Made by a program: the position numbers and the translations under genes
Notes under the pieces: generated by a model
What the model was told of the DNA's origin: nothing
Seen by the model: only the letters and a program-made list of their open reading frames with translations
The model's database searches: none
Part shown: piece after piece, positions 1-64,000 of the stretch
How positions within the stretch are numbered: the first letter of the stretch is position 1
Layout of the letters: every line of letters begins with the position of its first letter
Source: Alphaproteobacteria bacterium
GTDB taxonomy: Bacteria > Pseudomonadota > Alphaproteobacteria > UBA9655
NCBI GenBank assembly: GCA_019749915.1
Contig: JAIEPE010000002.1
Location: 1-64,000, forward strand
Length of the DNA stretch: 64,000 nucleotides
Reading direction: 5' to 3'

Positions 1-52
1 GAAAACAGCTCAAATTATGGAATAAGCCTGATTACTTCCTTAAGGTCTTCTC

Positions 53-84
53 TATAATTTAGATGCGTTTACCGTGATGGTAAA
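53..84 (+). promoter_or_regulatory. Possible promoter and operator before cupin gene
   Basis: A TATAAT hexamer lies at 53-58 and is followed by the inverted repeat TTTACC-N5-GGTAAA at 68-84. No good -35 box was found at the right distance. The palindrome sits where a repressor would act on the cupin-methyltransferase pair. This assignment is a guess from position only. Confidence 0.3.
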
Positions 85-139
85 TGAGAAGGGGATGTAA
101 TATACTTTTTAAATGAGGATATTTTTCTAGGAGTTCTAG

Positions 140-562
140 ATGAAAAACGATCTTAAGGTCTCTCATTGGGCCCATGAGCTCAGTAATGCCATCCCAGACA
201 AAGCCGTCGGGATTAGTCTTGCACCTTTAGCAGGAGATGATTTGTTTACATCCTATGTCGCTGAGATTCCTGTCGGCGCTTGCGTTGCAGCCCATTATCA
301 TCCAAAAGGGATCGAAATCTATCAGATATTAGCAGGCAAAGGTTTGATGAAGATTGGCTCTGTCACCGCAGATCAGCCCGTAAGGTGGGATCAATGCAGA
401 GAAGTTACAAGTGGAGACTTTTTTACAATCCATCCTGGCATCGTACATCAACTTGAAAATAATTCTTTAGAGCGATTAATTTTAATCGTCACTTGTTCTC
501 CCACAAACTTGAGCTACAATCGCATTGTAACAGAACAAAAGGTAGAAAATGCAGCACGTTGA
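140..562 (+). CDS. Cupin-domain protein
   Basis: A 140-residue single-domain cupin. Cupin motif 1 is complete: G46, five residues, H52-Y-H54, four residues, E59, six residues, G66. Motif 2 is recognisable around PGIVHQLEN. The two His and the Glu would bind a divalent metal in the barrel. There is no signal peptide, so it should be cytoplasmic. An AGGAG ribosome site lies 7 bases before the ATG. It overlaps the following methyltransferase gene by 14 bases, so the two are probably co-translated. The substrate is unknown; small cupins act as isomerases, dioxygenases or sugar-binding sensors. Confidence 0.75.
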   Translation: MKNDLKVSHWAHELSNAIPDKAVGISLAPLAGDDLFTSYVAEIPVGACVAAHYHPKGIEIYQILAGKGLMKIGSVTADQPVRWDQCREVTSGDFFTIHPGIVHQLENNSLERLILIVTCSPTNLSYNRIVTEQKVENAAR

Positions 563-1280
563 ATGTGAAAAATGGGTAAGCACTTTAAATGATAGAGGCT
601 ATATGACATTGAGTATAGACCCATTTACACAAAAGTTCTTAGACTATTGTGAAAGTCATTCAGGTGTGCATGTTTTTGAAGGAGGAGCTGCCTATGGAAT
701 TGCAACACACCTTGCCCTAAAAAGAGGCGCTATCGTCACTGCAAATGATGGTGATCCAAGGCACCTTGACTTATTGTATGAACATACCCCTCAAGAATTT
801 CGCTCTGCCCTTAAACTATCTCCTGGTATGCTCCCCCACGACCTTGATTTTCCGAAGGATTCATTTGATGTCATTTATTCATCAAGAATGATGCATTTTT
901 TGACGGGTGAAGAAGTTGAAATTTGTATGAGCAAATTTTTTAATTGGCTTAAAGAGGGAGGAAAAATATTCTTAGTGGTTGAAAGTCCTTATCTTGGTGC
1001 TTGCTATTCTGCATTCATCCTCACCTATGAAGAAAGAAAAAAACAAGGTCACCCTTGGCCCGGCTTGATTGAAGACACAACATCTTATAAATCTATGCGG
1101 TATAATAATATTCCTCGCCTTCTGAACTTTTTTGACACGGATATTATGAGGCGAATTTCTAAAAACTGTGGGCTTATAGTTGAAGAATGTGCTTACATTA
1201 ACCGCACCGATTTTCCTCTGGAAGTCAGACACGACGGCAGAGAAAGTGTCGGACTTGTAGCAACCAAGCCTTATGCGTAA
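549..1280 (+). CDS. Class I SAM-dependent methyltransferase
   Basis: A 243-residue protein with a Rossmann-type methyltransferase core. Motif I is VFEGGAAYG near residues 42-50. An acidic ND pair follows at the end of beta 2, a DVIYSSRMMHF motif-IV-like segment comes around residue 110, and a KEGGKIFLV post-motif strand after it. The C-terminal third (about 150-243) is a lid or substrate domain I cannot assign. It starts inside the cupin gene, which suggests coupled translation and a shared small-molecule pathway. The methyl acceptor is unknown. The gene is followed at once by a 101-bp structured repeat. Confidence 0.75.
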   Translation: MQHVECEKWVSTLNDRGYMTLSIDPFTQKFLDYCESHSGVHVFEGGAAYGIATHLALKRGAIVTANDGDPRHLDLLYEHTPQEFRSALKLSPGMLPHDLDFPKDSFDVIYSSRMMHFLTGEEVEICMSKFFNWLKEGGKIFLVVESPYLGACYSAFILTYEERKKQGHPWPGLIEDTTSYKSMRYNNIPRLLNFFDTDIMRRISKNCGLIVEECAYINRTDFPLEVRHDGRESVGLVATKPYA

Positions 1281-1289
1281 CTCAAAGGA

Positions 1290-1390
1290 TTTCAAGTTAC
1301 CGGGCAGGCGCTCAAAGGTGAGCCCGATGAGCGTATTTTAATACGTGACAGAGGGCGAATCCTGCTGGGCAACGCACCCGGAACTTGAAA
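1290..1390. repeat. 101-bp structured repeat, copy 1
   Basis: The element begins TTTCAAGTT and ends AACTTGAAA, so its termini are perfect 9-bp inverted repeats, extended by CCGGG/CCCGG pairing. Inside is a second hairpin around CGTATT/AATACG. A second copy of exactly the same length lies at 3313-3413. Both occupy junctions between converging genes and end 12-20 bases from the stop codon of a minus-strand gene. It could act as a bidirectional terminator or be a mobile palindromic element. Confidence 0.85.
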
Positions 1391-1410
1391 GACGAAGAGT
1401 ATAGGCCTGG

Positions 1411-2685
1411 TTATGCATAGGCTTGCGCATTCTGAGAAGAGAGATCTTCCTCATTAAATTGAGCATCAAAATTTACAGGACGGGAAAGTTTCAGTGCAAT
1501 CAACCCAAAAATGCCACTAACTATGTAGTAAAGTGCGGGGGCTTCGTTCATTTCACTCATTTTCAATAAAAGGGTGGAGATAAAGGGGGCCGTGCCTCCA
1601 AAAACCCCAACACCAATTGCAAAAGCTGTTGATATTCCTCGACACCTAAAGGAGGAAGGAAATAATTTTAACATATAAGCATGCATAGGACCTAAAAAGA
1701 GAGCAGCCAATAGAGCTAAACCAATTTGGCCAGAGTAGAAAAATCCAGAAGATAATAAGTAAAAAAATGGGTAGGATAGAAAAATCGTTGAGAGGGCACC
1801 CCACTGCATCACCTCCCGATGACCGCATCGATCGGAAAGAAGTCCAAACACAGGAAGGAAGACAATATAAACCCCCAACCCGACATTATTAATCAAGGAG
1901 GCTTGGGAAAGGGAAAGATGCAGCGCAGAGGTTAGATAAGATGTCATATAGCCTACAAGAGAAAGAGACAGTGTTCCTGCCAACCAACCAATGCATACTG
2001 TAACGCCGATGTTTTTCCAGTTCGCATAAAATCCTTTGTATGTGTCACTCTGCTTTTGTATGGCAGAAAAATTTGCCTCTTTTATTTGACTCTTACGCAA
2101 GTAAAAGCCAATCACTCCTATCAAAGCCCCTAAAAGAAAAGCAAGTCGCCAAGACCAATGAGAATATTGAGGAAAAGCAATCACAAGCGCTGCAACCATG
2201 GAGGCCAGGAAAAATCCTACAATTGAAGACGCAATCATGACGCCGCTAATCAGTCCTTTTTTAGGAGTATTTACATTTTCTAAAAGATAAATAGCTGCAT
2301 TATTATATTCTCCGCCTGTACAAAATCCCTGGAGCAGGCGACAGAGAACCAGCATGATGGGAGCCACAAGCCCGATTTGATCATAGGTTGGTAAGAAGCT
2401 AATGCATGTTGTGGGAACAGCCATCAACAAAATGGTCCGACTTAAACATACTTTTCGCCCGACCGTGTCTCCTATGTAGCCAAAGGCTAATGCCCCTATA
2501 GGCCTCATAATAAATCCAATTGCAAAGACACTCGCACTTGCAAGCAAGGAAGAAATACCATCATCACAACAAAAATAGAGAGGAGTAATGATAACGGATA
2601 AAAAACCAAAGAGTCCTAAATCATAAAATTCTAGGAGATTTCCAATAAGCACAAGAAGTGGATTTTTGTTTAAAATTTTAAGCAT
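1411..2685 (-). CDS. MFS transporter, MHS (proline/betaine-like) type
   Basis: A 424-residue membrane protein with about 12 hydrophobic segments. The MFS loop 2-3 signature reads FGYIGDTVGRK, and LLQGFCTGGEY after TM4 is typical of the metabolite:H+ symporter family (ProP, ShiA, KgtP relatives). It would import a small organic solute with protons. It is transcribed away from the ligand-domain gene at 2832 and shares a 146-base control region with it. A second MHS transporter at 50714 sits in the same company (ligand-domain protein and XRE/S24 regulator), so the association is not chance. The substrate cannot be read from sequence. Confidence 0.85.
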   Translation of the reverse strand: MLKILNKNPLLVLIGNLLEFYDLGLFGFLSVIITPLYFCCDDGISSLLASASVFAIGFIMRPIGALAFGYIGDTVGRKVCLSRTILLMAVPTTCISFLPTYDQIGLVAPIMLVLCRLLQGFCTGGEYNNAAIYLLENVNTPKKGLISGVMIASSIVGFFLASMVAALVIAFPQYSHWSWRLAFLLGALIGVIGFYLRKSQIKEANFSAIQKQSDTYKGFYANWKNIGVTVCIGWLAGTLSLSLVGYMTSYLTSALHLSLSQASLINNVGLGVYIVFLPVFGLLSDRCGHREVMQWGALSTIFLSYPFFYLLSSGFFYSGQIGLALLAALFLGPMHAYMLKLFPSSFRCRGISTAFAIGVGVFGGTAPFISTLLLKMSEMNEAPALYYIVSGIFGLIALKLSRPVNFDAQFNEEDLSSQNAQAYA

Positions 2686-2730
2686 ATCTTTTTTTACTAT
2701 AATGTGAGCTAAAAGAAAAGATTTATTTTT

Positions 2731-2800
2731 TTGTTAAACATTTTTGCTAAATCTTCTGTTAAATACTCTTGACGAAGACTCATTGAAATATGAGAATATC
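2731..2800 (+). promoter_or_regulatory. Divergent control region with three direct repeats
   Basis: Between the MFS and ligand-domain genes lie three similar 9-mers, TTGTTAAAC (2731), TTGCTAAAT (2744) and CTGTTAAAT (2756), spaced 12-13 bases apart. They are followed by a TTGACG -35-like hexamer at 2770 and weak -10 options around 2790-2800. Direct repeats at near-helical spacing are a common arrangement for regulator binding. The likely regulator is the XRE/S24 protein at 3426, but this is inference. Confidence 0.35.
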
Positions 2801-2831
2801 TTAAACTTACAATAATGATGGGAGAAAAAAA

Positions 2832-3344
2832 ATGGCAGGAAAAATTCTAACCTCTCTTCCTTCAGATATAGAAAAAAATCTTTTAGCTCTCACAAATAAC
2901 TTACGAGAACTAGGCGTCACTCATATAGGGCACGGCCTCATCGTAGGCTCTTTAAAACCAACCGCATTTTTTTCCTGCAAAGAATGGGCGGAGAGATATG
3001 ATGATGAAGATCTTGTAAGCAGAGACCCCATCAGGGCCTGCGCCCTAAAAACAAATTTCAAGATTATCCCTTGGGAATATATCCCCTCTAATAAGGAGCA
3101 AAGACCCGTAATAGAGGAGAGAAAGCGTGAGTTTTGTTCTAAAACCGGGCTCTTGATCTCTATAAAAAACAAAGAGTTTCATGAAACGTTTGTTTTTGGA
3201 ACAGATTCAAAAAAGCATGATATTACTCATTTTTTCAGTAAAAATTCGCGTGTCCTTATTGAAAATTTATTAATGTTTAGGAAAGAACATATGCGTTATT
3301 ATACCCAAAGCATTTCAAGTTATCGGGCAGGCGCCCAAGAGTGA
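2832..3344 (+). CDS. LuxR-type autoinducer-binding domain protein without HTH
   Basis: A 170-residue protein matching the autoinducer-binding half of LuxR/TraR regulators (PF03472 type) and nothing else. The pocket residues have the right order and spacing: W52, Y56, D65-P66, W81 and G106 correspond to TraR W57, Y61, D70-P71, W85 and G113. The family's C-terminal LuxR HTH is absent, because the protein stops where it should begin. HTH-less relatives such as TrlR of Agrobacterium block a full-length partner; no full-length LuxR or LuxI is visible here. The last ten codons, including the stop, lie inside the 101-bp repeat at 3313, so the original C terminus may have been replaced. A paralogue lies at 52030. 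Confidence 0.75.
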   Translation: MAGKILTSLPSDIEKNLLALTNNLRELGVTHIGHGLIVGSLKPTAFFSCKEWAERYDDEDLVSRDPIRACALKTNFKIIPWEYIPSNKEQRPVIEERKREFCSKTGLLISIKNKEFHETFVFGTDSKKHDITHFFSKNSRVLIENLLMFRKEHMRYYTQSISSYRAGAQE

Positions 3345-3413
3345 GCCTGATGAGCGTATTCTGATGTGTGACAGAGGGCGAATCCCGCAGGGGAACGCAC
3401 CCAGAACTTGAAA
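3313..3413. repeat. 101-bp structured repeat, copy 2
   Basis: Same length as the copy at 1290-1390 and with the same terminal TTTCAAGTT/AACTTGAAA. It differs at about a dozen positions, several of which keep pairing (for example the central CGTAT/ATGTG stem). The left end overlaps the 3' end of the ligand-domain gene and supplies its stop codon. The right end stops 12 bases from the stop codon of the converging regulator gene. Confidence 0.85.
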
Positions 3414-3425
3414 CGTGAAGAGTAT

Positions 3426-4073
3426 CTAGTAATGACGGCGTCGATGCCATACGATAGGTGCCACTGTTTTTATAGTATAATCAAATAAAATAGGAGGAGA
3501 TACTTTTGTCAGTGGATTCATACATACCAATGTATAGCATCCCATCTTGGTTCCCTTTAAAAGTCTACGAACAAGCTGTTCTCCCTTTTGAGTAATGATG
3601 ATGCAATCTTTACCAATTGCCTCTTTTAAATTTTCAGAGAACAATCCCCCAACGTAATCTCCAATAGCATAAAAAGGCTCCATCCCATTATCTAACACAC
3701 AACTCACAATACTATTGCTATATAATTGCTGAAAAAAAGAAGCTTCTTTCATTATTTTTAATTCTGGTGATAACGCAGATAATAGGGCTTCACTATCTTC
3801 TAATTCATTCGTTTCAGTTTCTCCTTTTAAAGGAGGAGTACCTTCGCCTTTAAGAAGCCATTTAAGGGTACAAGAGTACCCTTCTTGCCGGACACCATTT
3901 GCGATTCTTTCTGCTGTTTTCTGATTTAAAGGCCTTTCTCCTTTTTCAATGGCATATAAATGAGAGAAGGAAATTCTATATTTTTTTCCAAATGCAGGTA
4001 ACTTCATACCACATAACGTAATCGCTATTCTTACTCGCTTACCGCAATCTTTTCTGATTTCATCGTTAATCAT
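3426..4073 (-). CDS. XRE-family regulator with degenerate S24 domain
   Basis: A 215-residue protein. Residues about 8-65 form a lambda-repressor-type HTH, with ISFSHLYAIEKGERP as recognition-helix region. WLLKGEG follows, and residues about 120-215 form a LexA/CI-like S24 domain (MEPFYAIGDYVGG, LVRRLL). The catalytic Ser that normally precedes the Met of this motif is G130, and the general-base Lys is replaced by Arg (R169/R170). Self-cleavage is therefore unlikely, and the domain probably serves dimerisation or ligand sensing. It converges on the ligand-domain gene. A clear paralogue at 52552 has the same neighbours and the same loss of the dyad. Confidence 0.8.
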   Translation of the reverse strand: MINDEIRKDCGKRVRIAITLCGMKLPAFGKKYRISFSHLYAIEKGERPLNQKTAERIANGVRQEGYSCTLKWLLKGEGTPPLKGETETNELEDSEALLSALSPELKIMKEASFFQQLYSNSIVSCVLDNGMEPFYAIGDYVGGLFSENLKEAIGKDCIIITQKGEQLVRRLLKGTKMGCYTLVCMNPLTKVSPPILFDYTIKTVAPIVWHRRRHY

Positions 4074-4431
4074 ACATACCTAAATACATTTTCTAAAAGT
4101 CTTTTTAATTAATAGGCGCATCTCTATTATTGTTTTTTAGCCTGTAGTTATTCTTCAGGGAAAATAAGTTAATAGACATAAAAAGTCTATATAGAGATTT
4201 AAGAAAAAACCTAATTTTATTGAGCTGCAAAAAATATATTGCTTTTTAAAAAAAGAGAACATATTCTTTTTTTGAAGAGAAAGAATTCAAAAATATTTTT
4301 TCTCAGAGCTTAAAGTAGCTTGTAATTCTTGTTGTTGATGGTGTTTTTTAAGGCCTCCAGAGAAAGAACGTCTTCATACGTTCTTTCTCTCAAAGTTAAT
4401 GTTTCTTCGATACAAGCTAGAAATTACCCTA
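4074..4431. other. AT-rich intergenic region with hairpins
   Basis: No gene is visible in these 358 bases. They contain the upstream region of the XRE/S24 gene, a small inverted repeat TAGAC-N7-GTCTA at 4173-4189, and a perfect 12-bp stem with an 8-base loop at 4359-4390 (AGAGAAAGAACG and its complement). The stem is preceded by AAGGCCTCCA at 4350-4359. The hairpin lies 42 bases past the stop codon of the minus-strand gene at 4432, so it may be that gene's terminator, although no T tract follows. The other XRE/S24 gene has the same arrangement with the same decamer (53308-53343). Confidence 0.5.
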
Positions 4432-5415
4432 TCAAAACGACCAAATTCTCCGCTCCTTGAGCACATCGGCGAGACGATGGGCTGGGAGAATATCCGCAGC
4501 TGGCAGAGGTATTAAAGCTAAATCCGGATAGGTCACCCACGCCAAGTTTTGGCCTTCCGCACCATGAGGAGAACCTTCCCATTTGTGACAAAGATAAAGG
4601 GGCATAATCATATGAAAGGTATCATAACGGTAGGAAGCAAAGGTTAAAGGTTCAAGGTCTTCCTCTCGTACTTGGATCCCCAGCTCTTCCTGCAATTCCC
4701 GAATCAAGGATATCTCAGGGGTTTCACCGGACTCCATCTTCCCTCCAGGAAGCTCCCACACGCCTGGTAAGGCTTTTCCTTGAGATCGCTCCGAAATAAG
4801 CATTTCCCCCTTTTCATTGATCAGAATGGCAGCCACCACCCACACCAAGGGGCGCTTCATGCCATGATATCGCGTGATAAAATCATGGAAAGAAGAGGCG
4901 TAACACACAGCTTCCTGCGTTCCTTCAAAGGCCTTAGAAGAGGCTTCCGTTGTACCCACTTCACGAAACTTAAGCTTCTCAAAAATACGGCGAGAAGCCG
5001 CATTGGTTTTTAAAGCACTTGCTTTGAGCTCTTTTTGTTTCAACACATGAAAACAAAAATGCACAAGGGCCCCCATAGCTTCGGTCCCATAACCCTGTCC
5101 CCAGTAGGGTTTCCCGAGCCACAATCCGAGTTCTCCCTCAGAAGAAATAACGCCCATAAACTGCTGATCAGAACGCCTGACAATGGCTAGGATTACACAT
5201 TTTCCTTCCGCCATAGAACGCTGAGCAAAAGCAACAAATGTTTCAGCATCCTGAAACGTATAAGGATGGGGGACACGTCGCAACTTTTCCGCAATATCCT
5301 TATCGTTAAGTAAGTGTTGTATAAGCACCGCATCCTCTACCCTTAAAGGACGTAAGGTCAATCTTTCTGTGGCAACAGGTAAAAAGGGCCGATTCAACAA
5401 GGTTGAAGGGATCAT
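4432..5415 (-). CDS. GNAT acetyltransferase fused to NUDIX (MutT-type) hydrolase
   Basis: About 327 residues from the ATG at 5415. The first ~165 residues are a RimJ/RimL-type GNAT domain (TERLTLRPLR, GYGTEAMGAL acetyl-CoA loop, NAASRRIFEKLKF). The last ~140 are a NUDIX domain with an intact box (G-N5-E-N7-REL-N-EE-LG-I) like 8-oxo-dGTP hydrolases. The reading frame stays open to 5655, but that would overlap divergent cysQ. An ATG at 5466 is possible but has poor ribosome-site spacing, so the 5' end is uncertain. It likely couples nucleotide-pool cleaning with an acetylation whose target is unknown. Confidence 0.8.
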   Translation of the reverse strand: MIPSTLLNRPFLPVATERLTLRPLRVEDAVLIQHLLNDKDIAEKLRRVPHPYTFQDAETFVAFAQRSMAEGKCVILAIVRRSDQQFMGVISSEGELGLWLGKPYWGQGYGTEAMGALVHFCFHVLKQKELKASALKTNAASRRIFEKLKFREVGTTEASSKAFEGTQEAVCYASSFHDFITRYHGMKRPLVWVVAAILINEKGEMLISERSQGKALPGVWELPGGKMESGETPEISLIRELQEELGIQVREEDLEPLTFASYRYDTFHMIMPLYLCHKWEGSPHGAEGQNLAWVTYPDLALIPLPAADILPAHRLADVLKERRIWSF

Positions 5416-5475
5416 AACATCATCTTTCTTTAAAAATTCCTTTTCTTTTTCTCCTTTCCTGAGCATACTCCGCTC

Positions 5476-6255
5476 ATGGAAAATGTTAATCCCTCTTTCG
5501 AAAATATTATTCCAAAACTTATCGCCCTCTCTGAACAAGCGGGAGCTCTTATCGCTCACCTTTATAAAAAAGCAGAAGGCCTTGAGATTATCAGAAAAGG
5601 AGATGGCTCCCCTGTGACGGAAGCCGATCATCAAAGCCACCATCTTCTTGCACAAGGCTTAAAAGAACTCACCCCTCATATCCCCGTTATTTCTGAAGAA
5701 GATGAAGAGTCTTGGAATATCAAAAATCCTTTTTATTGGTTAATCGACCCCCTTGATGGCACCAGAGGATTCATTGGGCGGGATGGACAATTTTGCATCA
5801 ATATTGCTTTAATGGAGGATAACAAGGCCATCCTGGGCCTTATCCACCTTCCTCTCACTAGAGAAACTTTTTATGGTTATGGAAACACGGCTGTAAAACA
5901 TATCTCTGGACAAAGCACATCTATCCATACAAGGCGTCGCCCTCCTGAAGGATCAACCCTTCTCCTCAGCAATCATGATCTTAAATGTAAAGAGAAATGG
6001 GAAAAATATATAAAAGACTTCCCCCACCCTATCCTTAAACCACTTCACAGCGCCATCAAGTTCTGCCGTATTGCAGAAGGCGCAGCTGACATTTATTTAC
6101 GTTTTGTTCCCTGCAAAGAATGGGACACGGCTGCAGGTCAAATTCTCGTTGAAGCTGCGGGAGGTAGCATGGAAACCCTTGAGGGAACTCCTTTTCTCTA
6201 CGGTAAACCCAACCTTAAAAACCCAGGCTTTAAGGTCTTGGGTCAGAAGCCATGA
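5476..6255 (+). CDS. cysQ: 3'(2'),5'-bisphosphate nucleotidase CysQ
   Basis: A 259-residue member of the inositol monophosphatase superfamily. Metal-binding motifs are present: the acidic SEEDEES segment, DPLDGTRGF (the family's DPxDGTxxF) and EWDTAAGQIL near the C terminus. The order and the GTRGF variant favour CysQ, which converts PAP/PAPS to AMP and phosphate, over SuhB; a SuhB-like paralogue is at 53360. It overlaps the next gene by ATGA, so cysQ and tsaC are translationally coupled. Confidence 0.85.
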   Translation: MENVNPSFENIIPKLIALSEQAGALIAHLYKKAEGLEIIRKGDGSPVTEADHQSHHLLAQGLKELTPHIPVISEEDEESWNIKNPFYWLIDPLDGTRGFIGRDGQFCINIALMEDNKAILGLIHLPLTRETFYGYGNTAVKHISGQSTSIHTRRRPPEGSTLLLSNHDLKCKEKWEKYIKDFPHPILKPLHSAIKFCRIAEGAADIYLRFVPCKEWDTAAGQILVEAAGGSMETLEGTPFLYGKPNLKNPGFKVLGQKP

Positions 6256-7181
6256 TCGTCTCTCCCACACCAGAAGCCCTTGAGGAAGCCCTTCAGCTCC
6301 TTCATGCGGGTGACCTTATTGGCCTCCCAACGGAAACCGTTTATGGACTTGCCTCTGATGCAACTCAAGACCTAGCGGTTGCCAAAATATTTGAGCAAAA
6401 AAATAGACCTTCACTCAACCCTTTGATTATTCATGGCGCCACTCAAACCATCTTTCAAGAACATGTGGAATGGAATGAACGGGCCCAAATACTGGCAGAT
6501 ACCTTTTGGCCTGGCCCCCTCACTCTTGTCCTGCCACGCAAATTGACCTCATCCATTTCTCTCCTTGCCAGTGCTGGCCTTGAAACTTTAGCTGTACGCG
6601 TTCCTCATCATCCGGTTGCCCTAGATCTTCTGAAGAAATTTGGAAAACCTCTTGCCGCCCCTAGTGCCAATCGCTCTGGGAAAGTGAGCCCTACAACGGC
6701 AGAACATGTCGCTGAAGACTTTCCGAATCTTTTTATTTTAAATGGGGGAGCGACAACAATTGGCCTTGAGTCGACCATTCTCGATTTAACCTCAGCCACC
6801 CCCCTTATTTTACGTCCTGGAGGCATTTCACGGGAAGAGCTGGAAGAGATCATTGGACCGATTCAAATGCACGACAGCAGCACAATTAAAGCTCCTGGAA
6901 TGATGAAAAGTCATTATGCCCCTCACTTGCCGTTAAGGCTGAATGCTTTAGAGCCCCAGCCAGGAGAAGCTTTTCTTGCCTTTGGGCCTACTGCACAAAG
7001 TGACTTGAATTTAAGTGCAACGGGAGAACTACGAGAAGCCGCCGCAAACTTATTTAAAATGCTGCGCCTTCTGGATCAAATGGAATTTAAAGGAATCGCC
7101 GTAGCGCCTATTCCTATGCAGGGACTGGGGCTTGCTTTAAACGATCGATTGCAACGTGCTGCAGCCCCTCGCGATCCTTGA
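6252..7181 (+). CDS. tsaC: L-threonylcarbamoyladenylate synthase (Sua5/YwlC type)
   Basis: A 309-residue protein that makes threonylcarbamoyl-AMP from Thr, bicarbonate and ATP for t6A37 of tRNA. The N-terminal YrdC domain shows GLPTETVYGLA, KNRPSLNPL and the SANRSGKVSPT segment. A linker with PGMMKSHYAPH leads to a C-terminal Sua5 domain, so this is the long Sua5 form rather than short TsaC. Translation is coupled to cysQ through ATGA. The last 68 bases overlap the 3' end of the convergent O-antigen-ligase-like gene. Confidence 0.9.
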   Translation: MIVSPTPEALEEALQLLHAGDLIGLPTETVYGLASDATQDLAVAKIFEQKNRPSLNPLIIHGATQTIFQEHVEWNERAQILADTFWPGPLTLVLPRKLTSSISLLASAGLETLAVRVPHHPVALDLLKKFGKPLAAPSANRSGKVSPTTAEHVAEDFPNLFILNGGATTIGLESTILDLTSATPLILRPGGISREELEEIIGPIQMHDSSTIKAPGMMKSHYAPHLPLRLNALEPQPGEAFLAFGPTAQSDLNLSATGELREAAANLFKMLRLLDQMEFKGIAVAPIPMQGLGLALNDRLQRAAAPRDP

Positions 7182-8346
7182 TAAAAAGGATAAGTATACC
7201 TGCCGTAATAGCACACAAGGATAAGTAATAGTTCCGATATAAGTTGTGGGTCATATCTGCAAGCACGAGCCCAAAAAGAATTGTAGCATTACACACAGCA
7301 ACAGAAAGACGATCTTTTACATACTTTTCCACAGCCCAAAAGAGGAAGGCTACAAAGAAACTAAATAATACACCTCCAAAAAGCCCTAATTCAACATAAG
7401 CTTGCAAAACACTTTTGTGGGGATGCATCACCTTAGGAAGTCCGCTAATGGCTCCCTCATCAACGAGATAACGTGATGAGTTTAAACCCCACCCCAAAAA
7501 AGGTTTTTCAAAAAACTTGTGAGAAAAATACTCCCAAATAAGAAGACGCTCAAAAAAAGTGTTATTTAGAAACCAAGAATAATAACTAACATTTATTATT
7601 TCCATTGGACGAATAATATAAGCATGTAAAATAGGACTTATAAGTAATATGGCAAAAGATGTAACCATAGAAATGCGAGTAGTCCAAAAAGGAGCCAAAT
7701 AGCTTATACCAAAGAAAGCACTTGCAAGAATAAAAGCATAGATCGCTGTTTGACACGCTGTTAACTTAATAAGAAGCCCTAGAAGAATAAAAGAAAAGAG
7801 AGCCATCACTTTTCTATCTTTAGTCCACATAAAGGCACAGGTGACAAAACCAAAAAGACCCAAAACCGACCCTGTGGATTTTAACACGCAGATATGCCGC
7901 GTAAAGAGATTAAACTGAAATTTATCCATAATTGATTGAAATATATGCAAAACAGCCAGAAGAAGACCTATCATGATGAGAGCTTTATACGCCCGTAAAA
8001 TGACAGCCGATTTAACATTTAAAATAGAAACAAGAAATATATAGGAAAACACTAAAGTCACGCTTAAAGAATAAAATGATTGCAGAGCAGCATTTTTATT
8101 GACTGCCGTCAGAATACTAAGACCACTAAGACTTAAAAATAAAACAAAAAAAATGGCCAAAAAAGGCAAATCGAATTTAAAATTTTGCCAATCTTTTTGC
8201 GTGATAAAAAGGGTACACGCTAAAAAAGGTAACAAAATCGAAAAGAATTTAGTTGAATAAACGCTTGCAATAGCGAAAACAAGAGAAAATAAAAGAATTC
8301 CTATGTTTTCGTATGATTCCCTTTTAATCAAAATAAAAAACTCCAT
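7114..8346 (-). CDS. O-antigen ligase-like (WaaL/Wzy_C) membrane protein
   Basis: A 410-residue protein with roughly 11 hydrophobic segments. A large loop at about residues 270-320 contains LGWGLNSSRY and HPHKSVLQAYVELGLFGG, the pattern of the Wzy_C family. These enzymes join O-polysaccharide to lipid A-core or polymerise glycans at the periplasmic face. No other LPS gene is adjacent. Its 3' end overlaps tsaC by 68 bases tail to tail. Confidence 0.75.
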   Translation of the reverse strand: MEFFILIKRESYENIGILLFSLVFAIASVYSTKFFSILLPFLACTLFITQKDWQNFKFDLPFLAIFFVLFLSLSGLSILTAVNKNAALQSFYSLSVTLVFSYIFLVSILNVKSAVILRAYKALIMIGLLLAVLHIFQSIMDKFQFNLFTRHICVLKSTGSVLGLFGFVTCAFMWTKDRKVMALFSFILLGLLIKLTACQTAIYAFILASAFFGISYLAPFWTTRISMVTSFAILLISPILHAYIIRPMEIINVSYYSWFLNNTFFERLLIWEYFSHKFFEKPFLGWGLNSSRYLVDEGAISGLPKVMHPHKSVLQAYVELGLFGGVLFSFFVAFLFWAVEKYVKDRLSVAVCNATILFGLVLADMTHNLYRNYYLSLCAITAGILILFIKDREGLQHVAIDRLKQAPVPA

Positions 8347-8394
8347 TTCTTTATAATAGATTTTGGTATAAGGTTTCTTTAATCATATGGCAAC

Positions 8395-9762
8395 ATGAAA
8401 ATAGATATGCATTTAAAGTTTTTATTTTGTTTTATAATATTCTTATGGCCTTCTTTAAATTTTGCAAGTTCTCCTGCAAAGGATGCTTTAATTCGAGATG
8501 CAGAAATTGAAGATGTACTTAAATCCTATGTCGAACCTATTTTTAAGGTCGCTGGACTCGATCCAAAGTCGCTGCATCTCTATATTATTAATTCAAATGA
8601 AGTGAATGCTTTTGCCATGGTGGGTGGACGCATCGCTATGAACACAGGTCTTATTTTAAAAGCCAACTCAGCCCTTCAAGTTATCGGTGTTTTCGCCCAC
8701 GAGACAGCGCACATTGCTGATAGACATATTCTTCGAGGTATTGATGCCTATGAAAAAGCCCTTTGGCAAAATTTGCTTGGAACCATGTTAGGCGGCGTTG
8801 TAGCCGCCGCTGCAGGAAGACCTGATGCAGGCGCTGCAATCATGATGGGCTCACAAAATATGGCGGAAAAAGGGCTATTAAAGTTCTCTCGAACCCAAGA
8901 AGGATCTGCAGATCAAGGAGCGGCACGATTTTTAGATAGTCTTGGCTATTCTTCAAGGGGAGCCCTTGAATTCATGGAAATTTTGCGCAAAGAAGACTTG
9001 CTCTCGGAGCAATATATAGATCCTTATGTTTTGACCCACCCTCTTGTTTCAGAACGTCTTGATTTTTTCCGTTCACACGTCAGCAAATCACCTCATGCCA
9101 ATGCCAAACTTCCTCAGGAATTTGAGGATAATTTCAAGCGTATTCAGGTTAAAATTGCGGCTTTTACCCAAAGTCCTGCAAAAACGCTCTCTCAACTCGA
9201 TCCGACGGATACCTCTCTCTTAGCTCGCTATGGAAGAGCCATTGCTTATTTTCAAGCCTCTCAAATTCCTGAAGCGCTGAAGGAAGTCGATTTTCTTTTA
9301 AGAGAATACCCGGAAGACGCTTTCTTCTGGGATCTCAAAGGCCAAATTTTGTTTGAGTCAGGAAAAATAAAAGAAAGCCTTGTCGCTTTTGAGAAAGCCG
9401 TTCATTTACGACCCGACATCCCTCTTTTACGGGTAAGCTTTGCCCATGCCTTAATCGAAAGTAACGACCCCACCAAAGAAGAGCAGGCGTTTGGAGAGCT
9501 CTCCCGTGCCAAAACAGATGAAGCTGATAATCCTTTTATCCACCGACTTTTAGCTGTTTATTATGGAAAATCTGGAAAAACAGGCCTTGCTGCCCTTTCA
9601 CTCGCAGAAATGTCCCTTGAAGTGGGAGATCTAAAAACAGCGGAACAACAAGCAAAGCGTAGTCTTCATTTTCTCAAGGGTGATCTCGTCAATGAAACTC
9701 ACGCGAAAGATATTCTTGCAGAGATCAAGCAGCTGAAAGACCTTGAGTCTGGCATTTTTTAA
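8395..9762 (+). CDS. M48 metalloprotease with TPR-like C-terminal repeats (BepA/YfgC-like)
   Basis: A 455-residue protein. Its N-terminal hydrophobic segment (about residues 7-24) looks like a Sec signal. The zinc site HETAH is in the M48 context FAHETAHIADRH, with an EGSADQGAARF third-ligand region downstream. The C-terminal half (from about 270) is helical with TPR-like units (ARYGRAIAYFQ, GKIKESLVAFEKAVHLRPD). This is the BepA design: a periplasmic peptidase and chaperone that watches over outer-membrane protein assembly. A second ATG four codons in is an alternative start. Confidence 0.85.
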   Translation: MKIDMHLKFLFCFIIFLWPSLNFASSPAKDALIRDAEIEDVLKSYVEPIFKVAGLDPKSLHLYIINSNEVNAFAMVGGRIAMNTGLILKANSALQVIGVFAHETAHIADRHILRGIDAYEKALWQNLLGTMLGGVVAAAAGRPDAGAAIMMGSQNMAEKGLLKFSRTQEGSADQGAARFLDSLGYSSRGALEFMEILRKEDLLSEQYIDPYVLTHPLVSERLDFFRSHVSKSPHANAKLPQEFEDNFKRIQVKIAAFTQSPAKTLSQLDPTDTSLLARYGRAIAYFQASQIPEALKEVDFLLREYPEDAFFWDLKGQILFESGKIKESLVAFEKAVHLRPDIPLLRVSFAHALIESNDPTKEEQAFGELSRAKTDEADNPFIHRLLAVYYGKSGKTGLAALSLAEMSLEVGDLKTAEQQAKRSLHFLKGDLVNETHAKDILAEIKQLKDLESGIF

Positions 9763-9817
9763 TCCCTTTTTAACTTCTATCTGCTATACTGTAAATCCAT
9801 AAATAAGGGAGATGAAA

Positions 9818-10789
9818 ATGGAAAAGAAAACACTTACAAGTCTTGCGATGATTACTTTTTTAATGACCTCAACGGCTGTTGTTGCTATGGGAGATGATCC
9901 CACAGATCCTAACCCTCTTGCAGGTCCCCCTGTTAAAATTGAAGCAGCTGACAAAGATAATCAGCCTCATGCTACTCCTTCTGTTGCAACAAAGGCTGCT
10001 TCTGGTCAAAGTAATGGTCACTGGTTTTGGGGGTGGTTTTCTCGCTCAACTCCTCCTGTTGAAGAGGGAAGCAAAGAGGGAGCACCTACACTACCAAGCA
10101 CTTTTGCTGAAGAAAGTTCAACTTCAGTTGCTACTGTTAAGACTGCTATACAATTAGATACTTCTCTTAATATGGAAGAATTTAATCCCTACCTAACAAG
10201 TGGATTTTCTGCTTTTGAGGGCACCCATAGATGGACTGCAGGAGATAATGCTATAATAACTCTTCCTTTAGAAGAGATGGAACCCCGCCCCTCTCGCGTT
10301 TCTTTTTTTAATACGAAAGGCCTTGTAACTGCTAGTCACTCACAAAATCTAATCGTAAATGTGAATGGAGAGGAAGCTGGTAGTTATGTTTATACACTCG
10401 GCAATAATAATCAGACAATTGAGATCTCTCTGCCTGAAGCTGGCCCAGCAGAAATTAAATTTACAATCCCCCATGCGAAAAGTCCTTTTGAATTAGGGAT
10501 TAATGCTGATCAAAGAGTACTTGGCATATCATTTAGAGAGGCCCAGTTTCAAACACCTACTCCTCCAACGGAGCTTGAATTTGTAACACAAAGCGTCAAT
10601 CTAGATCGTGCACAATTGCAACGACTCTTGCAACTCGCACAATCTCCGGACACAGGAAAACTTGAAGAAGTTGGGGATATATTCTCGTCGCCCACAACAT
10701 CAACTGCTTCTTCAGAAGCGACCCCGCAAACTTTAACTACAGAAGAAAGAGGATTGCTCAGCAATTTATATCATATGATTTTCGGGTAA
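9818..10789 (+). CDS. Secreted protein of unknown function with beta-sandwich-like domain
   Basis: 323 residues from the ATG at 9818, chosen because AGGGAG lies 6 bases upstream; an ATG at 9812 touches the ribosome site. An N-terminal Sec signal ends near VVAMG. A low-complexity linker follows, then from about residue 130 to 250 a beta-rich region ending in SPFELGINADQRVLGISFRE. That LG-N5-R-LG-I-R pattern resembles the carbohydrate-associated beta-sandwich modules seen beside some glycosyltransferases, which is a weak resemblance. The C-terminal tail is rich in Ser/Thr. No function can be assigned. Confidence 0.6.
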   Translation: MEKKTLTSLAMITFLMTSTAVVAMGDDPTDPNPLAGPPVKIEAADKDNQPHATPSVATKAASGQSNGHWFWGWFSRSTPPVEEGSKEGAPTLPSTFAEESSTSVATVKTAIQLDTSLNMEEFNPYLTSGFSAFEGTHRWTAGDNAIITLPLEEMEPRPSRVSFFNTKGLVTASHSQNLIVNVNGEEAGSYVYTLGNNNQTIEISLPEAGPAEIKFTIPHAKSPFELGINADQRVLGISFREAQFQTPTPPTELEFVTQSVNLDRAQLQRLLQLAQSPDTGKLEEVGDIFSSPTTSTASSEATPQTLTTEERGLLSNLYHMIFG

Positions 10790-10853
10790 GCATGTTCAGA
10801 GCAGCAAGACCTGGAGTTTTAGCTGTAGCTGAAGAATAAAAACACTTAGAAGT

Positions 10854-10877
10854 AGAAGGGGCTTTGCGGCCCCTTCT
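10854..10877 (+). terminator. Hairpin after secreted-protein gene
   Basis: A 9-bp perfect stem, AGAAGGGGC with its complement, encloses a 6-base loop 65 bases past the stop codon at 10789. The tail TACTTCAT is only weakly T-rich. It is probably an intrinsic terminator. Confidence 0.6.
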
Positions 10878-10899
10878 TACTTCATATAAAAGACAGTTG

Positions 10900-11015
10900 C
10901 TGAGCTCTCTCTACGTACTCCTCAAGATGACATTTCCTTAATAAATACAAATTGTTGTCATCCTGAGACCTTAAGCGTAGCGAAAGGGACTCAGGACCTC
11001 TTTAATAACAGAGTT
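10900..11015. repeat. Bipartite palindromic repeat, TCATCCTGAG family, copy 1
   Basis: Two inverted arms, each a short hairpin flanked by CTCA-GATGACA on one side and TGTCATCCTGAG on the other, are joined by an AT-rich spacer. The right end CTCAGGACCTCTTTAATAAC matches the right end of a second copy at 16826-16949. The 327-base gap between genes (10790-11116) holds this element, the hairpin at 10854, and nothing else recognisable. Confidence 0.7.
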
Positions 11016-11116
11016 CACCCAAAAATTGTCAGGTATTGGACCAAAACACTCTTTTTCTGGACGGTTAATTGAAGATTAGATTATAATGCGCATTAATAAG
11101 AACAAGTGGTGAACCC

Positions 11117-11893
11117 ATGGATACTTTTGAGACGATTTATCGTTTTTTTGGCTGGTGGATTATCAACATAGATAGCTTCTTTCTCGCACTCTTGTTAATA
11201 GGAGCAGGATTTCTTTTTTTCGACAAGCAGCGCTGGGGCAGAAAATTTATAACAATAGCCTGCTTTGGTTTTGCTTTTTTTGGCATTGTGCCTGTAGGGC
11301 TTTGGACAGTCGTAAATCTTGAAAATCGTTTTCCCAAACTAGAACAGATTCCAAGTGATACCAGAGGGATGATTTTACTGGGAGGTAGCTTTGATATTAT
11401 GACCACACAAGCCCGCAATGAGCCGAGCTACAACCTCACTGCAGGAAAACTTATTCGCTTTGTAGAACTCGCAAAGACGAATCCTCATCTTACTTTAGCT
11501 TTTACGGGAACACCTCTTGAAGCAGATACAACAAAAATTGTACTTAAAGGCCTGGGCTTAGATCCCTCCCACGTCATTTTTGAGAATAATTCTACAAACA
11601 CCAAGGAAAATGCAGCACAAAGCGCTCGTCTTCTTCAGCCAAAACCTGATGAAAAATGGGTTTTGATCACCTCTGCCTATCATATGCCTCGTAGTGTCGC
11701 CCTCTTTCAAAAGGCGGGATTTAATATCATCCCTTTCCCCGTAGATTATCACACAACAGGCGAATATGAGCCCTGGTTTTTCTTAGGTCTTCAGTTGAAC
11801 TTGGATGGCTGGGCAGCAAGTTCTCGAGAATGGCTTGGCATGGTTATGAATTATATCATGGGACGGTCAGAGGTGATTTATCCTTCTCCTTAA
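11117..11893 (+). CDS. YdcF/ElyC-family (DUF218) membrane protein
   Basis: A 258-residue protein with two N-terminal membrane segments (about residues 17-35 and 42-65). A DUF218 domain follows: MILLGGSFD, LAFTGTP, NSTNTKENA and TSAYHMPRSVALFQKAG. This is the architecture of ElyC/YdcF proteins, which are linked to envelope and lipid-carrier metabolism, although their chemistry is not settled. The 3' end overlaps the convergent barrel-protein gene by 38 bases. Confidence 0.8.
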   Translation: MDTFETIYRFFGWWIINIDSFFLALLLIGAGFLFFDKQRWGRKFITIACFGFAFFGIVPVGLWTVVNLENRFPKLEQIPSDTRGMILLGGSFDIMTTQARNEPSYNLTAGKLIRFVELAKTNPHLTLAFTGTPLEADTTKIVLKGLGLDPSHVIFENNSTNTKENAAQSARLLQPKPDEKWVLITSAYHMPRSVALFQKAGFNIIPFPVDYHTTGEYEPWFFLGLQLNLDGWAASSREWLGMVMNYIMGRSEVIYPSP

Positions 11894-12641
11894 TTTTCAC
11901 ATGAGGTCCCCACTCCACTCCTACGCCGAAAAAGGCAACAAAGGACTTTTCACCAGCGATGCTATGACCGATGCTAAAAAGCGTATAAGTGCTATCCGTA
12001 AAGTAATAAGTTCCACCAGCATTATAGAGAAGTCTTGCGCCAAAGTTTCTGTCCTTCGCTCCTTCGGCATACAGCTCATTCCCAAGGGTCAAATACTCTG
12101 AGATTTCCTTTTGAAGTAAAATTCCTCCAAAGGGAAAATTAAATTTATTCTTTGCAGGGTTAAATAAATACCCTCCTCCCCCTGACAGCTTCCAAGGACC
12201 CCAGTTTTTTTGAAGCCAGAAGGGAACGGTAGCTGTTATCGTTCTATTCCCTGTTATCGCATCGACATCACCAGAAGGAAAGGTAAACTTCGGATAGAAG
12301 GCAACTTGAGGCAATGTTTTCGTCTCGTGAATAAAGCGATATTTTACACCAACCCCCACATCTCCATAATAATAAAGGGATGGTTTGTTTTTTGGCTCAG
12401 CAAGAATAACAGGAGTTCGAGTAGTTAATTGAACATCCGGATAAACTCCCACGAGAGCTTCAACCGCAGGAAGGCGCGATGTTGTACCATTTTTGGTATG
12501 ACTTGTTTGGGCATGGAGATTCAAATAAACTTCTTCATAGGCCGCTGGCACAGGAGTATCGGTAAAAAATTCCGTAGCCCCCGCTTTCTGACTCCAAAGA
12601 GCCGAACTTAATAGGGTAAGGATTATGACTCTTCTGTTCAC
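11856..12641 (-). CDS. Putative outer-membrane beta-barrel (Phenol_MetA_deg-like)
   Basis: 261 residues from a GTG at 12641, which places a good signal peptide (RRVIILTLLSSALWSQKAGA) at the N terminus. The open frame continues to 12893, but that part overlaps the thioesterase gene and is not plausible. The mature protein is rich in alternating aromatic strands. Segments such as GVGVKYRFIHE, YPKFTFPSGD, GGGGYLFNP and LLQKEISEYLTLGNE match the MetA-pathway/transporter-like barrel family. Its substrate is unknown. Confidence 0.6.
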   Translation of the reverse strand: MNRRVIILTLLSSALWSQKAGATEFFTDTPVPAAYEEVYLNLHAQTSHTKNGTTSRLPAVEALVGVYPDVQLTTRTPVILAEPKNKPSLYYYGDVGVGVKYRFIHETKTLPQVAFYPKFTFPSGDVDAITGNRTITATVPFWLQKNWGPWKLSGGGGYLFNPAKNKFNFPFGGILLQKEISEYLTLGNELYAEGAKDRNFGARLLYNAGGTYYFTDSTYTLFSIGHSIAGEKSFVAFFGVGVEWGPHVKIKEKDKSPLTVP

Positions 12642-12759
12642 GAAATGGCTCTTTAGTCCTTTATTTTGTGCAAATTTATCAAGGAAAAGAGAAGAAAGCC
12701 ATAGAGAACCTATCAATTTTTCTGAGTCTTCACTATAATTACAAGATAAATGATAAGGA

Positions 12760-13149
12760 TTGAACATGACAAACTCCCCTCCTCCCATTGAAGAGCTCTG
12801 CTTGCGCGTTATTGCCATGCCGCGGGATACCAATCCATCAGGCGATATTTTTGGCGGCTGGCTTGTCTCTAACATGGACATGGCTGGCGGCATCGTCGCA
12901 ACTCATACGTCAAAAGGGCGGGTTGTTACAGCTGCCATTGATAAGATGGCCTTCATTCGCCCTGTGTTTGTAGGAGATGAGGTCAGTTACTATGGAAGAC
13001 TTCTCAAAATCGGGACAACGTCGATGCAAATCAGTGTAGAAGCATGGGTGCGTCGAGCCAGAGGGGAAGAAATTCACAAAGTGACCGAAGGTCTTTTCAC
13101 CTTTGTTGCTATTGATGAGAAGCGGAAACCACGGGCTGTGGGAAAATAA
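12760..13149 (+). CDS. yciA: Acyl-CoA thioesterase, YciA type
   Basis: A 129-residue hot-dog fold thioesterase that hydrolyses acyl-CoA to free acid and CoA. It shows MPRDTNPSGDIFGGWLVSNMD, the family's catalytic Asn/Asp segment, followed by AAIDKMAFIRPV and VGDEVSYYGRL. The length is typical of YciA. AAGGA lies 6 bases upstream of the ATG. It is a single cytoplasmic gene with no obvious operon partner. Confidence 0.88.
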   Translation: MNMTNSPPPIEELCLRVIAMPRDTNPSGDIFGGWLVSNMDMAGGIVATHTSKGRVVTAAIDKMAFIRPVFVGDEVSYYGRLLKIGTTSMQISVEAWVRRARGEEIHKVTEGLFTFVAIDEKRKPRAVGK

Positions 13150-13159
13150 TTACTGATAT

Positions 13160-13474
13160 CTAATCACAAAAAAGGTAATTATAAACACACTCCCACCAAG
13201 AAGGTTGTTTCTCGGGATAAACAACTTTAACCTTTTCCATATAAGAAGAATCAAGAACACGTTGATCGGCTCCAGGAGAAGCCTCATCAGGCCTCATAGG
13301 CGTATCCCCTTCTGGGGTAATAGATTCAAGAGCGGTAGAAGAGATTAATTTTATGGCGTCATCATCAGGGCGAGAGGGCAGTCTTGAAGATTGAATCTCA
13401 CCCTCATCCGGAACATCTGCCACTACCGCACTTCCTAGACTCAGAAATAGAACTAATCCCCTTACCTTTTTCAT
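13160..13474 (-). CDS. Small exported protein of unknown function
   Basis: A 104-residue protein with a signal peptide (KKVRGLVLFLSLGSAVVA, cut near ADVPD). The mature part of about 85 residues is acidic, Pro/Ser-rich and probably disordered, and ends in a Trp/Cys-containing tail (WWECVYNYLFCD). I recognise no family. It lies downstream of glnA in the same direction, with only 31 bases between them, so it may be carried on the glnA transcript. Confidence 0.55.
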   Translation of the reverse strand: MKKVRGLVLFLSLGSAVVADVPDEGEIQSSRLPSRPDDDAIKLISSTALESITPEGDTPMRPDEASPGADQRVLDSSYMEKVKVVYPEKQPSWWECVYNYLFCD

Positions 13475-13505
13475 TGATAATCTCTCCTAATTACATTTCA
13501 AGATA

Positions 13506-14915
13506 TTATACTCCATAATACATCTTAAATTCAATAGGCTGAGGCGTATGATCAAGGGCAATCACTTCTTCCCGCTTTAAATCAATGAAGCCATCAATAA
13601 GATCATCAGAGAAAACTCCCCCCTCTTTCAAGAATTCACGATCCTGATCAAGAGCATCAAGAGCTTGCTGCAATGAACCAGCGACTTGCGGAATGCCACG
13701 TGCAATTTCAGGATCATAGAGGTTTCCTTCATGGGCTTCACCAGGATGAATTTTATTGCGAATTCCATCAAGACCCGCCATGAGCATGGCTGAAAAAGCC
13801 AAGTAAGGATTGGCCGCAGCATCAGGAAAACGCGTTTCAATTCGCTTAGAGTTCATGGAAGGCGTATGAGGGATACGAATGGAAGCCGACCGATTACGGG
13901 CAGAATAGGTTAACATAACGGGTGCTTCATAGCCGGGGATCAACCGTTTATAACTATTGGTTGTCGGATTCGTAAACGCGTTCAAAGCATGAGCATGCTT
14001 GATAATTCCCCCTATATAATAAAGAGCTTCTTGAGAAAGATTTGCATAAGTATTCCCTGCAAAAAGAGATTTTCCTTTATACCACAAAGATTGATGCACA
14101 TGCATTCCCGACCCATTATCCTGGTGGATTGGCTTTGGCATGAATGTGACGGTCTTGCCGTACATACGGGCGACGTTTTTGATGACATACTTATAAATCT
14201 GCAGGTTATCCGCTGTCCGGGTAAGGGTACTAAACTTAAAACCGAGTTCATGCTGGCTGGGCGCGACTTCATGGTGATGCTTTTCAACTTCAATTCCCAT
14301 TTCTTTAAGGGTTGAAAGCATCTCGGCCCTCATATCTACAAGTTGGTCCACAGGATTTACAGGGACATAGCCCCCCTTAATACCTGGCCTGTGAGCCAAG
14401 TTCCCTTGAGGATCAAGCTTTCCAGAATTGTAGTCCCCTTCATCAGAGTCCACAAAATAATAGTTATGCTGCATCGCCACATCATAACGCACATCATCAA
14501 AGATAAAAAACTCAGCTTCAGGACCAAAATAAGCTATATCCGCAAATCCGAGGTCATGAAGATAAGCTTCAGCACGCTTTGCCACTCCTCGAGGATCACG
14601 AGAGTAGGATTTTTTTGTCAGTGGTTCGAGAATATCGCAGTTAATTACCAGCGTAGCTTGAGCTGCGAAGGGGTCCATCACAGCTGTTGAAAGGTCCGGC
14701 TTCATTTGCATATCCGAATCATCAATCGTCTTCCAACCGGCAATGGAAGAGCCATCAAACATAACACCATCTTCCAAAACGTCTTTATCTACCGCATCCT
14801 TATGAAAAGTCATATGATGCCAAACGCCACGGGGATCAGTAAAACGAAAATCAATAAAAGATACGTCCTGCTCTTTCATAAGAGCAAAAATAGATTCACT
14901 AGATAATGGCTTCAT
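13506..14915 (-). CDS. glnA: Glutamine synthetase, type I
   Basis: A 469-residue GlnA, full length. It makes glutamine from glutamate, ammonia and ATP. Signatures are FDGSSIAGW, the PGIKGGYVPVNPVD segment, the KPIHQDNGSGMHVHQSL ATP site, and NRSASIRIP. The NLYD segment near residue 400 matches the Tyr that GlnE adenylylates in GlnA-I-beta enzymes, so covalent control is likely. No glnB lies next to it. A hairpin (14981-15000) sits in its leader region. Confidence 0.95.
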   Translation of the reverse strand: MKPLSSESIFALMKEQDVSFIDFRFTDPRGVWHHMTFHKDAVDKDVLEDGVMFDGSSIAGWKTIDDSDMQMKPDLSTAVMDPFAAQATLVINCDILEPLTKKSYSRDPRGVAKRAEAYLHDLGFADIAYFGPEAEFFIFDDVRYDVAMQHNYYFVDSDEGDYNSGKLDPQGNLAHRPGIKGGYVPVNPVDQLVDMRAEMLSTLKEMGIEVEKHHHEVAPSQHELGFKFSTLTRTADNLQIYKYVIKNVARMYGKTVTFMPKPIHQDNGSGMHVHQSLWYKGKSLFAGNTYANLSQEALYYIGGIIKHAHALNAFTNPTTNSYKRLIPGYEAPVMLTYSARNRSASIRIPHTPSMNSKRIETRFPDAAANPYLAFSAMLMAGLDGIRNKIHPGEAHEGNLYDPEIARGIPQVAGSLQQALDALDQDREFLKEGGVFSDDLIDGFIDLKREEVIALDHTPQPIEFKMYYGV

Positions 14916-14980
14916 GGGGATCTCGCGATGTTAAGGTTACACTATGGTTTTTTCACCGCTTTTTACCTTTAAGGGAATTT

Positions 14981-15000
14981 CCCCTTTTGCACAAGAGGGG
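14981..15000. other. Hairpin in glnA leader
   Basis: CCCCTTTTG and CAAGAGGGG form a tight stem between divergent glnA and tRNA-Val. It is followed on the plus strand by ATTTTCC, a weak T run. It could terminate antisense transcription or shape the glnA 5' leader. Confidence 0.35.
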
Positions 15001-15020
15001 ATTTTCCATTCTTCAAAGAC

Positions 15021-15049
15021 TTGCGCCAAAAAAAGATCTTGTGTATACA
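15021..15049 (+). promoter_or_regulatory. Sigma-70-type promoter for tRNA-Val
   Basis: TTGCGC at 15021-15026 and TATACA at 15044-15049 are separated by 17 bases. The -10 box ends 12 bases before the mature tRNA, which suits a short leader. Confidence 0.65.
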
Positions 15050-15061
15050 ACCCTTAGAAGT

Positions 15062-15136
15062 GGGCGCATAGCTCAGCGGGAGAGCACTACGGTGACATCG
15101 TAGGGGTCGCTGGTTCAATCCCAGCTGCGCCCACCA
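15062..15136 (+). tRNA. tRNA-Val (GAC), CCA encoded
   Basis: A complete cloverleaf of 75 bases. The acceptor GGGCGCA pairs with TGCGCCC. D stem GCTC/GAGC, anticodon stem CTACG/CGTAG with loop GTGACAT (anticodon GAC, reads GUC/GUU), T arm GCTGG-TTCAATC-CCAGC. The discriminator A and a genome-encoded CCA are present. Confidence 0.95.
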
Positions 15137-15212
15137 TTTCTAAAAACCTCATTTTCCCTCTTGAGCCCCCCTGCCAAATGCTCTACTGCTTGTTAAGAGA
15201 AAGAGGTAAAAA

Positions 15213-16151
15213 ATGACATTATCCCAATCACAAAAACAGGAGATTCAGGAGCTAAAAGGGCAAACAGAGCCTACTCAACGAGACGTTTCCTCAGGACTCG
15301 AAGAAGTACTTTATGAAGCCTTTCCCGTGCTGGATCACGGTTTTGTGCGTGTCATAGATTACATGGGAAATGACAACGCCATTGTGCAAGCTGCTCGCGT
15401 TTCTTACGGCAAGGGTACAAAAAAACTCAACGAAGATCGGGGTCTGATTCATTATCTATTACGTCACGCCCATACAACGCCTTTTGAGATGTGTGAGATT
15501 AAATTTCACATCAAACTTCCCTTTTTTGTGGCCCGTCAATGGCTTCGCCATCGCACGGCCAACGTTAATGAGTATTCCGCCCGATATTCTATCTTGGATA
15601 AAGAATTTTACATTCCCTCAACAGAACACCTCGCAAGCCAATCCTCCATCAATAAACAAGGCCGCGGTGAGACTTTATCTTCTGAATATTCTCAGAAAGT
15701 TCGGGATCTTTTACGACAAGATGCTGAGCTCTGCTATTCTCATTATGAAGAATTATTGAATGAGGATGCGGAAGGTAACATCTTGGATCCTGAAAAGGAA
15801 AGCTTGGCACGGGAACTGGCGCGTATGAATTTGCCCCTTAATTTTTACACTCAAATGTACTGGAAAATTGATTTACATAACTTAATGCATTTCTTAACTT
15901 TGCGCGCAGATTCTCATGCCCAATATGAAATTCGCGTCTATGCAGATGTAATGTTGAAACTTCTCGAACGTTGGGTCCCGTATACCTATGAGGCCTATAC
16001 ACAGTATCGTAAAGAGGGCGCCCGCCTTTCAAAAAATGGATTAGAAACTGCCAAAAAATTACTTAAAGGTCAAAAGGTTAGCCAGGAAGAAAGTGGCATG
16101 AGCAAACGAGAATGGGTGGAATTTTCTGAGCTACTTGATCTCTCTTCATAG
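15213..16151 (+). CDS. thyX: Flavin-dependent thymidylate synthase ThyX
   Basis: A 312-residue ThyX, which methylates dUMP using methylenetetrahydrofolate with FAD and NADPH. The ThyX motif is present as RHR, seven residues, S ([11 protein letters not shown]), followed by [12 protein letters not shown] and [20 protein letters not shown] also match. An AGAGG ribosome site lies 7 bases upstream. An N-terminal extension of about 40 residues precedes the core, as in other alphaproteobacterial ThyX proteins. Confidence 0.93.
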
Positions 16152-16220
16152 ACTCTATATAAGGTAAAAATAAGTTTGTCGCAAAAGAACAAGATAAGCA
16201 GAGAAGGAAATAAAAAGTGT

Positions 16221-16436
16221 ATGCCCTCAAGTACTCTTACCCTCACCAAATGGGATGCGGCGATCGTTCTTAAACAAGATGGATCTTTTGAAGCGTCACT
16301 CCCTCAGATTCAAGGCGAATGTATCCCTGATAACGTCATCTTAGGCGCGGCCCTCGCCTTTGCCTTACGAAACGAAAACCTCTGCACCCTCATTCGTGAA
16401 AACTTTGAACGAGAGTGCACAGGAAAAAAAGAGTAA
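16221..16436 (+). CDS. Small conserved-looking protein of unknown function
   Basis: 71 residues from the ATG at 16221; a TTG at 16176 would add 15 residues but has a weaker case. No signal peptide or membrane segment is present. It follows thyX closely in the same direction and may be co-transcribed with it. I do not recognise a family. The hairpin-plus-T-run of the repeat at 16464 follows its stop codon and may be its terminator. Confidence 0.5.
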   Translation: MPSSTLTLTKWDAAIVLKQDGSFEASLPQIQGECIPDNVILGAALAFALRNENLCTLIRENFERECTGKKE

Positions 16437-16463
16437 TCAGAAAGTTCTGATTTCAAGACCTTG

Positions 16464-16562
16464 AGCACAAAGGCTCATCACCGGGCGGATTTTTATACAC
16501 CAAGGAAAACCACGTTTTTTCGTCATTGCGAGAAAGGTCGAAGACCCGGCGAAGCAATCCAT
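16464..16562 (+). repeat. Half-element of the CGTCATTGCGAG family with terminator-like extension
   Basis: It begins with a GAG-N8-CTC hairpin and a short T run, continues through AAGGAAAACCACGTTTTTT, and ends with one CGTCATTGCGAG arm (16521-16562). The reverse complement of 39064-39163 matches almost the whole length. In both places it starts just past a stop codon (16436 and 39165), so it may also terminate transcription. Confidence 0.7.
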
Positions 16563-16701
16563 CTTAGGTGAATATCAATATCTCCACCAGAGGTGGAGGT
16601 CTGTAACGCTTTGCTTGGACCACTAAAAGTGGTTATACAAAAGGCACTTATCCTATGATTGTCAATCCCCTCGAAGGAGGAGATCCAAAGTATTGTTCTC
16701 T

Positions 16702-16729
16702 GGGCCCCGCGGTAAATCCACGGGGCGTC
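16702..16729. repeat. CCCGCGG palindromic repeat, single arm
   Basis: GGGCCCCGCGG and CCACGGGGCGTC flank a short loop. This is one arm of the element seen complete at 60120-60190, here in inverted orientation. Confidence 0.6.
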
Positions 16730-16760
16730 TATGGTGTGTGCGTGGTTTTAAACAACTCTT

Positions 16761-16790
16761 GACATCCCGCTGCTTGACAGCGGGATCTAG
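16761..16790. repeat. CCCGCGG palindromic repeat, single arm
   Basis: GACATCCCGCTG and CAGCGGGATCTAG form a hairpin. The sequence closely matches the left arm of 62676-62745. A flank similar to GAGAACAGCAC also occurs, inverted, beside the arm at 16702. Confidence 0.6.
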
Positions 16791-16825
16791 GAGAACAGCA
16801 CCTTAGATTCGCGATTAAACCACAA

Positions 16826-16949
16826 GATCCTGAGTCCCCCTCGTATAACTCGGGGTCTCAGGATGACATGTTTTTTCTAACAAAAACAAAGCGCTGTCAT
16901 CCTGAGGAGCCCTTTAGGGCGAGCTCAGGATCTATTCAATAACATAGTT
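16826..16949. repeat. Bipartite palindromic repeat, TCATCCTGAG family, copy 2
   Basis: GATCCTGAG, a CCCC/GGGG hairpin and CTCAGGATGACA form the left arm. TGTCATCCTGAG, a GCCCT/AGGGC hairpin and CTCAGGATC form the right arm. The right flank ATTCAATAACATAGTT matches the flank of copy 1. Confidence 0.75.
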
Positions 16950-17177
16950 GATCCAGGAAACATTATGATGGGTCTCCGTGTTTCCTGCTCTAGTGAAAAT
17001 GATCTTGGATAGGGTTAATTTCATTATCCAAACACTCTACATTTACCCCTGTTCTTGTATCACTTCGTGACCCAAGAACAAAGGTTTATTGCATATTTTG
17101 TTTAACTTTCCCAGCTCTCCGACGATGTCATCCCCTGACAAAGTATTATGAATTCTGCAATTTGGCTCACTACAAAG

Positions 17178-17462
17178 TTATTTATTTGTACCAGCAGCAG
17201 GTTGTTTCAAGCCCGCAACCTCAACTTCAAGGCGCTTTACTCGCTCTTCCAGCTTTTGTATTTGATTTTGTTGAGCTTCAACGCTTTCAAATACTTCATT
17301 GGCCGGAGTTGGCTCTGCAAAGAAAGGATGTTGAGGCGTTATCTCTTCTGCGGAAGGCGGTGGCGGCTTATCTGTTTGAATATAAAGATCTTTTGTTTCT
17401 GTCGTTGCAAAAGAAGCTCCCCCGCAACAAACCGCTATTATAAAAGCGATTGTTTTATTCAT
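17178..17462 (-). CDS. Small exported protein with coiled coil
   Basis: A 94-residue protein with a signal peptide (MNKTIAFIIAVCCGGASFA), a Pro-rich middle, and a C-terminal coiled coil (QNQIQKLEERVKRLEVEVAGL). It lies 11 bases downstream of hpf on the same strand and is probably co-transcribed with it. No family recognised; a small periplasmic oligomer or scaffold is possible. Confidence 0.55.
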   Translation of the reverse strand: MNKTIAFIIAVCCGGASFATTETKDLYIQTDKPPPPSAEEITPQHPFFAEPTPANEVFESVEAQQNQIQKLEERVKRLEVEVAGLKQPAAGTNK

Positions 17463-17473
17463 AACTTATTTTC

Positions 17474-18058
17474 CTATGATTTTCCATTTTGCGAAGGAGA
17501 AATCCAGCCAATATTCCCATCTTCCCGTCGATAAACCACATTCAGCTGATCATGGGCCACATTGTTAAAGAGTACGGCTTGAACATCGGAAAGATCCAAA
17601 TGCATCACGGCCTCACTCACCGTAAGGCTAGGAATTTCAGTTTTCGTCTCTGCAATAATGAGAGGATGATCTTCCGTCGATTCCTTATCAGTTTCACTAT
17701 GGATCACATACTGATAACCTGCTGCTTTTTTGTAATCCACATCTCGCTTTTTCGTATGATCAATAAGTTTCTTTTTATAGCGGCGCAGACGCTTTTCAAA
17801 AGTTTCTATGGCTTGTTCAAGACAAACGTAAGCCTCATCCGTATCATAATAAGCCCTGACAAAAACCCCGCGTCCTAAATGCATTTCTATATCGCAGCGA
17901 ACCATGGATCTGACCTTGGAAGCACTGCGTGAAAACGTAACGGACGTCTCAAGCGGATTTAACTCATATTTTTTACATACGTCTTGAACCTTGTCTTCCG
18001 CTTGCTGACGCAGCGCTGCACTGACTTCAATCTTTTTTCCTGTAACTTGCGTTTGCAT
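17474..18058 (-). CDS. hpf: Ribosome hibernation promoting factor, long form
   Basis: A 194-residue long HPF. The N-terminal HPF/YfiA domain (about 1-105) binds the 30S decoding region. A charged linker follows. The C-terminal domain (about 130-190, PLIIAETKTEIPSLTVSEA and AVLFNN) dimerises and drives 100S ribosome formation in the long-HPF family. GGAGAGG-type ribosome-site sequence lies upstream of the ATG. Confidence 0.9.
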   Translation of the reverse strand: MQTQVTGKKIEVSAALRQQAEDKVQDVCKKYELNPLETSVTFSRSASKVRSMVRCDIEMHLGRGVFVRAYYDTDEAYVCLEQAIETFEKRLRRYKKKLIDHTKKRDVDYKKAAGYQYVIHSETDKESTEDHPLIIAETKTEIPSLTVSEAVMHLDLSDVQAVLFNNVAHDQLNVVYRREDGNIGWISPSQNGKS

Positions 18059-18135
18059 GAAACCACCTCTCCTATTTAATGTGTTATCTTATTCTTTTAT
18101 GATACGGCGATTTGAGAAAGATGTCCAGCACACCT

Positions 18136-18471
18136 TCAAAATAGCTTTTGACCGTTTTCAACCTGGGGATCAAGGGTCGCAAGGCAAATCGCACCTTGCT
18201 TGTCTGGACATCCTAGTAACAAAAATTGGGATTCAAAACCTGCAATGTTCTTAGTCCCCAGGTTAACAGCGCCTAAGACTTGCCGGCCAATTAAGCTTTC
18301 CAGCGTATAGTGGACCGTCACTTGGGCCGAGGTTTGAAGCACCCCCAGCTCAGGGCCAAAGTCAACCCACACCTTAAAAGCAGGCTTGTGGGCCCGTGGA
18401 AAAGGCTCTGCCTTCACTACTGTGCCTGAGCAAATGTTTACTTTTTCGAAATCATTGTAAGTAATCTGCAT
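18136..18471 (-). CDS. csaA: tRNA-binding protein CsaA
   Basis: A 111-residue single-domain OB-fold protein of the CsaA/Trbp111 type. It shows FEKVNICSGTVVKAEPFPRA, KVWVDFG, and the conserved GRQVLGAVNLGTKNIAGFES core. Family members bind tRNA and, as CsaA, act as an export-related chaperone. The length is exact for CsaA. It stands alone between hpf and a repeat. Confidence 0.9.
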   Translation of the reverse strand: MQITYNDFEKVNICSGTVVKAEPFPRAHKPAFKVWVDFGPELGVLQTSAQVTVHYTLESLIGRQVLGAVNLGTKNIAGFESQFLLLGCPDKQGAICLATLDPQVENGQKLF

Positions 18472-18506
18472 CGTTAGTTCTCCTTCATAAATAAATTAAA
18501 CAAACT

Positions 18507-18598
18507 CGTCATCGCGAGTCCACAAAGTGGACGTGGCGATCCACATGGATTAGAAAAATGGATTGCCGCGCCTTGCGTGCGCAAGGCTCGCAATGACG
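18507..18598. repeat. Bipartite palindromic repeat, CGTCATTGCGAG family
   Basis: CGTCATCGCGAG, a TCCAC/GTGGA hairpin and GCGATCCACAT form the left arm. ATGGATTGC, a CCTTGC/GCAAGG hairpin and CTCGCAATGACG form the right arm. The outer ends pair over about 12 bases. It lies upstream of csaA on the minus strand. Confidence 0.85.
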
Positions 18599-18725
18599 AC
18601 TTTTTATATAGTCTTGCCTTATTTAAAGAAGGAGTTATCGCTTATAAAGAAAAGCACTTTTGGTGAATTTGCTGCATATCATATTTTTTATTTAAGAATT
18701 TTCGGACTGGTTGTCAAGGACGCCA

Positions 18726-18941
18726 TTAAGATCCACAAGACGAACAGCCACCAGTTGTGGTGTCGCCCCTGTCATTAGAAAATCCCCACTCTCCTTTGAG
18801 ATGGCGATCGAGAACGCTTGGACTCTCTTCCCGGACTTCAAGGGGAATCGTAAAGACCTGGGGTTCCTCGTCCTCCGCCTCTACGGGAAAAGGGAGAAGG
18901 TATAAAACGGACACAAGCCCTACTTTGATCCTTTTTTTCAT
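18726..18941 (-). CDS. Small exported Cys-containing peptide
   Basis: 71 residues from the ATG at 18941, which has AAGGACGGA just upstream and gives a clean signal peptide (KKRIKVGLVSVLYLLPFPVEA). The frame runs back to 19010, but that start lacks support. The mature peptide of about 50 residues is charged and ends in GGCSSCGS, a Cys-Ser-Ser-Cys pair that could form a disulphide or bind metal. No family recognised. Confidence 0.5.
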   Translation of the reverse strand: MKKRIKVGLVSVLYLLPFPVEAEDEEPQVFTIPLEVREESPSVLDRHLKGEWGFSNDRGDTTTGGCSSCGS

Positions 18942-19030
18942 TCCGTCCTTTTCCTCTTTAAAATGACTAGCATTTTTTCTGTCTTTTCGTTTAAAGTATA
19001 CCCACAACACATAAAAACAAAAAGGTCTGA

Positions 19031-19651
19031 ATGATCACCCTTAACACCTTTCCAGAAATAATTGTTCTTGTAGTGGCCTACCTTTTAGGCTCTATTCCCT
19101 CAGGTATCCTGGTTAGTTGGCTATACAAGCTTCCTGACCCCCGCACCATCGGCTCGGGCAACATTGGAGCAACCAACATGCTGCGCCTTGGTAATAAGGG
19201 AGCGGCTCTTCTCACTCTGTTTTTTGATGTGCTCAAAGGAAGCCTCGCAGTTATTTTTGCCCTCATTTCTGTGCCCTCCGTTGCCCAATTTGCAGGCATT
19301 ATGGCCGTAGTAGGCCACATCTGGCCCATTTGGCTTATGTTCCGTGGCGGCAAGGGAGTCGCCACCGCATTGGGAGTTATGCTGATCCTCAACTTGCTTT
19401 TAGCCATGGCATGTCTTGTGACTTGGATTATCCTTGCCATTACGACCCGTTATTCTTCTCTTGCATCGCTGACAACCTTCCTTTTAAGCTCAGTCTATGC
19501 CTATTTTATGGGGGCAACTCATCTGATTGAGACATGTCTCATTTTGACGGTCCTTGTTTTTTGGACTCATCGTCATAACATTCAACGTTTACGCAAAGGA
19601 AAAGAGACGAAAATTGGCGCAACCTCTCACACATCTTCTACAAGAAAATGA
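19031..19651 (+). CDS. plsY: Glycerol-3-phosphate acyltransferase PlsY
   Basis: A 206-residue polytopic membrane enzyme that transfers acyl groups from acyl-phosphate to glycerol-3-phosphate. Conserved PlsY motifs are LLGSIPSGIL, GSGNIGATNMLR, VVGHIWPIWLMFRGGKGVAT and HRHNIQRL. The length is typical. It leads a run plsY-dprA-topA-rnr with overlapping genes. Confidence 0.93.
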   Translation: MITLNTFPEIIVLVVAYLLGSIPSGILVSWLYKLPDPRTIGSGNIGATNMLRLGNKGAALLTLFFDVLKGSLAVIFALISVPSVAQFAGIMAVVGHIWPIWLMFRGGKGVATALGVMLILNLLLAMACLVTWIILAITTRYSSLASLTTFLLSSVYAYFMGATHLIETCLILTVLVFWTHRHNIQRLRKGKETKIGATSHTSSTRK

Positions 19652-20744
19652 TGACCTCACAAGTTGGCTTCAACTGGCTCGCTGTGAGAACGTGGGACCT
19701 ATCACTTTTCACCAACTTCTTGACCATTACGGAAACCCAGAGGAAGCATTAAAAGCTCTTCCAGAACTCGCGGCTCAAGGAGGGTTAAAAAGATCCTTAC
19801 ATCTTGTCTCAAGAGCTGAAATTGAAAAGGAATTAACGTCCCTTACCAAATTTGGCGCCCAGCTTATCACCTTCAATAGCCCTTCATATCCTCCCCTCCT
19901 CCGTCACATTGATTCAGCGCCACCCCTTTTAGCTGTCAAAGGAAGGGTCGAACTTCTCCAAAAACCCCTTTTTGCAGTTGTAGGCGCTCGAAATGCTTCC
20001 GCTATGGGAAAGAAGATGGCGCGTAGCTTTGCTGAGAAGCTAGGAAAAGAAGGCTGGGGTATTGTCTCTGGTCTTGCTCGCGGCATTGATGGAGCCGCTC
20101 ACCAGGGAAGCCTTAAAACAGGGACAATTGCTGTCCTGGCTGGCGGGATTGATCAAATTTATCCTCCTGAAAATGAAGCTCTCTATCATCAAATTGCTGA
20201 AGAAGGCGTTCTTGTGGCCGAATCCCCCTTTGGAGTTCAACCTCAATCCACCTTATTTCCACGCCGCAACCGCATCATTTCTGGCTTGTCCCGCGCTCTC
20301 TTAATTGTTGAAGCTGCCTTAAAATCCGGCTCTCTTATTACGGCACGTAATGCTTTAGAGCAAGGACGAGAAGTCTTTGCTATCCCCGGCCATCCTCTGG
20401 ACCCGCGGGCACGGGGATGCAATCATTTGATTAAGAATGGCGCCATCCTTATTGAAACCATTGAAGATATCTTGGGGGAAATTTCTCTTAATGCTCCTCT
20501 TGAATTTAAGGAGGAAACCACTCAAATAAAATCCTCTTCTTCTCCTCATTCTTTACAAAAAAGCCGACAAATTATTAACGAAAATTTAAGTCTTGTTCCG
20601 ATAAGTATTGACGAATTGATCCGAGAATGTCAGTTGTCACCATCAGACCTATGGATTGTCTTATTGGAAATGGAAATTGCAGGGCGTATTGAACGCTTTC
20701 CTGGCGGGAAGGTCGCTCTCAAAGAGGAATGGAAAAGCATATGA
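19614..20744 (+). CDS. dprA: DNA-processing protein DprA
   Basis: About 376 residues from a TTG at 19614. The frame is open from 19554 but deep inside plsY, and no better start exists. DprA/Smf Rossmann core: VVGARNASAMG, GLARGIDGAAHQGSL, GGIDQIYPPEN, FPRRNRIISGLS, SGSLITARNALEQGREVFAIPG. A winged-helix-like C-terminal region follows (VPISIDELIRECQLS). DprA loads RecA on incoming single-stranded DNA in transformation. It overlaps topA by ATGA. Confidence 0.88.
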   Translation: MAQPLTHLLQENDDLTSWLQLARCENVGPITFHQLLDHYGNPEEALKALPELAAQGGLKRSLHLVSRAEIEKELTSLTKFGAQLITFNSPSYPPLLRHIDSAPPLLAVKGRVELLQKPLFAVVGARNASAMGKKMARSFAEKLGKEGWGIVSGLARGIDGAAHQGSLKTGTIAVLAGGIDQIYPPENEALYHQIAEEGVLVAESPFGVQPQSTLFPRRNRIISGLSRALLIVEAALKSGSLITARNALEQGREVFAIPGHPLDPRARGCNHLIKNGAILIETIEDILGEISLNAPLEFKEETTQIKSSSSPHSLQKSRQIINENLSLVPISIDELIRECQLSPSDLWIVLLEMEIAGRIERFPGGKVALKEEWKSI

Positions 20745-23098
20745 AAGTTGTTGTCGTTGAGTCTCCGTCAAAGGCAAAAACCATTGAGAAGTATTTAGGC
20801 AAGGATTATACGGTCCTCGCAAGCTATGGGCATGTCCGTGATTTGGTCTCAAAGGACGGCTCTGTAAAGCCTGATGAAGATTTTGCCATGACCTGGCAAG
20901 TAGACGACCGTGCTAAAAAGCATATTGATGCCATTGCCAAAGCCCTTAAAGGCGCTGACCACCTCTATCTTGCCACCGACCCTGATCGGGAAGGGGAAGC
21001 CATTTCCTGGCACATTCAAGAAATCCTAGCGCAAAAAGGGGTTTTAAAAAATATTACTCCTGAACGCATTGCCTTTAACGCCATCACCAAGGAAACAGTT
21101 GCAGAAGCCCTTGCTCATCCTCGGGAAGTTGATAAACAACTCGTGGAGGCTTACTTAGCGCGCCTGAGCCTCGATTATCTCGTCGGATTCACACTCTCAC
21201 CCATCCTCTGGAGAAAGCTCCCTGGAAGCCGTTCTGCAGGCCGTGTACAATCAGTCGCCCTGCGCCTTGTGGTTGATCGAGAAAATGAAATCGAAGCCTT
21301 CAAATCTCAAGAATATTGGACCCTTGACGTTGAGTTCCTAACCGAAGATAAGAAGCTCTTTAAAGCACGCCTGACCCATTTAGAAGGAAAAAAATTAGAT
21401 AAGTTTTCTCTTGGCACGGAAGCTTTGGCGCGGGACGCAGAAAAGAAAATTAAAGCTCAAGATTTCCACATTGCCTCCATTGAGAAAAAGCGCGTTCAGC
21501 GTCACCCAAGGCCACCCTTTATTACCTCAACCCTCCAACAAGAAGCTTCCCGGAAGTTGGGCTTTAGCCCACGCAAAACAATGCAATTGGCCCAAAAACT
21601 TTATGAAGGTGTCTCCATTGGCTCTGAAGCCGTAGGTCTTATTACCTATATGCGTACGGACAGCACCCAAGTAGAAGGCTCGGCCATTGCTAACTGTCGA
21701 GCCGTGATTGAAAAGACCTTTGGCAATAAATATCTTCCTGCAAGCCCACGCCAGTATAAAACCAAAGCCAAGAATGCTCAGGAAGCCCACGAAGCTATTC
21801 GCCCCACCGATGCCAAGCGCAGTCCCAAAGATATGGCCAAATTCTTAGACGATGATCTCCTTCGTCTTTATGAGCTTATTTGGAAACGGATGATGGCTTC
21901 TCAAATGGCCAGTGCTGAACTGGATCAAACCAGTGTTGACGTTGCCGACCCAAAAAAAGACATTGTCCTTCGCGCCACCGGCTCCATCCTTGTTTTTGAT
22001 GGCTTCTTGACCCTTTACCGGGAAAGCCTTGATGAAGATCAAAGTGAGGATGATGATAATAAAATTCTACCGCCCCTTCGTGAAAAGGAAAATGTAGAGA
22101 AGAAAACCATTCTTCCCGAACAACATTTCACTCAGCCCCCTCCCCGCTATTCAGAAGCAAGCCTTGTGAAGAAAATGGAAGAGCTGGGTATTGGGCGCCC
22201 TTCAACCTATGCACGCACCATCCAAGTTCTCCAAGAACGAGATTATGTAAGAAATGAAAAGCGCGTTCTCTATCCTCAAGATCGAGGCCGCATTGTCACC
22301 GCCTTTTTGTTGAACTACTTCAGGACCTATGTAGAATATGATTTCACAGCTCATTTGGAAGAGCAGCTGGATGAAATCTCAAACGGAGATCTTTTCTGGA
22401 AAGATGTATTAGAGAAATTCTGGAAGCCTTTCCATGGGGCCATTGATGAGGCGCAAAAGCTCAAAATCCAACAAGTTTTGGAACAGCTTCAAAAGGACCT
22501 GGATGGATTTCTTTTTCCTCCTACGGAGGATCAAACAGACCCTCATCTTTGTCCCCGCTGTAAGAAGGGTCAGTTGGGCCTGCGCTTGAGCAAATTTGGC
22601 TCCTTCATTGGTTGTTCCAATTATCCTGAGTGTAAGTACACCCGTCCCCTAGTTCTGGGAGAAGAAGGTGCTGATCAAGCTCAAGAAGAACCCTATGAAA
22701 GAGATCTCGGTGTCGATCCAAGCTTAGGGGTTAATGTTAAGGTTAAACGCGGACCTTATGGGTTTTACATCCAGTGGGGCGAAGCTACCACTAAAAAGGA
22801 AAAGCCAAAACGGGCCTCTCTCACCCCAGGCATGAACCCCGATGAGATTACCCTTGAAGATGCCATTGGATTGGGCGCTCTTCCCCGCACTGTTGGCGTT
22901 GATCCAGAGACAAAGGAAACCATTACCGCTGCCATTGGCCGCTTTGGTCCTTATGTGAAATTGGGCAAAATCTTTGCGTCCCTTAAAAAGACTGACGATC
23001 CTCTAACCATCGATCTGACACGAGCCCTCGAGCTCATTGAAGCCAAGAAAAATGCCCCTCCAAGGAAAGCTAAAGCAAGCCGTGGCAAAAAAGGATAA
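20741..23098 (+). CDS. topA: DNA topoisomerase I
   Basis: 785 residues from the ATG at 20741, which overlaps the dprA stop as ATGA; an ATG at 20729 is directly on a ribosome-site-like GAGGA and is less likely. The Toprim domain opens with VVVESPSKAKTIEKYLG and DPDREGEAISWH. The active Tyr lies in ITYMRTDST near residue 302. One clear C-terminal zinc ribbon (CPRCKKG to CSNYPEC) is followed by tandem repeats of the PYGFYIQWG / GRFGPYVKLG type and a Lys-rich tail. It relaxes negative supercoils. Confidence 0.95.
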   Translation: MKVVVVESPSKAKTIEKYLGKDYTVLASYGHVRDLVSKDGSVKPDEDFAMTWQVDDRAKKHIDAIAKALKGADHLYLATDPDREGEAISWHIQEILAQKGVLKNITPERIAFNAITKETVAEALAHPREVDKQLVEAYLARLSLDYLVGFTLSPILWRKLPGSRSAGRVQSVALRLVVDRENEIEAFKSQEYWTLDVEFLTEDKKLFKARLTHLEGKKLDKFSLGTEALARDAEKKIKAQDFHIASIEKKRVQRHPRPPFITSTLQQEASRKLGFSPRKTMQLAQKLYEGVSIGSEAVGLITYMRTDSTQVEGSAIANCRAVIEKTFGNKYLPASPRQYKTKAKNAQEAHEAIRPTDAKRSPKDMAKFLDDDLLRLYELIWKRMMASQMASAELDQTSVDVADPKKDIVLRATGSILVFDGFLTLYRESLDEDQSEDDDNKILPPLREKENVEKKTILPEQHFTQPPPRYSEASLVKKMEELGIGRPSTYARTIQVLQERDYVRNEKRVLYPQDRGRIVTAFLLNYFRTYVEYDFTAHLEEQLDEISNGDLFWKDVLEKFWKPFHGAIDEAQKLKIQQVLEQLQKDLDGFLFPPTEDQTDPHLCPRCKKGQLGLRLSKFGSFIGCSNYPECKYTRPLVLGEEGADQAQEEPYERDLGVDPSLGVNVKVKRGPYGFYIQWGEATTKKEKPKRASLTPGMNPDEITLEDAIGLGALPRTVGVDPETKETITAAIGRFGPYVKLGKIFASLKKTDDPLTIDLTRALELIEAKKNAPPRKAKASRGKKG

Positions 23099-25223
23099 GC
23101 GCCTTCCCACTCCTGAGGAAATCCTTGAATTCATCCAATCCTCGGAGAAAAAGGTTGGCAAACGAGAAATTGCCCGCGCCTTTAACCTTAAGGGACAACA
23201 ACGGGTTTGGCTCAAGGAAACCCTTAAGACAATGGGAGAGACAGGCCTGATTCAACGAGGTCATAAACGCGCTGTCCACTCTTCAAAATCATTGCCGCCC
23301 GTTCTCCTTGTGGAAGTGGCTCCGGCCCTTTCTGAAGACGGAGAAGTTCTGTTAACGCCCACGGAAAACACCGGTGAATTCCCCCCCATCATTTTAAGGG
23401 AAGGTGGCATAGCACGAGTTAAAGCCGGCGACAAGCTCTTGGTACGCCTCAAACGCCACCCGGATGGGTATTATCTAGCGCGCCTTCTCAAGCGTATTGA
23501 GGAAAAGCCAAAAACCATGGTGGGTGCTATTATCAAAAGCCGTGGCGCCTTATACTTCCAACCTTCTGACCGCAAGCGTCAAGATGACATTGCCCTTCTC
23601 ACCGATCCCAAAGAAGCCAGGGAAGGAGAATTGGTGATGGCCGAGCTTCTCCGCAATCAACGCCCCCTAAAAGCTAAAATCCTTAAAGTCCTAGGATCCC
23701 TGAATGACCCGCGCACCATCAGCCTCATCTCCATTTACCAAGAAGGCATTCCTCATGAGTTTCCTGAAGCTGTCCTCAAGGAAGCGGAAGCGGTGCGTAC
23801 CCTTTCTCTAGAGGGTCGAGAGGATCTGCGTTCCATCCCCTTTGTCACCATTGATGGAGACGATGCCCGGGACTTTGACGATGCAGTCTGGGCACGCAAG
23901 GAAGAGGACGGCTGGCACCTGATGGTGGCCATTGCAGATGTAGCCCATTATGTGAAACCCGGCAGTGCCCTTGATAAGGAAGCCTATCTTCGCGGCAACT
24001 CAGTTTATTTTCCTGATCGAGTCGTGCCCATGCTTCCCGAAACCCTCTCTAATGACTTGTGTTCCTTAAGGCCTAAGGAGGACAAGGCTTGCTTTGCAGC
24101 TCACCTCTGGCTTGATTCAAAAGGACGCTTGAAAAAATATCAATTCGTTCGCGGCATCATGCAATCCATTGAGCGTCTTACCTACGCCCAAGTTCAACTA
24201 GCAAAGGATGGGAGTCCTGATGCCCAAACAAAACCTCTCCTCAAGGAAGTCATTGAGCCGCTCTATGAAGCTTATGACCTGTTGAAAAAGGCCCGGGAGT
24301 TTCGCGGCACCCTTGATTTAGAACTCCCAGAGCGGCAAGTCATTTTAGGAGAAAACGGCCATATTGAAGATATTCATCCCCGCCCCAGACTTGATAGCCA
24401 CCGCCTTATTGAAGAGTTTATGATCCTTGCCAATGTAGCTGCTGCCCAGCAGTTGGAAGCCCTTAAGGCTCCTTGCATCTATCGTATCCATGATGAGCCC
24501 GACCCCTCAAAACTTTTCATCTTCCGTGAACTTGTGGAAGGCCTGGGCTTTTCCTTTCCCAAATCCCAAGCGATCACTCCAAAAGCTTTCCTTCATCTTT
24601 TAAGAGCTGCCCATGGCACCCCTCATCAAGCCCTTGTGAGTCAGCTGACCCTAAGAACTCAAGCTCAAGCTCTCTACCATTCGGAAAACATTGGCCACTT
24701 TGGGTTAAGCTTGAAAAAGTACAGTCATTTTACCTCTCCCATTCGGCGCTATCCGGATATCATCGTGCACCGCAGCTTGATCGAAGCTCTTAAACTTGGC
24801 GACGATGGTCTTCCTAAAGACGCAAATCTCATTGTCATTGGCGAGCAAGTCTCCGCAACGGAACGCAGGGCTGCAGCTGCTGAGCGCGCCGCTCTTGAGC
24901 GATATATAGCCATATATCTCCAAGACAAAGTGAGAGAAACCTTTGAAGGTCGTATCAGTGGGGTAACCTCCTTTGGTCTCTTTGTGACCCTCGAGCATTC
25001 CGGTGCTGATGGCCTAATCCCCCTCGCCTATCTCAACGATGATTATTATATCTTCGAGGAGCGCAAGCACCGCCTCATCGGTCGGCGCAATCGACGCACC
25101 TATACCTTAGGCGATCCCCTTGTGGTCCTTTTAAAAGATGTGGATATGCTGACGAATACGATTACCCTCACCCCTGTCCAAGGAAACTCTCCAAAGAAAA
25201 AGGAGAAGAAGCGGAGAAAGTAA
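23052..25223 (+). CDS. rnr: Ribonuclease R
   Basis: About 723 residues. The start is uncertain: ATG 23052 is used, TTG 23037 and GTG 23082 are options, and all lie within the topA tail. Order: winged-helix segment (EEILEFIQ), cold-shock-like domains, the RNB catalytic core with TIDGDDARDFDDAVWA (catalytic aspartates), SRRYPDIIVH-like SPIRRYPDIIVHRSL, and a C-terminal S1 domain (FEGRISGVTSFGLFVTLE). It is a 3'-5' exonuclease for structured RNA. The Lys/Arg tail is usual for RNase R. Confidence 0.92.
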   Translation: MPLQGKLKQAVAKKDKRLPTPEEILEFIQSSEKKVGKREIARAFNLKGQQRVWLKETLKTMGETGLIQRGHKRAVHSSKSLPPVLLVEVAPALSEDGEVLLTPTENTGEFPPIILREGGIARVKAGDKLLVRLKRHPDGYYLARLLKRIEEKPKTMVGAIIKSRGALYFQPSDRKRQDDIALLTDPKEAREGELVMAELLRNQRPLKAKILKVLGSLNDPRTISLISIYQEGIPHEFPEAVLKEAEAVRTLSLEGREDLRSIPFVTIDGDDARDFDDAVWARKEEDGWHLMVAIADVAHYVKPGSALDKEAYLRGNSVYFPDRVVPMLPETLSNDLCSLRPKEDKACFAAHLWLDSKGRLKKYQFVRGIMQSIERLTYAQVQLAKDGSPDAQTKPLLKEVIEPLYEAYDLLKKAREFRGTLDLELPERQVILGENGHIEDIHPRPRLDSHRLIEEFMILANVAAAQQLEALKAPCIYRIHDEPDPSKLFIFRELVEGLGFSFPKSQAITPKAFLHLLRAAHGTPHQALVSQLTLRTQAQALYHSENIGHFGLSLKKYSHFTSPIRRYPDIIVHRSLIEALKLGDDGLPKDANLIVIGEQVSATERRAAAAERAALERYIAIYLQDKVRETFEGRISGVTSFGLFVTLEHSGADGLIPLAYLNDDYYIFEERKHRLIGRRNRRTYTLGDPLVVLLKDVDMLTNTITLTPVQGNSPKKKEKKRRK

Positions 25224-25552
25224 GGAAAAATTAATAGATAATTAAAAACAATATGACAATATGGCGTTAACAATAAGAACTCTACCCTCCATCGTCATTG
25301 CGAACCTTGCAAAGCAAGGTGCGGCAATCCATTGCTTAATCAAAAATGGATCACCACGCTCACGGCGTGGGCTCGTGATGATGAATGTGGCTTATGCTTG
25401 GTTATTTACGATTTAAATTTGTCAGTGTTGTCAGTTGTGTCAGTGCCATTACCAATAATTATTCCAACCCCATATTCATCTCAGGAAACCTCTAGCCTTC
25501 TCCCCCTCTCTCGGTATATGATGGATTTAATTTAATAATAGGACGAGGATCC
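25224..25552. other. Intergenic region before secA
   Basis: These 329 bases hold a CGTCATTGCGAG-family repeat (25293-25384) and three near-identical heptamers GTCAGTG/GTCAGTT/GTCAGTG at 25421, 25430 and 25439, a 9-base period, about 110 bases before the secA start. A GGACGAGG segment precedes the secA ATG. No gene was found. Confidence 0.5.
25293..25384. repeat. Bipartite palindromic repeat, CGTCATTGCGAG family
   Basis: The left arm has a CCTTGC/GCAAGG hairpin and ends GCAATCCAT. The right arm ATGGATCAC with a CCACGC/GCGTGG hairpin ends in CTCGTGATGATGA, which has drifted from the consensus CTCGCAATGACGA. It is probably an older copy. Confidence 0.8.
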
Positions 25553-28261
25553 ATGTTTACGACAGTTTTTAAGAAAGTTTTTGGCTCAGCGAATGACCGC
25601 TACATTAAAAGTCTGGGTAAAATTGTTGAGAAAATTAATGCCCTTGAAGGAGATATGGAAAGGCTTTCTGATGATGCCTTACGCCAGAAGACGGAAGAAT
25701 TTCGGGAACGCCTGAGGAAAGGAGAGACTGTAGATAGCCTCCTCGTTGAAGCCTTTGCGGTTGTCAGGGAAGCCTCCAAACGCACCCTTGGCATGCGTCA
25801 TTTTAATGTGCAGCTCAAAGGTGGTATTATTCTTCATCGCGGCATGATTACGGAAATGAAGACGGGTGAAGGTAAAACCTTAGTCGCAACCCTTCCTGTT
25901 TACCTGAATGCTCTTGAAGGCAAAGGCGTTCATGTGGTCACGGTCAATGATTACCTGGCCAAGCGTGACTCAGAATGGATGGGCACGATCTACCGATTCT
26001 TAGGCCTTACGGTTGACTGCATTGTCCATGAACTCGATGATTTAGAGCGGCAAATTGCTTATAAATGCGACATCACCTATGGCACCAACAACGAACTAGG
26101 GTTCGACTATCTTAGGGACAACATGAAGTTTCGTTTGCAAGAAATTGTACAACGTCCTTTCAATTTCGCCATTGTGGACGAAGTAGACAGCATCTTGGTG
26201 GACGAAGCCCGAACCCCCCTGATTATTTCAGGAGCTGCAGAAGATTCATCAGATCTTTACGTGCGTATCGATCAGTTGATGCCAAGCCTTCTCCCTGAAG
26301 ATTTTGAAAAAGATGAAAAGGCTCGTGCTGTTACCTTGACGGAGCAAGGCATTGAGCACATTGAGGAATTGTTGAGGAATGTTGGTTTATTAAATGGATC
26401 TTCTCTCTACGATATTCAAAACGTTCCTATCGTACATCATGTGAACCAAGCCTTGCGGGCCCATAAACTTTTCACTCTCGATGTAGATTACATGATCAAA
26501 GATGGTAAAGTGATGATCATTGATGAATTTACGGGACGCGCGATGGAAGGGCGCCGTTATTCTGAAGGGCTTCATCAAGCTTTAGAAGCCAAAGAAAAAG
26601 TTGAAATTCAACAAGAAAATCAAACACTGGCTTCCATTACCTATCAAAATTATTTCCGTCTTTATCCCAAACTTGCCGGTATGACCGGAACAGCCATAAC
26701 TGAAGCTGCCGAATTTGCTGACATCTATAAACTTGAAGTGCTTGAAGTGCCGACAAACGTTCCAGTATCTCGTAAAGATATGGATGATGAAGTTTACCGA
26801 ACGGCAAAGGAAAAATATGAAGCTATTATCAAACTGATTGAAGACTGCCATGCGCGCAAGCAGCCGGTTTTGGTGGGAACAGTCAGCATTGAAAAGTCAG
26901 AACTTTTATCCCATCTTTTGAAGCAAAAGAAAATTCCCCACAACGTTCTTAATGCTAAATTTCATGAACAAGAAGCTAAAATCATTGCAGAAGCGGGCGT
27001 TCCAGGAGCTATTACCATTGCGACCAACATGGCAGGTCGTGGAACAGATATCAAGTTGGGCGGTAACCTTGAAATGCGTGTTGAGGAAGAAACGGCCTCT
27101 ATCCAAGATGTAACAAAAGCCGAGGCTCGCGCTAAGGAAATTGCAGCTGAAATTAAAGTAAATGCCAAAATTGCCAAAGATGCTGGCGGCCTTTTTGTTG
27201 TCGGTACGGAAAGGCACGAAAGCCGCCGCATCGATAACCAGCTACGAGGTCGTTCAGGGCGCCAGGGTGACCCGGGAGCCTCCAAGTTCTTCCTCTCTCT
27301 TGAAGATGATTTGATGCGTATTTTCGGCTCTGAAAGGCTGGATAGCTGGCTACAGAAGTTGGGTCTTAAGGAAGGAGAAGCCATTATTCACCCTTGGATC
27401 AACCGCGCCCTTGAAAAAGCTCAGCAAAAGGTTGAAGCTCGTAACTTCGATATTCGTAAACAACTTCTTAAGTATGATGATGTGATGAATGACCAACGGA
27501 AGGTTATTTATGAGCAGCGCCGCGAAATTATGGAAGTCAGTGATGTCCATGATTACGTAGATGGCATGCGCGTTGAAGTCGTTGAAGACCTGGTAGCACG
27601 CTTTATTCCCGAAAAAGCCTATGCAGATCAATGGGATATAAACGCCCTCCATGAAGAATGTCTGCGTATTTTCGGCCTTAATCTTCCCTTTAAAGAGTGG
27701 GCAGATGAGGAAGGCATTGCAGACGCTGAAATTCAAACCCGTTTTCAACACGCTGTTGATGATTTGATGATGCGGAAAGAAAAGGATTATGGGGTCGAGA
27801 TGATGCGCCTTGCAGAAAAGTCGCTCCTTTTGCGAATTCTTGATCAACAATGGAAGGATCACCTTTTGTCCTTAGACCATTTGCGACAAGGCATTAATCT
27901 TCGTGCCTATGCCCAACGGGATCCCTTGAATGAATACAAAGGCGAAGCCTTTGAATTATTCCAAGACATGCTGGGCCGTCTGCGTGAGAATGTTACTGGA
28001 GCACTTGCCCATGTTCAATTGGGAGAGCAAGCAACTCCCCAACAAGTTATTGAAGATGTTTTTGAGCCGGAAATCAATCAAGAAATGACCTTAAATTATC
28101 ATACGGATCCTAATGATCCAGGAGAAACAGGAGATAAGGTTCTCGTCGGGCCCGAAGATTGGACCAACACACCACGTAACGCCCCTTGCCCTTGCGGTTC
28201 GGGCAAGCGCTATAAACAATGTCATGGCAAATTAAATGTGGAGAATCAAGATGAATTATAG
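25553..28261 (+). CDS. secA: Protein translocase ATPase SecA
   Basis: A 902-residue SecA, full length. Walker A is MKTGEGKT near residue 103 and Walker B is [15 protein letters not shown]. The MAGRGTDI and [10 protein letters not shown] motifs belong to the second helicase domain. The C terminus carries the zinc/SecB-binding motif [14 protein letters not shown]. It drives preproteins through SecYEG. The following lipoprotein gene overlaps its end by 11 bases. Confidence 0.97.
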
Positions 28262-28664
28262 AAATTTACTCACCATCGTCCTCACGGGCGCCCTTCTTAC
28301 GGGCTGTAAGTCAGCACAAGAGCTTCGTGAAGAAGTTACTGCAGGACAAGGTCTCTCAACCTTTTCTTTAGGACAAGTGCAATCCTCAATTCATAAAGGA
28401 ACAAGTCAGGAGCAAGTTTTATCCACCCTTGGCGCTCCTAATATCGTAACCAATGATGATCATGGAAATGAAACCTGGGTCTATGACAAGATTTCAACGG
28501 AAGGAGCTCGTGCTTCCTCCGCTGGTGGCGGATCTTTGATCCTTTTTGGCGCTGCGTCAAAGGCAAGTGCCTATGAAGCTACCCAAAAAACGCTGACGGT
28601 CATGATTAAGTTTGACAATCGAAAACGCGTTCAAACTGTAAATTATCATCAAAGTAAGTTCTAG
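28251..28664 (+). CDS. SmpA/BamE-like lipoprotein
   Basis: 137 residues from the ATG at 28251, with GGAG 7 bases upstream. The lipoprotein signal ends in LLTGC. The body shows [33 protein letters not shown] and a late VMIKFD strand, which is the BLIP-like fold of SmpA/OmlA/BamE proteins. Whether it is the true BamE of the BAM complex or a relative is open. A Gly/Ala-rich insertion lies in the middle. It overlaps secA by 11 bases and is probably in the secA transcript. Confidence 0.65.
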
Positions 28665-28675
28665 GAATAAGTACT

Positions 28676-29176
28676 ATGAAGAAAACAACTTTACTCGGCA
28701 TGGCCCTATTACTTTCCGCCTGTGCCACCCAAAATAATCAAGCTCCTATGAAAACACAGCTTCAGGTTCGTGAATTTCAAACTCGATCCTTTGAGACGGG
28801 AAAAACAAACGAAGTCCTTTCAGCCGTTGTCGAAGCCTTCCAAGACCAAGGATTCATGGTTAAAAACGTTGTGCCTGAGGTCGGGCTCGTCTCCGCAGTC
28901 CGCGATGTAGATGTTGAAAATTCAAACGAAGCCTTTATGCAACGATTTTTCTTTGGGGCACATGCACGCTGGGGGAAAACCTCAACGATTGAAGCTACTG
29001 CAAATGTGAAGACTCAAGGCCACAAGACAAAAGTTCGTGCTACCTTTCAAGAAAAAGTCTTGAATAATATGGGTAACGTGGATCAGGTCAGCACTATTGA
29101 AGATCAACGTTTTTACCAAGACTTCTTTGACAAGGTGGGTAAGAGCATCTTCATCGAAGGTCAGAAAGTTTATTAG
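28676..29176 (+). CDS. Lipoprotein of unknown function
   Basis: A 166-residue protein with a clear lipobox (MALLLSAC). The mature part looks like a single alpha/beta domain (LSAVVEAFQDQGFMVKNVVPEVGLVSA and ATANVKTQGHKTKVRATFQEKV), similar in pattern to small periplasmic lipoproteins that recur with outer-membrane machinery. It follows the SmpA-like gene by 11 bases in the same direction. Function unknown. Confidence 0.6.
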   Translation: MKKTTLLGMALLLSACATQNNQAPMKTQLQVREFQTRSFETGKTNEVLSAVVEAFQDQGFMVKNVVPEVGLVSAVRDVDVENSNEAFMQRFFFGAHARWGKTSTIEATANVKTQGHKTKVRATFQEKVLNNMGNVDQVSTIEDQRFYQDFFDKVGKSIFIEGQKVY

Positions 29177-29188
29177 TAATTCTTTGAT

Positions 29189-29212
29189 GCCTCGCGGTCA
29201 CTCCCGCGAGGC
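29189..29212. terminator. Hairpin after lipoprotein pair
   Basis: A 9-bp GC-rich stem, GCCTCGCGG with its complement, encloses a 6-base loop 12 bases past the stop codon at 29176. No T tract follows, so termination efficiency is uncertain. Confidence 0.5.
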
Positions 29213-29344
29213 CGTGAGCTTATCAGAAAACATATATCTCATAAAAATTTTAATAAAATTATGAGAGGTTTTCTTCAATTTTAAGCGGTAATTGCTGCAA
29301 CATTTAATAGATTTTCTTTTCAAAACAAGCTATAAACCAAAATC

Positions 29345-29803
29345 ATGAGTAAACCATTATCACCTAAGCATGCTTTTAAAGGTCGCAGTTTAAGTCGTCT
29401 TGCGGCTGTACAAGCCCTTTTTCAGATCGAACAATCAAAAGGAACGGCCTCAACAGTTATTCTTGAATTCCTCGATCGCCGTTTCAAGGATGGGGAAAGC
29501 GGACTTTTAAAAGCAGATCGTTCTTTTTTTGCAAAGCTAACGGAAGGGGCTTGGAAACTTCATTTAAAAAGCGATGAAATTATAAGCAGCCACCTGAAAG
29601 CTGGCTGGACTCTTGATCGTATCGAACCTGTGACCCACGCCATTTTGAGAGCCTCCTTTTATGAGCTTCTTGAAAGCAAAACCCCTTCCCCTGTCATCAT
29701 TGATGAATACCTAAACATCACCCACAATTTTTTTGATGCCTCCGAAGTCGCTTTTGTAAATGGCATTTTGAATAGCGTTGCAGAGAAAGTGCGTCAGTCG
29801 TAG
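29345..29803 (+). CDS. nusB: Transcription antitermination factor NusB
   Basis: A 152-residue NusB. The all-helical fold is recognised from RLAAVQALFQIEQS, LTEGAWKLH, LDRIEPVTHAILRASFYELL, VIIDEYLNITHNFF and AFVNGILNSVAEKVR. It binds boxA RNA with NusE (S10) in rRNA antitermination. It stands alone here; ribH, often its neighbour, is absent. Confidence 0.9.
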   Translation: MSKPLSPKHAFKGRSLSRLAAVQALFQIEQSKGTASTVILEFLDRRFKDGESGLLKADRSFFAKLTEGAWKLHLKSDEIISSHLKAGWTLDRIEPVTHAILRASFYELLESKTPSPVIIDEYLNITHNFFDASEVAFVNGILNSVAEKVRQS

Positions 29804-29911
29804 TCTTGATTAAAATTTGAAAATCCACTTTTCCCCCTACAGAGAATTCATGTTATACTAATCTGAGCTTTGGATAAACTTCTTGTTTTATCATTTAAAA
29901 ACAACAAATTA

Positions 29912-30048
29912 CGTCATTGCGAGGAGCTTTGCTCCGCGGCAATCCACTATAAGAAATAAGGGAGACGCTATAGTGATTAATTATTAAGTTAAGCAGCAAT
30001 TAACAAAAATGGATTGCCACACCTTGCTTCGCAAGGTTCGCAATGACG
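29912..30048. repeat. Bipartite palindromic repeat, CGTCATTGCGAG family, long spacer
   Basis: Consensus outer arms enclose hairpins GAGC/GCTC (left) and CCTTGC/GCAAGG (right). The spacer is about 45 bases longer than in the other copies and contains an extra CACTATA/TATAGTG hairpin. The surrounding gap 29804-30140 (337 bases) has no gene or other feature that I can support. Confidence 0.8.
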
Positions 30049-30140
30049 ATCAAAAAAAATTCTTATCCAACTCAGGTTATGCTAATGCATAAGCTTCAAG
30101 TTATAATAACATGAACACAAAATCAGGTAATAGGCCCACC

Positions 30141-30809
30141 ATGAGCAAAATTCAAATCTCTCCTTCCCTGCTTTCTGCAGATTTTGCAAGACTGGGAGAA
30201 GAAATTAAGGCCGTCGAGCCCTATGCGGACATGATCCATTTGGATGTTATGGATGGTCATTTTGTGCCGAATATTACAATTGGCCCTCCCGTCATCGAAA
30301 AACTGCGTCCTTGGACCTCCCTTCCCTTTGATGTGCACTTGATGATTTCATCTGTTGATTCTTTTATTAATGCCTTTGCCAAAGCTGGCGCCAATATCCT
30401 GACTGTTCATCCTGAAGCCACACCCGATGTCTATCGCACTTTACAAACTATTAAGGATGCGGGCTGTAAGGCTGGCGTTGCGGTAAACCCAGGCACATCA
30501 CTTGACCTTATTAAACCTCTCATCCCTATCGTGGATCTTATCCTTGTCATGACTGTGAACCCAGGCTTTGGAGGCCAAAGTTTCATTGAAAGTCAATTAA
30601 GTAAAATCTTTGACGTGCGCCTTCTTATTGATGAATCAGGACGAAAGATTCTCCTTGAAGTGGATGGGGGCATTTCTCCTTCAACAGCGCCTCACGTAAT
30701 TAAAGCAGGCGCTGATATTTTAGTGGCAGGAAATGCTATCTTTGGTCTGGGAGAAGCCTCCCTTTATGGAGAAAGTATCAAGGCCCTCCGAGGATTGAAC
30801 AACCCTTAG
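30141..30809 (+). CDS. rpe: Ribulose-phosphate 3-epimerase
   Basis: 222 residues from the ATG at 30141; an upstream ATG at 30111 has no ribosome site. TIM barrel with ISPSLLSADFARLGEE, DMIHLDVMDGHFVPNIT, LPFDVHLM, VNPGFGGQSF and VDGGI. These include the metal-binding His and Asp residues. It interconverts ribulose-5-P and xylulose-5-P in the pentose phosphate pathway. The stop overlaps the convergent aldolase gene by 4 bases. Confidence 0.93.
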   Translation: MSKIQISPSLLSADFARLGEEIKAVEPYADMIHLDVMDGHFVPNITIGPPVIEKLRPWTSLPFDVHLMISSVDSFINAFAKAGANILTVHPEATPDVYRTLQTIKDAGCKAGVAVNPGTSLDLIKPLIPIVDLILVMTVNPGFGGQSFIESQLSKIFDVRLLIDESGRKILLEVDGGISPSTAPHVIKAGADILVAGNAIFGLGEASLYGESIKALRGLNNP

Positions 30810-31567
30810 TCCTTATAGGAAGGATCTGTCCGTTCCAATTTTCTCAGAAGAGCCGTCCAATCACGTATCCCAAAATCGGGCTCAAAATCACGCAAATCTT
30901 GAGCCGCTTGCTCACATACTTTCTTATGGGGAACAAATACTTTTTGCCCTCCCGCAAGGGCCGTACATTGAACTTTACAAGCTTCCTCTAAAAAATAAGC
31001 GTAAAGAAAGGCTTCATGAAGGGTGGCCCCGCAGGTAAGAGTTCCATGATTTTGCAGAATCATAGCTTTTTTCTGCCCCAAATCCTTGATCATATTGGCT
31101 CCCTGCCGCTGTGCAGTCAAGGCCAAGGAATCATAAGCATGATAGGCCATCCTGTTGTAAAAATGGAGAGAAAACTGGCTCAAAGGCAAAAGACCACAAT
31201 TCATGGCAGACACCGCTATCCCGGCTGTTGTATGAAGATGAAAAATAGCATTTACATCAGGGCGACTTTTATAAATACTTCCATGAATCACATAGCCTGT
31301 TCTGTTATAATCACTTTCGCTTCCTTCGATAACCTGACCATCGAGAGAAACACGCAAAAGGCTAGAGGCCGTTACTTCTTCAAACAAAAGGCCAAAGGGA
31401 TAAATATAATAAACTTCTTCTCCAGGATGCCGTACGGAAAGATGGGTATAGGTAAGATCATCCATTTTTAACATCGCTAAAATACGATAGGCCGCAGCAA
31501 GTTGAACCCTTAAAGGATCAGAAAGATTTTTTTTCTGAGGGGAAAAAGGAGATACAGCTGATTTCAT
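30806..31567 (-). CDS. Class II aldolase/adducin-family protein
   Basis: A 253-residue protein of the class II aldolase/adducin fold. Zinc-site elements are visible: THLSVRHPG, IFHLHTTAGIAVSA (His-x-His) and the third ligand in ILQNHGTL. Many close relatives act on sugar phosphates such as L-fuculose-1-P or L-ribulose-5-P, but several have unknown substrates. No sugar operon surrounds it. The overlap with rpe is tail to tail, so no shared transcript is implied. Confidence 0.8.
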   Translation of the reverse strand: MKSAVSPFSPQKKNLSDPLRVQLAAAYRILAMLKMDDLTYTHLSVRHPGEEVYYIYPFGLLFEEVTASSLLRVSLDGQVIEGSESDYNRTGYVIHGSIYKSRPDVNAIFHLHTTAGIAVSAMNCGLLPLSQFSLHFYNRMAYHAYDSLALTAQRQGANMIKDLGQKKAMILQNHGTLTCGATLHEAFLYAYFLEEACKVQCTALAGGQKVFVPHKKVCEQAAQDLRDFEPDFGIRDWTALLRKLERTDPSYKD

Positions 31568-31706
31568 AAAATACTCCTCTGATAATTTATTTATGTGTTG
31601 TTATTTAAAGACTTATGAGTCTAGCCCTATAAAACTATATCGGTTTCAAAAAACTTTCAACAGTTTTATCAAAATTTTACATTTATGATAAATATTTTTG
31701 ATGCAT

Positions 31707-32300
31707 TCAGGTCCAGAAGGCAGGTTTTGGCCGAATATCTAAGTGAACAAAGTTTGATTTAGGATAATATCCCACACCCCCAGCCTTTAAGGAACGGGCT
31801 GCCTGGCAAAGTTCTTTTAAGGATGTATGCTCCAGACAAACATCAATCGCCTTACCTTGCATATGCAAACTATTTTTTGCAACGCCTTTACTTTTCCTGT
31901 GAAGAGTTGCATTAGTTTGCTGAGAGCGGTACCCACAAATCACTTTGTAAGGCTCTTGAACGCCAAGGGTTGATTGAAGCTTATGCATAAGATCAAATAA
32001 TTTGGCATCCATAGGATGCTCTAAATTATTGCGCCGGTCTCTTAAAAGATAAGTCAGCCGTTTAAGGGCTTCTGCATCATACTGACCCTCTCGCCAATAC
32101 ATCCCTTCAAAATCTTCACCCGTATGGATATTATAGAGAGAGAGCTTCCTTGAGGAAAACTGAGGACGAACTGTGGATAAGCTAGACGCAACAAAAGTAG
32201 GGGTCGCTGCAACAGCAACAAAGGAAGAGGCGGTTATCAAAAATTTACGCCTTGAAATCTTTAAATCTGATATAGTATTTGAATTTTCATTCTTACTCAT
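31707..32300 (-). CDS. DUF882 (YcbK-like, peptidase M15-type) exported protein
   Basis: A 197-residue protein with a Tat-like signal (SRRKFLITASS). The body has LYNIHTGEDFEGMYW, the DUF882 hallmark, followed by VICGYRSQQTN, LHMQGKAIDV and FVHLDIRP, the zinc-ligand pattern of M15/YcbK domains related to D-Ala carboxypeptidases. It probably acts on peptidoglycan in the periplasm. Length and motif order are typical. Confidence 0.85.
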   Translation of the reverse strand: MSKNENSNTISDLKISRRKFLITASSFVAVAATPTFVASSLSTVRPQFSSRKLSLYNIHTGEDFEGMYWREGQYDAEALKRLTYLLRDRRNNLEHPMDAKLFDLMHKLQSTLGVQEPYKVICGYRSQQTNATLHRKSKGVAKNSLHMQGKAIDVCLEHTSLKELCQAARSLKAGGVGYYPKSNFVHLDIRPKPAFWT

Positions 32301-32446
32301 ACCTTTGTCTTACAATTCTTAAGCACAGATAACAAGTAAAAACGCATGTATTATATTTTCTACAGAGACGAAGTATGCAAACTCCTTGAGTTTGTTTTCT
32401 GTAATGACCTCTCGACGACATTTTAGTTTTCTGGTAATTTCAACTC

Positions 32447-33058
32447 ATGAAATATGTAAGTCTAATTTTTTTGAGCTTTGCCCTCACCTCTTGCACTCTT
32501 TTAGAGACGTCTGAGCCTCTTCCTTTATATACCCTTCAAAACGGTTCCTTTGAACAGTCAAATCTCTTCACTGAGTCGATCGCTATTGATATGCCCTTAT
32601 CTGAAGCCAGCTTGAATACGAATCGTATTGCCCTTACGCCTTCTCCTTATCAAAGGGAATACTTTGCCGACGCCAGTTGGCCCGATCGCCTTCCTAATAT
32701 ACTTCAGGAAGCTCTTCTTGAGGGACTCAGCCAAAGATGGGGAGGGATTTACGTCAACCGCCTCAAAACGGGCCTTCAAGCAAGGTACGTTCTTCATACG
32801 GAAATACAAGATTTTTCAGTCCACAACATGGGAACAACTCAAGCTGAAACCATCATAAAGGTAAGGTTTAAGTTGGTCAATTTAAGAGAACGCAAAGTGA
32901 TCGCCTCACACGTGTTTGAAGAAAAAGTCCCTCTTTGCGCCGTCACCATGGAGGGAATCATAACCGCCTTTAATGAAGGCACTCATATTCTCATAGAAAA
33001 CGCTATTTCTTGGGTGGAAAAGGATGTTTTCAAAACAATTAAAGTTTCTAAATTATAA
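32447..33058 (+). CDS. ABC-type transport auxiliary lipoprotein
   Basis: A 203-residue lipoprotein (lipobox FALTSC). The body fits the PF03886 auxiliary family that accompanies Mla/Pqi-type lipid transporters: PLYTLQ near the N terminus, DASWPDRLPNILQEAL, and a late VSH-type strand VIASHVFEEKVPL. No mlaE/F/D partner lies beside it. Lgt starts 21 bases downstream, so the two may be co-transcribed; Lgt would itself process this lipoprotein. Confidence 0.75.
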   Translation: MKYVSLIFLSFALTSCTLLETSEPLPLYTLQNGSFEQSNLFTESIAIDMPLSEASLNTNRIALTPSPYQREYFADASWPDRLPNILQEALLEGLSQRWGGIYVNRLKTGLQARYVLHTEIQDFSVHNMGTTQAETIIKVRFKLVNLRERKVIASHVFEEKVPLCAVTMEGIITAFNEGTHILIENAISWVEKDVFKTIKVSKL

Positions 33059-33079
33059 ATAGCTTAGAGAAAATACCTC

Positions 33080-33868
33080 ATGCCCTTTCCACAGATTGAT
33101 CCCGTCGCCTTTCACCTTGGTCCCTTGGCCGTTCATTGGTATGGACTGGCTTATGTTGCAGGCATACTTGGATGGTGGCAGTACAGCCTGTTATTAACCA
33201 AGAAATTTCCCTTGGTTGATAAAAAAATGATCGATGATTTTCTCGTCTGGGCCATTGTTGGTGTTATTTTAGGGGGACGCCTGGGCTATGTTTTCTTCTA
33301 CAATCCAGGAAAATACCTCGCCAACCCTTTAGAGATCTTTGAAGTTTGGAAGGGGGGTATGGCGTTTCATGGCGGTCTTTTAGGGGTTATAGTGGCAACT
33401 GCTATTTATACCTATCGACGCAGGATTTATTTTCTTAATTTCTCAGATCTCGCCTGTTGTGGCGTGCCCATTGGCCTTTTCTTTGGACGCCTGGCCAATT
33501 TCATTAACGGAGAGCTCTATGGCCGTATAACAGATTCTCCTTGGGGAATGATTTTTCCCAATGGTGGCCCTCTCCCACGCTATCCCAGCCAACTTTATGA
33601 GGCCTTTTTAGAAGGCATTATGCTTTTCCTTCTCCTTGCTTATGGAGCCTTCTATACACGTTGGCCTCAGTGTCGAGGACTTCTCACGGGAATTTTTCTT
33701 GCAGGTTATGGCGTAGGGCGCATTATAGCTGAGTGCTACCGTGAAGCTGATGCCTTCATTGGATATTTCCAAGGAGGTCTCACCATGGGCCAACTTCTGT
33801 CCTTCCCAGTTCTTATTTGTGGAGTTTTCTTAATCGTGCGTGCTCTTCTCCGGAAAGAGAATGCTTAA
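33080..33868 (+). CDS. lgt: Prolipoprotein diacylglyceryl transferase
   Basis: A 262-residue membrane enzyme that adds diacylglycerol to lipobox Cys. It has about 7 membrane segments. Motifs: AVHWYGLAY, GGRLGYVFFYN, HGGLLG, and the Lgt signature GRLANFINGELYGR with the conserved Arg and Asn. The many lipoproteins in this window are its substrates. It overlaps midA by 8 bases. Confidence 0.95.
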   Translation: MPFPQIDPVAFHLGPLAVHWYGLAYVAGILGWWQYSLLLTKKFPLVDKKMIDDFLVWAIVGVILGGRLGYVFFYNPGKYLANPLEIFEVWKGGMAFHGGLLGVIVATAIYTYRRRIYFLNFSDLACCGVPIGLFFGRLANFINGELYGRITDSPWGMIFPNGGPLPRYPSQLYEAFLEGIMLFLLLAYGAFYTRWPQCRGLLTGIFLAGYGVGRIIAECYREADAFIGYFQGGLTMGQLLSFPVLICGVFLIVRALLRKENA

Positions 33869-34898
33869 CTCCCACCTTATTCAAATCATTCAAGAAAAAG
33901 GGCCTCTTTCCCAAAGCCAGTTTATGGAATTGGCTTTGCAACATCCAAGGTATGGTTATTATCAATGCCAGGAAACTGTAGGCCGAGATTTCACAACCTC
34001 TCCTGAAATCAGCCAAGTCTTTGGCGAGCTCATCGGTGCCTGGGCTCTTGATTACTTTCTCCAGATCAAAAACCCACAAAACCTGACCTTAGTTGAATTG
34101 GGACCTGGAAAAGGGACTCTTTTAGCTGATTTCTTAAGGATAGCTAAATTAGAGCCCTCCTTTTATCAGGCTTTGGAAATATATCTTGTGGAAACAAGCC
34201 TTCCCTTAAAAAATCAACAAAAAAGCTCTATTTCCTTTCCTTTTTCATGGATTAAAAACTTTGAAGAACTTCCAAAAAATAAAAATCCTTTAATCATTAT
34301 TGCCAATGAGTTTTTTGATGCTCTTCCCACAGACTTTCTCAAACGAAAAGAAAATGTTGTCTTTGAACGTTGCATCACGTACGAGGACGGCAAGCTTGTA
34401 TTTCAAGACATTGAAAGGCGAAAAGAAGTTGGGCCAGATGAAACATGGGAAGAAAGCCCCCAAGCAGAAGCACTCTTCCATACCATATGTAAACGCCTTC
34501 AAGTTTGTGGAGGCGTTTTCCTCTGCATTGATTATGGATATGAAGGCGGCAGTGGAGATACATTCCAAGCTCTCTATAAAGCTGAGCCTTCTTCCCCTCT
34601 CCACCATATCGGACAATCTGATTTGACGTGTCATGTGAACTTTTCTAAACTCAACGAAATAGCTCTTTCTTATAACCTTGGTGTTTTAGGCCCTTGTCCT
34701 CAAGGACAGTTTTTAAAAAACCTGGGGGTTGATTTAAGAATAGAATTCCTAAAAAATAAAAACCCTTCACAGAGCGCCTCCTTAAACGCGGCCCTTACCC
34801 GTTTGACTCATCCGCAACAAATGGGTACACTTTTCAAAGTCAGTGCCTTTTTTTCACCCCTTACCCCTCACCCTTCTGGATTTGACCTATGCCTTTAA
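33861..34898 (+). CDS. MidA/NDUFAF7-family SAM-dependent methyltransferase
   Basis: 345 residues from the ATG at 33861, which overlaps the lgt stop; a start at 33840 is deeper in lgt. It shows QHPRYGYY, RDFTTSPEISQVFGELIGAW, the SAM motif LVELGPGKGTLLADFLR and ANEFFDALPTDFL. The eukaryotic relative NDUFAF7 methylates an Arg of complex I subunit NDUFS2, so a role in complex I assembly is plausible. The order lgt-midA-pgeF recurs in alphaproteobacteria. Confidence 0.88.
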   Translation: MLNSHLIQIIQEKGPLSQSQFMELALQHPRYGYYQCQETVGRDFTTSPEISQVFGELIGAWALDYFLQIKNPQNLTLVELGPGKGTLLADFLRIAKLEPSFYQALEIYLVETSLPLKNQQKSSISFPFSWIKNFEELPKNKNPLIIIANEFFDALPTDFLKRKENVVFERCITYEDGKLVFQDIERRKEVGPDETWEESPQAEALFHTICKRLQVCGGVFLCIDYGYEGGSGDTFQALYKAEPSSPLHHIGQSDLTCHVNFSKLNEIALSYNLGVLGPCPQGQFLKNLGVDLRIEFLKNKNPSQSASLNAALTRLTHPQQMGTLFKVSAFFSPLTPHPSGFDLCL

Positions 34899-35533
34899 AA
34901 TGCCCCCATCTTTCCAAGTTTTCTTCTCTCAAGCACAGCTTTACCAAGATAACTGAAGATTATCCATCTCCAATAGCCATTCTTAAGCAAGTGCATGGAA
35001 CAAAAGTCCATTCTGTAATGGAAGCAAGCATCAAAAAATTTGAAGGCGATGGCCTGGTGACAAATGTCAAAGGACTCCATCTTGGAATTATGACAGCCGA
35101 TTGTGGTCCTGTCCTCTTCTATGATCCGGAAGCGCAAGTTATAGGAGCCTGTCATGCAGGCTGGCGCGGAGCAAGAGCTGGCATCCTTCAAGCGACAATA
35201 AATGAAATGGAAAACCTTGGCGCCAAACGTGAGCACATCCATGCCAGCCTTGGCCCTACTATTCAACAACAATATTACGAGGTTGGACCAGAGTTTCCGG
35301 ACTTAATTAATGAAGTGTATGAAGAATATTTCTATCCTTCTGAAAAGAAAGGACATCATTATTTTAACCTTCCTTATTACATCCATCAGCAATTGTTGAG
35401 AGAAGGCCTTGCCTCTTTTCATGATATAAAATGTGATACATTCAGTGGAAACTTTTCAAGTCGGCGGCGATTTATAGCCGAAGGCATTCAAGAAATAAAG
35501 GCGGATAATCTTTCCCTAATTGCAATTCGTTAA
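34889..35533 (+). CDS. pgeF: Peptidoglycan editing factor PgeF (YfiH/laccase domain)
   Basis: A 214-residue protein with the Cu-oxidase_4 domain: KQVHGTKV, MTADCGPVLFYD, ACHAGWRGARAGIL and LGPTIQQQYYEVG. The conserved His and Cys residues form the metal site. In E. coli PgeF removes L-Ser wrongly built into peptidoglycan precursors. It is slightly short at the N terminus compared with 240-residue relatives. It overlaps midA by 10 bases. Confidence 0.88.
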   Translation: MPLKCPHLSKFSSLKHSFTKITEDYPSPIAILKQVHGTKVHSVMEASIKKFEGDGLVTNVKGLHLGIMTADCGPVLFYDPEAQVIGACHAGWRGARAGILQATINEMENLGAKREHIHASLGPTIQQQYYEVGPEFPDLINEVYEEYFYPSEKKGHHYFNLPYYIHQQLLREGLASFHDIKCDTFSGNFSSRRRFIAEGIQEIKADNLSLIAIR

Positions 35534-35625
35534 ATTTTATGGCAAAATCAAGCCTGTCCGGTTAAAACCTACTAACAGATAACGATGAAAGAGTATCCGG
35601 CAACTCTAAATTATGAGGAATAAAA

Positions 35626-35862
35626 ATGAAGTCAACATTATACACAACCCTTGCTGTAGCAGCATGTGCATTCACCTTGACAGCTTGCGGACCAAAAAAA
35701 GAAGAAGCTCCGGCTCCAGAGGCAGCACCTGCTCATGAATCAGCTCCTGCTCCAGAGGCAGCACCAGCTCCTGCACCTGAACCAACACCAGCTCCTGTTG
35801 AGCCAGCTCCTGCTCCTGAATCAGCACCAGCTCCTGTAGAGCCAGCTCCAGAAAACAAATAA
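35626..35862 (+). CDS. Small Pro-Ala-Glu repeat lipoprotein
   Basis: A 78-residue lipoprotein (lipobox LTACG). The mature part is almost entirely PAPE/APAPE repeats and must be extended and acidic, like spacer-type lipoproteins that reach across the periplasm. GAGGA lies 6 bases upstream and a strong terminator follows, so it is a genuine single-gene unit. Function unknown. Confidence 0.7.
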   Translation: MKSTLYTTLAVAACAFTLTACGPKKEEAPAPEAAPAHESAPAPEAAPAPAPEPTPAPVEPAPAPESAPAPVEPAPENK

Positions 35863-35883
35863 TAGCTGAAGGTTTCGATAAAG

Positions 35884-35908
35884 AACCCCGCAGTTGCGGG
35901 GTTTTTTG
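35884..35908 (+). terminator. Rho-independent terminator
   Basis: An AACCCCGC stem, AGTT loop and GCGGGGTT are followed by a run of T. It lies 21 bases past the lipoprotein stop codon. Textbook structure. Confidence 0.9.
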
Positions 35909-36044
35909 TTTGACTTCACAAATTCTCGATTAAATAAGAAAAGTTAACATTCCCAAAATTTGAAAGTCAAAGAGGTGAATTGACGATCCTCAAACAAAGT
36001 CTTACACTTATAAGAATAACACTCAAACGTAAGGAACTCAAACC

Positions 36045-36362
36045 ATGGGTATTTTAAAAATTACCGACCAAAGCTTTAATTCAGATGTTATGAAATCTGA
36101 CAAGCCTGTTCTCGTTGACTTTTGGGCAGAGTGGTGTGGCCCCTGCCGGATGATTGCTCCTATTTTAGAAGAAGTCGCGGAAGAATTAGGAGACACGGCT
36201 GTTATTTCCAAATTGAACATTGATGAAAACCCTGAAACACCCGCCCTTTTGGGCGTTCGTTCCATCCCTACTCTTATGATATTTAAGGATGGAAAAATGG
36301 TAGGAACAAAAGTAGGTGTGCAATCGAAAGCCGCTCTTATTGATTGGGTTAAATCCGTCTAG
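36045..36362 (+). CDS. trxA: Thioredoxin
   Basis: A 105-residue thioredoxin with active site WCGPCR, the preceding VDFWAEW, and the cis-Pro loop SIPTLMIFKDG. Cytoplasmic dithiol reductant. AAGGA lies 9 bases upstream. The next gene begins 3 bases after the stop, so they are probably co-transcribed. Confidence 0.95.
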   Translation: MGILKITDQSFNSDVMKSDKPVLVDFWAEWCGPCRMIAPILEEVAEELGDTAVISKLNIDENPETPALLGVRSIPTLMIFKDGKMVGTKVGVQSKAALIDWVKSV

Positions 36363-36365
36363 GAC

Positions 36366-37178
36366 ATGTATCTTGCCATCCTACGCTATAAAGTCCCTGA
36401 GGGAGAAATTGAACGCTACCGTTCAGATCACATTGATTTTTTAAAAAAAGGGTATGAAAGAGGCGATTTTATTGTCTCAGGAAAAATGTTTAATGGTAAG
36501 GGAGGCGTTATCCTTTCTCCCTTAACCCGCAGAGGCAACTTTGAACAGCTCTTGAAAGAAGATCCTTTTAAGATTCATGATCTTGCTACCTATGAAATCA
36601 TTGGCTTTGATCCCTCCCGCTTTCATCCCGATTTTACACCCTTTATAAGAGAGCGTGAGAAAGAAACCATTGAACTTCATCCCTACAAACCTGAGTGGGA
36701 AAAAAGTTTTCAGGATGAAGCCAAGGCTCTAAAAGAGATTTTTGGAAAGAACCTGCTTGAAATTCACCACATTGGCAGTACTGCCATTCCAGGCACTGTG
36801 GCCAAACCCATCATCGATATCCTTCCTGTTGTGGAAAAAATCGAGGATGTGGACAAACTCACCCCTGCTTTTGAAAAGTTAGGGTATACCGTAAGAGGCG
36901 AATTTGGCATGCCGGGACGCCGTTTTTTCATAAAAACTAAGGATGGGAAACGATATTTTAACGTCCATGTGTTCCAAGAAGGGCATCCTGATATCGAACG
37001 CCACCTTAGATTCCGTAATCATATGCGCACCCATTCTGAAGATGCAAAGGCTTACTCTGACCTGAAAAAGAAGTTAATTGCCGACGCTCCTGATGATATG
37101 GAAAAATACAGTTGGGGCAAAGAAGATTTTGTAAAAGCCATTGAATTAAGAGCCTTTTTATGGCGCACGCCTGAATAA
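36366..37178 (+). CDS. YciI-like domain fused to GrpB-family nucleotidyltransferase-like domain
   Basis: A 270-residue fusion. Residues about 1-90 are a YciI/EthD-type ferredoxin-fold domain (YLAILRYKVP, RSDHIDFLKKGYERGDFIVSGK and DPFKIHDLATYEIIGFD). Residues about 100-270 are a GrpB/UPF0157 domain (LHPYKPEWEKSF, IHHIGSTAIPGTVAKPIIDILPVV, NVHVFQEG and HLRFRNHMRTH). GrpB belongs to the nucleotidyltransferase fold and elsewhere is fused to dephospho-CoA kinase. The junction contains no stop or frame change. Neither part has a settled reaction. Confidence 0.8.
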   Translation: MYLAILRYKVPEGEIERYRSDHIDFLKKGYERGDFIVSGKMFNGKGGVILSPLTRRGNFEQLLKEDPFKIHDLATYEIIGFDPSRFHPDFTPFIREREKETIELHPYKPEWEKSFQDEAKALKEIFGKNLLEIHHIGSTAIPGTVAKPIIDILPVVEKIEDVDKLTPAFEKLGYTVRGEFGMPGRRFFIKTKDGKRYFNVHVFQEGHPDIERHLRFRNHMRTHSEDAKAYSDLKKKLIADAPDDMEKYSWGKEDFVKAIELRAFLWRTPE

Positions 37179-37340
37179 ATTTTTGAAACATTTGCGGGCT
37201 TAAGCTTTCTGTCTCCTCAAGATTCTGACCATTCCTTTGTTCTTTTTTTTAAGAATGGAAGTTTATCAATTTTTTATACTTCTCTTAAGATAATTTTATC
37301 ATATATACTAACTCTAAGCAGTTTAAAGAAAGAGTATATA

Positions 37341-38900
37341 ATGGTCCAGAAACTTATTTTTTTAGTAATTTGCCTATTTTATTTTCCACATTTTTGTAAT
37401 GCATTCGCAGGTGACAAGGAGAGCCCCATAGTAGCTGTAAAGCACCATATTCCTTCGCGATACGCTACTCGGCATGGTGATCTTGCATCTGAGCTTGCGG
37501 AAGACCCGCTAATTATAAGCGATAATCCAAAAATTTATCTTCACGCCATCCTATTGGCTTTAGGAGAGAAATGTTTAGAAGCCTCTAAAATGATTCTCTC
37601 TTGTGCTCCCAAAGCTGCTCTGAAATTTTTGCCTGATTGCTACTCTCCCATTGCGGCTGATGAAAATCACTTAGTGCTTTATGACCATCTTACAAACACA
37701 ACTTCACCTTTTCCTCGGATTGAAATAAAAAAAGACTTACTCCTGCTTGCTTTATCTTATGCTGAGGCCTCGGATAGGTGTTTACCTCGTGAAATCAAAC
37801 TTAGGATTTCTCGCTCTGAGCGTCTAAAAGATGCTATTTTTATTGCTTGTGCTGATTCATTCGAAGTGGCAGCGCATCATGAAATAAGGCCTTTCAAATT
37901 CTCAACTGAGTCAAGAGAAGCCCTTGCCCCTTATTGCCTTTATTACAAAAATCTCTATGAGGGATTAGTAAACAAAGAGCAATCCTACACAGAATTTTTA
38001 GCTGGTCTTAAATATCTGATGGAAAACGCTGTCATTCTAAGACCAACACCTGACCGTCATATTGATTTCGAGAAGCTTCCTCTGAGAAGTTTGCTCGAAG
38101 ATTATATTAGGTTAAAAGACTCTTGGACGCAGCGATACAAAGCTGTTACTGAACCTGAAAAATGGCTTTCTCCCCCCTCCCTCGCAAAGCTTAAACAGCA
38201 AGTTGACAAAAGTTTTGAAAAGATCGTTCAATTTGATCTTAAAATGCTCAGCCAACAAGTCAGCATTTTACAAGCTATCAATACTCAACTTAAGGAGTGT
38301 GTAAGCACCTATCAAGGAAAACTCCTTGCCTTAAGGTTATCAAGTAGTAATTCACATTTTAAACCAACAGCTATTCTCTCTATCGAATCAACACCCAACG
38401 TTATTGAAAATGTGAGAGTATTTATTGAAGGAAATTACTCCTGTTTTGCAGAAGCTTATCGTGAAAGAATAACGAGACTTTATTCGCTTGTTGGAACGCT
38501 CAAAGCTACCGAAAGTCCTCTGGCTATTCCCAATTTTCAAAATATTATAGTCGAAGGACCACATTTTGATCCCAGTTCATTTGTTGAAGTTGGGAAACAG
38601 CTTGAACAAATCAGAAATGACTTTAGACTCTTGGCTCATGATCTTAAGGAGCGTGAGCTAACTTCACTTTCAGGTACAACACCTCTTCCACGGGCATCAA
38701 AATCCAAGAGCACTACTTTTTTTTGGCGACAGAGGTATACTCCTTCACAAACTCATCTTGGATCCACCAGCACCCCATCAATAAGCCACTCTATTAGTAC
38801 AATCACCAGCACAAGCTCAAGCGAAGACGAAGCCACTCTCTCCCCTCAAGCGAGTCCTACCCCCACAACAAGTAGTAGTAATTCCCAAGGAACGTCCTGA
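37341..38900 (+). CDS. Large exported protein of unknown function with Ser/Thr-rich tail
   Basis: 519 residues with a Sec signal (VICLFYFPHFCNAFA). The mature body (about 30-440) is mostly helical with scattered Cys, and coiled-coil-like stretches lie around 280-320. The tail from about 445 is rich in Ser/Thr/Pro and disordered. Inside the tail, SQTHLGS...SIS matches SQIQLGS...SIS at the C terminus of the kinase-like protein at 41157 (44 aligned bases, 9 differences). I recognise no family. It may be an exported host-interaction protein. Confidence 0.6.
   Translation: MVQKLIFLVICLFYFPHFCNAFAGDKESPIVAVKHHIPSRYATRHGDLASELAEDPLIISDNPKIYLHAILLALGEKCLEASKMILSCAPKAALKFLPDCYSPIAADENHLVLYDHLTNTTSPFPRIEIKKDLLLLALSYAEASDRCLPREIKLRISRSERLKDAIFIACADSFEVAAHHEIRPFKFSTESREALAPYCLYYKNLYEGLVNKEQSYTEFLAGLKYLMENAVILRPTPDRHIDFEKLPLRSLLEDYIRLKDSWTQRYKAVTEPEKWLSPPSLAKLKQQVDKSFEKIVQFDLKMLSQQVSILQAINTQLKECVSTYQGKLLALRLSSSNSHFKPTAILSIESTPNVIENVRVFIEGNYSCFAEAYRERITRLYSLVGTLKATESPLAIPNFQNIIVEGPHFDPSSFVEVGKQLEQIRNDFRLLAHDLKERELTSLSGTTPLPRASKSKSTTFFWRQRYTPSQTHLGSTSTPSISHSISTITSTSSSEDEATLSPQASPTPTTSSSNSQGTS
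38742..38785 (+). repeat. Shared C-terminal tail segment, copy 1
   Basis: These 44 coding bases match 42168-42211 in the same reading frame with 35 identical positions. They encode PSQTHLGS followed by a Thr/Ser stretch ending SIS. The match stops outside this segment. Confidence 0.7.
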
Positions 38901-39010
38901 GCTATACAGTGTAGTAGGCAACTCTTCCTAAGCTAAAAAGTGAAAAAATTCATCGGAATTCAGAAGAAATTAGGAAGAACACCTCCTTAGCACCTGACAA
39001 ATTTTTTCGT

Positions 39011-39163
39011 CGTCATTACGAGCCCACGCAGTGGGCGCTGCAATCCATGGATTCATTGGAAATATGGATTGCTTCGTCGGGTCTTCGACCCTTCTCGCAA
39101 TGACGAAAAAACGTGATTTTCCTTAGTGTGTAAAAATTCGTCAGGTGGTGAGGAACACCTCAT
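39011..39163 (-). repeat. CGTCATTGCGAG-family repeat with terminator-like extension
   Basis: The bipartite element occupies 39011-39105, with hairpins CCCAC/GTGGG and GGGTC/GACCC. On the minus strand 39064-39163 reads as AGGTG/CACCT hairpin, T run, AAGGAAAATCACGTTTTTT and one repeat arm, the same series as 16464-16562. CACCTGAC at 38990 and GTCAGGTG at 39139 extend the outer palindrome. It starts at the stop codon of the minus-strand gene at 39165 and lies between converging genes. Confidence 0.75.
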
Positions 39164-39164
39164 A

Positions 39165-40685
39165 CTATTTCCCAAAAATAAAAACCTTACCTGTTTGGCC
39201 TTCTTCAGCTTTTGTAGAAAGCACTTTTATTTGTTCTGGGTTTATGCCCATTTCAACCAGAAGATTTTTGACATCTTGCCCTTTTTCCGCGTCACCAACA
39301 CTTATTATTTCAATGACATCCGTTGGCTGTCTGAGCCCTCTTTTTGCTGCCGAGAAAAGAGTCCACTTTTGACGTCTCGCATCTTGGTTAGGCTCTAAAA
39401 CCCCTAAGGGGGATCGGTTATTAATAACGTCTGCATCACTGGAAGACACAGTTTCATTTTTTTCGTGATCCCGTAAAGGAAGGGGGGTTTTTTCTTCTTC
39501 CCCTAAAGGAGGCGTCCCTTCTTCAGGTAAAGGTTGAACTTTTGGACGAGACGGAACGGTTACTTTAGGAAGAGGCTTATCCTCATGAGTACTTGGAGCA
39601 ACCGATGGGGAAGGGGCTTTCTTTGAGGAAGGTTCTAACAGAGGTGTTGGCTGAGTCTGAGGTTGGGGTTGAGGCAAAGGAGGTAATGACTCGGGTTTTG
39701 ATTCGAGTTCTTTTTTCAGGGGAGGTTGGGCGACCGCCTTTTCAGAAGGTGGGGCAGAAGGCTGCAAAGGCTCAGAATTTAATACCGACTCCTCTGAATG
39801 AAGTCTATTTTTCGGTTGTGGTTTCCCATGTGCTGATTTTAAGCGAGAAGGATGCTTTTGCGAATGTTTGTGGTGAGGGTGTCCTTCTTCATGAGGAGGG
39901 AACACAGGAAGGGATTCTGGCTTAGGGAAAACAGATTCTATGACCAAGCCCTGCGAAGGTAAAGTAAGATGCCCTTTATCAATAGCAGAAGAAAGGGTTG
40001 CGAACCGAACGCGCTCTGCCGTCAGCCACTCATTTTGTCGTTGAGTGTTCGTATTGATAATACTTAATATTTGAGAAATAGTTCCTTCAAGTTGCTTCAA
40101 CACTCCTGACATTAATAGAAGGTTGGCATGGTCTTCATCTACAGCTCCTGGAAGCTGAAGAGTGGTTTGGATATTAGAACTTACAGCTTTAACTTGTTGA
40201 GAAGCTTCTGAAAAACCCGTAATCAAGCCATTCATGGTTCCAATTGTATGAGCGATTTGATCAAGCTGTTGTAAAGCCCGATTACGAATCTCCACCAACT
40301 TTGGGTTGGCAGGGGTAGTTCCCGGCTGAAGTTTAGCTTCAATCTCACCTGTGGCTGTATAATACCTGTTTATTTCAGCAATAGCCTTTTCGTAAAGTTC
40401 ACGCGTTGATTGAGTCAAAGAAGCCGATTTTATTTCAACACCCTGAAGCGCTTTCTTAAGTTCAGCAACCTTTGCTCCTACAGAAGTCCCTGTGGGATTA
40501 ACAGGTTCTACATCCGCAGCAATTGAAGGGAGTGCATAACGAGCGATGGCTAACCCAGGAACTTGCGGATCGTCACCTTTGGCGCGCTCTCCCCCCAAAC
40601 AAATAAAAGCCACCGTCATTGTGGAAGATAAAAAGGCAAAGTTAGGAAAAGCAAAAAAAGAGATTTTATAAGCTTTCTGTTTCAT
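39165..40685 (-). CDS. Exported Pro-rich protein of unknown function
   Basis: 506 residues. An N-terminal hydrophobic segment (FAFLSSTMTVAFICLGG) acts as signal or anchor. Residues about 60-240 form a helical, coiled-coil-like region (VAELKKALQGVE, LQQLDQIAHTIGTMNGLI). Residues about 260-420 are Pro/Lys/Glu-rich and disordered. The last ~75 residues form a compact domain (DVIEIISVGDAEKGQDVKNLLVEMGINPEQI) whose strand-helix pattern recalls the OmpA C-terminal half. A wall-spanning envelope protein is plausible. No firm family. Confidence 0.55.
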   Translation of the reverse strand: MKQKAYKISFFAFPNFAFLSSTMTVAFICLGGERAKGDDPQVPGLAIARYALPSIAADVEPVNPTGTSVGAKVAELKKALQGVEIKSASLTQSTRELYEKAIAEINRYYTATGEIEAKLQPGTTPANPKLVEIRNRALQQLDQIAHTIGTMNGLITGFSEASQQVKAVSSNIQTTLQLPGAVDEDHANLLLMSGVLKQLEGTISQILSIINTNTQRQNEWLTAERVRFATLSSAIDKGHLTLPSQGLVIESVFPKPESLPVFPPHEEGHPHHKHSQKHPSRLKSAHGKPQPKNRLHSEESVLNSEPLQPSAPPSEKAVAQPPLKKELESKPESLPPLPQPQPQTQPTPLLEPSSKKAPSPSVAPSTHEDKPLPKVTVPSRPKVQPLPEEGTPPLGEEEKTPLPLRDHEKNETVSSSDADVINNRSPLGVLEPNQDARRQKWTLFSAAKRGLRQPTDVIEIISVGDAEKGQDVKNLLVEMGINPEQIKVLSTKAEEGQTGKVFIFGK

Positions 40686-41156
40686 AGGTGAGCCTCAACT
40701 CAATTTTTTTAAAGTTTTAAGCAATTACATTTAAACAAGTCATAACTTTTGAAATAGAATCTGGCAAGTTCTATTGTCACGTTTTTATGGATAAAGGGGA
40801 TAACAATTGCTGACAAAGCCACAATCATAGCCCTTATAGAGAACATTTGCGGTAACCAAGACACCTCAACCCACCTATCAAATATAATCAGCTATGGAAT
40901 TAGGATATTTCCACATAAAGGGCGAGACTTTGCTGATGGATGTTTTACCACATAAAAGTCCAAAAACCATGAAGAGTAACGTTCTCTTTCTTGACAAATG
41001 AAGTAAAAAGTGCATTGATAATTTCTTAAGGAGTGGGTTTAGTTTTTTCATTTTGTAATCCTTCTTTTTGCAGAAATTAATTGCAAAATATAAACTTATT
41101 TCTTTTTACTTCTCAATCAACGGGTAGGGAGCTACTTTTTATTTTTAAGGTTTTTT
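40686..41156. promoter_or_regulatory. Divergent AT-rich promoter region
   Basis: These 471 bases have no gene. On the plus strand TTGACA at 40991-40996 and TTGATA at 41015-41020, 18 bases apart, form the best promoter candidate, about 135 bases before the kinase-like gene. The minus-strand gene at 40685 starts from the other side. No other feature is supportable. Confidence 0.45.
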
Positions 41157-42230
41157 ATGGGCACTCGATATCTATTTTTAATTATTGTTTATCTTACTTT
41201 TTTCTCGGCTTGCAAGAGCGTTGCAGACCCGTATACAATTTATGAAAAGGAAGATTTTTCCCCAGCCTCAGATGATCCTTGGAAGGCTCATCCTATCAAA
41301 ACATTATCGCCTGAATTCAAGAAACAACTCTATGAAACCAATAGAACCCATTACTTAAATGAAGACGAATTTCATGAAGCAATAAATATGAATACTGAAA
41401 TGAGTGCAGAAAAACACAAAATCAAAAAAATAGGCAATTTTAATTTCAGAACAACATTAAGAATTGGCAGTGGAGACGAAGGAAATGTTTATTTAGCTCA
41501 ACACATCCCGTCAGGGGTATACGCAGCTATAAAAATGACAACAGTTTATGGCGAAGCTGAAAATGATCTTGAATATCTTGCTCTCAAAAATCTTGAGCGG
41601 CTATATGGGTGTTATGTTGAAAATACAACAATGTCTTTGTGTATGCCCCTGATCACGGGGAGAAACGTATTGCCATATACATCTTATCCATCTCAAGAGC
41701 GTGTGAAGACTTTATTGGGCGTTACACTTACTGAGGAAAAAGAGATCATATACAATAATTGGAACCTTAATGTTCATCTTATGCAAACCTTTCTTGATGA
41801 GTTTGAGTATTGTTCTCGTAAAGGAACCTGCTCAGATGGGGCCCCTCAAAACATCTTGGTTACTGAAGATTCGCAAATTGTCTTCGTTGACCAAACAGCA
41901 TGTACCCCAACTCCTCCTGAGGCAAGGATTATCCACGAAAGCCTCACTTTTTTTCATTATTTTCTTGGCCTTGCTCCTTTTCGTAAAAAAGAGAGAAAAA
42001 GATTTGAATTGAGAGAAGATATCAAATTTCCTCCTCCTGTCAGAGAGTTCAACAAGATTGTCGTAAATGCTATGAACGCATCAGAACCTATCTACACCTT
42101 AGCTCAAGTTAAGGAGACCTTTTCTAAATTTAAGATTGATATGGAATCCTACTTTCTAGGGCTCCCTCATTCGCAAATTCAACTTGGATCCGGCGACACC
42201 CAATCAATAAGTAGCAGCAGTAGTTCTTAA
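41157..42230 (+). CDS. Lipoprotein with eukaryotic-like protein kinase fold
   Basis: 357 residues. The signal ends in a lipobox (TFFSAC, Cys19). From about residue 98 the protein kinase landmarks appear in order: Gly-rich loop IGSGDEGNVYLA (103-114), Lys126 in YAAIKM, an acidic alpha-C stretch (134-140), a catalytic loop DGAPQNILV with D227 and N232 (family DxKPxN), and VDQT with D245 in the DFG position. The His of HRD is replaced (CSD). The Ser-rich C terminus shares a segment with the protein at 37341. It could be an exported kinase or a degenerate pseudokinase; membrane side and target are unknown. Confidence 0.65.
   Translation: MGTRYLFLIIVYLTFFSACKSVADPYTIYEKEDFSPASDDPWKAHPIKTLSPEFKKQLYETNRTHYLNEDEFHEAINMNTEMSAEKHKIKKIGNFNFRTTLRIGSGDEGNVYLAQHIPSGVYAAIKMTTVYGEAENDLEYLALKNLERLYGCYVENTTMSLCMPLITGRNVLPYTSYPSQERVKTLLGVTLTEEKEIIYNNWNLNVHLMQTFLDEFEYCSRKGTCSDGAPQNILVTEDSQIVFVDQTACTPTPPEARIIHESLTFFHYFLGLAPFRKKERKRFELREDIKFPPPVREFNKIVVNAMNASEPIYTLAQVKETFSKFKIDMESYFLGLPHSQIQLGSGDTQSISSSSSS
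42168..42211 (+). repeat. Shared C-terminal tail segment, copy 2
   Basis: Counterpart of 38742-38785. It encodes HSQIQLGSGDTQSIS, followed by six Ser codons and the stop. Both copies use the same frame, and the differences include third-base changes. Confidence 0.7.
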
Positions 42231-42390
42231 GAGAACAGTTTTTTTAGCTTTTAAAAAAGGAAAGAGTTCATCGAGACTGCATGTGAGTGTATCCTACTTT
42301 TTTGTTAGTTTTCTTTTAAAGAAAATATAATAAAGGAATAGCCATTAAGCGGATTATTCTCTAACATTCTCTAAATTTATGGAGAAAAAA

Positions 42391-43218
42391 ATGTTCAAGG
42401 ATAAATCACACCTTAAGGAAATCATTGAAAAAGCATGGAATGAAAGGGATGCTCTTTCGCCCGCAACGACGGGGGAAATACCTGAAGCTGTACGCGAAAT
42501 CCTCTTTGAATTAGATGGTGGAGAACTACGGGTTGCTGAAAAAACACAATTGGGGTGGAGAGTTAATGAATGGGTAAAAAAAGCCATTCTCCTCTCCTTT
42601 CGTTTGAATGACTCCTTTCTCATGAACCACGCCTATTGTCCGGCTTACGACAAAGTTCCTTTAAAGTTTGAAGAATGGACGGAAGAGCAATTTCGACTCT
42701 CGGGATTTCGTCTCGTTCCCGGGGGGATCGTGCGTTATTCCGCTTATATTGCACCTGGTGCCGTCATTATGCCCTCCTTTATCAATGTGGGAGCCTATAT
42801 CGATGAGGGTACCATGATTGATTCTGCTGTCCGCGTTGGCTCATGTGCTCAGATAGGAAAGAACTGTCATCTCTCCGACAATGCGGGGGTGGGAGGGGTT
42901 TTAGAGCCCCTTCAGGCAAATCCCGTTATTATTGAAGACAACTGTTTCATTGGAGCCTGCTGTGAAATTGTTGAGGGAGTTTTTGTAGGGAAAGGCAGCG
43001 TTCTGGGCGCCGGCGTTTTGTTAACCGCTTCAACAAAAATAGTTGACAGAGATACAGGAGAAATCACCTACGGCCGTATTCCTCCTTATTCCGTTGTGGT
43101 TCCAGGTGTTTTACCCGATGAAAACCCATTGAGACCCTCCCTGCAATGTGCGGTGATACTCAAACATGTGGATGAAAAAACCCGTTCAAAAACCACTATC
43201 AATGAGTTACTCCGCTAA
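42391..43218 (+). CDS. dapD: Tetrahydrodipicolinate N-succinyltransferase
   Basis: 275 residues from the ATG at 42391, where GGAG lies 6 bases upstream; the ATG at 42379 has no ribosome site. Left-handed beta-helix hexapeptide repeats ([23 protein letters not shown]) follow an N-terminal helical part. It is the first committed step of the succinylase branch to meso-DAP and lysine. The stop overlaps the dapE start by one base, and dapD-dapE clearly form an operon. Confidence 0.95.
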
Positions 43219-44360
43219 TGGATCCTATTAAACTCAGCCAAGATCTCATTCGTTGTCCCAGCATCACCCCCCTCAATGCTGGCGCCCTTGAAATTGTGGA
43301 AAAACACTTGGCCTCTCTTGGCTTTACTTGTGAGCGACTTGATTTTGAAGGCATTGCGAACCTTTATGCTCAAAAAGGAGCCGGACGTCCACGACTTTGT
43401 TTTGCAGGGCACACGGATGTAGTCCCTGTGGGAGCTGAAAATCTTTGGACCGAAAGTCCTTTTGAGGGAACGATTAAGGATGAGCAGCTCTGGGGCCGAG
43501 GTGCTGCGGACATGAAATGTGCTATAGCTGCTTTCCTTTCCGCTCTTTCTGATTTTAAAACAGAGCTTCCCGTTAGCCTTTTGATTACAGGCGATGAGGA
43601 AGGAGAGGCCCTTCACGGAACACAGCGCCTACTTCCCCTATTAGCCGAGCGCAGCCTTATTCCCGACCTTTGCCTGATTGGAGAGCCAACCGCTTTAAAT
43701 GAAGTTGGGGATACCATAAAAATTGGACGACGAGGAAGCATCACAGGACAGCTCACATGTTTTGGTAAGCAAGGTCATATTGCCTACCCTCAAAATACGG
43801 ATAACCCTATTCCGCGCCTCCTAACTTGCCTTCAAGAACTCTACGCTTATCCTTTTGATGAAGGAACAGAGGTGTTCGAGCCCACCCGCTTTGAAACAAC
43901 TTCCATAGACGTCGGTAATTTAGCCACCAATATCATTCCTCAAAAAGTGGAGGCACGATTTGGTATTCGACTCAACACCCTTCAAAAAGCAGAAGAACTT
44001 GCTGAAAAGATAAACTCCCTTTGTCTAAAAACAGGCGGAAAACATGAACTCAAACTTACTATTCATGGAAATGCTTATCTTACAGAAGACAACGAAAAAA
44101 TTCATCGCGTTCAAAAGGCCATTGAAAAAGTAACCGGCGCCCTCCCTGCCCTAAGTACCACAGGCGGCACCACTGATGGACGCTTCATAAGTGCGTATTG
44201 CCCCGTCATTGAGTGCGGCCTCCTTGAAAAAACCATGCATCAAGTGGATGAACATGTTTCCCTTAAGGATATTCACCGCTTGAAAGACATCTATCTCTCA
44301 ATTCTTCAGGACTTCTTGCCAGATTCATCAACTTCTGGTAGGGAGAACTTAACAGATTAA
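43218..44360 (+). CDS. dapE: Succinyl-diaminopimelate desuccinylase
   Basis: A 380-residue M20 metallopeptidase-family enzyme that frees LL-DAP from its succinyl group. Metal ligands appear in CFAGHTDVVPVG, WGRGAADMKCAIAA and GDEEGEALHG. The dimerisation lid follows, and TTGGTTDGRF near the C terminus matches DapE. It is coupled to dapD. Confidence 0.95.
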   Translation: MDPIKLSQDLIRCPSITPLNAGALEIVEKHLASLGFTCERLDFEGIANLYAQKGAGRPRLCFAGHTDVVPVGAENLWTESPFEGTIKDEQLWGRGAADMKCAIAAFLSALSDFKTELPVSLLITGDEEGEALHGTQRLLPLLAERSLIPDLCLIGEPTALNEVGDTIKIGRRGSITGQLTCFGKQGHIAYPQNTDNPIPRLLTCLQELYAYPFDEGTEVFEPTRFETTSIDVGNLATNIIPQKVEARFGIRLNTLQKAEELAEKINSLCLKTGGKHELKLTIHGNAYLTEDNEKIHRVQKAIEKVTGALPALSTTGGTTDGRFISAYCPVIECGLLEKTMHQVDEHVSLKDIHRLKDIYLSILQDFLPDSSTSGRENLTD

Positions 44361-44369
44361 GGAGTCACT

Positions 44370-45233
44370 ATGAGTTGGTTTACCACCTTTGTACGACCAA
44401 AAATTAATGCTCTTATGCCAAAGAAGGACACCCCTGATAATCTTTGGGATAAGTGTACCCACTGTGAGCAAATGATCTTCCACAGGGAGTTGATCAATAA
44501 TTTATATGTTTGCCACCATTGCAATTATCATATGCGCATGCCTGTAAAAATGCGCCTTGAATGTCTTTTTGATGGGGGAGAGTATACGCGCGTTTCTGTT
44601 CCCTCTGTCCCCCTTGATCCCCTTAAATTTAAAGATTCAAAAAAATATACGGATCGTTTAAAAGCAGCCCGCACTACAACAGGTGAAGAGGATGGAATCC
44701 TTGTTGCCGAAGGAACCATTGGGGGCCATCCCCTCGTTGTTGCAGCTTTTGACTTTTCCTTTATTGGAGGATCGATGGGAATGGCCGTGGGAGAAGGTCT
44801 TGTCAAAGGCGCCGAGCGCGCAATTGAGCTGAAAGCTGCCTACGTCACAATTCCCTCTTCAGGGGGCGCACGTATGCAAGAAGGTATTCTTTCTCTCATG
44901 CAAATGCCCCGTTCAGTTATTGCCGTTGAACGGGTAAAGGAAGCTGGCCTTCCCTATATTCCTCTTTTAGTTAATCCCACAACAGGGGGTGTTGCAGCCT
45001 CCTTTGCCATGCTAGGTGATATTGCGATTGCTGAACCTGATGCAGTCATTGGATTTACAGGCGCGCGCGTTCTTCAAGAAACTATTCGTCAGGAATTACC
45101 TCCAGGCTTTCAAAGTGCCCAATTTCAATTGGACCATGGAATGGTGGATATGGTCACTCCGCGAAAAGAGGTGCGTCAAAAACTAATTGATATTTTAAGT
45201 ATAGTGATGAGTAAGGGGAAAAAATCCTTCTAA
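44370..45233 (+). CDS. accD: Acetyl-CoA carboxylase carboxyltransferase subunit beta
   Basis: A 287-residue AccD. The N-terminal zinc ribbon has two Cys pairs, CTHC and CHHC, around residues 29-51. The crotonase-type carboxyltransferase core includes SSGGARMQEGILSLMQM, GGVAASFAMLGDI and IGFTGARVLQETI. It makes malonyl-CoA with AccA. AAGGAG lies 6 bases upstream, and it sits 9 bases after dapE. Confidence 0.95.
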   Translation: MSWFTTFVRPKINALMPKKDTPDNLWDKCTHCEQMIFHRELINNLYVCHHCNYHMRMPVKMRLECLFDGGEYTRVSVPSVPLDPLKFKDSKKYTDRLKAARTTTGEEDGILVAEGTIGGHPLVVAAFDFSFIGGSMGMAVGEGLVKGAERAIELKAAYVTIPSSGGARMQEGILSLMQMPRSVIAVERVKEAGLPYIPLLVNPTTGGVAASFAMLGDIAIAEPDAVIGFTGARVLQETIRQELPPGFQSAQFQLDHGMVDMVTPRKEVRQKLIDILSIVMSKGKKSF

Positions 45234-45242
45234 GAGGTTAAA

Positions 45243-46364
45243 ATGCGCCCCACAGACAAACCAAAAGATCCCCGTTTTTCATCGGGCCCCACGAAAAAAA
45301 GGCCCGGCTGGTCCAGTCAAACCTTAAATATCGCCTCCTTAGGACGCTCTCACCGCTCGTCCTATTGCCTTGAGAGAATTCATCATTTGACGGGTCTGAT
45401 GCGTCATCTTTTGGAAATTCCAGAAAATTATCAAATCGCCATTATTCCAGGATCCTGTTCTGCTGCGATGGAAGCGGCACTATGGTCCCTTTTAGGCCCT
45501 CGACCCGTGGACATTGTGACCTTTGATGTCTTTGGAAACCTTTGGGCTTATGACATACTCCATGAGCTAAAACTTCAAAACACCCATGTCCTAGAAGCGC
45601 CTGTCGGGCATCTCCCTGATCTTTCTAAAGTTCACCCCACTCATGACCTGGTTTTTACCTGGAATGGCACAGCAGCAGGCGTTGCTATTCCTCATAGTAA
45701 TTGGATACATCCCCAAAGAGAAGGGCTTGTCCTTTGCGATGCTATTTCAGCTGTTTTTGCCATGTCCTTTCCTTGGGAAAAAATGGATGCGGTTGCTTTT
45801 TCTTGGCAAAAAGGATTAGGAGGAGAAGCCGCCCATGGCATGCTTGTTTTAAGTCCAAAGGCCATTGAGCGTCTAAATTCGCACACGCCATCCTGGCCCA
45901 TGCCGCGGGTCTTTCGTCTTACAAAAGAGGGGAAATTTTCTCAAAATATCTTCCAAGGTTATACCATTAACACCCCTTCCATGCTCTGCATTGAAGATTG
46001 TATCGATGCCCTTTCTTGGGGGATGAGTCTCGGCGGTCTTCCCTCCCTTATTGCTCGATCACGCTATAATTTACAGGTTGTTGAAGAATGGGTCGCAGAA
46101 ACACCCTGGATCGAGTTTTTGGCCCAAGACCCCAGAACACGGTCTTCAACTTCCATCTGTTTGCGTTTTATTGAAGCTCCTGATGATTGGGAATTTCCTA
46201 AAGCTATCGCAGCTCTTTTAGAAAAAGAAGGCGTTGCATTTGATATTTTAGGGCATATAGGTTCTGTCCCCCATCTTCGCTTATGGGGAGGACCCACTGT
46301 TGAATCTTCCGATATAAAAGCTCTCTTGCCCTGGATTACATGGGCCCATAAAGAAGTGACTTAG
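45243..46364 (+). CDS. serC: Phosphoserine aminotransferase
   Basis: A 373-residue class V PLP aminotransferase of the SerC family. It shows RFSSGPTKKRPGW, SLGRSHRSS, IIPGSCSAAMEAALW, LVFTWNGTAAGV, LCDAISAVFAM and the PLP-lysine segment FSWQKGLGGEAAHG. It converts 3-phosphohydroxypyruvate to phosphoserine. serA, its common partner, is not adjacent. It ends exactly where sfsA begins. Confidence 0.9.
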   Translation: MRPTDKPKDPRFSSGPTKKRPGWSSQTLNIASLGRSHRSSYCLERIHHLTGLMRHLLEIPENYQIAIIPGSCSAAMEAALWSLLGPRPVDIVTFDVFGNLWAYDILHELKLQNTHVLEAPVGHLPDLSKVHPTHDLVFTWNGTAAGVAIPHSNWIHPQREGLVLCDAISAVFAMSFPWEKMDAVAFSWQKGLGGEAAHGMLVLSPKAIERLNSHTPSWPMPRVFRLTKEGKFSQNIFQGYTINTPSMLCIEDCIDALSWGMSLGGLPSLIARSRYNLQVVEEWVAETPWIEFLAQDPRTRSSTSICLRFIEAPDDWEFPKAIAALLEKEGVAFDILGHIGSVPHLRLWGGPTVESSDIKALLPWITWAHKEVT

Positions 46365-47066
46365 ATGGAATTTAAAACCCCTCTTATTCGTGGACATCTC
46401 ATCAAACGCTACAAACGGTTTCTGGCGGATATCGAACTTGAAGGTGGCGCTCTTATCACAGCCCACTGCCCTAACTCTGGCGCTATGCAGGGTCTCAGCG
46501 ATCCTGGAACGCTTGTTTGGGTGTCCCACTCATCAAATCCAACCCGAAAACTCCCCTACACCTGGGAAATGGCGGAAGTAAATTCTACCTATGTGGGAAC
46601 TAATACGTCTCATCCTAATTTTCTTGTCACCGAAGCCCTGCAGTCAGATCTTATTCCCGAACTCCAAGGCTTTAGTGAATTAAAGCGAGAGGTTTCCTAT
46701 GGAAAGAATTCTCGGATTGATATTTTACTGACCCATTCCTCGAGGCAGCTAACTTACGTTGAAGTCAAAAATGTTCATCTTAAAAGAGACAATAAGGCCG
46801 CCTTTCCCAGCTCTGTCACTGCGCGTGGAGCTAAACATATGCGCGAGCTGGTTGACATGGTGGAGGCTGGCCATCAGGCCTATATTGTTTATGTGGTCCA
46901 ACGAAATGATTGCAGCACCTTTGAAATTGCAGGGGATATTGATCCTCTTTATCAAAAAGAAACCCTCAAAGCCTTTGAAAAAGGGGTAAAACCTCTTGTA
47001 TATGCTTGCGATGTTTCCCCTAAAGGGATTACACTTACCCATTCCTTAACTTTTAACTATGAATAA
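46365..47066 (+). CDS. sfsA: SfsA-family protein
   Basis: A 233-residue SfsA. It shows LIRGHLIKRYKRFLADIELEGG, AHCPNSGAMQGL, the nuclease-like DILL and EVKNVHL segment, and FPSSVTARGAKHMREL. The family has a PD-(D/E)xK-like core and reported nuclease or DNA-binding activity. The ATG follows the serC stop directly, so translation is coupled. Confidence 0.9.
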   Translation: MEFKTPLIRGHLIKRYKRFLADIELEGGALITAHCPNSGAMQGLSDPGTLVWVSHSSNPTRKLPYTWEMAEVNSTYVGTNTSHPNFLVTEALQSDLIPELQGFSELKREVSYGKNSRIDILLTHSSRQLTYVEVKNVHLKRDNKAAFPSSVTARGAKHMRELVDMVEAGHQAYIVYVVQRNDCSTFEIAGDIDPLYQKETLKAFEKGVKPLVYACDVSPKGITLTHSLTFNYE

Positions 47067-47068
47067 CT

Positions 47069-47830
47069 ATGTATGACGATTTGAGTAATATAAAGATTCA
47101 CTCCTCCAGCGATTTTGAAAGCATGCGAAAAGCAGGTCATTTGGCAGCGCGAACCCTTGATTTTATTGAACCCCACATCAAGGAAGGAATTACGACCCAA
47201 GAGTTGAATGACTTGTGTCATGAGTTTATCATCTCTCACAATGCCATCCCAGCTCCCTTGAACTACAAAGGTTTTCCCAAGTCAATTTGTACTTCCGTAA
47301 ACCATGTCGTCTGCCATGGTATTCCCGGGCCTAAAAAGCTTGAAAAAGGAGATATCCTCAATGTTGATGTTACGGTCATTTTGGATGGCTGGTATGGGGA
47401 TACAAGCCGAATGTATGCCATTGGAAAAATCTCTGTCCTCGCGCAAAAGCTTATCGATACAACGTATGAAGCCTTGATGCGCGGCATTGAGATAGTTCGT
47501 CCAGGCGCTCATCTGGGAGACATTGGCCATGCCATTCAAAGTTTTGCAGAGTCAAAAGGGTTTTCCATCGTGAGGGACTTTTGTGGCCATGGATTAGGAA
47601 AAGTATTTCATACCGCTCCTAACGTTCTGCACTATGGAAAACCACACACGGGGCTTGAACTTCAAGAAGGGATGTTTTTCACCGTTGAACCCATGATTAA
47701 TGCAGGCAAATATGACATCAAGGTTTTAGGCGATGGTTGGACAGCCGTCACCAGAGACAAATCCCTTTCTGCTCAATTTGAACACAGTATTGGTGTTACC
47801 TCAACAGGCTATGAGATCTTCACCCTATGA
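47069..47830 (+). CDS. map: Methionine aminopeptidase
   Basis: A 253-residue type I MetAP. The five metal ligands are visible in order: Asp in ILNVDVTVILDG, Asp in GDTSRMY, His in FCGHGLGKVFH, Glu in FTVEPMI and Glu in FEHSIGV. It removes the initiator Met. It starts 2 bases after sfsA and overlaps radC by ATGA. Confidence 0.95.
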   Translation: MYDDLSNIKIHSSSDFESMRKAGHLAARTLDFIEPHIKEGITTQELNDLCHEFIISHNAIPAPLNYKGFPKSICTSVNHVVCHGIPGPKKLEKGDILNVDVTVILDGWYGDTSRMYAIGKISVLAQKLIDTTYEALMRGIEIVRPGAHLGDIGHAIQSFAESKGFSIVRDFCGHGLGKVFHTAPNVLHYGKPHTGLELQEGMFFTVEPMINAGKYDIKVLGDGWTAVTRDKSLSAQFEHSIGVTSTGYEIFTL

Positions 47831-48498
47831 CAGACCATAATGGACATCGCAGCCGATTACGAGAGCGCTTTCTAAAAGGGGGAGAAAAGACGAGTCCTGA
47901 TTATGAAATTATTGAACTCCTTCTTTTCGGCGTCATCCCACGGGGAGATGTCAAACCTCTTGCCAAAACTCTTTTAAAAGAATGTGGAAGTCTTTCAGGG
48001 GTACTTCAAGCAGATCCTCAAAAATTAAAGTCTATTCCCGGTGTGGGAGACGCTACCATCGCAACCCTTAAAGCCGTTCATGAAGCCAGCTGCCGACTGG
48101 TACGAGAAGAAGTCAGCCAAAACCCTATTTTTGACACATGGCACACCGTCATTGAGTATTGCCGGGCTCGTATGTCACACTTAACTATAGAGCAATTTCG
48201 CTTGCTGTTCCTTGACCAGAAAAATAAGATTATTGCCGATGAAGTTCAACAGCAAGGCACCGTTAATACAACCCCTGTATTTCCTCGCGAAGTGGTCAAA
48301 CGTACTCTTGAGCTTGGCGCCTCCAGCCTGATTATGGTGCATAACCATCCCAGCGGCGACTCCACCCCTTCCAAAGCGGACATTGATATTACCAAACGGG
48401 TTATCAAGGCTGCCAAAGAGCTGGATATTAATGTCTTAGACCATATTATTATCGGGAAATTTGGGCACACCTCTTTGCGCGATAAACAACTGATTTAA
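47827..48498 (+). CDS. radC: RadC family JAMM protein
   Basis: A 223-residue RadC. The N-terminal helix-hairpin-helix part has LLKECGSLSGVLQ and IPGVGDATIATLKA. The C-terminal MPN/JAMM domain has the metal motif HNHPSGDSTPSKADID. Despite the name, a DNA repair role is not established. map and radC are adjacent in many alphaproteobacteria. It overlaps map by 4 bases and is the last gene of the dapD-to-radC run. Confidence 0.93.
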   Translation: MTDHNGHRSRLRERFLKGGEKTSPDYEIIELLLFGVIPRGDVKPLAKTLLKECGSLSGVLQADPQKLKSIPGVGDATIATLKAVHEASCRLVREEVSQNPIFDTWHTVIEYCRARMSHLTIEQFRLLFLDQKNKIIADEVQQQGTVNTTPVFPREVVKRTLELGASSLIMVHNHPSGDSTPSKADIDITKRVIKAAKELDINVLDHIIIGKFGHTSLRDKQLI

Positions 48499-48520
48499 AA
48501 TATAAAAAAGAATTCGTTGA

Positions 48521-48558
48521 CCACACTCCATAAATGACAGACATTTATGGAGTATGGT
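48521..48558. terminator. Long hairpin after radC
   Basis: A perfect 12-bp stem (ACTCCATAAATG and complement) with a 5-base loop is extended by a further ACCA/TGGT pairing across one mismatch. It lies 26 bases past the radC stop. No T tract follows (TAAAATTTA), so it is a likely but not certain terminator. Confidence 0.5.
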
Positions 48559-48645
48559 TAAAATTTACATGTGTCCATTCCCCCAGTTGATATAAAGCCA
48601 ACAAAGGACTATGATCTCCCGAAATGAAATGGAGAGTACGCTCGA

Positions 48646-49893
48646 GTGTTTTCAGCCTTTGAAAGATTTGTTGCCTTCCGCTATTTAAGAGCCCGTCGCC
48701 AAGAAGGGTTTATTTCAGTGACGGCCTGGTTTTCTTTTCTAGGGATTGCCCTTGGAGTTGCAGCCCTGATTATTGTCATGTCGGTGATGAATGGCTTTCG
48801 CCACGAACTCCTAACCCGCATTATTGGCATGAATGGACATTTAGCCGTTTATAGCCCCTCAAAGTCCTTGACTGATTATGATGCTTTGACTGCAAAGATA
48901 AAACTACAACCTGGCATTACGGGCGCCAATCCCATTGTGGAAGAACAAGCCTTGGCCACCGCCCACGGAAATGCCACTGGAGTTGTAATTCATGGTATAA
49001 CCGCTGCTGATTTAGAGTCGCGCAAAACTATAGCTGACAATCTTATCCGCGGTCAGCTCAGGTTTTTTGATCGCCCGAATAGTGCACTTATTGGCAAACG
49101 ACTCGCTGAAAAGCTAGGCCTTATTCTCGGCGATAAAATCACCCTTGTCTCCCCTGAAGGCAATGCTACCGCCTTCGGCACCATGCCGCGCAGCCGAACC
49201 TTTGAAATTGTCGGTATTTTTGATGCAGGCATGATTCAATACGATTCTACTTTCGTTTTCATTCCTCTGGAATCAGCACAAAAATTTTATCAACTTGGTG
49301 AGGGAGTCACTCGAATTGAAATCTTCACAGAAAACCCTGAAAATGTTGCTCGTTACAAGCAAGAACTCCAACCGTTGATGATAGGAAAAAACCTTCACCT
49401 TTTTGACTGGCAACAATCCAACAAAGAGTTTTTCAGCACTATCAATGTGGAGCGCAATGTGATGTTTATTATTCTAACGCTTATCATCATTGTGGCCTCC
49501 TTTAATGTGATTTCTACCCTGATTATGCTGGTGAAAGATAAGGGGCGTGACATTGCGATTTTACGCACCATGGGCGCAACACAAGGCATGATGATGCGCG
49601 TTTTCTTTATTGCTGGATCCACCATTGGTACGGTTGGTGCCTTGATTGGCGCCACAGCGGGCCTTTTGTTTTCCTGGAATATAGATACTATTAAAAGAGG
49701 TGTTGAATTCCTTTTAGGGACGGAACTTTTTCGAGCTGAAATTTATTTCCTCTCAAAATTACCGGCTCGAGTCGATCCTAAAGAAGTGGCCCTGGTTCTA
49801 TTTATTGCCCTGCTCTTAACTTTCCTTGCTTCACTCTACCCTGCATGGCGAGCGTCCCGCCTCGATCCTGTGGAGGCTTTGCGCTATGAATAA
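48646..49893 (+). CDS. lolC: Lipoprotein-releasing ABC transporter permease (LolC/LolE type)
   Basis: A 415-residue permease that starts at GTG 48646 with GGAGAG about 9 bases upstream. One N-terminal membrane segment, a large periplasmic domain (about 50-260) and three C-terminal membrane segments (FtsX domain, VKDKGRDIAILRTMGAT) give the LolC/E layout. It extracts mature lipoproteins for LolA. Only one permease gene is present, as in organisms that use a single LolF-like homodimer. LolD overlaps its end. Confidence 0.92.
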   Translation: MFSAFERFVAFRYLRARRQEGFISVTAWFSFLGIALGVAALIIVMSVMNGFRHELLTRIIGMNGHLAVYSPSKSLTDYDALTAKIKLQPGITGANPIVEEQALATAHGNATGVVIHGITAADLESRKTIADNLIRGQLRFFDRPNSALIGKRLAEKLGLILGDKITLVSPEGNATAFGTMPRSRTFEIVGIFDAGMIQYDSTFVFIPLESAQKFYQLGEGVTRIEIFTENPENVARYKQELQPLMIGKNLHLFDWQQSNKEFFSTINVERNVMFIILTLIIIVASFNVISTLIMLVKDKGRDIAILRTMGATQGMMMRVFFIAGSTIGTVGALIGATAGLLFSWNIDTIKRGVEFLLGTELFRAEIYFLSKLPARVDPKEVALVLFIALLLTFLASLYPAWRASRLDPVEALRYE

Positions 49894-50569
49894 CCCCCCC
49901 CTTCTTTCTCTGAAGTCATTGAAGCGTACCTTCCACCAAGGAACCCAATCCTTGCACATTCTGAAAGGTGTTGATCTCGACCTTTATCCCGGGGAAATCG
50001 TCGCCCTTGTAGGTCCTTCTGGATCAGGAAAATCCACCTTGTTGCAAACGGCGGGCCTTCTCGAAAAAGCGGATGGGGGGAATGTCATTATTGAGGATAA
50101 GAAATGCGCCCACCTTAATGATCGGGACCGCACCCAAATCCGCCGAGATGTGCTGGGTTTTGTCTATCAATTTCACCATCTTTTGCCTGAATTCAGTGCT
50201 GAGGAAAATATTATTCTCCCCCAAATGATTGCGGGCAAATCTTTTTCCAACGCTCGGGAGCGCGCCAATGGCTTGCTGAAAGAAGTGGGCCTTGTGAACA
50301 GGGCCTCCCACCGCCCTGCCCGTCTTTCTGGCGGTGAGCAGCAGCGAGTAGCCATCGTAAGAGCGCTAGCCAACCGGCCTAAGATACTCCTCGCCGATGA
50401 GCCCACAGGAAACCTGGATGAAACGACGGCCGCCGCTGTTTTTGAAAAGCTGATTGAGCTAGTGCGTAAAGAAAACCTTGTAGCCCTTATTGCCACCCAT
50501 AACATGGACCTGGCTAAACGCATGGACCGCACCCTGATTCTTCATGAAGGACTTCTTTTAAAGAGCTAA
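49889..50569 (+). CDS. lolD: Lipoprotein-releasing ABC transporter ATPase LolD
   Basis: 226 residues from the ATG at 49889, which overlaps the lolC stop; GGAGG lies about 10 bases upstream. Walker A is GPSGSGKST, the ABC signature is LSGGEQQR, and Walker B is ILLADEPTGNLD. It powers LolC. Confidence 0.95.
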   Translation, partial: NNPPLLSLKSLKRTFHQGTQSLHILKGVDLDLYPGEIVALVGPSGSGKSTLLQTAGLLEKADGGNVIIEDKKCAHLNDRDRTQIRRDVLGFVYQFHHLLPEFSAEENIILPQMIAGKSFSNARERANGLLKEVGLVNRASHRPARLSGGEQQRVAIVRALANRPKILLADEPTGNLDETTAAAVFEKLIELVRKENLVALIATHNMDLAKRMDRTLILHEGLLLKS

Positions 50570-50713
50570 ATATCTTATCTTCTTGTTTTATATTGATTCT
50601 CTGATGTTGACATTTTTCACCACTGCTTTTAACTAAATAAGATAATAAATATATAATGGAAGAATAAGTTATTTTATTGCATCTTATTTTTTACCTTTTT
50701 GGGAGCGTAATCA

Positions 50714-52033
50714 ATGACAACCATTGCCATTAATCAAAAACTACAAGGTACAATCTCGAAAGATCCAACGTCTAAAGTTTTTTTATCTGCCTACATTTGC
50801 AACATGCTAGAGATGTATGATTTCCTTATCACAGGAATGATGTTTCCTTATATTTCCCAGTTATTCTTCCCCTTGGAGGATAAAATTTCTGTCCTCTTAG
50901 CTGGCTCTCTGACCTTTCTAGTTGGCTTCCTTATGATGCCACTTGGTGGCATCCTTTTTGGCTATATCGGCGATAGATACGGCCGCAAACGCGCGCTTCT
51001 TATAAGCATTTCGGGAATGACCCTTGCAACCGTTGGTATTGGGCTTCTCCCCACCTATAACGCCATTTTATTTTTGTCCCCCATCCTCTTCGTATTTTTA
51101 AGACTTATCCAAGGGTTATGTCTTGGAGGAGAAAAGCAAGGCGCAAGCATTTTTACCCTCGAGCATTATAAAGGTATCCGCCCTGGAACCCGCGGCGCAT
51201 TACTGGCAACATCAAACGGCATGGCAGCCCTTGTTGCCTTTTTTATAAGCTTAATCGCAACATCCTATCTTTCCTCACAAGAAGGCTGGAGATTTTGCTA
51301 TCTCTTCGGCGGAAGCTTGGGAATTGTGGGTCTCTATCTTCGATTTTTTATTAATGAATCACCTGCTTTTCTTCAATATTTTTCTGAGAAAACCCTTAGG
51401 AAAAACGTTCCGCTTATCAACGTTTTGAAAAACAGAAAACTCAACGTTATGAACGCTTTTTTGGGCACAGGGGTTCTTGTTTGTTTAACCTATACGGGCT
51501 TTACATTTGTCAATCTTTTCCTTACCCAATTTTTAAATTTCTCCTCCACCTTCTCTCTTTCCTGTGCAGCTTCAGGAACAATCATAGGAATGATTGCCGT
51601 TTGTTTTGCTGGGAGGCTTTGTGATCGTTTTGGCCTATATACTATACTCCAACTTTCTCTGCTTATTCTCTTAGTCACCATTTTTCCGATTCATTGGCTT
51701 TTAGCTTCAGGAAATACTGCAGGAATATTTCTTTCTCTGCTTCTTCTGGCCTTTCCTACAGGTGGTTTTGCCGGATGCATCCCCCACTTAATTGCAAGTT
51801 CCTTTCCTCCCCAGGAACGCTATAGTGGATCTGCTTTTAGCAATAATTTAGCACAGGCCTTTTTAGGAGGTGTCCAACCTTTCCTTGCAATCTATTTGAT
51901 TAAAATAACTGATGTTTTATGGTCTCCAGCGATCTATACATTTTTATTAGCAGCTACCTATTTTTTGTTTTTACAGGTGTTTGGAAAAAAACTAACTTGT
52001 TTTGATTATATAGGTAAGGAGTCACAAAAATGA
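50714..52033 (+). CDS. MFS transporter, MHS type (cassette 2)
   Basis: A 439-residue protein with about 12 membrane segments. The signature FGYIGDRYGRKRAL and the RLIQGLCLGGEKQGA segment after TM4 mark the metabolite:H+ symporter family, as in the transporter at 1411. A TTGACA at 50607 with TAACTA 17 bases on is a possible promoter. GGGAG lies upstream of the ATG. The stop overlaps the ligand-domain gene (ATGA), so the two are co-translated, which is direct support for a functional link. Substrate unknown. Confidence 0.87.
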   Translation: MTTIAINQKLQGTISKDPTSKVFLSAYICNMLEMYDFLITGMMFPYISQLFFPLEDKISVLLAGSLTFLVGFLMMPLGGILFGYIGDRYGRKRALLISISGMTLATVGIGLLPTYNAILFLSPILFVFLRLIQGLCLGGEKQGASIFTLEHYKGIRPGTRGALLATSNGMAALVAFFISLIATSYLSSQEGWRFCYLFGGSLGIVGLYLRFFINESPAFLQYFSEKTLRKNVPLINVLKNRKLNVMNAFLGTGVLVCLTYTGFTFVNLFLTQFLNFSSTFSLSCAASGTIIGMIAVCFAGRLCDRFGLYTILQLSLLILLVTIFPIHWLLASGNTAGIFLSLLLLAFPTGGFAGCIPHLIASSFPPQERYSGSAFSNNLAQAFLGGVQPFLAIYLIKITDVLWSPAIYTFLLAATYFLFLQVFGKKLTCFDYIGKESQK

Positions 52034-52545
52034 GCAATCCCAAAACCTTTAAAAATTCAGGCATGGAAATAACCTTGAGGAAGGATTTTTATGATACCTT
52101 TGATGAGCAGCTGAAAAAAATTACATCAGAGACAGAAGTCAGCTATATCGGCCATAACATCATCAAAAATTATCGCGAGCCAGGGCACAAAATAAGCACA
52201 TTCTGTAACCATGAGACCTGGCATGATTTATACTGGAACAAATATCTACACCATGATCCCATGGAAAAGGTCGTTCATGAAACTTTAAGAAAGAGTAATT
52301 TTGCCGTCGTTTCCTGGGAAATTGGTCAAAATCAAAGTGAGTGCGGGCAAGAGAGGGCAAAACTATTAAGGGTCAAAGATGGCGTTTTCTTTTCCTTTAA
52401 AAGACCTGAGAATTTTTTTGAAACTTTTATTATCGGCTGGGACACCTTAAATACAGATAAACTGGATGTAGATTATATTCTCCAGCTAACCTCTCTCCTC
52501 AAACCTATCAGGGATCACCACTGGGAAGTTCTTAATAACAGTTAA
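52030..52545 (+). CDS. LuxR-type autoinducer-binding domain protein without HTH (cassette 2)
   Basis: A 171-residue paralogue of the protein at 2832. Pocket residues again line up: W64, Y68, D76-P77, W96 and G118, then FFETFIIGW (compare FHETFVFGT in the other copy). The DNA-binding half of LuxR proteins is missing, and here no repeat has cut the end, so the short form appears to be the native one. AAGGAG lies 9 bases upstream. It overlaps the transporter gene by 4 bases and converges on the XRE/S24 gene with a 6-base gap. Confidence 0.75.
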   Translation: MSNPKTFKNSGMEITLRKDFYDTFDEQLKKITSETEVSYIGHNIIKNYREPGHKISTFCNHETWHDLYWNKYLHHDPMEKVVHETLRKSNFAVVSWEIGQNQSECGQERAKLLRVKDGVFFSFKRPENFFETFIIGWDTLNTDKLDVDYILQLTSLLKPIRDHHWEVLNNS

Positions 52546-52551
52546 GGTTTT

Positions 52552-53172
52552 TTACTCTCTAAACCGCCTCATAAAAGTAACCGGAGCAACGCTTAAAGGC
52601 TCATGCTCCAGAAGAAGCAAGTGGTTTTCTGTGCTTTGATTCATCGAAAGTAAAAGGATATAACTCTTTTGCAAGAAAAATTGGCGCACCAAAAAATGAT
52701 TTTTCTCCATTTCCACGATACAAATATTCCCTTGTTCTTTGGGATAGGCTTCCGGAGAGATTATAGGTCCCCCTACGTAATCCCCAATGCGTAAAAAAGG
52801 AGACATAGTCTCATCACGCATCAAAGTTAAAAGCATCTCCGGATGAGCTTTTTTAAAGGATTCAATTTCCTTATAAATAAGAAATTGATTGGTTATATCA
52901 AAAGGCTCATCTTTTCTTTCGTCAAATGATAGGGAAGGTGTCAAAAGGTAGGGAGCATCTCCTCTTCCTTCCAACAGCCATTCTTTTGTACAAATAAGCC
53001 CTTCTGTCGCTAAAAGGCTGATAATCTTATGGACATTTTTTTCTGAGATAGGAGAAGTGCCCGACTCCCAATTTGAAAGAGATCCAATACTTATTTTATG
53101 AGTATCTCCTAATTCCTTCAACGTCTTTTTAAGCATATTTCTACATTGCTTCAAACGATTTGCTCTGTTCAT
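52552..53172 (-). CDS. XRE-family regulator with degenerate S24 domain (cassette 2)
   Basis: 206 residues. N-terminal HTH (ISIGSLSNWESGTSPIS), then WLLEGRG, then an S24 domain with MSPFLRIGDYVGG and FLVRQFF. It matches the protein at 3426 along its length (IGDYVGG, WLL-G-G, C-terminal AP-N3-RR). The catalytic Ser position is T122 and the Lys position is R163, so neither paralogue keeps the dyad. AGGA lies 6 bases before the ATG. A TTTTGT-AG-ACAAAA palindrome at 53223-53236, 50 bases upstream, could be its own operator. Confidence 0.8.
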   Translation of the reverse strand: MNRANRLKQCRNMLKKTLKELGDTHKISIGSLSNWESGTSPISEKNVHKIISLLATEGLICTKEWLLEGRGDAPYLLTPSLSFDERKDEPFDITNQFLIYKEIESFKKAHPEMLLTLMRDETMSPFLRIGDYVGGPIISPEAYPKEQGNICIVEMEKNHFLVRQFFLQKSYILLLSMNQSTENHLLLLEHEPLSVAPVTFMRRFRE

Positions 53173-53222
53173 AAAATTCCTAATAATTCAAAAAATGAAA
53201 TCTGTTTTCAAAAACTAAATTT

Positions 53223-53236
53223 TTTTGTAGACAAAA
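53223..53236. promoter_or_regulatory. Palindrome upstream of XRE/S24 gene
   Basis: TTTTGT and ACAAAA are perfect complements with a 2-base centre. It lies 50 bases upstream of the regulator start codon on the minus strand, where an autoregulatory operator would be expected. Confidence 0.35.
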
Positions 53237-53307
53237 TATTTCCTTAACGCTATCCTACAAACGGCCCAAAATATGAGTTTTAAGAGTTTAGTGGTTCTCA
53301 AAAATCT

Positions 53308-53350
53308 AAGGCCTCCATTGGAGAGGGGTTAGTCACCCTCTCCACCTTTT
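53308..53350 (+). terminator. Hairpin with T run and shared decamer
   Basis: AAGGCCTCCA at 53308-53317 precedes an 8-bp GGAGAGGG/CCCTCTCC stem (53320-53343), which is followed by ACCTTTTTAT. Read on the plus strand it is a good intrinsic terminator, yet no annotated plus-strand gene ends nearby, so a short RNA may be transcribed here. The same decamer and a hairpin occur at 4350-4390 upstream of the other XRE/S24 gene. Confidence 0.5.
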
Positions 53351-53359
53351 TATAGGAAC

Positions 53360-54181
53360 TTATCCTAAACTATACACCGGTAAGAGAAGGTCCTTCAAAG
53401 GTTGATAGAGCGCTTGATTGGCCACCAAAACTGAACCTGTTCCCAAGATATCTTCAGCGCCTTGAAGATCACAGGTGTACCCTCCCGCTTCGCGCACCAG
53501 TACGATGCCAGCAGCCATATCCCAAGGTTTAAGAGGACGCTCCCAAAAACCATCGAACCGTCCTGCGGCTACATAAGCAAGGTCTAGAGAGGCAGCTCCG
53601 AAACGGCGCACACCTGCGACCAAGGGCATAACGCTTTCCATGGATCTTTGAAATTCAACTTTAGTTTTGGCATCATGCAAAGCAAAAGGAATGCCTGTAG
53701 CAAAAACAGCTTCTGACAGATGATGACGACCAGAGACACGAAGGCGCCTGTCATTGAGAAAAGCACCACCGCCTTTTTCCGCATAAAACATTTCATCCTT
53801 GATGGGATCATAAACCACACCTGCGATTATCTCATCGCCCTTTTGAAGACCAATGGAAATAGCAAAGTGAGGAATACCATGAAGGAAATTGGTGGTACCA
53901 TCCAGAGGATCAATGATCCAGGTATGTTCATCACCTTCTTTTTTGCCGCTCTCTTCCATCAGAAACCCATAGGAAGGGCGCGCTTTTTTAAGTTCCTTAT
54001 AAAGGGTATCCTCTGCTTTTTTATCCGCAGTCGAAACAAAATCGCCCGGGCCCTTTCGAGAAACTTGGAGATGCTCAACCTCTCCAAAATCACGAACAAG
54101 GTCTCTTGCAGCTTTAAAGGCCGCATTACACATAACATTTAAATGGGGAGAACGCGACACAAGCCGCAATTGATGCGCCAT
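53360..54181 (-). CDS. suhB: Inositol monophosphatase family protein (SuhB-like)
   Basis: A 273-residue inositol monophosphatase. Metal motifs: FLMEESG, DPLDGTTNFLHGIPHF and PWDMAAGIVLVREAGG. The GTTNF variant favours SuhB over CysQ. SuhB dephosphorylates inositol-1-P and in E. coli also takes part in rRNA antitermination. It is the last gene of fbaB-efp-suhB, 5 bases after efp. Confidence 0.88.
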   Translation of the reverse strand: MAHQLRLVSRSPHLNVMCNAAFKAARDLVRDFGEVEHLQVSRKGPGDFVSTADKKAEDTLYKELKKARPSYGFLMEESGKKEGDEHTWIIDPLDGTTNFLHGIPHFAISIGLQKGDEIIAGVVYDPIKDEMFYAEKGGGAFLNDRRLRVSGRHHLSEAVFATGIPFALHDAKTKVEFQRSMESVMPLVAGVRRFGAASLDLAYVAAGRFDGFWERPLKPWDMAAGIVLVREAGGYTCDLQGAEDILGTGSVLVANQALYQPLKDLLLPVYSLG

Positions 54182-54186
54182 GAAAT

Positions 54187-54753
54187 TTATTCCTTAGCCC
54201 GCTCTACATAAGAGCCGTCGGCAGTGTTAACAACAACTTTCGTCCCTGACCCAATGTGGGGAGGAACCATTATACGAACACCATTTTCTAAAATGGCAGG
54301 TTTGTAGGAAGAGGAGGCTGTTTGCCCTTTCACAACGGGCTCCGCTTCCACGATTTCCATTATAACCGTCTCAGGAAGCTCAGCTCCCACAGTGTCTCCC
54401 TCATAGGACACCACAGTAATGATCATGCCGTCTTTTAGAAACGGAAGGGAATCTCCGAGTAAGTCTTTAGGAAGATGAATTTGCTCAAAGGTTTCCTGAT
54501 CCATAAGAGCCACTGCATCTCCCTCTTCATAAAGATATTGATACTCTTTCTCATCCAAGCGAACCCTTTCAACAGATTCACTGGAGCGAAACCGCTCATT
54601 CAGTTTTGTGCCGTCACGAATATCCTTCAATTCCACTTGAAGATAGGCCCCGCCCTTGCCGGGTTGGGTGTGTTGAGTTTTGACAGCAACCCACAAACGG
54701 TTGTTGTGCTGAATGATATTTCCTGGCCGAATAGCGTTTCCATTAATTTTCAT
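54187..54753 (-). CDS. efp: Translation elongation factor P
   Basis: A 188-residue EF-P with three beta-barrel domains. The tip loop has PGKGGAYL, whose Lys is the modification site in other bacteria. The C-terminal motif reads [17 protein letters not shown]. It relieves ribosome stalling at polyproline, which matters here given the Pro-rich proteins in this window. It lies 12 bases after fbaB. Confidence 0.95.
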
Positions 54754-54765
54754 AAATGTTAATCC

Positions 54766-55692
54766 TTAAAGTTTTCCTTGATAAATTTTTACAAGCGTAT
54801 CGAGCATTGCCATAGCTTCCTTATAAGAGCGGCGGAAAGCATTACGCCCAATGATAGAGCCATTTCCTCCCCCCTCATAGATGGCACGTGCATCGGCAAA
54901 CACCCCCTTCAAATCCTTGGCAATTCCTCCTGAAAACACCACAAGGCGGCGCCCGTTAAAGCAGGATTGCACCACATGATGGACCCGGGCCTTCAGAGTA
55001 TCTCGCTCAACGTTGTGGGCAATATATTCTTTCTTGGCTTCAGCATTTTCCAAGTAGTCGGTGGGAAGCTTCACCTTAATGATATGAGCCCCCATTAATG
55101 CTGCGATATGAGCGCCATAGGCAATGGTATCAAGAGCGGTTTCTCCCTCCTTGGACATATTGCCACGAGCATAAGACCATACAACCACAGCCAGCCCACA
55201 TGCCTTGGCTTCCTCAGAAAGTTCTCTTAATTCTTCAAGCATCTCCAGGATGGTATTAGATCCAGGATAGATGGTAAACCCAATGGCCGAACATCCTAAA
55301 CGCAGAGCATCTTGAACGGATCCGGTCACGGCTTGACCTGCCTCATCTCCGCCGGGCAAGAGACTGATGGAACTGTTGATTTTCAAAATAGTGGGAATAG
55401 CGCCAACAAAGCTATCCGCTCCGGCTTCCAACATACCCAAAGGGGCAGCATAAGCTGAAAGACCCGCATCCACCGCCATTTTATAGTGATAGAGAGGATC
55501 ATAGGCTTCCGGATTAATAGAAAAACTGCGCCCCGGCCCATGCTCAAATCCTTGATCCACGGGGAGAATAATCATTTTCCCGGTTCCCGCCAAACGGCCC
55601 TGCATCAAAATGCGAGCAAGGTTAGCTTTGGTTCCTGGACAATCGCTTTCATAATTTGCGAGAATTTTTTTGACTTTTTGAGATACTTTCAT
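54766..55692 (-). CDS. fbaB: Class I fructose-bisphosphate aldolase, DhnA/FbaB type
   Basis: A 308-residue archaeal-type class I aldolase. It shows ILPVDQGFEHGPGRSF, the YPGSNT segment, VVWSYARG, the Schiff-base Lys strand IIKVKLPTDY and the phosphate loop VFSGGIAKD. It splits fructose-1,6-bisphosphate without metal. It leads the fbaB-efp-suhB unit. Confidence 0.9.
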   Translation of the reverse strand: MKVSQKVKKILANYESDCPGTKANLARILMQGRLAGTGKMIILPVDQGFEHGPGRSFSINPEAYDPLYHYKMAVDAGLSAYAAPLGMLEAGADSFVGAIPTILKINSSISLLPGGDEAGQAVTGSVQDALRLGCSAIGFTIYPGSNTILEMLEELRELSEEAKACGLAVVVWSYARGNMSKEGETALDTIAYGAHIAALMGAHIIKVKLPTDYLENAEAKKEYIAHNVERDTLKARVHHVVQSCFNGRRLVVFSGGIAKDLKGVFADARAIYEGGGNGSIIGRNAFRRSYKEAMAMLDTLVKIYQGKL

Positions 55693-56063
55693 GAATCAAT
55701 CCATCGCTTTAAAGATATTCCTTATCCTTAAAGGAAGGAAGCCTTTTTTGCAATCCGTTGCGAAGGAAAAATTCGTACAGAATTCAAATACTAATAAGTC
55801 CCTGCTTAACATGTAATTTTTAACTTCGTTTTTCCTCAACATGTTAGCACTTGACATTTTCAATATATTTTTATAATATATAAATACCAATATTTCAATT
55901 AATATATTGAGATGTTTTTTATTACGAAGCGTTGTTTTTTCTGAAGTAGCGGGTGGCAAATTTATAAAAAACTCATTAACTCAAAAGAAACCGCAGAAGA
56001 GTAGCATCACCTCCTCCCTCTGCTGTATATTGGAGTGGCCAACTTAAAGAAAGGATTATCATC
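55693..56063. promoter_or_regulatory. Divergent AT-rich promoter region
   Basis: No gene is supported in these 371 bases. On the minus strand TTGAAA (55898-55893) and TATAAA (55875-55870) with a 17-base spacer could drive fbaB-efp-suhB. On the plus strand TTGACA (55851) and TATAAT (55872) overlap it, with a short 15-base spacer. An inverted repeat TAACATG (55807) and CATGTTA (55840) flanks the plus-strand -35 box. Confidence 0.45.
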
Positions 56064-56564
56064 ATGTTTAAAAAATTTCTCCGAACATCCGTTCTGACTT
56101 TAGGAGCAGGTCTTTGTGTACTTGCTACCTTACAAAATGAATGTCACGCAATATACTTCCAAAATGATACGCCAGACGACTTGTATATAGATTGGTCCGC
56201 GAGCGTGAGTGCACGCTTTCCCACTCCTGAGGGAGTCATGAAAGATACTCCTGAAGGTTTCGTACACACGACCCAAGTTATAAGGGCAGGAACGAGTTGG
56301 GATTCTCCCGTACTCGTAGATTTGGCATTAAAACGGATAACTGCCGCGCAGGGAAAATTAAATACTTTGGGAGGAACGGACCTAACTCTAGACCTTAGGG
56401 TTTCCATTTTGAGTAAAAAAGCTCCCGAGGAGGGGGTATGGCAAGCGACACCTGACCTTACATGGACCAACCATCTAACTAACGAGGGCCTAGAGCCAGC
56501 CTTGTCGCAACATCTGGTAGCTCATGCCACCCAAAATGGGATTATTAGTTTAGGGGCTGAATAA
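56064..56564 (+). CDS. Exported protein of unknown function
   Basis: A 166-residue protein with a signal peptide (residues about 1-29, ending ECHA). The mature part looks like one beta-rich domain (YFQNDTPDDLYIDWSASV, DLTLDLRVSIL). AAAGGA lies 8 bases upstream. It precedes the ccm cluster in the same direction but is separated from it, so a link to cytochrome maturation is not indicated. Family unknown. Confidence 0.55.
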   Translation: MFKKFLRTSVLTLGAGLCVLATLQNECHAIYFQNDTPDDLYIDWSASVSARFPTPEGVMKDTPEGFVHTTQVIRAGTSWDSPVLVDLALKRITAAQGKLNTLGGTDLTLDLRVSILSKKAPEEGVWQATPDLTWTNHLTNEGLEPALSQHLVAHATQNGIISLGAE

Positions 56565-56634
56565 GTTCAGTACAAGTGAGACAAAATAGGAGTTGCTGAG
56601 TCTCCTTCCGTTGACTTCCAGCGATGCCACGTTT

Positions 56635-57222
56635 ATGGTTTGGCTTATGCTGGATGTACGCAATATTTCATTACCCTCTCTCTTTTCAGATCTCTCGTTT
56701 TCTCTTGCACAACGAGAGATGCTTTTGATTCGCGGGACAAATGGAGCGGGAAAATCAAGCCTTCTCCGCATGGTGGCAGGGCTCATCCGCCCCTCATCGG
56801 GAACTCTATTTTGGGAAGGCCAAAAAATTCAGCTTTCCGCCTATCAACAGAGCCTTCTTTATAGTGGCCACTCGCTGGGGCTTCATCCGGAAGCCCTTTT
56901 AAAAGATCAAGTCAACCTATGGCACTATCACTATCGGGTTGAAAAAAAGGTTATCGAGGCGGCGCTCCATATCTGGGGGATTGCACCCTTTGCAAATCAA
57001 AAGATCCAACACCTTTCTCAAGGACAGCAAAAACGCCTCAGTTTAAGTCGCCTCCACTCGCTTGCGCGCCCTTTATGGATACTGGATGAACCTCACTCAA
57101 GTCTCGATGCCGAGGGGCGAAAAATCTTAGAGGATACTCTCGCCCGTCATCTTGAAAGAGATGGTCTAGCTATTCTAGCAAGCCATGAAAAGCAGCCGGG
57201 AATGCGGGAGATTTGCTTATGA
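56635..57222 (+). CDS. ccmA: Heme exporter ATPase CcmA
   Basis: About 195 residues. The start is uncertain: ATG 56635 or 56647, and the open frame begins at a TTG at 56593 that sits on the ribosome site. Walker A GTNGAGKSS, signature LSQGQQKRLSLSR, Walker B LWILDEPHSSLD. It is the ATPase of the CcmABCD complex that frees holo-CcmE. It overlaps ccmB by ATGA. Confidence 0.9.
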   Translation: MVWLMLDVRNISLPSLFSDLSFSLAQREMLLIRGTNGAGKSSLLRMVAGLIRPSSGTLFWEGQKIQLSAYQQSLLYSGHSLGLHPEALLKDQVNLWHYHYRVEKKVIEAALHIWGIAPFANQKIQHLSQGQQKRLSLSRLHSLARPLWILDEPHSSLDAEGRKILEDTLARHLERDGLAILASHEKQPGMREICL

Positions 57223-57869
57223 TTTCCCGAGAGCTCTATAATGCTTATCTTCACAAGGGGAGCCTTTTATCCACCTTTGCTTTTTTTGCCCTCGCCCTTT
57301 TTTGTGTCTCCTTGACCCTGGGTCCCAATGAAACTCTTTTAAGGCAGAGCGCGCCCGGGTTGATTTGGATTCTCGCCATCCTCACTATCTTCTTCTCCAC
57401 CCCCCTTCTTTTAAAAAGGGAAGCACAATGCGGCCTTTTAGATGAAATCCTTCTGCACCCTTCTCTGACGTCAACCTATCTTTTGTCCAAAGTCATGGCT
57501 GAATACCTTTTTATTGCTCTTCCTTTGGCTTTGATGAGTTTTTTCCTTTCCCCTCTTTTCGCCCTTTCTTCAGTGGAGACGCTTTCACTCCTCTTAACCC
57601 TTCTTATTGGGTTTCCTGCTTTGAGTGCTCTTGGAATTTTGGGAAGTCTGCTGACCCTCAACACCCAAGGCGGCGGGCTTCTTCTTTCTCTTATCATTCT
57701 GCCCTTGACTTTGCCGCTTCTTATTTTTGGGCTTTCGGTGATGGAAATGACGCGATTAGGACTTGATTCTTTTCCTTCTTTCTGCCTCCTTATGGGAAGC
57801 TCTCTCTTTCTCTTGATCCTTGGGGTAACAGCAGGATGTTGGGCTCTTCCTTTTGCAGCGGAGCGTTAA
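57219..57869 (+). CDS. ccmB: Heme exporter membrane protein CcmB
   Basis: 216 residues from the ATG at 57219, which overlaps the ccmA stop. Six membrane segments. Typical CcmB features are the EAQCGLLDEILLHPS loop and GSLLTLNTQGGGLLLSLIILPLTLPLLIFG. It is the membrane partner of CcmA. Confidence 0.93.
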   Translation: MISRELYNAYLHKGSLLSTFAFFALALFCVSLTLGPNETLLRQSAPGLIWILAILTIFFSTPLLLKREAQCGLLDEILLHPSLTSTYLLSKVMAEYLFIALPLALMSFFLSPLFALSSVETLSLLLTLLIGFPALSALGILGSLLTLNTQGGGLLLSLIILPLTLPLLIFGLSVMEMTRLGLDSFPSFCLLMGSSLFLLILGVTAGCWALPFAAER

Positions 57870-57870
57870 G

Positions 57871-58584
57871 ATGAAATTCACTTTGGCCAAACCCCGTTAC
57901 TTCTTTAAGATCACAAATTTTTTATTCCCCCTCGCTCTTGTACTGGGCGCTCTCTGTTTTGCAGCAGGTCTTTATTCGGCGCTTGTGACCTCTCCCCCCG
58001 ATTACCAACAAGGAGACGCCATGCGTATCATGTACATTCATGTACCGGCCTCTTGGATGGCGCTTTTTTGCTATGGTGCTTTGGCGCTATTCAGTCTTTT
58101 TGTGTTGGTTTGGCGCCATCCGTTTGCGGAAATTTTAGCCATCAGTGTTGCCCCCATCGGCGCTCTTTTTACAGTGCTTAGTCTTGTCACGGGATCGCTC
58201 TGGGGAAAACCCATGTGGGGAACCTATTGGGTGTGGGATGCACGCCTGACCTCTGTCCTTGTTCTTCTTTTTCTTTATGGGGGCTATTGGGCCCTTTATA
58301 AAGCCTATGCCCATTCCGCCCAAGGCATAAGAGCCGCCTCTCTTTTAGCCCTCATTGGTGTGATTAACCTTCCCATTATTAAGGGATCCGTTGACTGGTG
58401 GAATACCCTTCATCAACCAGCCAGTATAACAAAATTTGGAGGCCCGTCGATCCATCCCAGTATGCTTCTGCCCCTGGGTCTTATGACCGCAGCGTATGGC
58501 TTTTACTTTCTGGTACTCTTCATTCTAAGGGCGCGCACCGAGCTCAATAAACGCAAACTTCTTGTTCAGGGGAATCTTTCATGA
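57871..58584 (+). CDS. ccmC: Heme transporter CcmC
   Basis: 237 residues from the ATG at 57871, with GGAG 8 bases upstream. Six membrane segments. The WWD-type heme motif is present as WGKPMWGTYWVWDARLTS. Axial His candidates lie in IMYIHVPASWM and in WNTLHQPASI. It loads heme onto CcmE. Confidence 0.95.
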   Translation: MKFTLAKPRYFFKITNFLFPLALVLGALCFAAGLYSALVTSPPDYQQGDAMRIMYIHVPASWMALFCYGALALFSLFVLVWRHPFAEILAISVAPIGALFTVLSLVTGSLWGKPMWGTYWVWDARLTSVLVLLFLYGGYWALYKAYAHSAQGIRAASLLALIGVINLPIIKGSVDWWNTLHQPASITKFGGPSIHPSMLLPLGLMTAAYGFYFLVLFILRARTELNKRKLLVQGNLS

Positions 58585-58688
58585 GCTTGGATACGCCCTA
58601 TCTTTTTTATATCCTCAGTGCCTATGGATTTACCCTTTTCAGCTTAATGGCGTTTTTATGGTGGAGCTATAGGGATTCAAAAAAATGA
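58581..58688 (+). CDS. ccmD: Heme exporter protein CcmD
   Basis: A 35-residue gene that is easily missed. The product has one membrane segment (YILSAYGFTLFSLMAFLWW) and a short charged tail (YRDSKK), the standard CcmD form. Its ATG overlaps the ccmC stop, and its TGA overlaps the ccmE ATG, so it is locked into the operon. CcmD stabilises release of holo-CcmE by CcmABC. Confidence 0.9.
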   Translation: MSLDTPYLFYILSAYGFTLFSLMAFLWWSYRDSKK

Positions 58689-59119
58689 AGCCAAAGCATC
58701 AGCGCTTTCTAATCATTTCTCTGGGACTTGTGGGCCTTGGAATTGCCATCTTTCTTGTCTCGATCGCCTTTCGAGACAACCTTGTTTTCTTTTACACTCC
58801 CTCTGATTTGAGCCAGAAAAAAATTCATCCTGAGCAGCGCCTTCGGGTGGGGGGCCTGGTTGAAAAAAACTCCTTAAAGCGAGAAGGTCAAAAAGTTACC
58901 TTTCACATTACGGATCATGCAAAGATTTTGAAAATTAATTACACTGGCCTTTTGCCCGATCTCTTTCGGGAAGGGCAAGGCGTGGTTGTGGAAGGTCATC
59001 TTTCTGAGCCGGATCTATTTCAAGCCGAAACTGTGCTGGCCAAGCACGACGAAAATTATATGCCCAAAGAAGTTGCTAACAAGCTGAAAGAAAAAGGGTT
59101 ATGGCGCGATGATCGGTGA
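58685..59119 (+). CDS. ccmE: Heme chaperone CcmE
   Basis: A 144-residue CcmE with an N-terminal membrane anchor and a periplasmic OB fold. The heme-binding His is in LAKHDENYMP, with the conserved Tyr following. RVGGLVEKNSLKR and FREGQGVVVEG also match. It overlaps ccmD and the ccmF/H gene. Confidence 0.95.
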   Translation: MKPKHQRFLIISLGLVGLGIAIFLVSIAFRDNLVFFYTPSDLSQKKIHPEQRLRVGGLVEKNSLKREGQKVTFHITDHAKILKINYTGLLPDLFREGQGVVVEGHLSEPDLFQAETVLAKHDENYMPKEVANKLKEKGLWRDDR

Positions 59120-61466
59120 GATCGGAAACCTTTTCTTAGCTTTGGCCTTAGGGTTTTCAGCGGTGCAAGTGGGATCCTCTTTTTGGGGCGTGCAACAGAA
59201 AAACAATCGCTACCTTATCCTGGGAACGGCTGCCGCCTACATGCAAGGCCTCCTCATTCTAGCTGCCTTTATCACCTTAATGTTAGCCTTCTTGTTTTGC
59301 GATTTTTCTCTCCTCACGGTTGCCCTTAATGATCACACCCAGCTTCCTTGGTATTATCGCCTCGGAGCGAGTTGGGGCAATCATGAAGGCTCTCTTCTTC
59401 TTTTTGTTTTAATTTTATCTTTGGTGGCTGTCGCTCTTTCTCTCTTTTTAAAAAATCCTATCTTTCGGGCACGCACCCTGACTTTTCAAGGCCTCTTGAC
59501 CTTTTGTTTTCTTGTCTTTTTACTGATGACCTCCAACCCTTTCATCCTTCTTCCTTTTCCACTTCCAGAAGGCCAATCTTTAAATCCCCTCCTTCAAGAT
59601 AAAAGCTTAATGATTCATCCCCCCTTTCTTTATCTTGGATATGTCGGATTTTCAGCGCCTTTTTCTCTCGCTCTTGCTGCCCTTTGGGGAAAGAGTGAAG
59701 GTGCAGCCTGGGCTATTCTCACCCGCCCCTGGGTTTTATTTGCCTGGTTTGCTCTCACCATAGGCATCACCCTTGGCAGTTGGTGGGCCTATTATGAATT
59801 GGGCTGGGGTGGTTGGTGGTTTTGGGATCCGGTGGAAAATGCGTCCCTCATGCCCTGGCTTGCAGGAACAGCTCTTCTCCATGTTTTAAGAACCCAGTCT
59901 TTTTATCGGTGGAGTCTGCTCTTGAGTCTTCTCACCTTTGGATTCAGTCTTTTGGGAACCTTCTTGGTGCGGTCGGGTTTGATTGCATCCGTCCACTCTT
60001 TTGCCCAAGATCCGGATCGGGGCATATTTATCCTGAGCCTTATCGGCGGGATTATGGGCTTTTCCCTTTTCCTGTGGGTGTGGCGCTCCCCACGTTTCAA
60101 ACACATTAAAAAAGAAATTGACGCCCCGCGGCTCGACCGCGGGGTCCAGGAAGATTCAAAATGGATCCCGCGGTTAAACCGCGGGACGTCAAAACAAACT
60201 ATGACACCAGTGAATTTTTTTTCACGCAAAGGCCTTCTTTTCTTGAACTCGCTTTTTCTCTTTGTGGGCCTGATCACCCTTTGTTTGGGAACACTCTATC
60301 CTCTTTTAAGCGAAGGCCTTTGGAACGAAACCGTTGCCGTGGGGGCTCCTTACTTTAACCAAACTTTGCTTCCCCTTCTCCTTCCTGCCCTTCTTTTAAT
60401 ACCGGTGGGTGCCCTTTTAAGGGAGGAAGAAACATCCCTTTTCCAGCTTCTCATTCTTCCCTTAACGACGGGTCTGGGAGCAATAGTTTTCCTACTCTAC
60501 ATTTATTATCCTCTTTCTTTGGAAACAATACTAGGATGTGGATTAGCCATTTGGATTTTGATAGGATCCTTAGAAGCTTTTTTCAAAAGTCGCCTTCGCC
60601 TGGGCCCCACCCTTGCTCATATCGGCGTAGCCCTTTCCCTCTTGGGTATCAGTGTGGGAAGCGGGCTTCGGGTTGATGAAGCGAAAATTCTTGAGCTGAA
60701 CGAGAGCCTTACTATCGGCAGTAAAACCCTCACTCTTCAGGACGTGACCGAAGGTAAAACCCCCACCTATCTTTATGAGAAGGCAACGCTCGTTTCAGGG
60801 AAAAATATTTTAACTCCTGAAAAACGGCTTTATCAGCCCCAAAATTCACTCCTCAGTGAAACGGCCATTTTAACCAATGGCTTCTCTGACCTCTATGTCA
60901 TTCTGGGGCCCTATCAGGGTGAAAAGCGCTGGCTCTTCCGAGCCTCTCTTATTCCGCTTGCGCCTTGGATTTGGATTGGTGGTTTTTTGATGGCAGCGGG
61001 AGCGCTTATTTCTCTGTTAAGGAAAGAATCCTACCTTATTATTTTATTTTTCCTTACTTTTACCACAAGCGTCATTGCGAATCCTCGCGAAAGCGAGGTG
61101 AAGCAATCCATTTCTTCATTACAAAACCAAAGATGGATTGCCGCGGCCCCTTTGGGGCCTCGCAATGACGGAATCTCCCAAGAGATATTCAAGGAAGTCC
61201 GCTGTCCCGTCTGTGCGGGCCAATCCATTGCCGACTCTGACATGCCCGAGGCAAAAGCCTTAAAAGAATTTATTAATGAAGAACTCAAAAAAGGAAAATC
61301 CGCCGAAGCCATAAGGGAAGAGCTGCGTCAAAGATTTGGCGATGATATTCTCTTCCGTCCCCCCTTCAACAAAAAAACAATTTTCTTGTGGGGATTTCCC
61401 TTTGCCCTTTTCCTCCTTGTGCTCTTTGGATTTTTATGGAGAGGGTTTCAGTCTCGCGCTAAATAG
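59109..61466 (+). CDS. ccmF: CcmF-CcmH fusion, cytochrome c heme lyase
   Basis: 785 residues, where CcmF alone is about 650. Residues 1-640 are CcmF: HPPFLYLGY, the WWD motif GWGGWWFWDPVENAS (about 230-245) and HSFAQDPDRG. A hydrophobic segment (about 640-655) that looks like the CcmH signal follows without a stop. CcmH then runs from about 690 to the end, with redox pair C699-P-V-C702, QSIADSDMPEA and a final membrane anchor. Two palindromic repeats lie in frame: one encodes about residues 338-361 in a loop between membrane segments, the other about 654-688 between the halves. ccmG and ccmI are not in the window. Confidence 0.88.
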   Translation: MIGEIGNLFLALALGFSAVQVGSSFWGVQQKNNRYLILGTAAAYMQGLLILAAFITLMLAFLFCDFSLLTVALNDHTQLPWYYRLGASWGNHEGSLLLFVLILSLVAVALSLFLKNPIFRARTLTFQGLLTFCFLVFLLMTSNPFILLPFPLPEGQSLNPLLQDKSLMIHPPFLYLGYVGFSAPFSLALAALWGKSEGAAWAILTRPWVLFAWFALTIGITLGSWWAYYELGWGGWWFWDPVENASLMPWLAGTALLHVLRTQSFYRWSLLLSLLTFGFSLLGTFLVRSGLIASVHSFAQDPDRGIFILSLIGGIMGFSLFLWVWRSPRFKHIKKEIDAPRLDRGVQEDSKWIPRLNRGTSKQTMTPVNFFSRKGLLFLNSLFLFVGLITLCLGTLYPLLSEGLWNETVAVGAPYFNQTLLPLLLPALLLIPVGALLREEETSLFQLLILPLTTGLGAIVFLLYIYYPLSLETILGCGLAIWILIGSLEAFFKSRLRLGPTLAHIGVALSLLGISVGSGLRVDEAKILELNESLTIGSKTLTLQDVTEGKTPTYLYEKATLVSGKNILTPEKRLYQPQNSLLSETAILTNGFSDLYVILGPYQGEKRWLFRASLIPLAPWIWIGGFLMAAGALISLLRKESYLIILFFLTFTTSVIANPRESEVKQSISSLQNQRWIAAAPLGPRNDGISQEIFKEVRCPVCAGQSIADSDMPEAKALKEFINEELKKGKSAEAIREELRQRFGDDILFRPPFNKKTIFLWGFPFALFLLVLFGFLWRGFQSRAK
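60120..60190. repeat. CCCGCGG palindromic repeat inside ccmF
   Basis: The left arm GACGCCCCGCGG/CCGCGGGGTCC and the right arm GGATCCCGCGG/CCGCGGGACGTC are inverted copies. It encodes a DAPRLDRGV...PRLNRGTS stretch in the CcmF frame. Flanking CcmF sequence (WRSPRFKH before, FFSRKGLL after) is normal, so the element looks inserted. Confidence 0.85.
61070..61170. repeat. CGTCATTGCGAG repeat inside ccmF-ccmH
   Basis: A full bipartite element with hairpins CCTCGC/GCGAGG and GCCCC/GGGGC and consensus ends. It is read through in frame and encodes the linker between the CcmH signal-like segment and the CcmH domain. Confidence 0.88.
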
Positions 61467-62626
61467 GGAACACGGCCCGTGCTCCCCATGGCATGGCGAA
61501 TCATAAGCCTTTTCAAAGGGGTGATGTTTCTAACAATTCCAAAGCCAAGGGAACGCATCCGCGCGATAGAACGACTTTGTGTAGAAAAAACGCGCACAAA
61601 GCCGTCCATCAAAAGAGCCATGAAATAGATATCAAGCCGCCGTTGTCTCTGGTATTGTTTCAAAATTGTTTGGGAGCCCAGATCTAGTCCTAAGGAAAAG
61701 GCCTCGGTGAGAATATCCACAAGGGTCGCAACATCCCGAAGTCCGACATTTAAACCTTGCCCCGCGACAGGGTGAAAGGTATGGGCTGCATCTCCCACAA
61801 GAGCAAGGCGCATATCAATGAGGCGCCTTGGCAAACACACCCCCAAGGGATAGGAAAAGCGCTGACTTGAAAGCTTCAGTTTTCCTAATGCCCCTCCAAA
61901 TGCTGCCTGAACTTCCTCTGCAAAGGCAGCCTCCGACAGAGAAAGAAGAACCTTTGCCTTGTCCTCCTGAATGGACCACACAAGACCCGATTCATTCCCC
62001 GGACGAGGCACCAAGGCCAAGGGGCCAGAGGGCAAAAAGTGTTCGAATCCTCGATGGTTATGAGGTCGGCTATGGGTCATATTGCACACAATGGCGACCT
62101 GGTCATAGGCCCAGCGGGTTAGAGGGATATCTGCCCATTTTCGCAAGGCTGAGGATTTCCCATCAGCCGCAATGCAAAGGGGACTTTCAATGCACTCCCC
62201 CCCTTCTGTTTTCATGTATGTCATAACGCCTTCTCTCTTAAAGGCCACGACTCGGGCAGGCGCATAAAGCTTGATATTCTTGGAGGAGAGAACTTTTTCA
62301 GAGATATTCTTCTTTAAAAGCGCGCTATCCACAACATATCCTAAGGGCTCTCCCTTAACATCCTGAGCCTCATAATCCACCCACCGGGGCAGCACCCCAT
62401 CGGAGGTATGAATGAAGGTAATGGGTGTTGCCGCCTCAGGCCACATGCCAAGTTTTGTAAAGATATTGTGAGAACTACGAGAAAGGGCAAAGGACCGCCC
62501 ATCGGAAATGAGGGGAGCTTTTGGGTCAATTTGATCGATAAGGGCAACCTTCAACCCCTTCTGAGCCAGGGCATAAGCTAACGTACCGCCTGTAAGGCCT
62601 CCTCCAACAATGGTGACATTTGTCAT
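61448..62626 (-). CDS. UbiH/UbiF-family FAD-dependent ubiquinone hydroxylase
   Basis: 392 residues from the ATG at 62626; the open frame runs on to 62728, but that part is repeat DNA. FAD site VTIVGGGLTGGTLAYALAQKG, the DG motif CIAADGKSS, and LVGDAAHTFHPVAGQGLNVGLRD, the classic second FAD motif. It hydroxylates the ubiquinone ring; which position cannot be told from sequence. It fits with the neighbouring polyprenyl diphosphate synthase. The 3' end overlaps the ccmF-ccmH gene by 19 bases. Confidence 0.9.
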   Translation of the reverse strand: MTNVTIVGGGLTGGTLAYALAQKGLKVALIDQIDPKAPLISDGRSFALSRSSHNIFTKLGMWPEAATPITFIHTSDGVLPRWVDYEAQDVKGEPLGYVVDSALLKKNISEKVLSSKNIKLYAPARVVAFKREGVMTYMKTEGGECIESPLCIAADGKSSALRKWADIPLTRWAYDQVAIVCNMTHSRPHNHRGFEHFLPSGPLALVPRPGNESGLVWSIQEDKAKVLLSLSEAAFAEEVQAAFGGALGKLKLSSQRFSYPLGVCLPRRLIDMRLALVGDAAHTFHPVAGQGLNVGLRDVATLVDILTEAFSLGLDLGSQTILKQYQRQRRLDIYFMALLMDGFVRVFSTQSRSIARMRSLGFGIVRNITPLKRLMIRHAMGSTGRVPYLARD

Positions 62627-62675
62627 AATTTTTCTCTTTTTAATTGTATCCTTGTTTAAGATTTTTTTCCTAGGT

Positions 62676-62745
62676 GACGTCCCGCTGCTTGACAGCGGTC
62701 CACGGTGCGGTCTCTCTAGACCCCGCAATCACGTCGCGGGGCGTC
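62676..62745. repeat. CCCGCGG palindromic repeat
   Basis: GACGTCCCGCTG...CAGCGGTCC forms the left arm and GACCCCGC...GCGGGGCGTC the right. It is the same family as 60120-60190 and 16761-16790. It lies between divergent ubiH-like and ispB-like genes and creates a false N-terminal extension in the ubiH-like frame. Confidence 0.75.
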
Positions 62746-62821
62746 AAAAACTTTAGGACTGGTATCTTAACCCTAATTTAGGGTAGATTAGGCTTGAAAA
62801 GCAAGATAGGAAAAAACCCGC

Positions 62822-63826
62822 ATGCACCCCTCGCTCAAACCTTCTCTACTCCCCTCCTCTGGATTTGAGCCTTTGCTTTCCCTTTTGCAAAACCAACTCA
62901 GCGCAGTGAATACTTGCCTTCTTCAAAAAATGGAGAGCCCTGTGGCCCTTATCCCTGAAGTTGCAGGGTATCTGATCTCTCTTGGAGGAAAGCGCCTGCG
63001 CCCCCTTCTGACTATCGCTTCGGCTGAGCTTTGCGGATACAAGGGTGAGCGCCACATTCATCTTGCAGCATGTGTTGAGTTTATCCACACGGCAACTCTT
63101 CTTCACGATGATGTGGTAGATGAAAGCACTCTGCGCCGAGGAAGACAAACAGCGAATTCCTTATGGAATAATAAGGCTAGCGTCCTGGTAGGTGATTTTC
63201 TTTTCAGCAGAGCCTTTGAACTGATGGTAGCCGATGGATCCTTGGAAATTCTCGATATTTTGTCCAAGGCCTCTTCAGCCATTTCTGAGGGCGAGGTTTT
63301 ACAATTAAGCATGAGTCATTCTCTAGAGCTAACCCAAGAAACTTATCTTAAGATCATTGAATCAAAAACAGCTCGTCTTTTCTCAGCGGCCACAGAAGTG
63401 GGAGCCGTGGTTGCAAAAGCGTCTGACGAGAAAAGGAAAGCTTTAGCACAGTTTGGGCAAGCTCTTGGCATTGCCTTCCAACTGACGGATGATATCCTTG
63501 ATTATACGGCAAATCAAGGACAGTTAGGAAAGACCATTGGCGATGATTTTCGTGAAGGAAAAGTTACGTTGCCCCTCCTTCTTGCCTATCAGAAAGGAAG
63601 AGAAACCTCTTTTTGGGAAGATATGTTGGCGAAAGAAACCCGGGATGACAATGACCTTAAAAAGGCGCTTACTCTCTTAAATGAATCCAATGCTTTGATT
63701 GAGTCAAAGCAAATGGCTGAAATTTACGTAGAGGAAGCTCTTGCCTGTCTGACAAAGTTCCCGCCTACTTCCCTGAAATCTGCATTGGAGGAGTTGGCCC
63801 ATTTTTCTCTCCACCGGGAAATGTAG
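62822..63826 (+). CDS. ispB: Polyprenyl diphosphate synthase (octaprenyl-type)
   Basis: A 334-residue trans-prenyltransferase. The first Asp-rich motif is LLHDDVVDESTLRRGR and the second is QLTDDILDYTA. GGKRLRPLLTIASAEL and GEVLQLS also match. It makes the long side chain of ubiquinone. The chain length cannot be read safely from sequence. Confidence 0.92.
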   Translation: MHPSLKPSLLPSSGFEPLLSLLQNQLSAVNTCLLQKMESPVALIPEVAGYLISLGGKRLRPLLTIASAELCGYKGERHIHLAACVEFIHTATLLHDDVVDESTLRRGRQTANSLWNNKASVLVGDFLFSRAFELMVADGSLEILDILSKASSAISEGEVLQLSMSHSLELTQETYLKIIESKTARLFSAATEVGAVVAKASDEKRKALAQFGQALGIAFQLTDDILDYTANQGQLGKTIGDDFREGKVTLPLLLAYQKGRETSFWEDMLAKETRDDNDLKKALTLLNESNALIESKQMAEIYVEEALACLTKFPPTSLKSALEELAHFSLHREM

Positions 63827-63834
63827 GGAAATTT

Positions 63835-64000
63835 ATGAGTAAAAGGGGAGGCGTCTTTCTGTGTTTTATTGTCTGCATGGGAGCCCAAGCCATTCAAGCC
63901 GCACCCCCGTTACGTATTGTAGGTTCTTCCGCTGTTTTCCCCTTTGCAGCTGTAGTTGCTGAACATTTCCATTATAAAACCCAGGAACCCACACCCATAG
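63835..64000 (+). CDS. pstS: Phosphate ABC transporter substrate-binding protein (5' part)
   Basis: The gene starts at 63835 (AGGGA 7 bases upstream), 8 bases after ispB, and is cut by the window end after 55 codons. A signal peptide (VFLCFIVCMGAQAIQA) is followed by PLRIVGSSAVFPFAAVVAE, which matches the N-terminal phosphate-binding segment of PstS proteins (GSSTVYPF type). The remainder is not visible, so a related periplasmic binding protein is possible. Confidence 0.75.
   Translation, partial: MSKRGGVFLCFIVCMGAQAIQAAPPLRIVGSSAVFPFAAVVAEHFHYKTQEPTPI

Follow-up and report, generated by a model that had tools for sequence, protein, structure and literature searches.

Stand-alone LuxR-type autoinducer-binding domains paired with cI-type XRE regulators and transporter genes: a possible split receptor in small-genome Alphaproteobacteria

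ABD genes and their pocket signature

The open reading frame that opens with the ATG at 2832 of the window (the whole stretch of 64,000 nucleotides analysed here) is preceded by GGGAG and runs uninterrupted to a stop at 3344. Its product, ABD1, was recognized as a LuxR-type autoinducer-binding domain (ABD) standing alone, and the genome encodes three such proteins, two in the window (Table 1) and one on contig C68 (13539-13871).

Table 1. Features at the two ABD loci of the window, by position
Feature	Position	Strand	Remarks
Cupin protein	140..562	+	Conserved with the type-1 cassette
SAM methyltransferase	549..1280	+	Relatives also flank XRE-less type-4 ABDs
MFS metabolite/H+ symporter, ProP/TcuC-like	1411..2685	-	TIGR00883 E=1.2e-85, under the curated cutoff; divergent from ABD1
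MFS1/ABD1 divergent intergenic region	2686..2831		146 bp; presumed shared control region
ABD1, stand-alone LuxR-type ABD	2832..3344	+	170 aa, without HTH
XRE1, cI-type regulator (XRE HTH + S24-like domain)	3426..4073	-	Ser/Lys dyad not intact; gene convergent with that of ABD1; putative partner for output
Dyad ATAGAC-N7-GTCTAT	4172..4190		Precedes the XRE1 gene; motif derived from this site, with no second exact copy in the window
MFS metabolite/H+ symporter, second cassette	50714..52033	+	TIGR00883 type
ABD2, second stand-alone ABD	52030..52545	+	171 aa; first 4 bp shared with the end of the MFS gene
cI-type XRE/S24-like regulator, second cassette	52552..53172	-	Convergent with ABD2, 6-bp gap

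Searched with PF03472 (Autoind_bind), ABD1 gives a match (E=1e-4) of 22.3 bits, which is marginal when taken alone, the curated cutoff being 23. The same model matches 8 of 18 ABD relatives (best 2.2e-12) and scores the C68 copy above the cutoff (46.7 bits). No direct PF03472 match to ABD2 was obtained; this protein shares 29% identity with ABD1 over 114 aa (BLASTP E=1e-9 in a single comparison) and matches the family profile at 1.4e-45, being itself part of that profile. When a profile built from 13 stand-alone ABDs was run against PDB sequences, TraR (1h0m/1l3l) was the best match (E=1.6e-4), and all 21 matches listed were LuxR-family receptors (TraR, RhlR, CviR, LasR, QscR and similar).

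ABD1 carries W52, Y56, D65, P66, W81 and G106, with a W-Y-D-W spacing of 4/9/16 against 4/9/15 in TraR, just as the preliminary description of this DNA had noted, and in the 13-ABD profile alignment W52/Y56/D65/P66/W81 fall in register with W57/Y61/D70/P71/W85 of TraR. The six signature residues (W57, Y61, D70, P71, W85 and G113 in TraR numbering) are complete in all three stand-alone proteins of the genome. The earlier statement that the paralogue at 52030 keeps the same residues was thus borne out as to their identity (W64, Y68, D76, P77, W96, G118), whereas the same spacing was not found, that of ABD2 being 4/8/20. An alignment of 18 diverse stand-alone ABDs has 158 columns, of which no more than 7 are invariant; the signature supplies 5 of them (hypergeometric 1.6e-7, a rough value since columns are not independent), and its sixth column, D, changes to E only. 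Every aligned XRE-paired ABD of the genus has the full signature, despite an identity of ~17-27% between types.

The AF2 model of ABD1, built from a three-sequence alignment, has a pLDDT of 59 and shows helices and strands in the expected order. With this low-confidence model, Foldseek placed the LuxR ABDs of YenR and QscR on top (E 0.02), and VIA-align ranked LuxR ABDs first, with a Z of 6.4 tied with GAF domains; the model is no more than compatible with the alpha-beta-alpha fold of the LuxR pocket. The profile searches did recover the autoinducer-binding family, so that the outcome named beforehand as refuting did not occur. We are highly confident that ABD1 is a genuine LuxR-type ABD, in line with the original reading of a LuxR-type pocket without a DNA-binding domain. 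Its pocket carries the full acyl-homoserine-lactone signature; ligand binding is predicted. The dN/dS of the ABD in four unsaturated close ortholog pairs (0.055-0.097), along with pocket columns that stay invariant at deep divergence, agrees with the earlier view of a pocket kept under selection, and on these codon comparisons ABD1 is under purifying selection. Viral contigs and plasmids yielded no ABD, and the distant phage relatives of the neighbouring XRE regulator have none nearby, so that descent of the ABD from a phage or a plasmid was considered and rejected.

No GerE HTH was detected on the contig of the window, and the ABD1 frame stops where the ABD ends. A frameshifted or lost HTH adjoining ABD1 was likewise discarded, the next gene being the convergent XRE regulator. 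Elsewhere in the genome there are 15 GerE matches, ~10 of them in open frames of ~1100 aa. These long frames, which start with the GerE HTH (for example G000:C68:49880, C69:18574 and C72:17413), are expanded in the genus; in L039, the one that was read, a STAND-like P-loop (GMGGAGKTTLA) follows. Three full-length LuxR-type proteins of about 270-293 aa, composed of an ABD-like N-terminus and GerE, are encoded at C44:11326 and, twice, at C72:102.4-104.1 kb. They are unlinked to the ABDs and related to them only distantly; D70 and P71 are missing in all three, W85 and G113 in two. Hence they would make poor TraR-like partners, and the complete pocket sits in the stand-alone proteins rather than in these full-length ones. 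The initial claim that a TraR partner is missing therefore stands in so far as no close or linked LuxR bearing D70/P71 was found, and fails in so far as full-length LuxR proteins do exist. The synthase search, made with the LuxI family PF00765, gave no match in 14 of 15 genomes, including the genome under study (97% complete), and a single sub-threshold fragment with stops in G006.

The cI-type regulator and the transporter beside each ABD

All three ABDs of the genome adjoin both an MFS gene of the TIGR00883 type and a cI-type XRE-HTH/S24-like regulator, in three different arrangements. In type 1 (at 2832), the MFS gene is divergent from the ABD gene and the XRE gene convergent with it; in type 2 (at 52030), the MFS and ABD genes overlap, which likely couples them translationally, and the XRE gene faces them. 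In type 3 (on C68), an XRE-deformylase pair is convergent with an ABD-MFS pair, in which the ABD gene lies directly downstream of the MFS gene on the same strand. A profile search of this genome recovered three XRE-family genes and no more, each next to a different ABD, which argues that it is not a generic neighbour; relatives of the TIGR00883-type MFS, a broad family, may be numerous.

The regulators have HTH_3/HTH_19 matches at the N-terminus. Their structure model is of low confidence overall, with a pLDDT of ~85 in the HTH region and a C-terminal domain that the model does not confirm. PF00717 (Peptidase_S24) was found in 6 of 10 members, weakly (best 3.3e-4, below the cutoff), and eight of the ten match phrog_4 (phage transcriptional repressor) along the whole protein, at best with 5.6e-11; relatives of the family also occur in phage, on viral contigs (profile match 8.9e-16). 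Over their whole length the XREs have the layout of cI/LexA-type phage repressors (phrog_4, Peptidase_S24), an HTH followed by an S24-like C-terminal part. They differ from these in lying beside ABD and MFS genes and in the Ser/Lys dyad, which is broken throughout: among 22 regulators, the position of the catalytic Ser is mostly occupied by G, T, A, L or V (Ser in three only), that of the catalytic Lys is never Lys, and none has the full dyad. The phage relative L170, from a viral contig, retains GDSM and FVK at these positions. It was taken as the comparison in place of the genome's own UmuD, to which the XRE-family profile aligned too weakly (prob 8%). That UmuD-like protein, with GDSM and TVK intact, is encoded as a pair with a UmuC/DinB-like protein (L167:1303-3149, on G000:C72) and is the genome's only strong S24 match. 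A broken dyad makes self-cleavage unlikely as the switch, so that another input would be needed; the XRE regulators are probably not self-cleaving, and the family looks like a domesticated cI-type repressor.

The dyad upstream of the XRE1 gene is suggestive of an autoregulatory operator. Type-3 XRE genes have upstream inverted repeats of the form ATACGA-N5-TCGTAT and variants (XRE3, L003 7141-7157, and orthologues), and such repeats upstream of XRE genes suggest autoregulation. An operator common to the XRE and the MFS/ABD promoters was sought and dismissed: the XRE dyad motifs were not found upstream of the transporters, and counts with 2-3 mismatches equal chance. No operator was identified in the region 2686-2831.

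Several further genes accompany the cassettes. An ORF at 4432-5655 of the window (minus strand) appears by eye to combine GNAT acetyltransferase-like and MutT/NUDIX-like parts. Near the type-3 cassette, a conserved ORF (L003:5606-6229) bears a faint resemblance to 2OG-Fe(II) oxygenases (E=0.07). A family of about 190-225 aa lies beside type-3 cassettes and, in congeners, also near the large GerE genes; it is represented on C68 by L003:6288-6929 and elsewhere by L128:36-617, L041:1996-2577, L042:583-1251, L038:1913-2509 and L048:553-1233. It has no match in Pfam, NCBIfam or PDB sequences, and the guess that it might be a LuxI/GNAT-like synthase was dropped for this reason.

Distribution of the cassettes

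Profile searches over 15 genomes of the genus, in which L008 and L062 are one contig and were counted once, revealed 25 stand-alone ABDs: 3 of type 1, 4 of type 2, 9 of type 3 and 9 of type 4. An XRE regulator adjoins 15 of the 16 ABDs of types 1-3, with the deformylase gene in between in type 3; in the one exception, G004, both genes are present at separate places. The XRE family has 17 members in the genus. Of these, 14 adjoin an ABD, another is the G004 gene that has moved away from its ABD, and the last two have both an MFS relative and a LysR gene close by, a few genes off at most. The latter loci (L129:3682-7037 and L130:2621-6308) group an XRE-S24 gene, without an ABD, with LysR, a small ORF and the MFS relative, and perhaps are a variant cassette with another sensor; shorter relatives of the L003:6288-6929 family occur at both. 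At L100:4800-5875 (G009), a type-2 ABD is duplicated in tandem between one MFS and one XRE gene.

ABDs of types 1-3 and the XRE family were found in the same 11 of the 15 genomes and neither in G001, G005, G007 and G011, an absence that is less firm in G011 (63% complete) and G001 (83% complete). The nine type-4 ABDs, none of which belongs to the genome under study, have no adjacent XRE of this family; their neighbours are a methyltransferase gene and an MFS gene, and their pocket has E for D. A transporter of the TIGR00883 family is next to 24 of the 25 ABDs of the genus, the remaining one (L103, type 4) being at a contig end. Distances among 14 cassettes are strongly correlated between ABD and XRE (Mantel r 0.98), ABD and MFS (0.95) and the remaining pair (0.97), as is expected for units that duplicate together, so that the correlation alone does not prove contact.

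In 385 genomes across the class, stand-alone ABDs occur in a few, mostly small, genomes, and 398 genomes across the phylum added one weak match only. Adjacent ABD and XRE genes outside the genus were found in G249 (twice, with MFS), G342 and G149, which represent three further alphaproteobacterial families; two of these loci are convergent and two co-directional, and at two of them (L160, L165) no MFS of this type was detected. At least seven ABDs of other families have neither the XRE nor this MFS nearby, and ABDs without a nearby XRE outside the genus include those of G147, G318 and G235 and several in G249. Taken with type 4, these show that the XRE is not universal. On the other hand, a pairing kept through altered gene order argues for function rather than for a frozen block.

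A possible split receptor

The gene context, with the XRE regulator as neighbour, supports well the earlier proposition that output would pass through another protein; the candidate for this protein is new and inferred here. On genomic grounds the XRE regulator is probably the functional partner of the ABD. We propose that ABD and XRE form a split receptor: with its ligand bound, the ABD would act via the neighbouring XRE repressor to control the transporter. We give this reading about an even chance or somewhat under. The ligand, entering the cell, would change the state of the ABD, which would then bind the XRE regulator and alter its DNA binding. Contact with DNA would fall to the regulator, which would repress (or activate) the genes for the transporter and the ABD, probably along with its own gene, and transporter expression would thereby be coupled to the ligand. 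The ligand could be an acyl-homoserine lactone produced by neighbours (the PF00765 search having revealed no luxI) or another small molecule related to it, perhaps the very compound that is transported, and the three cassettes would be three separate channels, each with its own ligand. In its general form the proposal is tentative: an HTH-less LuxR-type ABD would signal in trans by attaching directly, in a ligand-dependent way, to a cI-type repressor that cannot be cleaved. Deployed several times in one genome, such pairs would gate different transporters and make up a new class of split receptor for quorum signals or other ligands.

Ligand, contact and direction of control in this mechanism are inferred from the genomic pairing, from the protein contact by which TrlR and CerN act (PMC11655674, PMC13043044), from the joint action of phage XRE-LuxR pairs and from the antirepressor Qtip, which sequesters cI (PMC7790227). 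TrlR of Agrobacterium tumefaciens is likewise a stand-alone LuxR-type ABD without the C-terminal HTH; it shares 88% identity with its partner TraR, which it blocks by forming a heterodimer (PMC11655674), whereas the ABDs described here have no close full-length partner and occur together with genes for an XRE regulator and an MFS transporter. The HTH-less CerN of Cereibacter sphaeroides releases another protein, CerM, from DNA in a ligand-dependent manner (PMC11655674), much as is proposed for the ABD; CerM, however, belongs to the LuxR proteins and its locus contains a luxI, while the partner proposed here is of the cI-type XRE/S24 kind and luxI was not found. In the Aeromonas phages Apop and ARM81ld, an XRE regulator and a LuxR-type receptor are adjacent, and both, together with C4-HSL, are required for output, contact having been left open (PMC10432266). 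The adjacency recurs in the ABD-XRE cassettes, for which joint action is proposed; the phage LuxR, though, keeps its HTH and controls an anti-cI small protein, whereas the LuxR part here is reduced to the ABD, lies on a chromosome and goes with a transporter.

The constant presence of the transporter invites a different explanation, namely that the ABD serves the MFS protein by binding the imported or exported compound, whether as a carrier, as a buffer or to modulate the transporter directly, and that the XRE controls the operon on its own. The MFS gene accompanies the XRE-less type-4 ABDs as well, and ABD2 is likely coupled to it translationally; the loci L160 and L165, which keep the ABD-XRE adjacency with no such MFS detected, and the strict co-occurrence of ABD and XRE within the genus speak against this explanation, and we consider it rather unlikely. 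No case is known to us in which an MFS protein is the target of a LuxR-type ABD. It is less plausible again, and in our view improbable, that the ABD binds its ligand as a decoy, forming inactive heterodimers with a full-length LuxR encoded elsewhere. Such action is established for the HTH-less TrlR and CerN (PMC11655674, PMC13043044), and the genome does offer three full-length LuxR-type proteins to its HTH-less ABDs; these, however, are unlinked, distant and without D70/P71, no LuxR gene adjoins any ABD in the genome, and the XRE pairing would be left unexplained. That ABD, MFS and XRE merely travel in one mobile cassette, the ABD having no ligand-dependent role, would fit the repeated cassettes and the tandem copies of G009, which testify to duplication, but is very improbable in view of the low dN/dS, the invariance of the pocket at deep divergence and the persistence of the pairing through changes of gene order.

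LuxR solos of the XccR/OryR/PsoR type have altered pocket residues. Located beside peptidase/transporter genes, they too are transporter-linked and are thought to sense a non-self molecule, yet they are full-length proteins with an HTH, whereas the ABDs described here combine a canonical pocket with the lack of an HTH; the same survey noted ABD-only LuxR proteins as largely unexplained and needing to be looked into (PMC4338825). A literature search that fell short of most subscription papers yielded no account of a LuxR protein reduced to its ABD and accompanied by a cI-type XRE regulator. HTH-less ABDs and phage XRE-LuxR pairs are already known; the combination of an ABD-only protein, a cI-type XRE and a transporter is apparently new, which is not to say proven new.

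The hosts of the ABD-XRE-MFS cassettes are a little-known group of small-genome Alphaproteobacteria. As the LuxR half consists of the pocket alone, any regulatory output must pass through a partner, and that partner is visible in the gene context. The ABD-XRE family is a natural minimal version of the arrangement, in which contact between a LuxR pocket and an XRE regulator is directly testable in E. coli, and it suggests that a cI fold with a dead protease can be wired to a small-molecule sensor. It may also reveal the signal that these small-genome, probably host-associated Alphaproteobacteria, themselves without luxI, are sensing.

What the first reader, a model, noticed from the sequence alone, without database searches (positions are those of the whole stretch)
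38742..38785. Two unrelated exported proteins share a C-terminal segment
44 bases at 38742-38785 and 42168-42211 match at 35 positions in the same frame and encode SQ-x-x-LGS-x-x-T-x-SIS. The rest of the two proteins does not look related. Both segments introduce a Ser-rich tail. A shared tail on otherwise different exported proteins, one kinase-like, could be a sorting or secretion signal. A small coding repeat is the alternative.
Basis: partly seen in the sequence, partly recalled or inferred. Interest (0 to 1): 0.7.

Follow-up and report, generated by a model that had tools for sequence, protein, structure and literature searches.

The report
Shared, copied gene ends; no signal
Two neighbouring genes for unrelated, probably exported proteins in an uncultured alphaproteobacterium share a 46-base stretch and part of the DNA after their stop codons, most likely because one gene end was once copied onto the other; there is no sign that it is a general sorting signal.

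Summary
In detail: 38742-38785 and 42168-42211 match at 35 of 44 bases, in frame (46-base repeat 38740/42166, spacing 3426). No 4th-order Markov window (12) or codon shuffle (400 per test) reproduces it. The proteins are a 519-aa protein of unknown family ("P1") and a 357-aa protein-kinase-like protein, both with probable signal peptides and otherwise unrelated. Orthologues keep the motif: P1 in two other species (LGSSSTPSIS), the kinase in one (LGSDSTPSIS, 9 of 10 residues like P1). Codons agree beyond codon usage (9 of 11, P=2e-4), and about 50 bases after both stop codons are also alike. So the DNA itself is homologous: a gene 3' end was copied between genes now 3.4 kb apart, probably from P1 to the kinase, followed by loss of about 37 codons. 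The segment occurs nowhere else in 15 genomes of the genus, so it is not a general sorting signal. The P1 tail evolves more slowly in amino acids than the P1 body; the kinase copy drifts. Separately, Ser-rich C-termini in this genome lie almost only on predicted exported proteins (6 of 123 against 0 of 536), without the motif. The copying is ordinary; what the conserved P1 tail does is open.

The parts
38740..38785 (+). copy 1 of the 46-nt shared segment, in frame in P1 (SQTHLGSTSTPSIS)
   Evidence: beyond chance
42166..42211 (+). copy 2 of the 46-nt shared segment, in frame in the kinase-like gene (SQIQLGSGDTQSIS)
37341..38900 (+). P1: 519-aa protein, signal-peptide-like N-terminus (MVQKLIFLVICLFYFPHFCNAFA|G), no known family; orthologues in two other species of the genus
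38682..38897 (+). P1 Ser/Thr-rich tail (72 aa), more constrained in amino acids than the P1 body in two of three comparisons
38913..38961 (+). 3' flank of P1, similar to the 3' flank of the kinase gene
41157..42230 (+). kinase-like protein, 357 aa, signal-peptide-like N-terminus; weak Pkinase match; orthologue 87% in one other species; paralogues about 30%
42212..42230 (+). poly-Ser end and stop of the kinase gene, where about 37 codons of the P1 tail have no counterpart
42229..42277 (+). 3' flank of the kinase gene; in 740 kb of this genome the best non-self match of a profile made only from P1-type 3' flanks
   Evidence: E=0.0043
39165..40685 (-). exported, Pro-rich/coiled-coil protein between the two genes; it also neighbours the kinase in the other species and lacks the segment

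Best explanation
The shared segment is a DNA-level copy of a gene's 3' end. A stretch holding the end of the P1 reading frame and the bases after its stop codon was duplicated onto the 3' end of a kinase-like gene now 3.4 kb downstream, replacing that gene's own tail; about 37 codons of the P1 tail were then lost from the copy, leaving SQ-x-x-LGS-x-S-T-P-S-I-S plus a short run of Ser. Shown: DNA homology of the 46-nt block and, more weakly, of the 3' flanks in the same order; presence in orthologues of both genes; absence elsewhere in the genus. Inferred: direction P1 to kinase (P1 has the segment in three species, the kinase in two closely related ones, and the kinase's paralogues have other tails and other 3' flanks), and illegitimate recombination or local duplication as the route. 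As to function: the segment is part of a probably disordered Ser/Thr-rich C-terminal extension of exported proteins. In P1 that extension is under amino-acid constraint, most likely as a binding or modification site or a flexible spacer (inference); in the kinase it drifts. It is not a general export address.
For: DNA match beyond window and codon-shuffle nulls. The kinase orthologue reads LGSDSTPSIS, 37/44 nt against window P1, blastn E=2e-8 against the window. Synonymous agreement: 9 of 11 identical residues use the same codon against 3.1 expected, P=2e-4. A profile of P1 tail plus flank hits the kinase orthologue at two places in the same order, model 3-52 (E=1.4e-5) and 174-233 (E=1e-3); a profile of P1-type 3' flanks alone ranks the kinase flank first after P1 in 740 kb; alignment of the kinase 3' part to P1_G010 beats 300 of 300 shuffles for both kinase copies, and to P1_G000 for the G003 kinase. 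A third, decayed copy of the P1 3' end lies about 470 bp downstream of P1 in G006, so this gene end has been copied more than once. Constraint on the P1 tail: dN 0.10 against 0.21-0.25 in the body in two of three pairs, P=0.006 and 0.0007. Only five occurrences in the genus, all in these two families.
Against: The 3' flank of window kinase against window P1 alone is weak (3 of 300 shuffles reach it). A similar flank also lies downstream of an aminotransferase (NifS-like) gene in G007, so the flank may be a separate low-copy element. No genome was found that shows the state before the copying, so the direction is inferred. Constraint on the P1 tail is not significant for the closest pair (P=0.41).
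Confidence: 0.72

Rival explanations
1. A short linear motif, LGS-x-S-T-P-S-I-S, serves as a sorting, second-step secretion or partner-binding signal of a few exported, effector-like proteins, and was kept for that reason after the DNA was copied.
For: Kept in all five orthologues found; the P1 tail is constrained; both carriers look exported; Ser-rich C-termini are enriched in predicted exported proteins of this genome (6/123 against 0/536, Fisher P=4e-5) and not in a second genus of the family. Type IV effectors are known to be Ser- and Glu-rich in their last 100 residues (PMC3915618), and P1 has both.
Against: Two carriers per genome at most; other Ser-tailed exported proteins, including a CpaD pilus lipoprotein and a trypsin-like protein, lack it; the kinase paralogues do without it; the kinase copy reads GDTQSIS in this genome where its orthologue has DSTPSIS; both proteins have Sec-type N-termini, unusual for type IV effectors.
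Confidence: 0.12
2. The tail is simply a low-complexity Ser-rich spacer, and the match is convergence in composition plus chance.
For: Both ends are Ser-rich; other exported proteins of this genome have poly-Ser ends.
Against: Codon shuffles that keep the composition never reach the observed match; the matching residues L, G, P and I are not low-complexity; codons agree beyond usage.
Confidence: 0.05
3. A dispersed mobile or palindromic repeat inserted in frame into both genes, like Rickettsia palindromic elements.
For: This is an alphaproteobacterium with other intergenic repeats (39064-39091 with a second copy at 16535), and repeats of that kind are known to insert into coding sequence (own knowledge).
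Against: The segment is not a palindrome and has no copy other than these two in the genome; five in the genus, all in the same two families at the same place.
Confidence: 0.05
4. The copying went the other way, from the kinase gene to P1.
For: The DNA comparison is symmetric.
Against: P1 has the segment in three species with deeper divergence (dS up to 0.58), the kinase only in two close species (dS 0.15), and the kinase paralogues lack it.
Confidence: 0.15

Closest known systems
Terminal reassortment of secreted effectors (proposed for type III effectors, Stavrinides et al. 2006, cited in PMC7406222)
   Same: A terminus is copied from one gene for an exported protein to an unrelated one, giving a chimaeric gene.
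   Different: Here the C-terminus and the 3' flank are shared, not the N-terminal secretion signal; only one event plus two possible relics; no evidence that the copied end is a secretion signal.
Type IV secretion C-terminal signals (Ser/Glu-rich ends, PMC3915618)
   Same: The P1 tail is rich in Ser, Thr and Pro with an acidic SSEDE patch.
   Different: Both proteins have Sec-type signal peptides; no common peptide across exported proteins; a type IV system was not looked for.
Rickettsia palindromic elements and other in-frame repeats
   Same: Short DNA shared in frame by unrelated proteins of an alphaproteobacterium.
   Different: Not palindromic, not dispersed, always at the same C-terminal position in two families.
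C-terminal sorting domains (LPXTG, PEP-CTERM, type IX CTD)
   Same: A C-terminal segment shared by exported proteins.
   Different: Two carriers instead of dozens, no hydrophobic segment and basic end, no conserved domain.

Membership tests
General C-terminal sorting signal | Present on many exported proteins of the genome | tested here: not met
   Only P1 and the kinase in this genome; only these two families in 15 genomes
General C-terminal sorting signal | Carriers are exported | tested here: inconclusive
   Both N-termini look like Sec signal peptides by hydropathy and AXA-like sites; no signal-peptide predictor was available
Partial gene-end duplication | DNA-level homology including synonymous sites and non-coding flank | tested here: met
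Partial gene-end duplication | A relative without the copy keeps the older tail | tested here: inconclusive
   Kinase paralogues at about 30% identity have other tails and flanks, but no close orthologue lacking the copy was found
Dispersed or palindromic repeat | Several copies at unrelated sites, inverted symmetry | tested here: not met
   no palindrome beyond GGATCC is seen in the segment
Protein kinase (41157-42230) | Recognisable kinase fold and catalytic residues | tested here: inconclusive
   Pkinase E=0.0022, below the curated cut-off; PDB kinases at E=0.008; Lys126 and Asp245 invariant, catalytic-loop Asn not kept in paralogues; the structure model is poor (pLDDT 42)
Type IV secretion effector | Dependence on a type IV system and lack of a Sec signal | not tested
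   Sec-like N-termini argue against; the system was not searched for

The most novel reading that the evidence does not exclude
LGS-x-STPSIS is a short linear targeting or docking motif of exported, effector-like proteins in this genus of probably host-associated alphaproteobacteria, spread by copying gene 3' ends between effector genes; the exported kinase and P1 could be localised together by it, or P1 could be the kinase's substrate.
Probability: 0.1. Interest if true: 0.6.

Novelty: new member of a known kind. Interest (0 to 1): 0.27.

Why it matters
It documents, with orthologues, how a gene for one exported protein can acquire its C-terminus and 3' flank from a neighbour, and it warns that a shared tail on two proteins is not by itself a signal. 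The conserved P1 tail and the Ser-rich ends that lie almost only on exported proteins of this genome are the parts that could still carry a function.

Tried and rejected
General sorting signal: degenerate peptide pattern and DNA pattern over the genus, no further convincing carrier; tail profile over the genus, nothing beyond P1 at E<0.04. Dispersed repeat: none. Chance. P1 relatives in viral contigs: none. Wider distribution: P1 only in 3 of 59 genomes, the kinase family only in 5, all of one genus; kinase relatives in GTDB genomes only in MAGs titled 'Alphaproteobacteria bacterium'. Family libraries (Pfam, NCBIfam, PADLOC, PHROGs) give P1 nothing convincing. Structure models of both proteins were too poor to use, so no fold search was made. 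A model of the 3' flank has no consensus base pair, so it is treated as sequence only. Literature on poly-Ser tails gave nothing that fits.

Full report
OBSERVATION. The 44 bases at 38742-38785 and 42168-42211 match at 35 positions. The repeat finder gives 46 nt at 38740-38785 and 42166-42211, spacing 3426. Both are in frame, in a 519-aa ORF (37341-38900, here P1) and a 357-aa ORF (41157-42230, weakly protein-kinase-like: Pfam Pkinase E=0.0022; PDB kinases E about 0.008). In the whole-window self-comparison only three diagonals reach 34/44; no diagonal does in 12 fourth-order Markov windows. Shuffling codons inside both Ser-rich tails, 400 times per test, never exceeds 29/44. Neither protein finds the other in a genome search at E<=10.

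RELATIVES. The genome is 2.08 Mb in 73 contigs; of 59 genomes searched, relatives of both proteins were found only within its genus; related GTDB records are MAGs named only 'Alphaproteobacteria bacterium'. P1 has orthologues in G006 (68%) and G010 (79%, frame broken near the start), the kinase one in G003 (87%). All keep the segment: P1 LGSTSTPSIS (window), LGSSSTPSIS, LGSSSTPSIS; kinase LGSGDTQSIS (window) and LGSDSTPSIS (G003). The G003 kinase is thus more like P1 than the window's kinase is: 37/44 nt, blastn 85% over 47 nt, E=2e-8. Kinase paralogues at about 30% identity (G000, G003, G006, G010) end in other Ser-containing sequences and have other 3' flanks.

DISTRIBUTION. A degenerate pattern for LGSxxTxSIS finds these five places and otherwise scattered unrelated matches, about as many as the reversed control. 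The DNA pattern with 3 mismatches finds only the five. A profile of the P1 tail finds only P1 at convincing E-values. The segment is therefore neither a dispersed repeat nor a genome-wide tag.

DNA-LEVEL HOMOLOGY. Of 11 identical residues between window P1 and the G003 kinase, 9 use the same codon, 3.1 expected from codon usage of this contig (P=2e-4; other pairs P=0.001-0.05). The similarity resumes after the stop codons. A profile built from P1 tail plus flank hits the G003 kinase at model 3-52 (E=1.4e-5) and 174-233 (E=1e-3), in order, and the window kinase likewise (0.005 and 0.07). A profile built only from P1-type 3' flanks ranks the kinase flank first after P1 itself in 740 kb (E=0.0043, next 0.013). 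The part of the kinase genes after the core aligns with P1_G010 better than all 300 shuffles, and the G003 kinase does so with P1_G000 too; other pairs are borderline, 2-3 of 300. A similar flank also occurs once downstream of a NifS-like gene in G007, perhaps another relic, perhaps a separate element. In G006 a decayed second copy of the P1 3' end lies about 470 bp downstream of P1 (E=7e-19). So this gene end seems to have been duplicated more than once. The kinase copy lacks about 37 codons between SIS and the last Ser run.

SELECTION. Between G000 and G006 the P1 tail (72 aa) has dN 0.10 and dS 0.45, the body dN 0.21 and dS 0.47; non-synonymous differences are fewer in the tail (P=0.006; G006-G010 P=0.0007, where synonymous differences are also somewhat fewer, P=0.06; G000-G010 not significant). 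A Ser-rich tail that changes more slowly than its body suggests a role. The kinase tail instead changes faster than its body (80% against 87.5% aa identity; few sites).

SER-RICH ENDS IN GENERAL. In 740 kb of this genome, crude gene calls and a hydropathy rule give 123 exported-type and 536 other proteins; 7 or more Ser in the last 25 residues occur in 6 and 0 (P=4e-5; 8 and 3 at 6 or more). G006 shows the same trend without significance; 274 kb of another genus of the family and 100 kb of a further alphaproteobacterium show none among exported-type proteins. Carriers include a CpaD pilus lipoprotein and a trypsin/Sel1 protein, so the destination is probably not uniform. They do not share the LGS motif. 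P1 and the kinase are two of the six. This is a sample with a rough export predictor, and the threshold was chosen after a first look, so it is a lead only.

CONCLUSION. Most likely the end of one gene was copied to another in a region where genes turn over (G006 has a different exported gene in the kinase's place; G003 has a transporter-like gene in P1's place).

Noticed in passing
L114:4983-6275 (+), L114:13331-14689 (-), L115:4049-6586 (-), L165:6309-7025 (+): Other predicted exported proteins of this genome with poly-Ser C-termini: two of unknown family that share an HSR-x-DIC-x-x-C stretch (deaminase-like by eye only), a trypsin-like protein with Sel1 repeats, and a CpaD-like pilus lipoprotein.
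   Followed up: partly
L006:883-1079 (-): Decayed second copy of the P1 3' end about 470 bp downstream of P1 in G006.
   Followed up: yes
L083:1500-1563 (+): A P1/kinase-type 3' flank downstream of a NifS-like aminotransferase gene in G007, where neither P1 nor the kinase was found.
   Followed up: partly
window 39006-39107 and around 16535-16562: Intergenic repeat (ATGGATTGCTTCGTCGGGTCTTCGACCC) just downstream of P1 with a second copy on the other strand; looks like a dispersed element with partial inverted symmetry.
   Followed up: no
window 1345-1388 and 3368-3411: Direct repeat of 44 nt at 40/44, the strongest short repeat of the window.
   Followed up: no
L111:3419-4771 (+): TssK-type gene of a type VI secretion system (Pfam T6SS_VasE E=7e-45) in this genome.
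   Followed up: partly
L081:1079-1543 (+) against window 41157-42230: The slot between the Pro-rich minus-strand gene and dapD holds the kinase in G000 and G003 but a different 154-aa exported protein in G006: a variable site.
   Followed up: partly
L005/L007 (G010): P1 of G010 is split in two frames near its N-terminus (overlapping matches of residues 1-67 and 63-518).
   Followed up: no

Follow-up and report, generated by a model that had tools for sequence, protein, structure and literature searches.

Gene layout of the two cassettes

The stretch of DNA analysed (64,000 nt, hereafter the window) belongs to a genome (G000) of 2.08 Mb in 73 contigs, which encodes 16 transporters of the metabolite:H+ symporter (MHS) family and three copies of an HTH-less "ligand-domain" protein (LIG), the third of them on contig C68. 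In the window LIG forms part of two trios, each composed of an MHS transporter, LIG and a regulator with XRE and S24 domains (XRE/S24): cassette A, at 1411-4073, contains LIG1 and XRE1, and cassette B, at 50714-53172, contains LIG2 and XRE2 (Table 1). The initial annotation had located both trios at these positions, and a check of the open reading frames found them intact; the details that it gave of their layout can also be read in the sequence, namely the ATGA overlap of the MHS and LIG2 genes of cassette B (52030-52033), the gap of 6 nt that separates the stop of LIG2 from that of XRE2 (52546-52551) and the divergent transporter gene of cassette A. The three protein pairs are indeed related across the copies, as had been claimed, with identities of 29% for LIG1 and LIG2 (E 1e-9), 28% for XRE1 and XRE2 (E 7e-21) and 31% for the transporters (E 5e-42). 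Cassette A extends further upstream, into a conserved methyltransferase gene and a cupin gene that the initial annotation had missed.

Table 1. Features of the two cassettes (window positions) and examples of the f4 family (positions within the named loci or contig)
Feature	Position	Strand	Basis or remark
Cupin protein, small, 5' of methyltransferase, clade A	140..562	+	PF07883 E 5e-8; in 3/3 clade A loci
Class I SAM methyltransferase, partner in cassette A and clade D	549..1280	+	PF08241 E 7e-9; clade D methyltransferases of the same family; in 3/3 clade A loci
MHS-family transporter, cassette A	1411..2685	-	TIGR00883 E 1e-85
Divergent promoter region common to MHS and LIG, cassette A	2686..2831	.	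conserved in G003, partly in G013
LIG1, standalone LuxR-type autoinducer-binding domain, cassette A	2832..3344	+	PF03472 E 1e-4; AlphaFold and Foldseek
XRE1, XRE HTH + S24/LexA-fold regulator, cassette A	3426..4073	-	homology to XRE2; G/R in place of the catalytic Ser/Lys
Candidate control region 5' of MHS-LIG operon, cassette B	50570..50713	.	intergenic
MHS-family (TIGR00883-like) MFS transporter, cassette B	50714..52033	+	TIGR00883 E 1e-71; PF07690 E 1e-27
LIG2, standalone LuxR-type autoinducer-binding domain without HTH, cassette B	52030..52545	+	homologous to LIG1; pocket residues W, Y, D, P, W, G present
XRE2, XRE HTH + S24/LexA-fold regulator, cassette B	52552..53172	-	PF12844 4e-6; PF00717 3e-4; T/R in place of the catalytic Ser/Lys
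Candidate control region 5' of XRE/S24, cassette B	53173..53359	.	intergenic
f4 family, examples	L035 9521-10114; L032 5288-5929; L049 5694-6269; L190 36-617; G000:C73:107272-107802		last example on the window's contig, outside the window

A LuxR-type pocket without a DNA-binding domain

The AlphaFold model of LIG, built from 25 relatives (mean pLDDT 85), has its best Foldseek matches in YenR, LasR and TraR (probability 1.0, E about 2e-6 to 1e-5, TM about 0.6). The match of LIG1 to PF03472 scores 22.3 bits, slightly below the cut-off of 23 bits, and LIG2 gave no match in the same search. The sequence profile of the family matches TraR at 7e-5 and aligns with W57, Y61, D70, P71, W85 and G113 of that protein, which have been named as the six conserved residues of the pocket in a study of CerN (PMC11655674). 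Both window copies carry all six. Among the 25 LIG proteins of the genus the W, Y, P, W and G are invariant, and the position of D70 is occupied by D in 16 and by E in 9 (all of clade D, see below), that is, by an acidic residue of one kind or the other in 25/25. The LIG proteins, of 153-178 aa, stop after the ligand domain and show no match to GerE, so the C-terminal HTH that characterises LuxR regulators is missing; the description of LIG as an HTH-less protein of the LuxR type therefore stands.

When the HTH-less LIG proteins are placed in one tree with the ligand domains taken from full-length LuxR solos, a common origin of all HTH-less members agrees with the data (AU p 0.51). LIG may thus represent an old family, distinct from the full-length solos, and its members would not be fresh truncations. 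A canonical LuxI partner was sought: PF00765 has matches in 0/15 genomes of the genus, the control genomes being equally silent, so that the absence is unproven. A viral origin was rejected, as a viral scan returned no relative of LIG2 and the best phage matches to XRE1 were partial 'peptidase' genes. The plasmid matches to LIG are weak and correspond to autoinducer-binding proteins of Bradyrhizobium.

A regulator that has lost its catalytic dyad

The XRE/S24 proteins match the XRE HTH (PF12844/PF01381) and, more weakly, S24 (PF00717), the latter below the Pfam cut-off, and the closest HTH sequence of solved structure is that of P22 C2. In both window copies the Ser-Lys dyad is lost (Table 1), and among 20 aligned XRE/S24 proteins only the one at locus L128 retains both residues. 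A self-cleaving switch of the LexA/CI kind was consequently discarded, since the dyad is not conserved.

The subtype is closely associated with LIG in the genus: 14 of its 17 strong matches sit at LIG loci, and the remaining three comprise two that accompany a LysR gene and an MHS gene (L191, L192) and one displaced copy in G004. Outside the genus there are at least nine relatives with no LIG nearby, which counts against a functional tie between LIG and XRE/S24. At two loci (L169 196-2476 and L174 5990-9366) a relative of XRE/S24 is immediately followed by an apparent sodium:solute symporter gene, LIG being absent. Proteins with S24 and no HTH have also been observed adjoining or near MHS genes (L182 4446-6477; L112 7864-8391 in G249).

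Linkage within the genus

The genus was sampled with 15 genomes, in which LIG was sought by profile search and the 8-kb flanks of each gene were read. A total of 25 short LIG genes was found at 24 loci in 12 of the genomes; the profile search returned none in G001, G005 and G011, two of which are 63-83% complete. MHS is adjacent at 23/24 loci, the exception (L052) stopping at a contig edge, and XRE/S24 is present at 14/24.

Four clades with different arrangements can be distinguished. Clade A (three loci) presents the cupin, the methyltransferase, an MHS gene divergent from LIG and a convergent XRE gene. Clade B (three loci, one with LIG in tandem) consists of an MHS-LIG operon with convergent XRE; at the tandem locus (L042 7800-8875, G009:C30) the genes immediately upstream encode a LysR regulator and another MHS transporter. 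Clade C (nine loci) shows MHS-LIG followed by convergent peptide deformylase and XRE genes; farther on come f4, which is GNAT-like, and a gene that may encode a 2OG oxygenase. Clade D (nine loci) is made up of MHS, methyltransferase and LIG. There is no XRE gene near the clade D loci, so XRE is not the constant member of the trio that had been supposed, and LIG of clade D must act otherwise or on an unlinked regulator. In one genome of clade C (G004) the MHS-LIG pair (L045) and the XRE-deformylase-f4 group (L190) are found on different contigs, which also argues against joint action of LIG and XRE. A scan of named genomes by alignment with clade C recovered eight uncultured proteobacterial MAGs, all of them members of this clade. 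When the promoters were aligned clade by clade, conserved stretches appeared, and no palindrome common to the XRE and MHS promoters was seen.

The chance that a random gene of G000 has an MHS gene within 2 kb is about 4%, yet the three LIG genes of this genome all do; this figure, together with the count for the genus, indicates that the adjacency is not due to chance. The surroundings of the cassettes are informative as well. The clade B loci of the window and of G009 have MHS, LIG and XRE alone in common, all other flanking genes being different, and the clade A loci of the window and of G013 share only the cupin, methyltransferase, MHS, LIG and XRE genes. The clade C loci have additional synteny in common (def, f4 and f5).

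Recurrence in other families

Comparison with a class sample of 385 genomes showed that LIG genes without an HTH also occur in several further families of Alphaproteobacteria. MHS or XRE adjoins about 8 of the 17 genes of this kind, and 2 of them have neighbours of both types; with the counts for the genus, these figures are the outcome of the scoring of the neighbours of LIG homologues that the initial annotation had proposed. Two trios are present in G249: in one (L112), MHS and LIG are accompanied by a convergent protein with S24 only, and the other (L117) combines LIG, XRE and an MHS gene split into two frames. That the three genes travel together, as had been suggested, is borne out by this recurrence and by the trio that the window and G009 share.

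Partial combinations are found elsewhere. G148 carries two XRE-LIG pairs, each on a single strand, with the start of LIG overlapping XRE or 1 nt behind it; further XRE-LIG pairs occur in G149 and G342, and MHS-LIG pairs with a divergent methyltransferase in G126 and G229. The contigs of the G148 pairs (L128 and L168) are plasmid-like, with ParA-like genes (and, in L168, conjugation-like genes), and the pairs are followed by genes for YbgC-like (acyl-CoA) thioesterases, with an SDR gene in L128. Co-occurrence of LIG and XRE outside the genus amounts to 5 genomes vs 0.33 expected, a figure uncorrected for phylogeny. Solitary LIG genes exist in G147, G249 (many), G318 and G235, and for this reason the linkage of LIG is not obligatory outside the genus.

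Origin of the two copies

The transporters of both cassettes match TIGR00883 but fall under its curated cut-off of 443 bits. In a tree that includes non-cassette MHS proteins, a single clade for the cassette transporters of clades A-D is rejected (AU p = 0.0098), and those of clade B group with L204 (support 98/95); in the LIG and XRE trees, A and B are distant and not sisters. A recent duplication of the three-gene unit is thereby ruled out, and with it the description of the cassette as duplicated. Since the cassette transporters are not one clade, the two trios of the window either are old paralogues of each other or were put together independently, and the phylogenies are better explained by a sensor-regulator pair that acquired transporters repeatedly than by a duplicated cassette. 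Repeated recruitment in turn strengthens the functional argument. The proposal that the three proteins work together thus keeps the support of their linkage and loses two of its elements, duplication as a unit and an obligatory XRE.

Associated genes

The methyltransferase family adjoins MHS at every place where it was seen, although the loci were picked by their MHS or LIG content and this count is therefore biased. At L051 802-2769 (G008:C12) an MHS transporter and a methyltransferase of the family that accompanies cassettes A and D are naturally fused in one protein of 655 aa. Because the methyltransferase lies beside MHS or is fused to it, the compound transported in clades A and D may be methylated.

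The clade C neighbour f4 has no match in Pfam or NCBIfam. Its AlphaFold model (pLDDT 79) shows a GNAT topology, and the best matches in the PDB are FeeM, an N-acyl amino acid synthase, and BjaI and MesI, both AHL synthases, with EsaI lower (TM 0.39-0.52); the signature residues of LuxI are not evident. The gene is divergent from XRE in 8 clade C loci. The family has 2-9 copies in 15/15 genomes of the genus, including those devoid of LIG, and does not occur in cassettes A, B and D. To judge by the predicted fold, f4 may be a cryptic family of signal synthases, though one that is not tied to LIG. Many of its copies are divergent from LysR genes or from regulators of GerE-NB-ARC-TPR composition, and some are divergent from proteins of about 1100-1250 aa (L245 3517-7743, L246 832-5427, L249 3992-8223 and L250 4256-8814); a scan of the large protein of L245 found an N-terminal LuxR-type GerE HTH followed by NB-ARC and TPR domains. 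The gene f5, which adjoins f4 in clade C (L032 4606-5229 and L035 10174-10797), gives a weak match to 2OG-Fe(II) oxygenases (PF13640 E 0.07; NF003974 E 0.005).

Proposed mechanism and alternatives

LysR and LuxR regulators combine ligand sensing and DNA binding in one chain. The cassettes pair a pocket devoid of an HTH with an HTH protein in which S24 is incapable of self-cleavage, and a split regulator is for that reason the economical reading. We favour, with a probability of roughly one half, the interpretation that the three genes form a module which responds to a ligand and controls the MHS transporter locally. LIG would be a cytoplasmic sensor domain of the LuxR type, unable to bind DNA itself, and XRE/S24 would be the regulator that binds DNA and dimerises through a domain of the LexA/CI type, one no longer capable of self-cleavage. 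The putative ligand would be a small molecule moved by the transporter, whether inwards or outwards, or derived from the compound moved. LIG, in its bound or unbound state, would contact XRE/S24 and alter its binding to a presumptive operator, and the expression of the transporter would be adjusted as a result, along with that of LIG, since both genes lie in one operon or have a divergent promoter in common. LIG and XRE would together be a two-protein version of the single LysR or full-length LuxR found beside other MHS genes. Overall, the cassette is real and recurrent, and the analysis suggests that it constitutes a two-protein ligand-sensing switch for transporter genes, apparently undescribed. 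More tentatively, and with less confidence than the module itself, it may be proposed that this split architecture, in which an HTH-less LuxR domain and a non-cleaving CI/LexA-like repressor control transporter genes, is new, that its combination with MHS transporters arose more than once, with different carriers, across several alphaproteobacterial families, and that in one clade a cryptic enzyme of LuxI/FeeM fold completes a set of sender, transporter, receptor and repressor.

The constancy of the MHS-LIG pair, the most regular of all, can be accounted for in another manner, if LIG acts on the transporter or on the methyltransferase, be it as an allosteric subunit, as a sensor or as a chaperone for the substrate, while XRE/S24 merely represses the operon locally and on its own account. 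The pair forms operons in clades B and C, G126 and G229, and it persists where no XRE gene accompanies it (clade D, G004, G126 and G229); an action on the methyltransferase would agree with the position of that gene next to MHS and with the fusion at L051. Against such a role stand the XRE-LIG pairs of G148 (twice), G149 and G342, often tightly adjacent, which have no MHS gene, and we know of no soluble LuxR-type domain that acts on an MFS carrier, so we hold this alternative to be unlikely. That the neighbourhoods reflect chance or passive co-inheritance and have no functional meaning is very improbable: the abundance of MHS genes in G000 and the extended synteny of clade C would be expected under it, but clade B and the clade A locus of G013 keep the cassette amid different surroundings, transporters have been recruited more than once, and the arrangement recurs in other families.

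As a dominant-negative protein comparable to TrlR and CerN, HTH-less LuxR proteins for which this role is known (PMC11655674, PMC13043044), LIG would sequester full-length LuxR solos of the same genome, and its neighbours would belong to the regulon of those targets. At least three such solos are encoded in G000 (L033, L184), but the cassettes contain XRE/S24 and no full-length LuxR, and LIG, which is not a recent truncation, may be an old family apart from the solos; this makes the dominant-negative role somewhat more doubtful than an action on the transporter. A slightly slimmer chance is assigned to a complete signalling circuit, in which a signal of acyl type, produced by f4 in clade C and perhaps by the methyltransferase in other cassettes, is moved by MHS and received by LIG, with XRE responding to it. 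The predicted fold of f4 with its synthase-like matches, its divergent position relative to XRE and the acyl-CoA thioesterase-like genes that follow XRE-LIG in G148 speak in favour of the circuit, but the low TM-scores, the lack of an evident LuxI signature and the distribution of f4, which is found in genomes without LIG and is missing from cassettes A, B and D, speak against it.

Relation to known systems

LuxR-type receptors are taught as single proteins in which the sensor and the HTH go together, and the HTH-less forms of which we are aware only poison their full-length partners. A search of the literature found no published description of a cassette of LIG, XRE/S24 and MHS, in agreement with the initial annotation, which knew of no such system.

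In PipR of Pseudomonas GM79 the response to the ligand needs a neighbouring ABC transporter (PMC4981722). The cassettes resemble LuxR solos of the PipR/NesR/OryR type, which possess a dedicated importer, in that a LuxR-type ligand domain is encoded beside a transporter, the solos being also beside enzymes for the ligand (PMC4981722, PMC10134790). Unlike PipR, which has its own GerE HTH, an ABC transporter and peptidases, the cassette has neither HTH in LIG nor peptidase; its transporter is of the MHS family, and XRE/S24 is present as a distinct protein. The PipR-transporter modules are the nearest worked-out precedent; the cassette would be alike in function and new in its architecture. A review describes a 'subgroup 2' of LuxR solos with an adjacent mfs1 gene, where a LuxR-type sensor likewise adjoins an MFS transporter; its members are classed there among the LuxR solos, in which an HTH follows the ligand domain, and neither HTH-less members nor an XRE/S24 partner is mentioned (PMC10134790).

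As in TrlR (Agrobacterium) and CerN (Cereibacter, an alphaproteobacterium), LIG is a LuxR ligand domain without HTH; however, those proteins inhibit full-length LuxR partners of the same quorum-sensing system, whereas LIG is linked to XRE/S24 with no full-length LuxR near. The regulator shares the XRE HTH and S24 domain of LexA/CI-type repressors and differs from them in its unconserved dyad and in its linkage to a transporter and LIG instead of prophage or SOS genes. With the LysR-MHS pairs of the same genomes, the cassette has in common a local regulator beside an MHS gene, but LysR joins DNA and ligand binding in one chain and the cassette would divide them over two proteins. If this is true, a conserved family of standalone LuxR pockets joined to CI/LexA-like regulators and MHS carriers would represent a new wiring of the LuxR sensor to gene control, and would help to learn which compounds are sensed and taken up by these uncultured bacteria, which apparently depend on a host or a community.

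Other MHS loci

Further MHS genes of these genomes adjoin a local LysR gene (L195, L196, L197 and L199). Full-length LuxR solos are also found next to MHS, as a one-protein counterpart of the cassette, at L186 8690-11543 (G013:C1, with a methyltransferase as well) and L183 3143-5820 (G014:C15). Finally, four near-identical MHS genes lie on separate contigs of G000 (L200-L203, on C53, C12, C47 and C42, respectively), two of them (L200 and L203) with the same upstream genes, and represent a recent amplification of MHS in a genome of 2 Mb.
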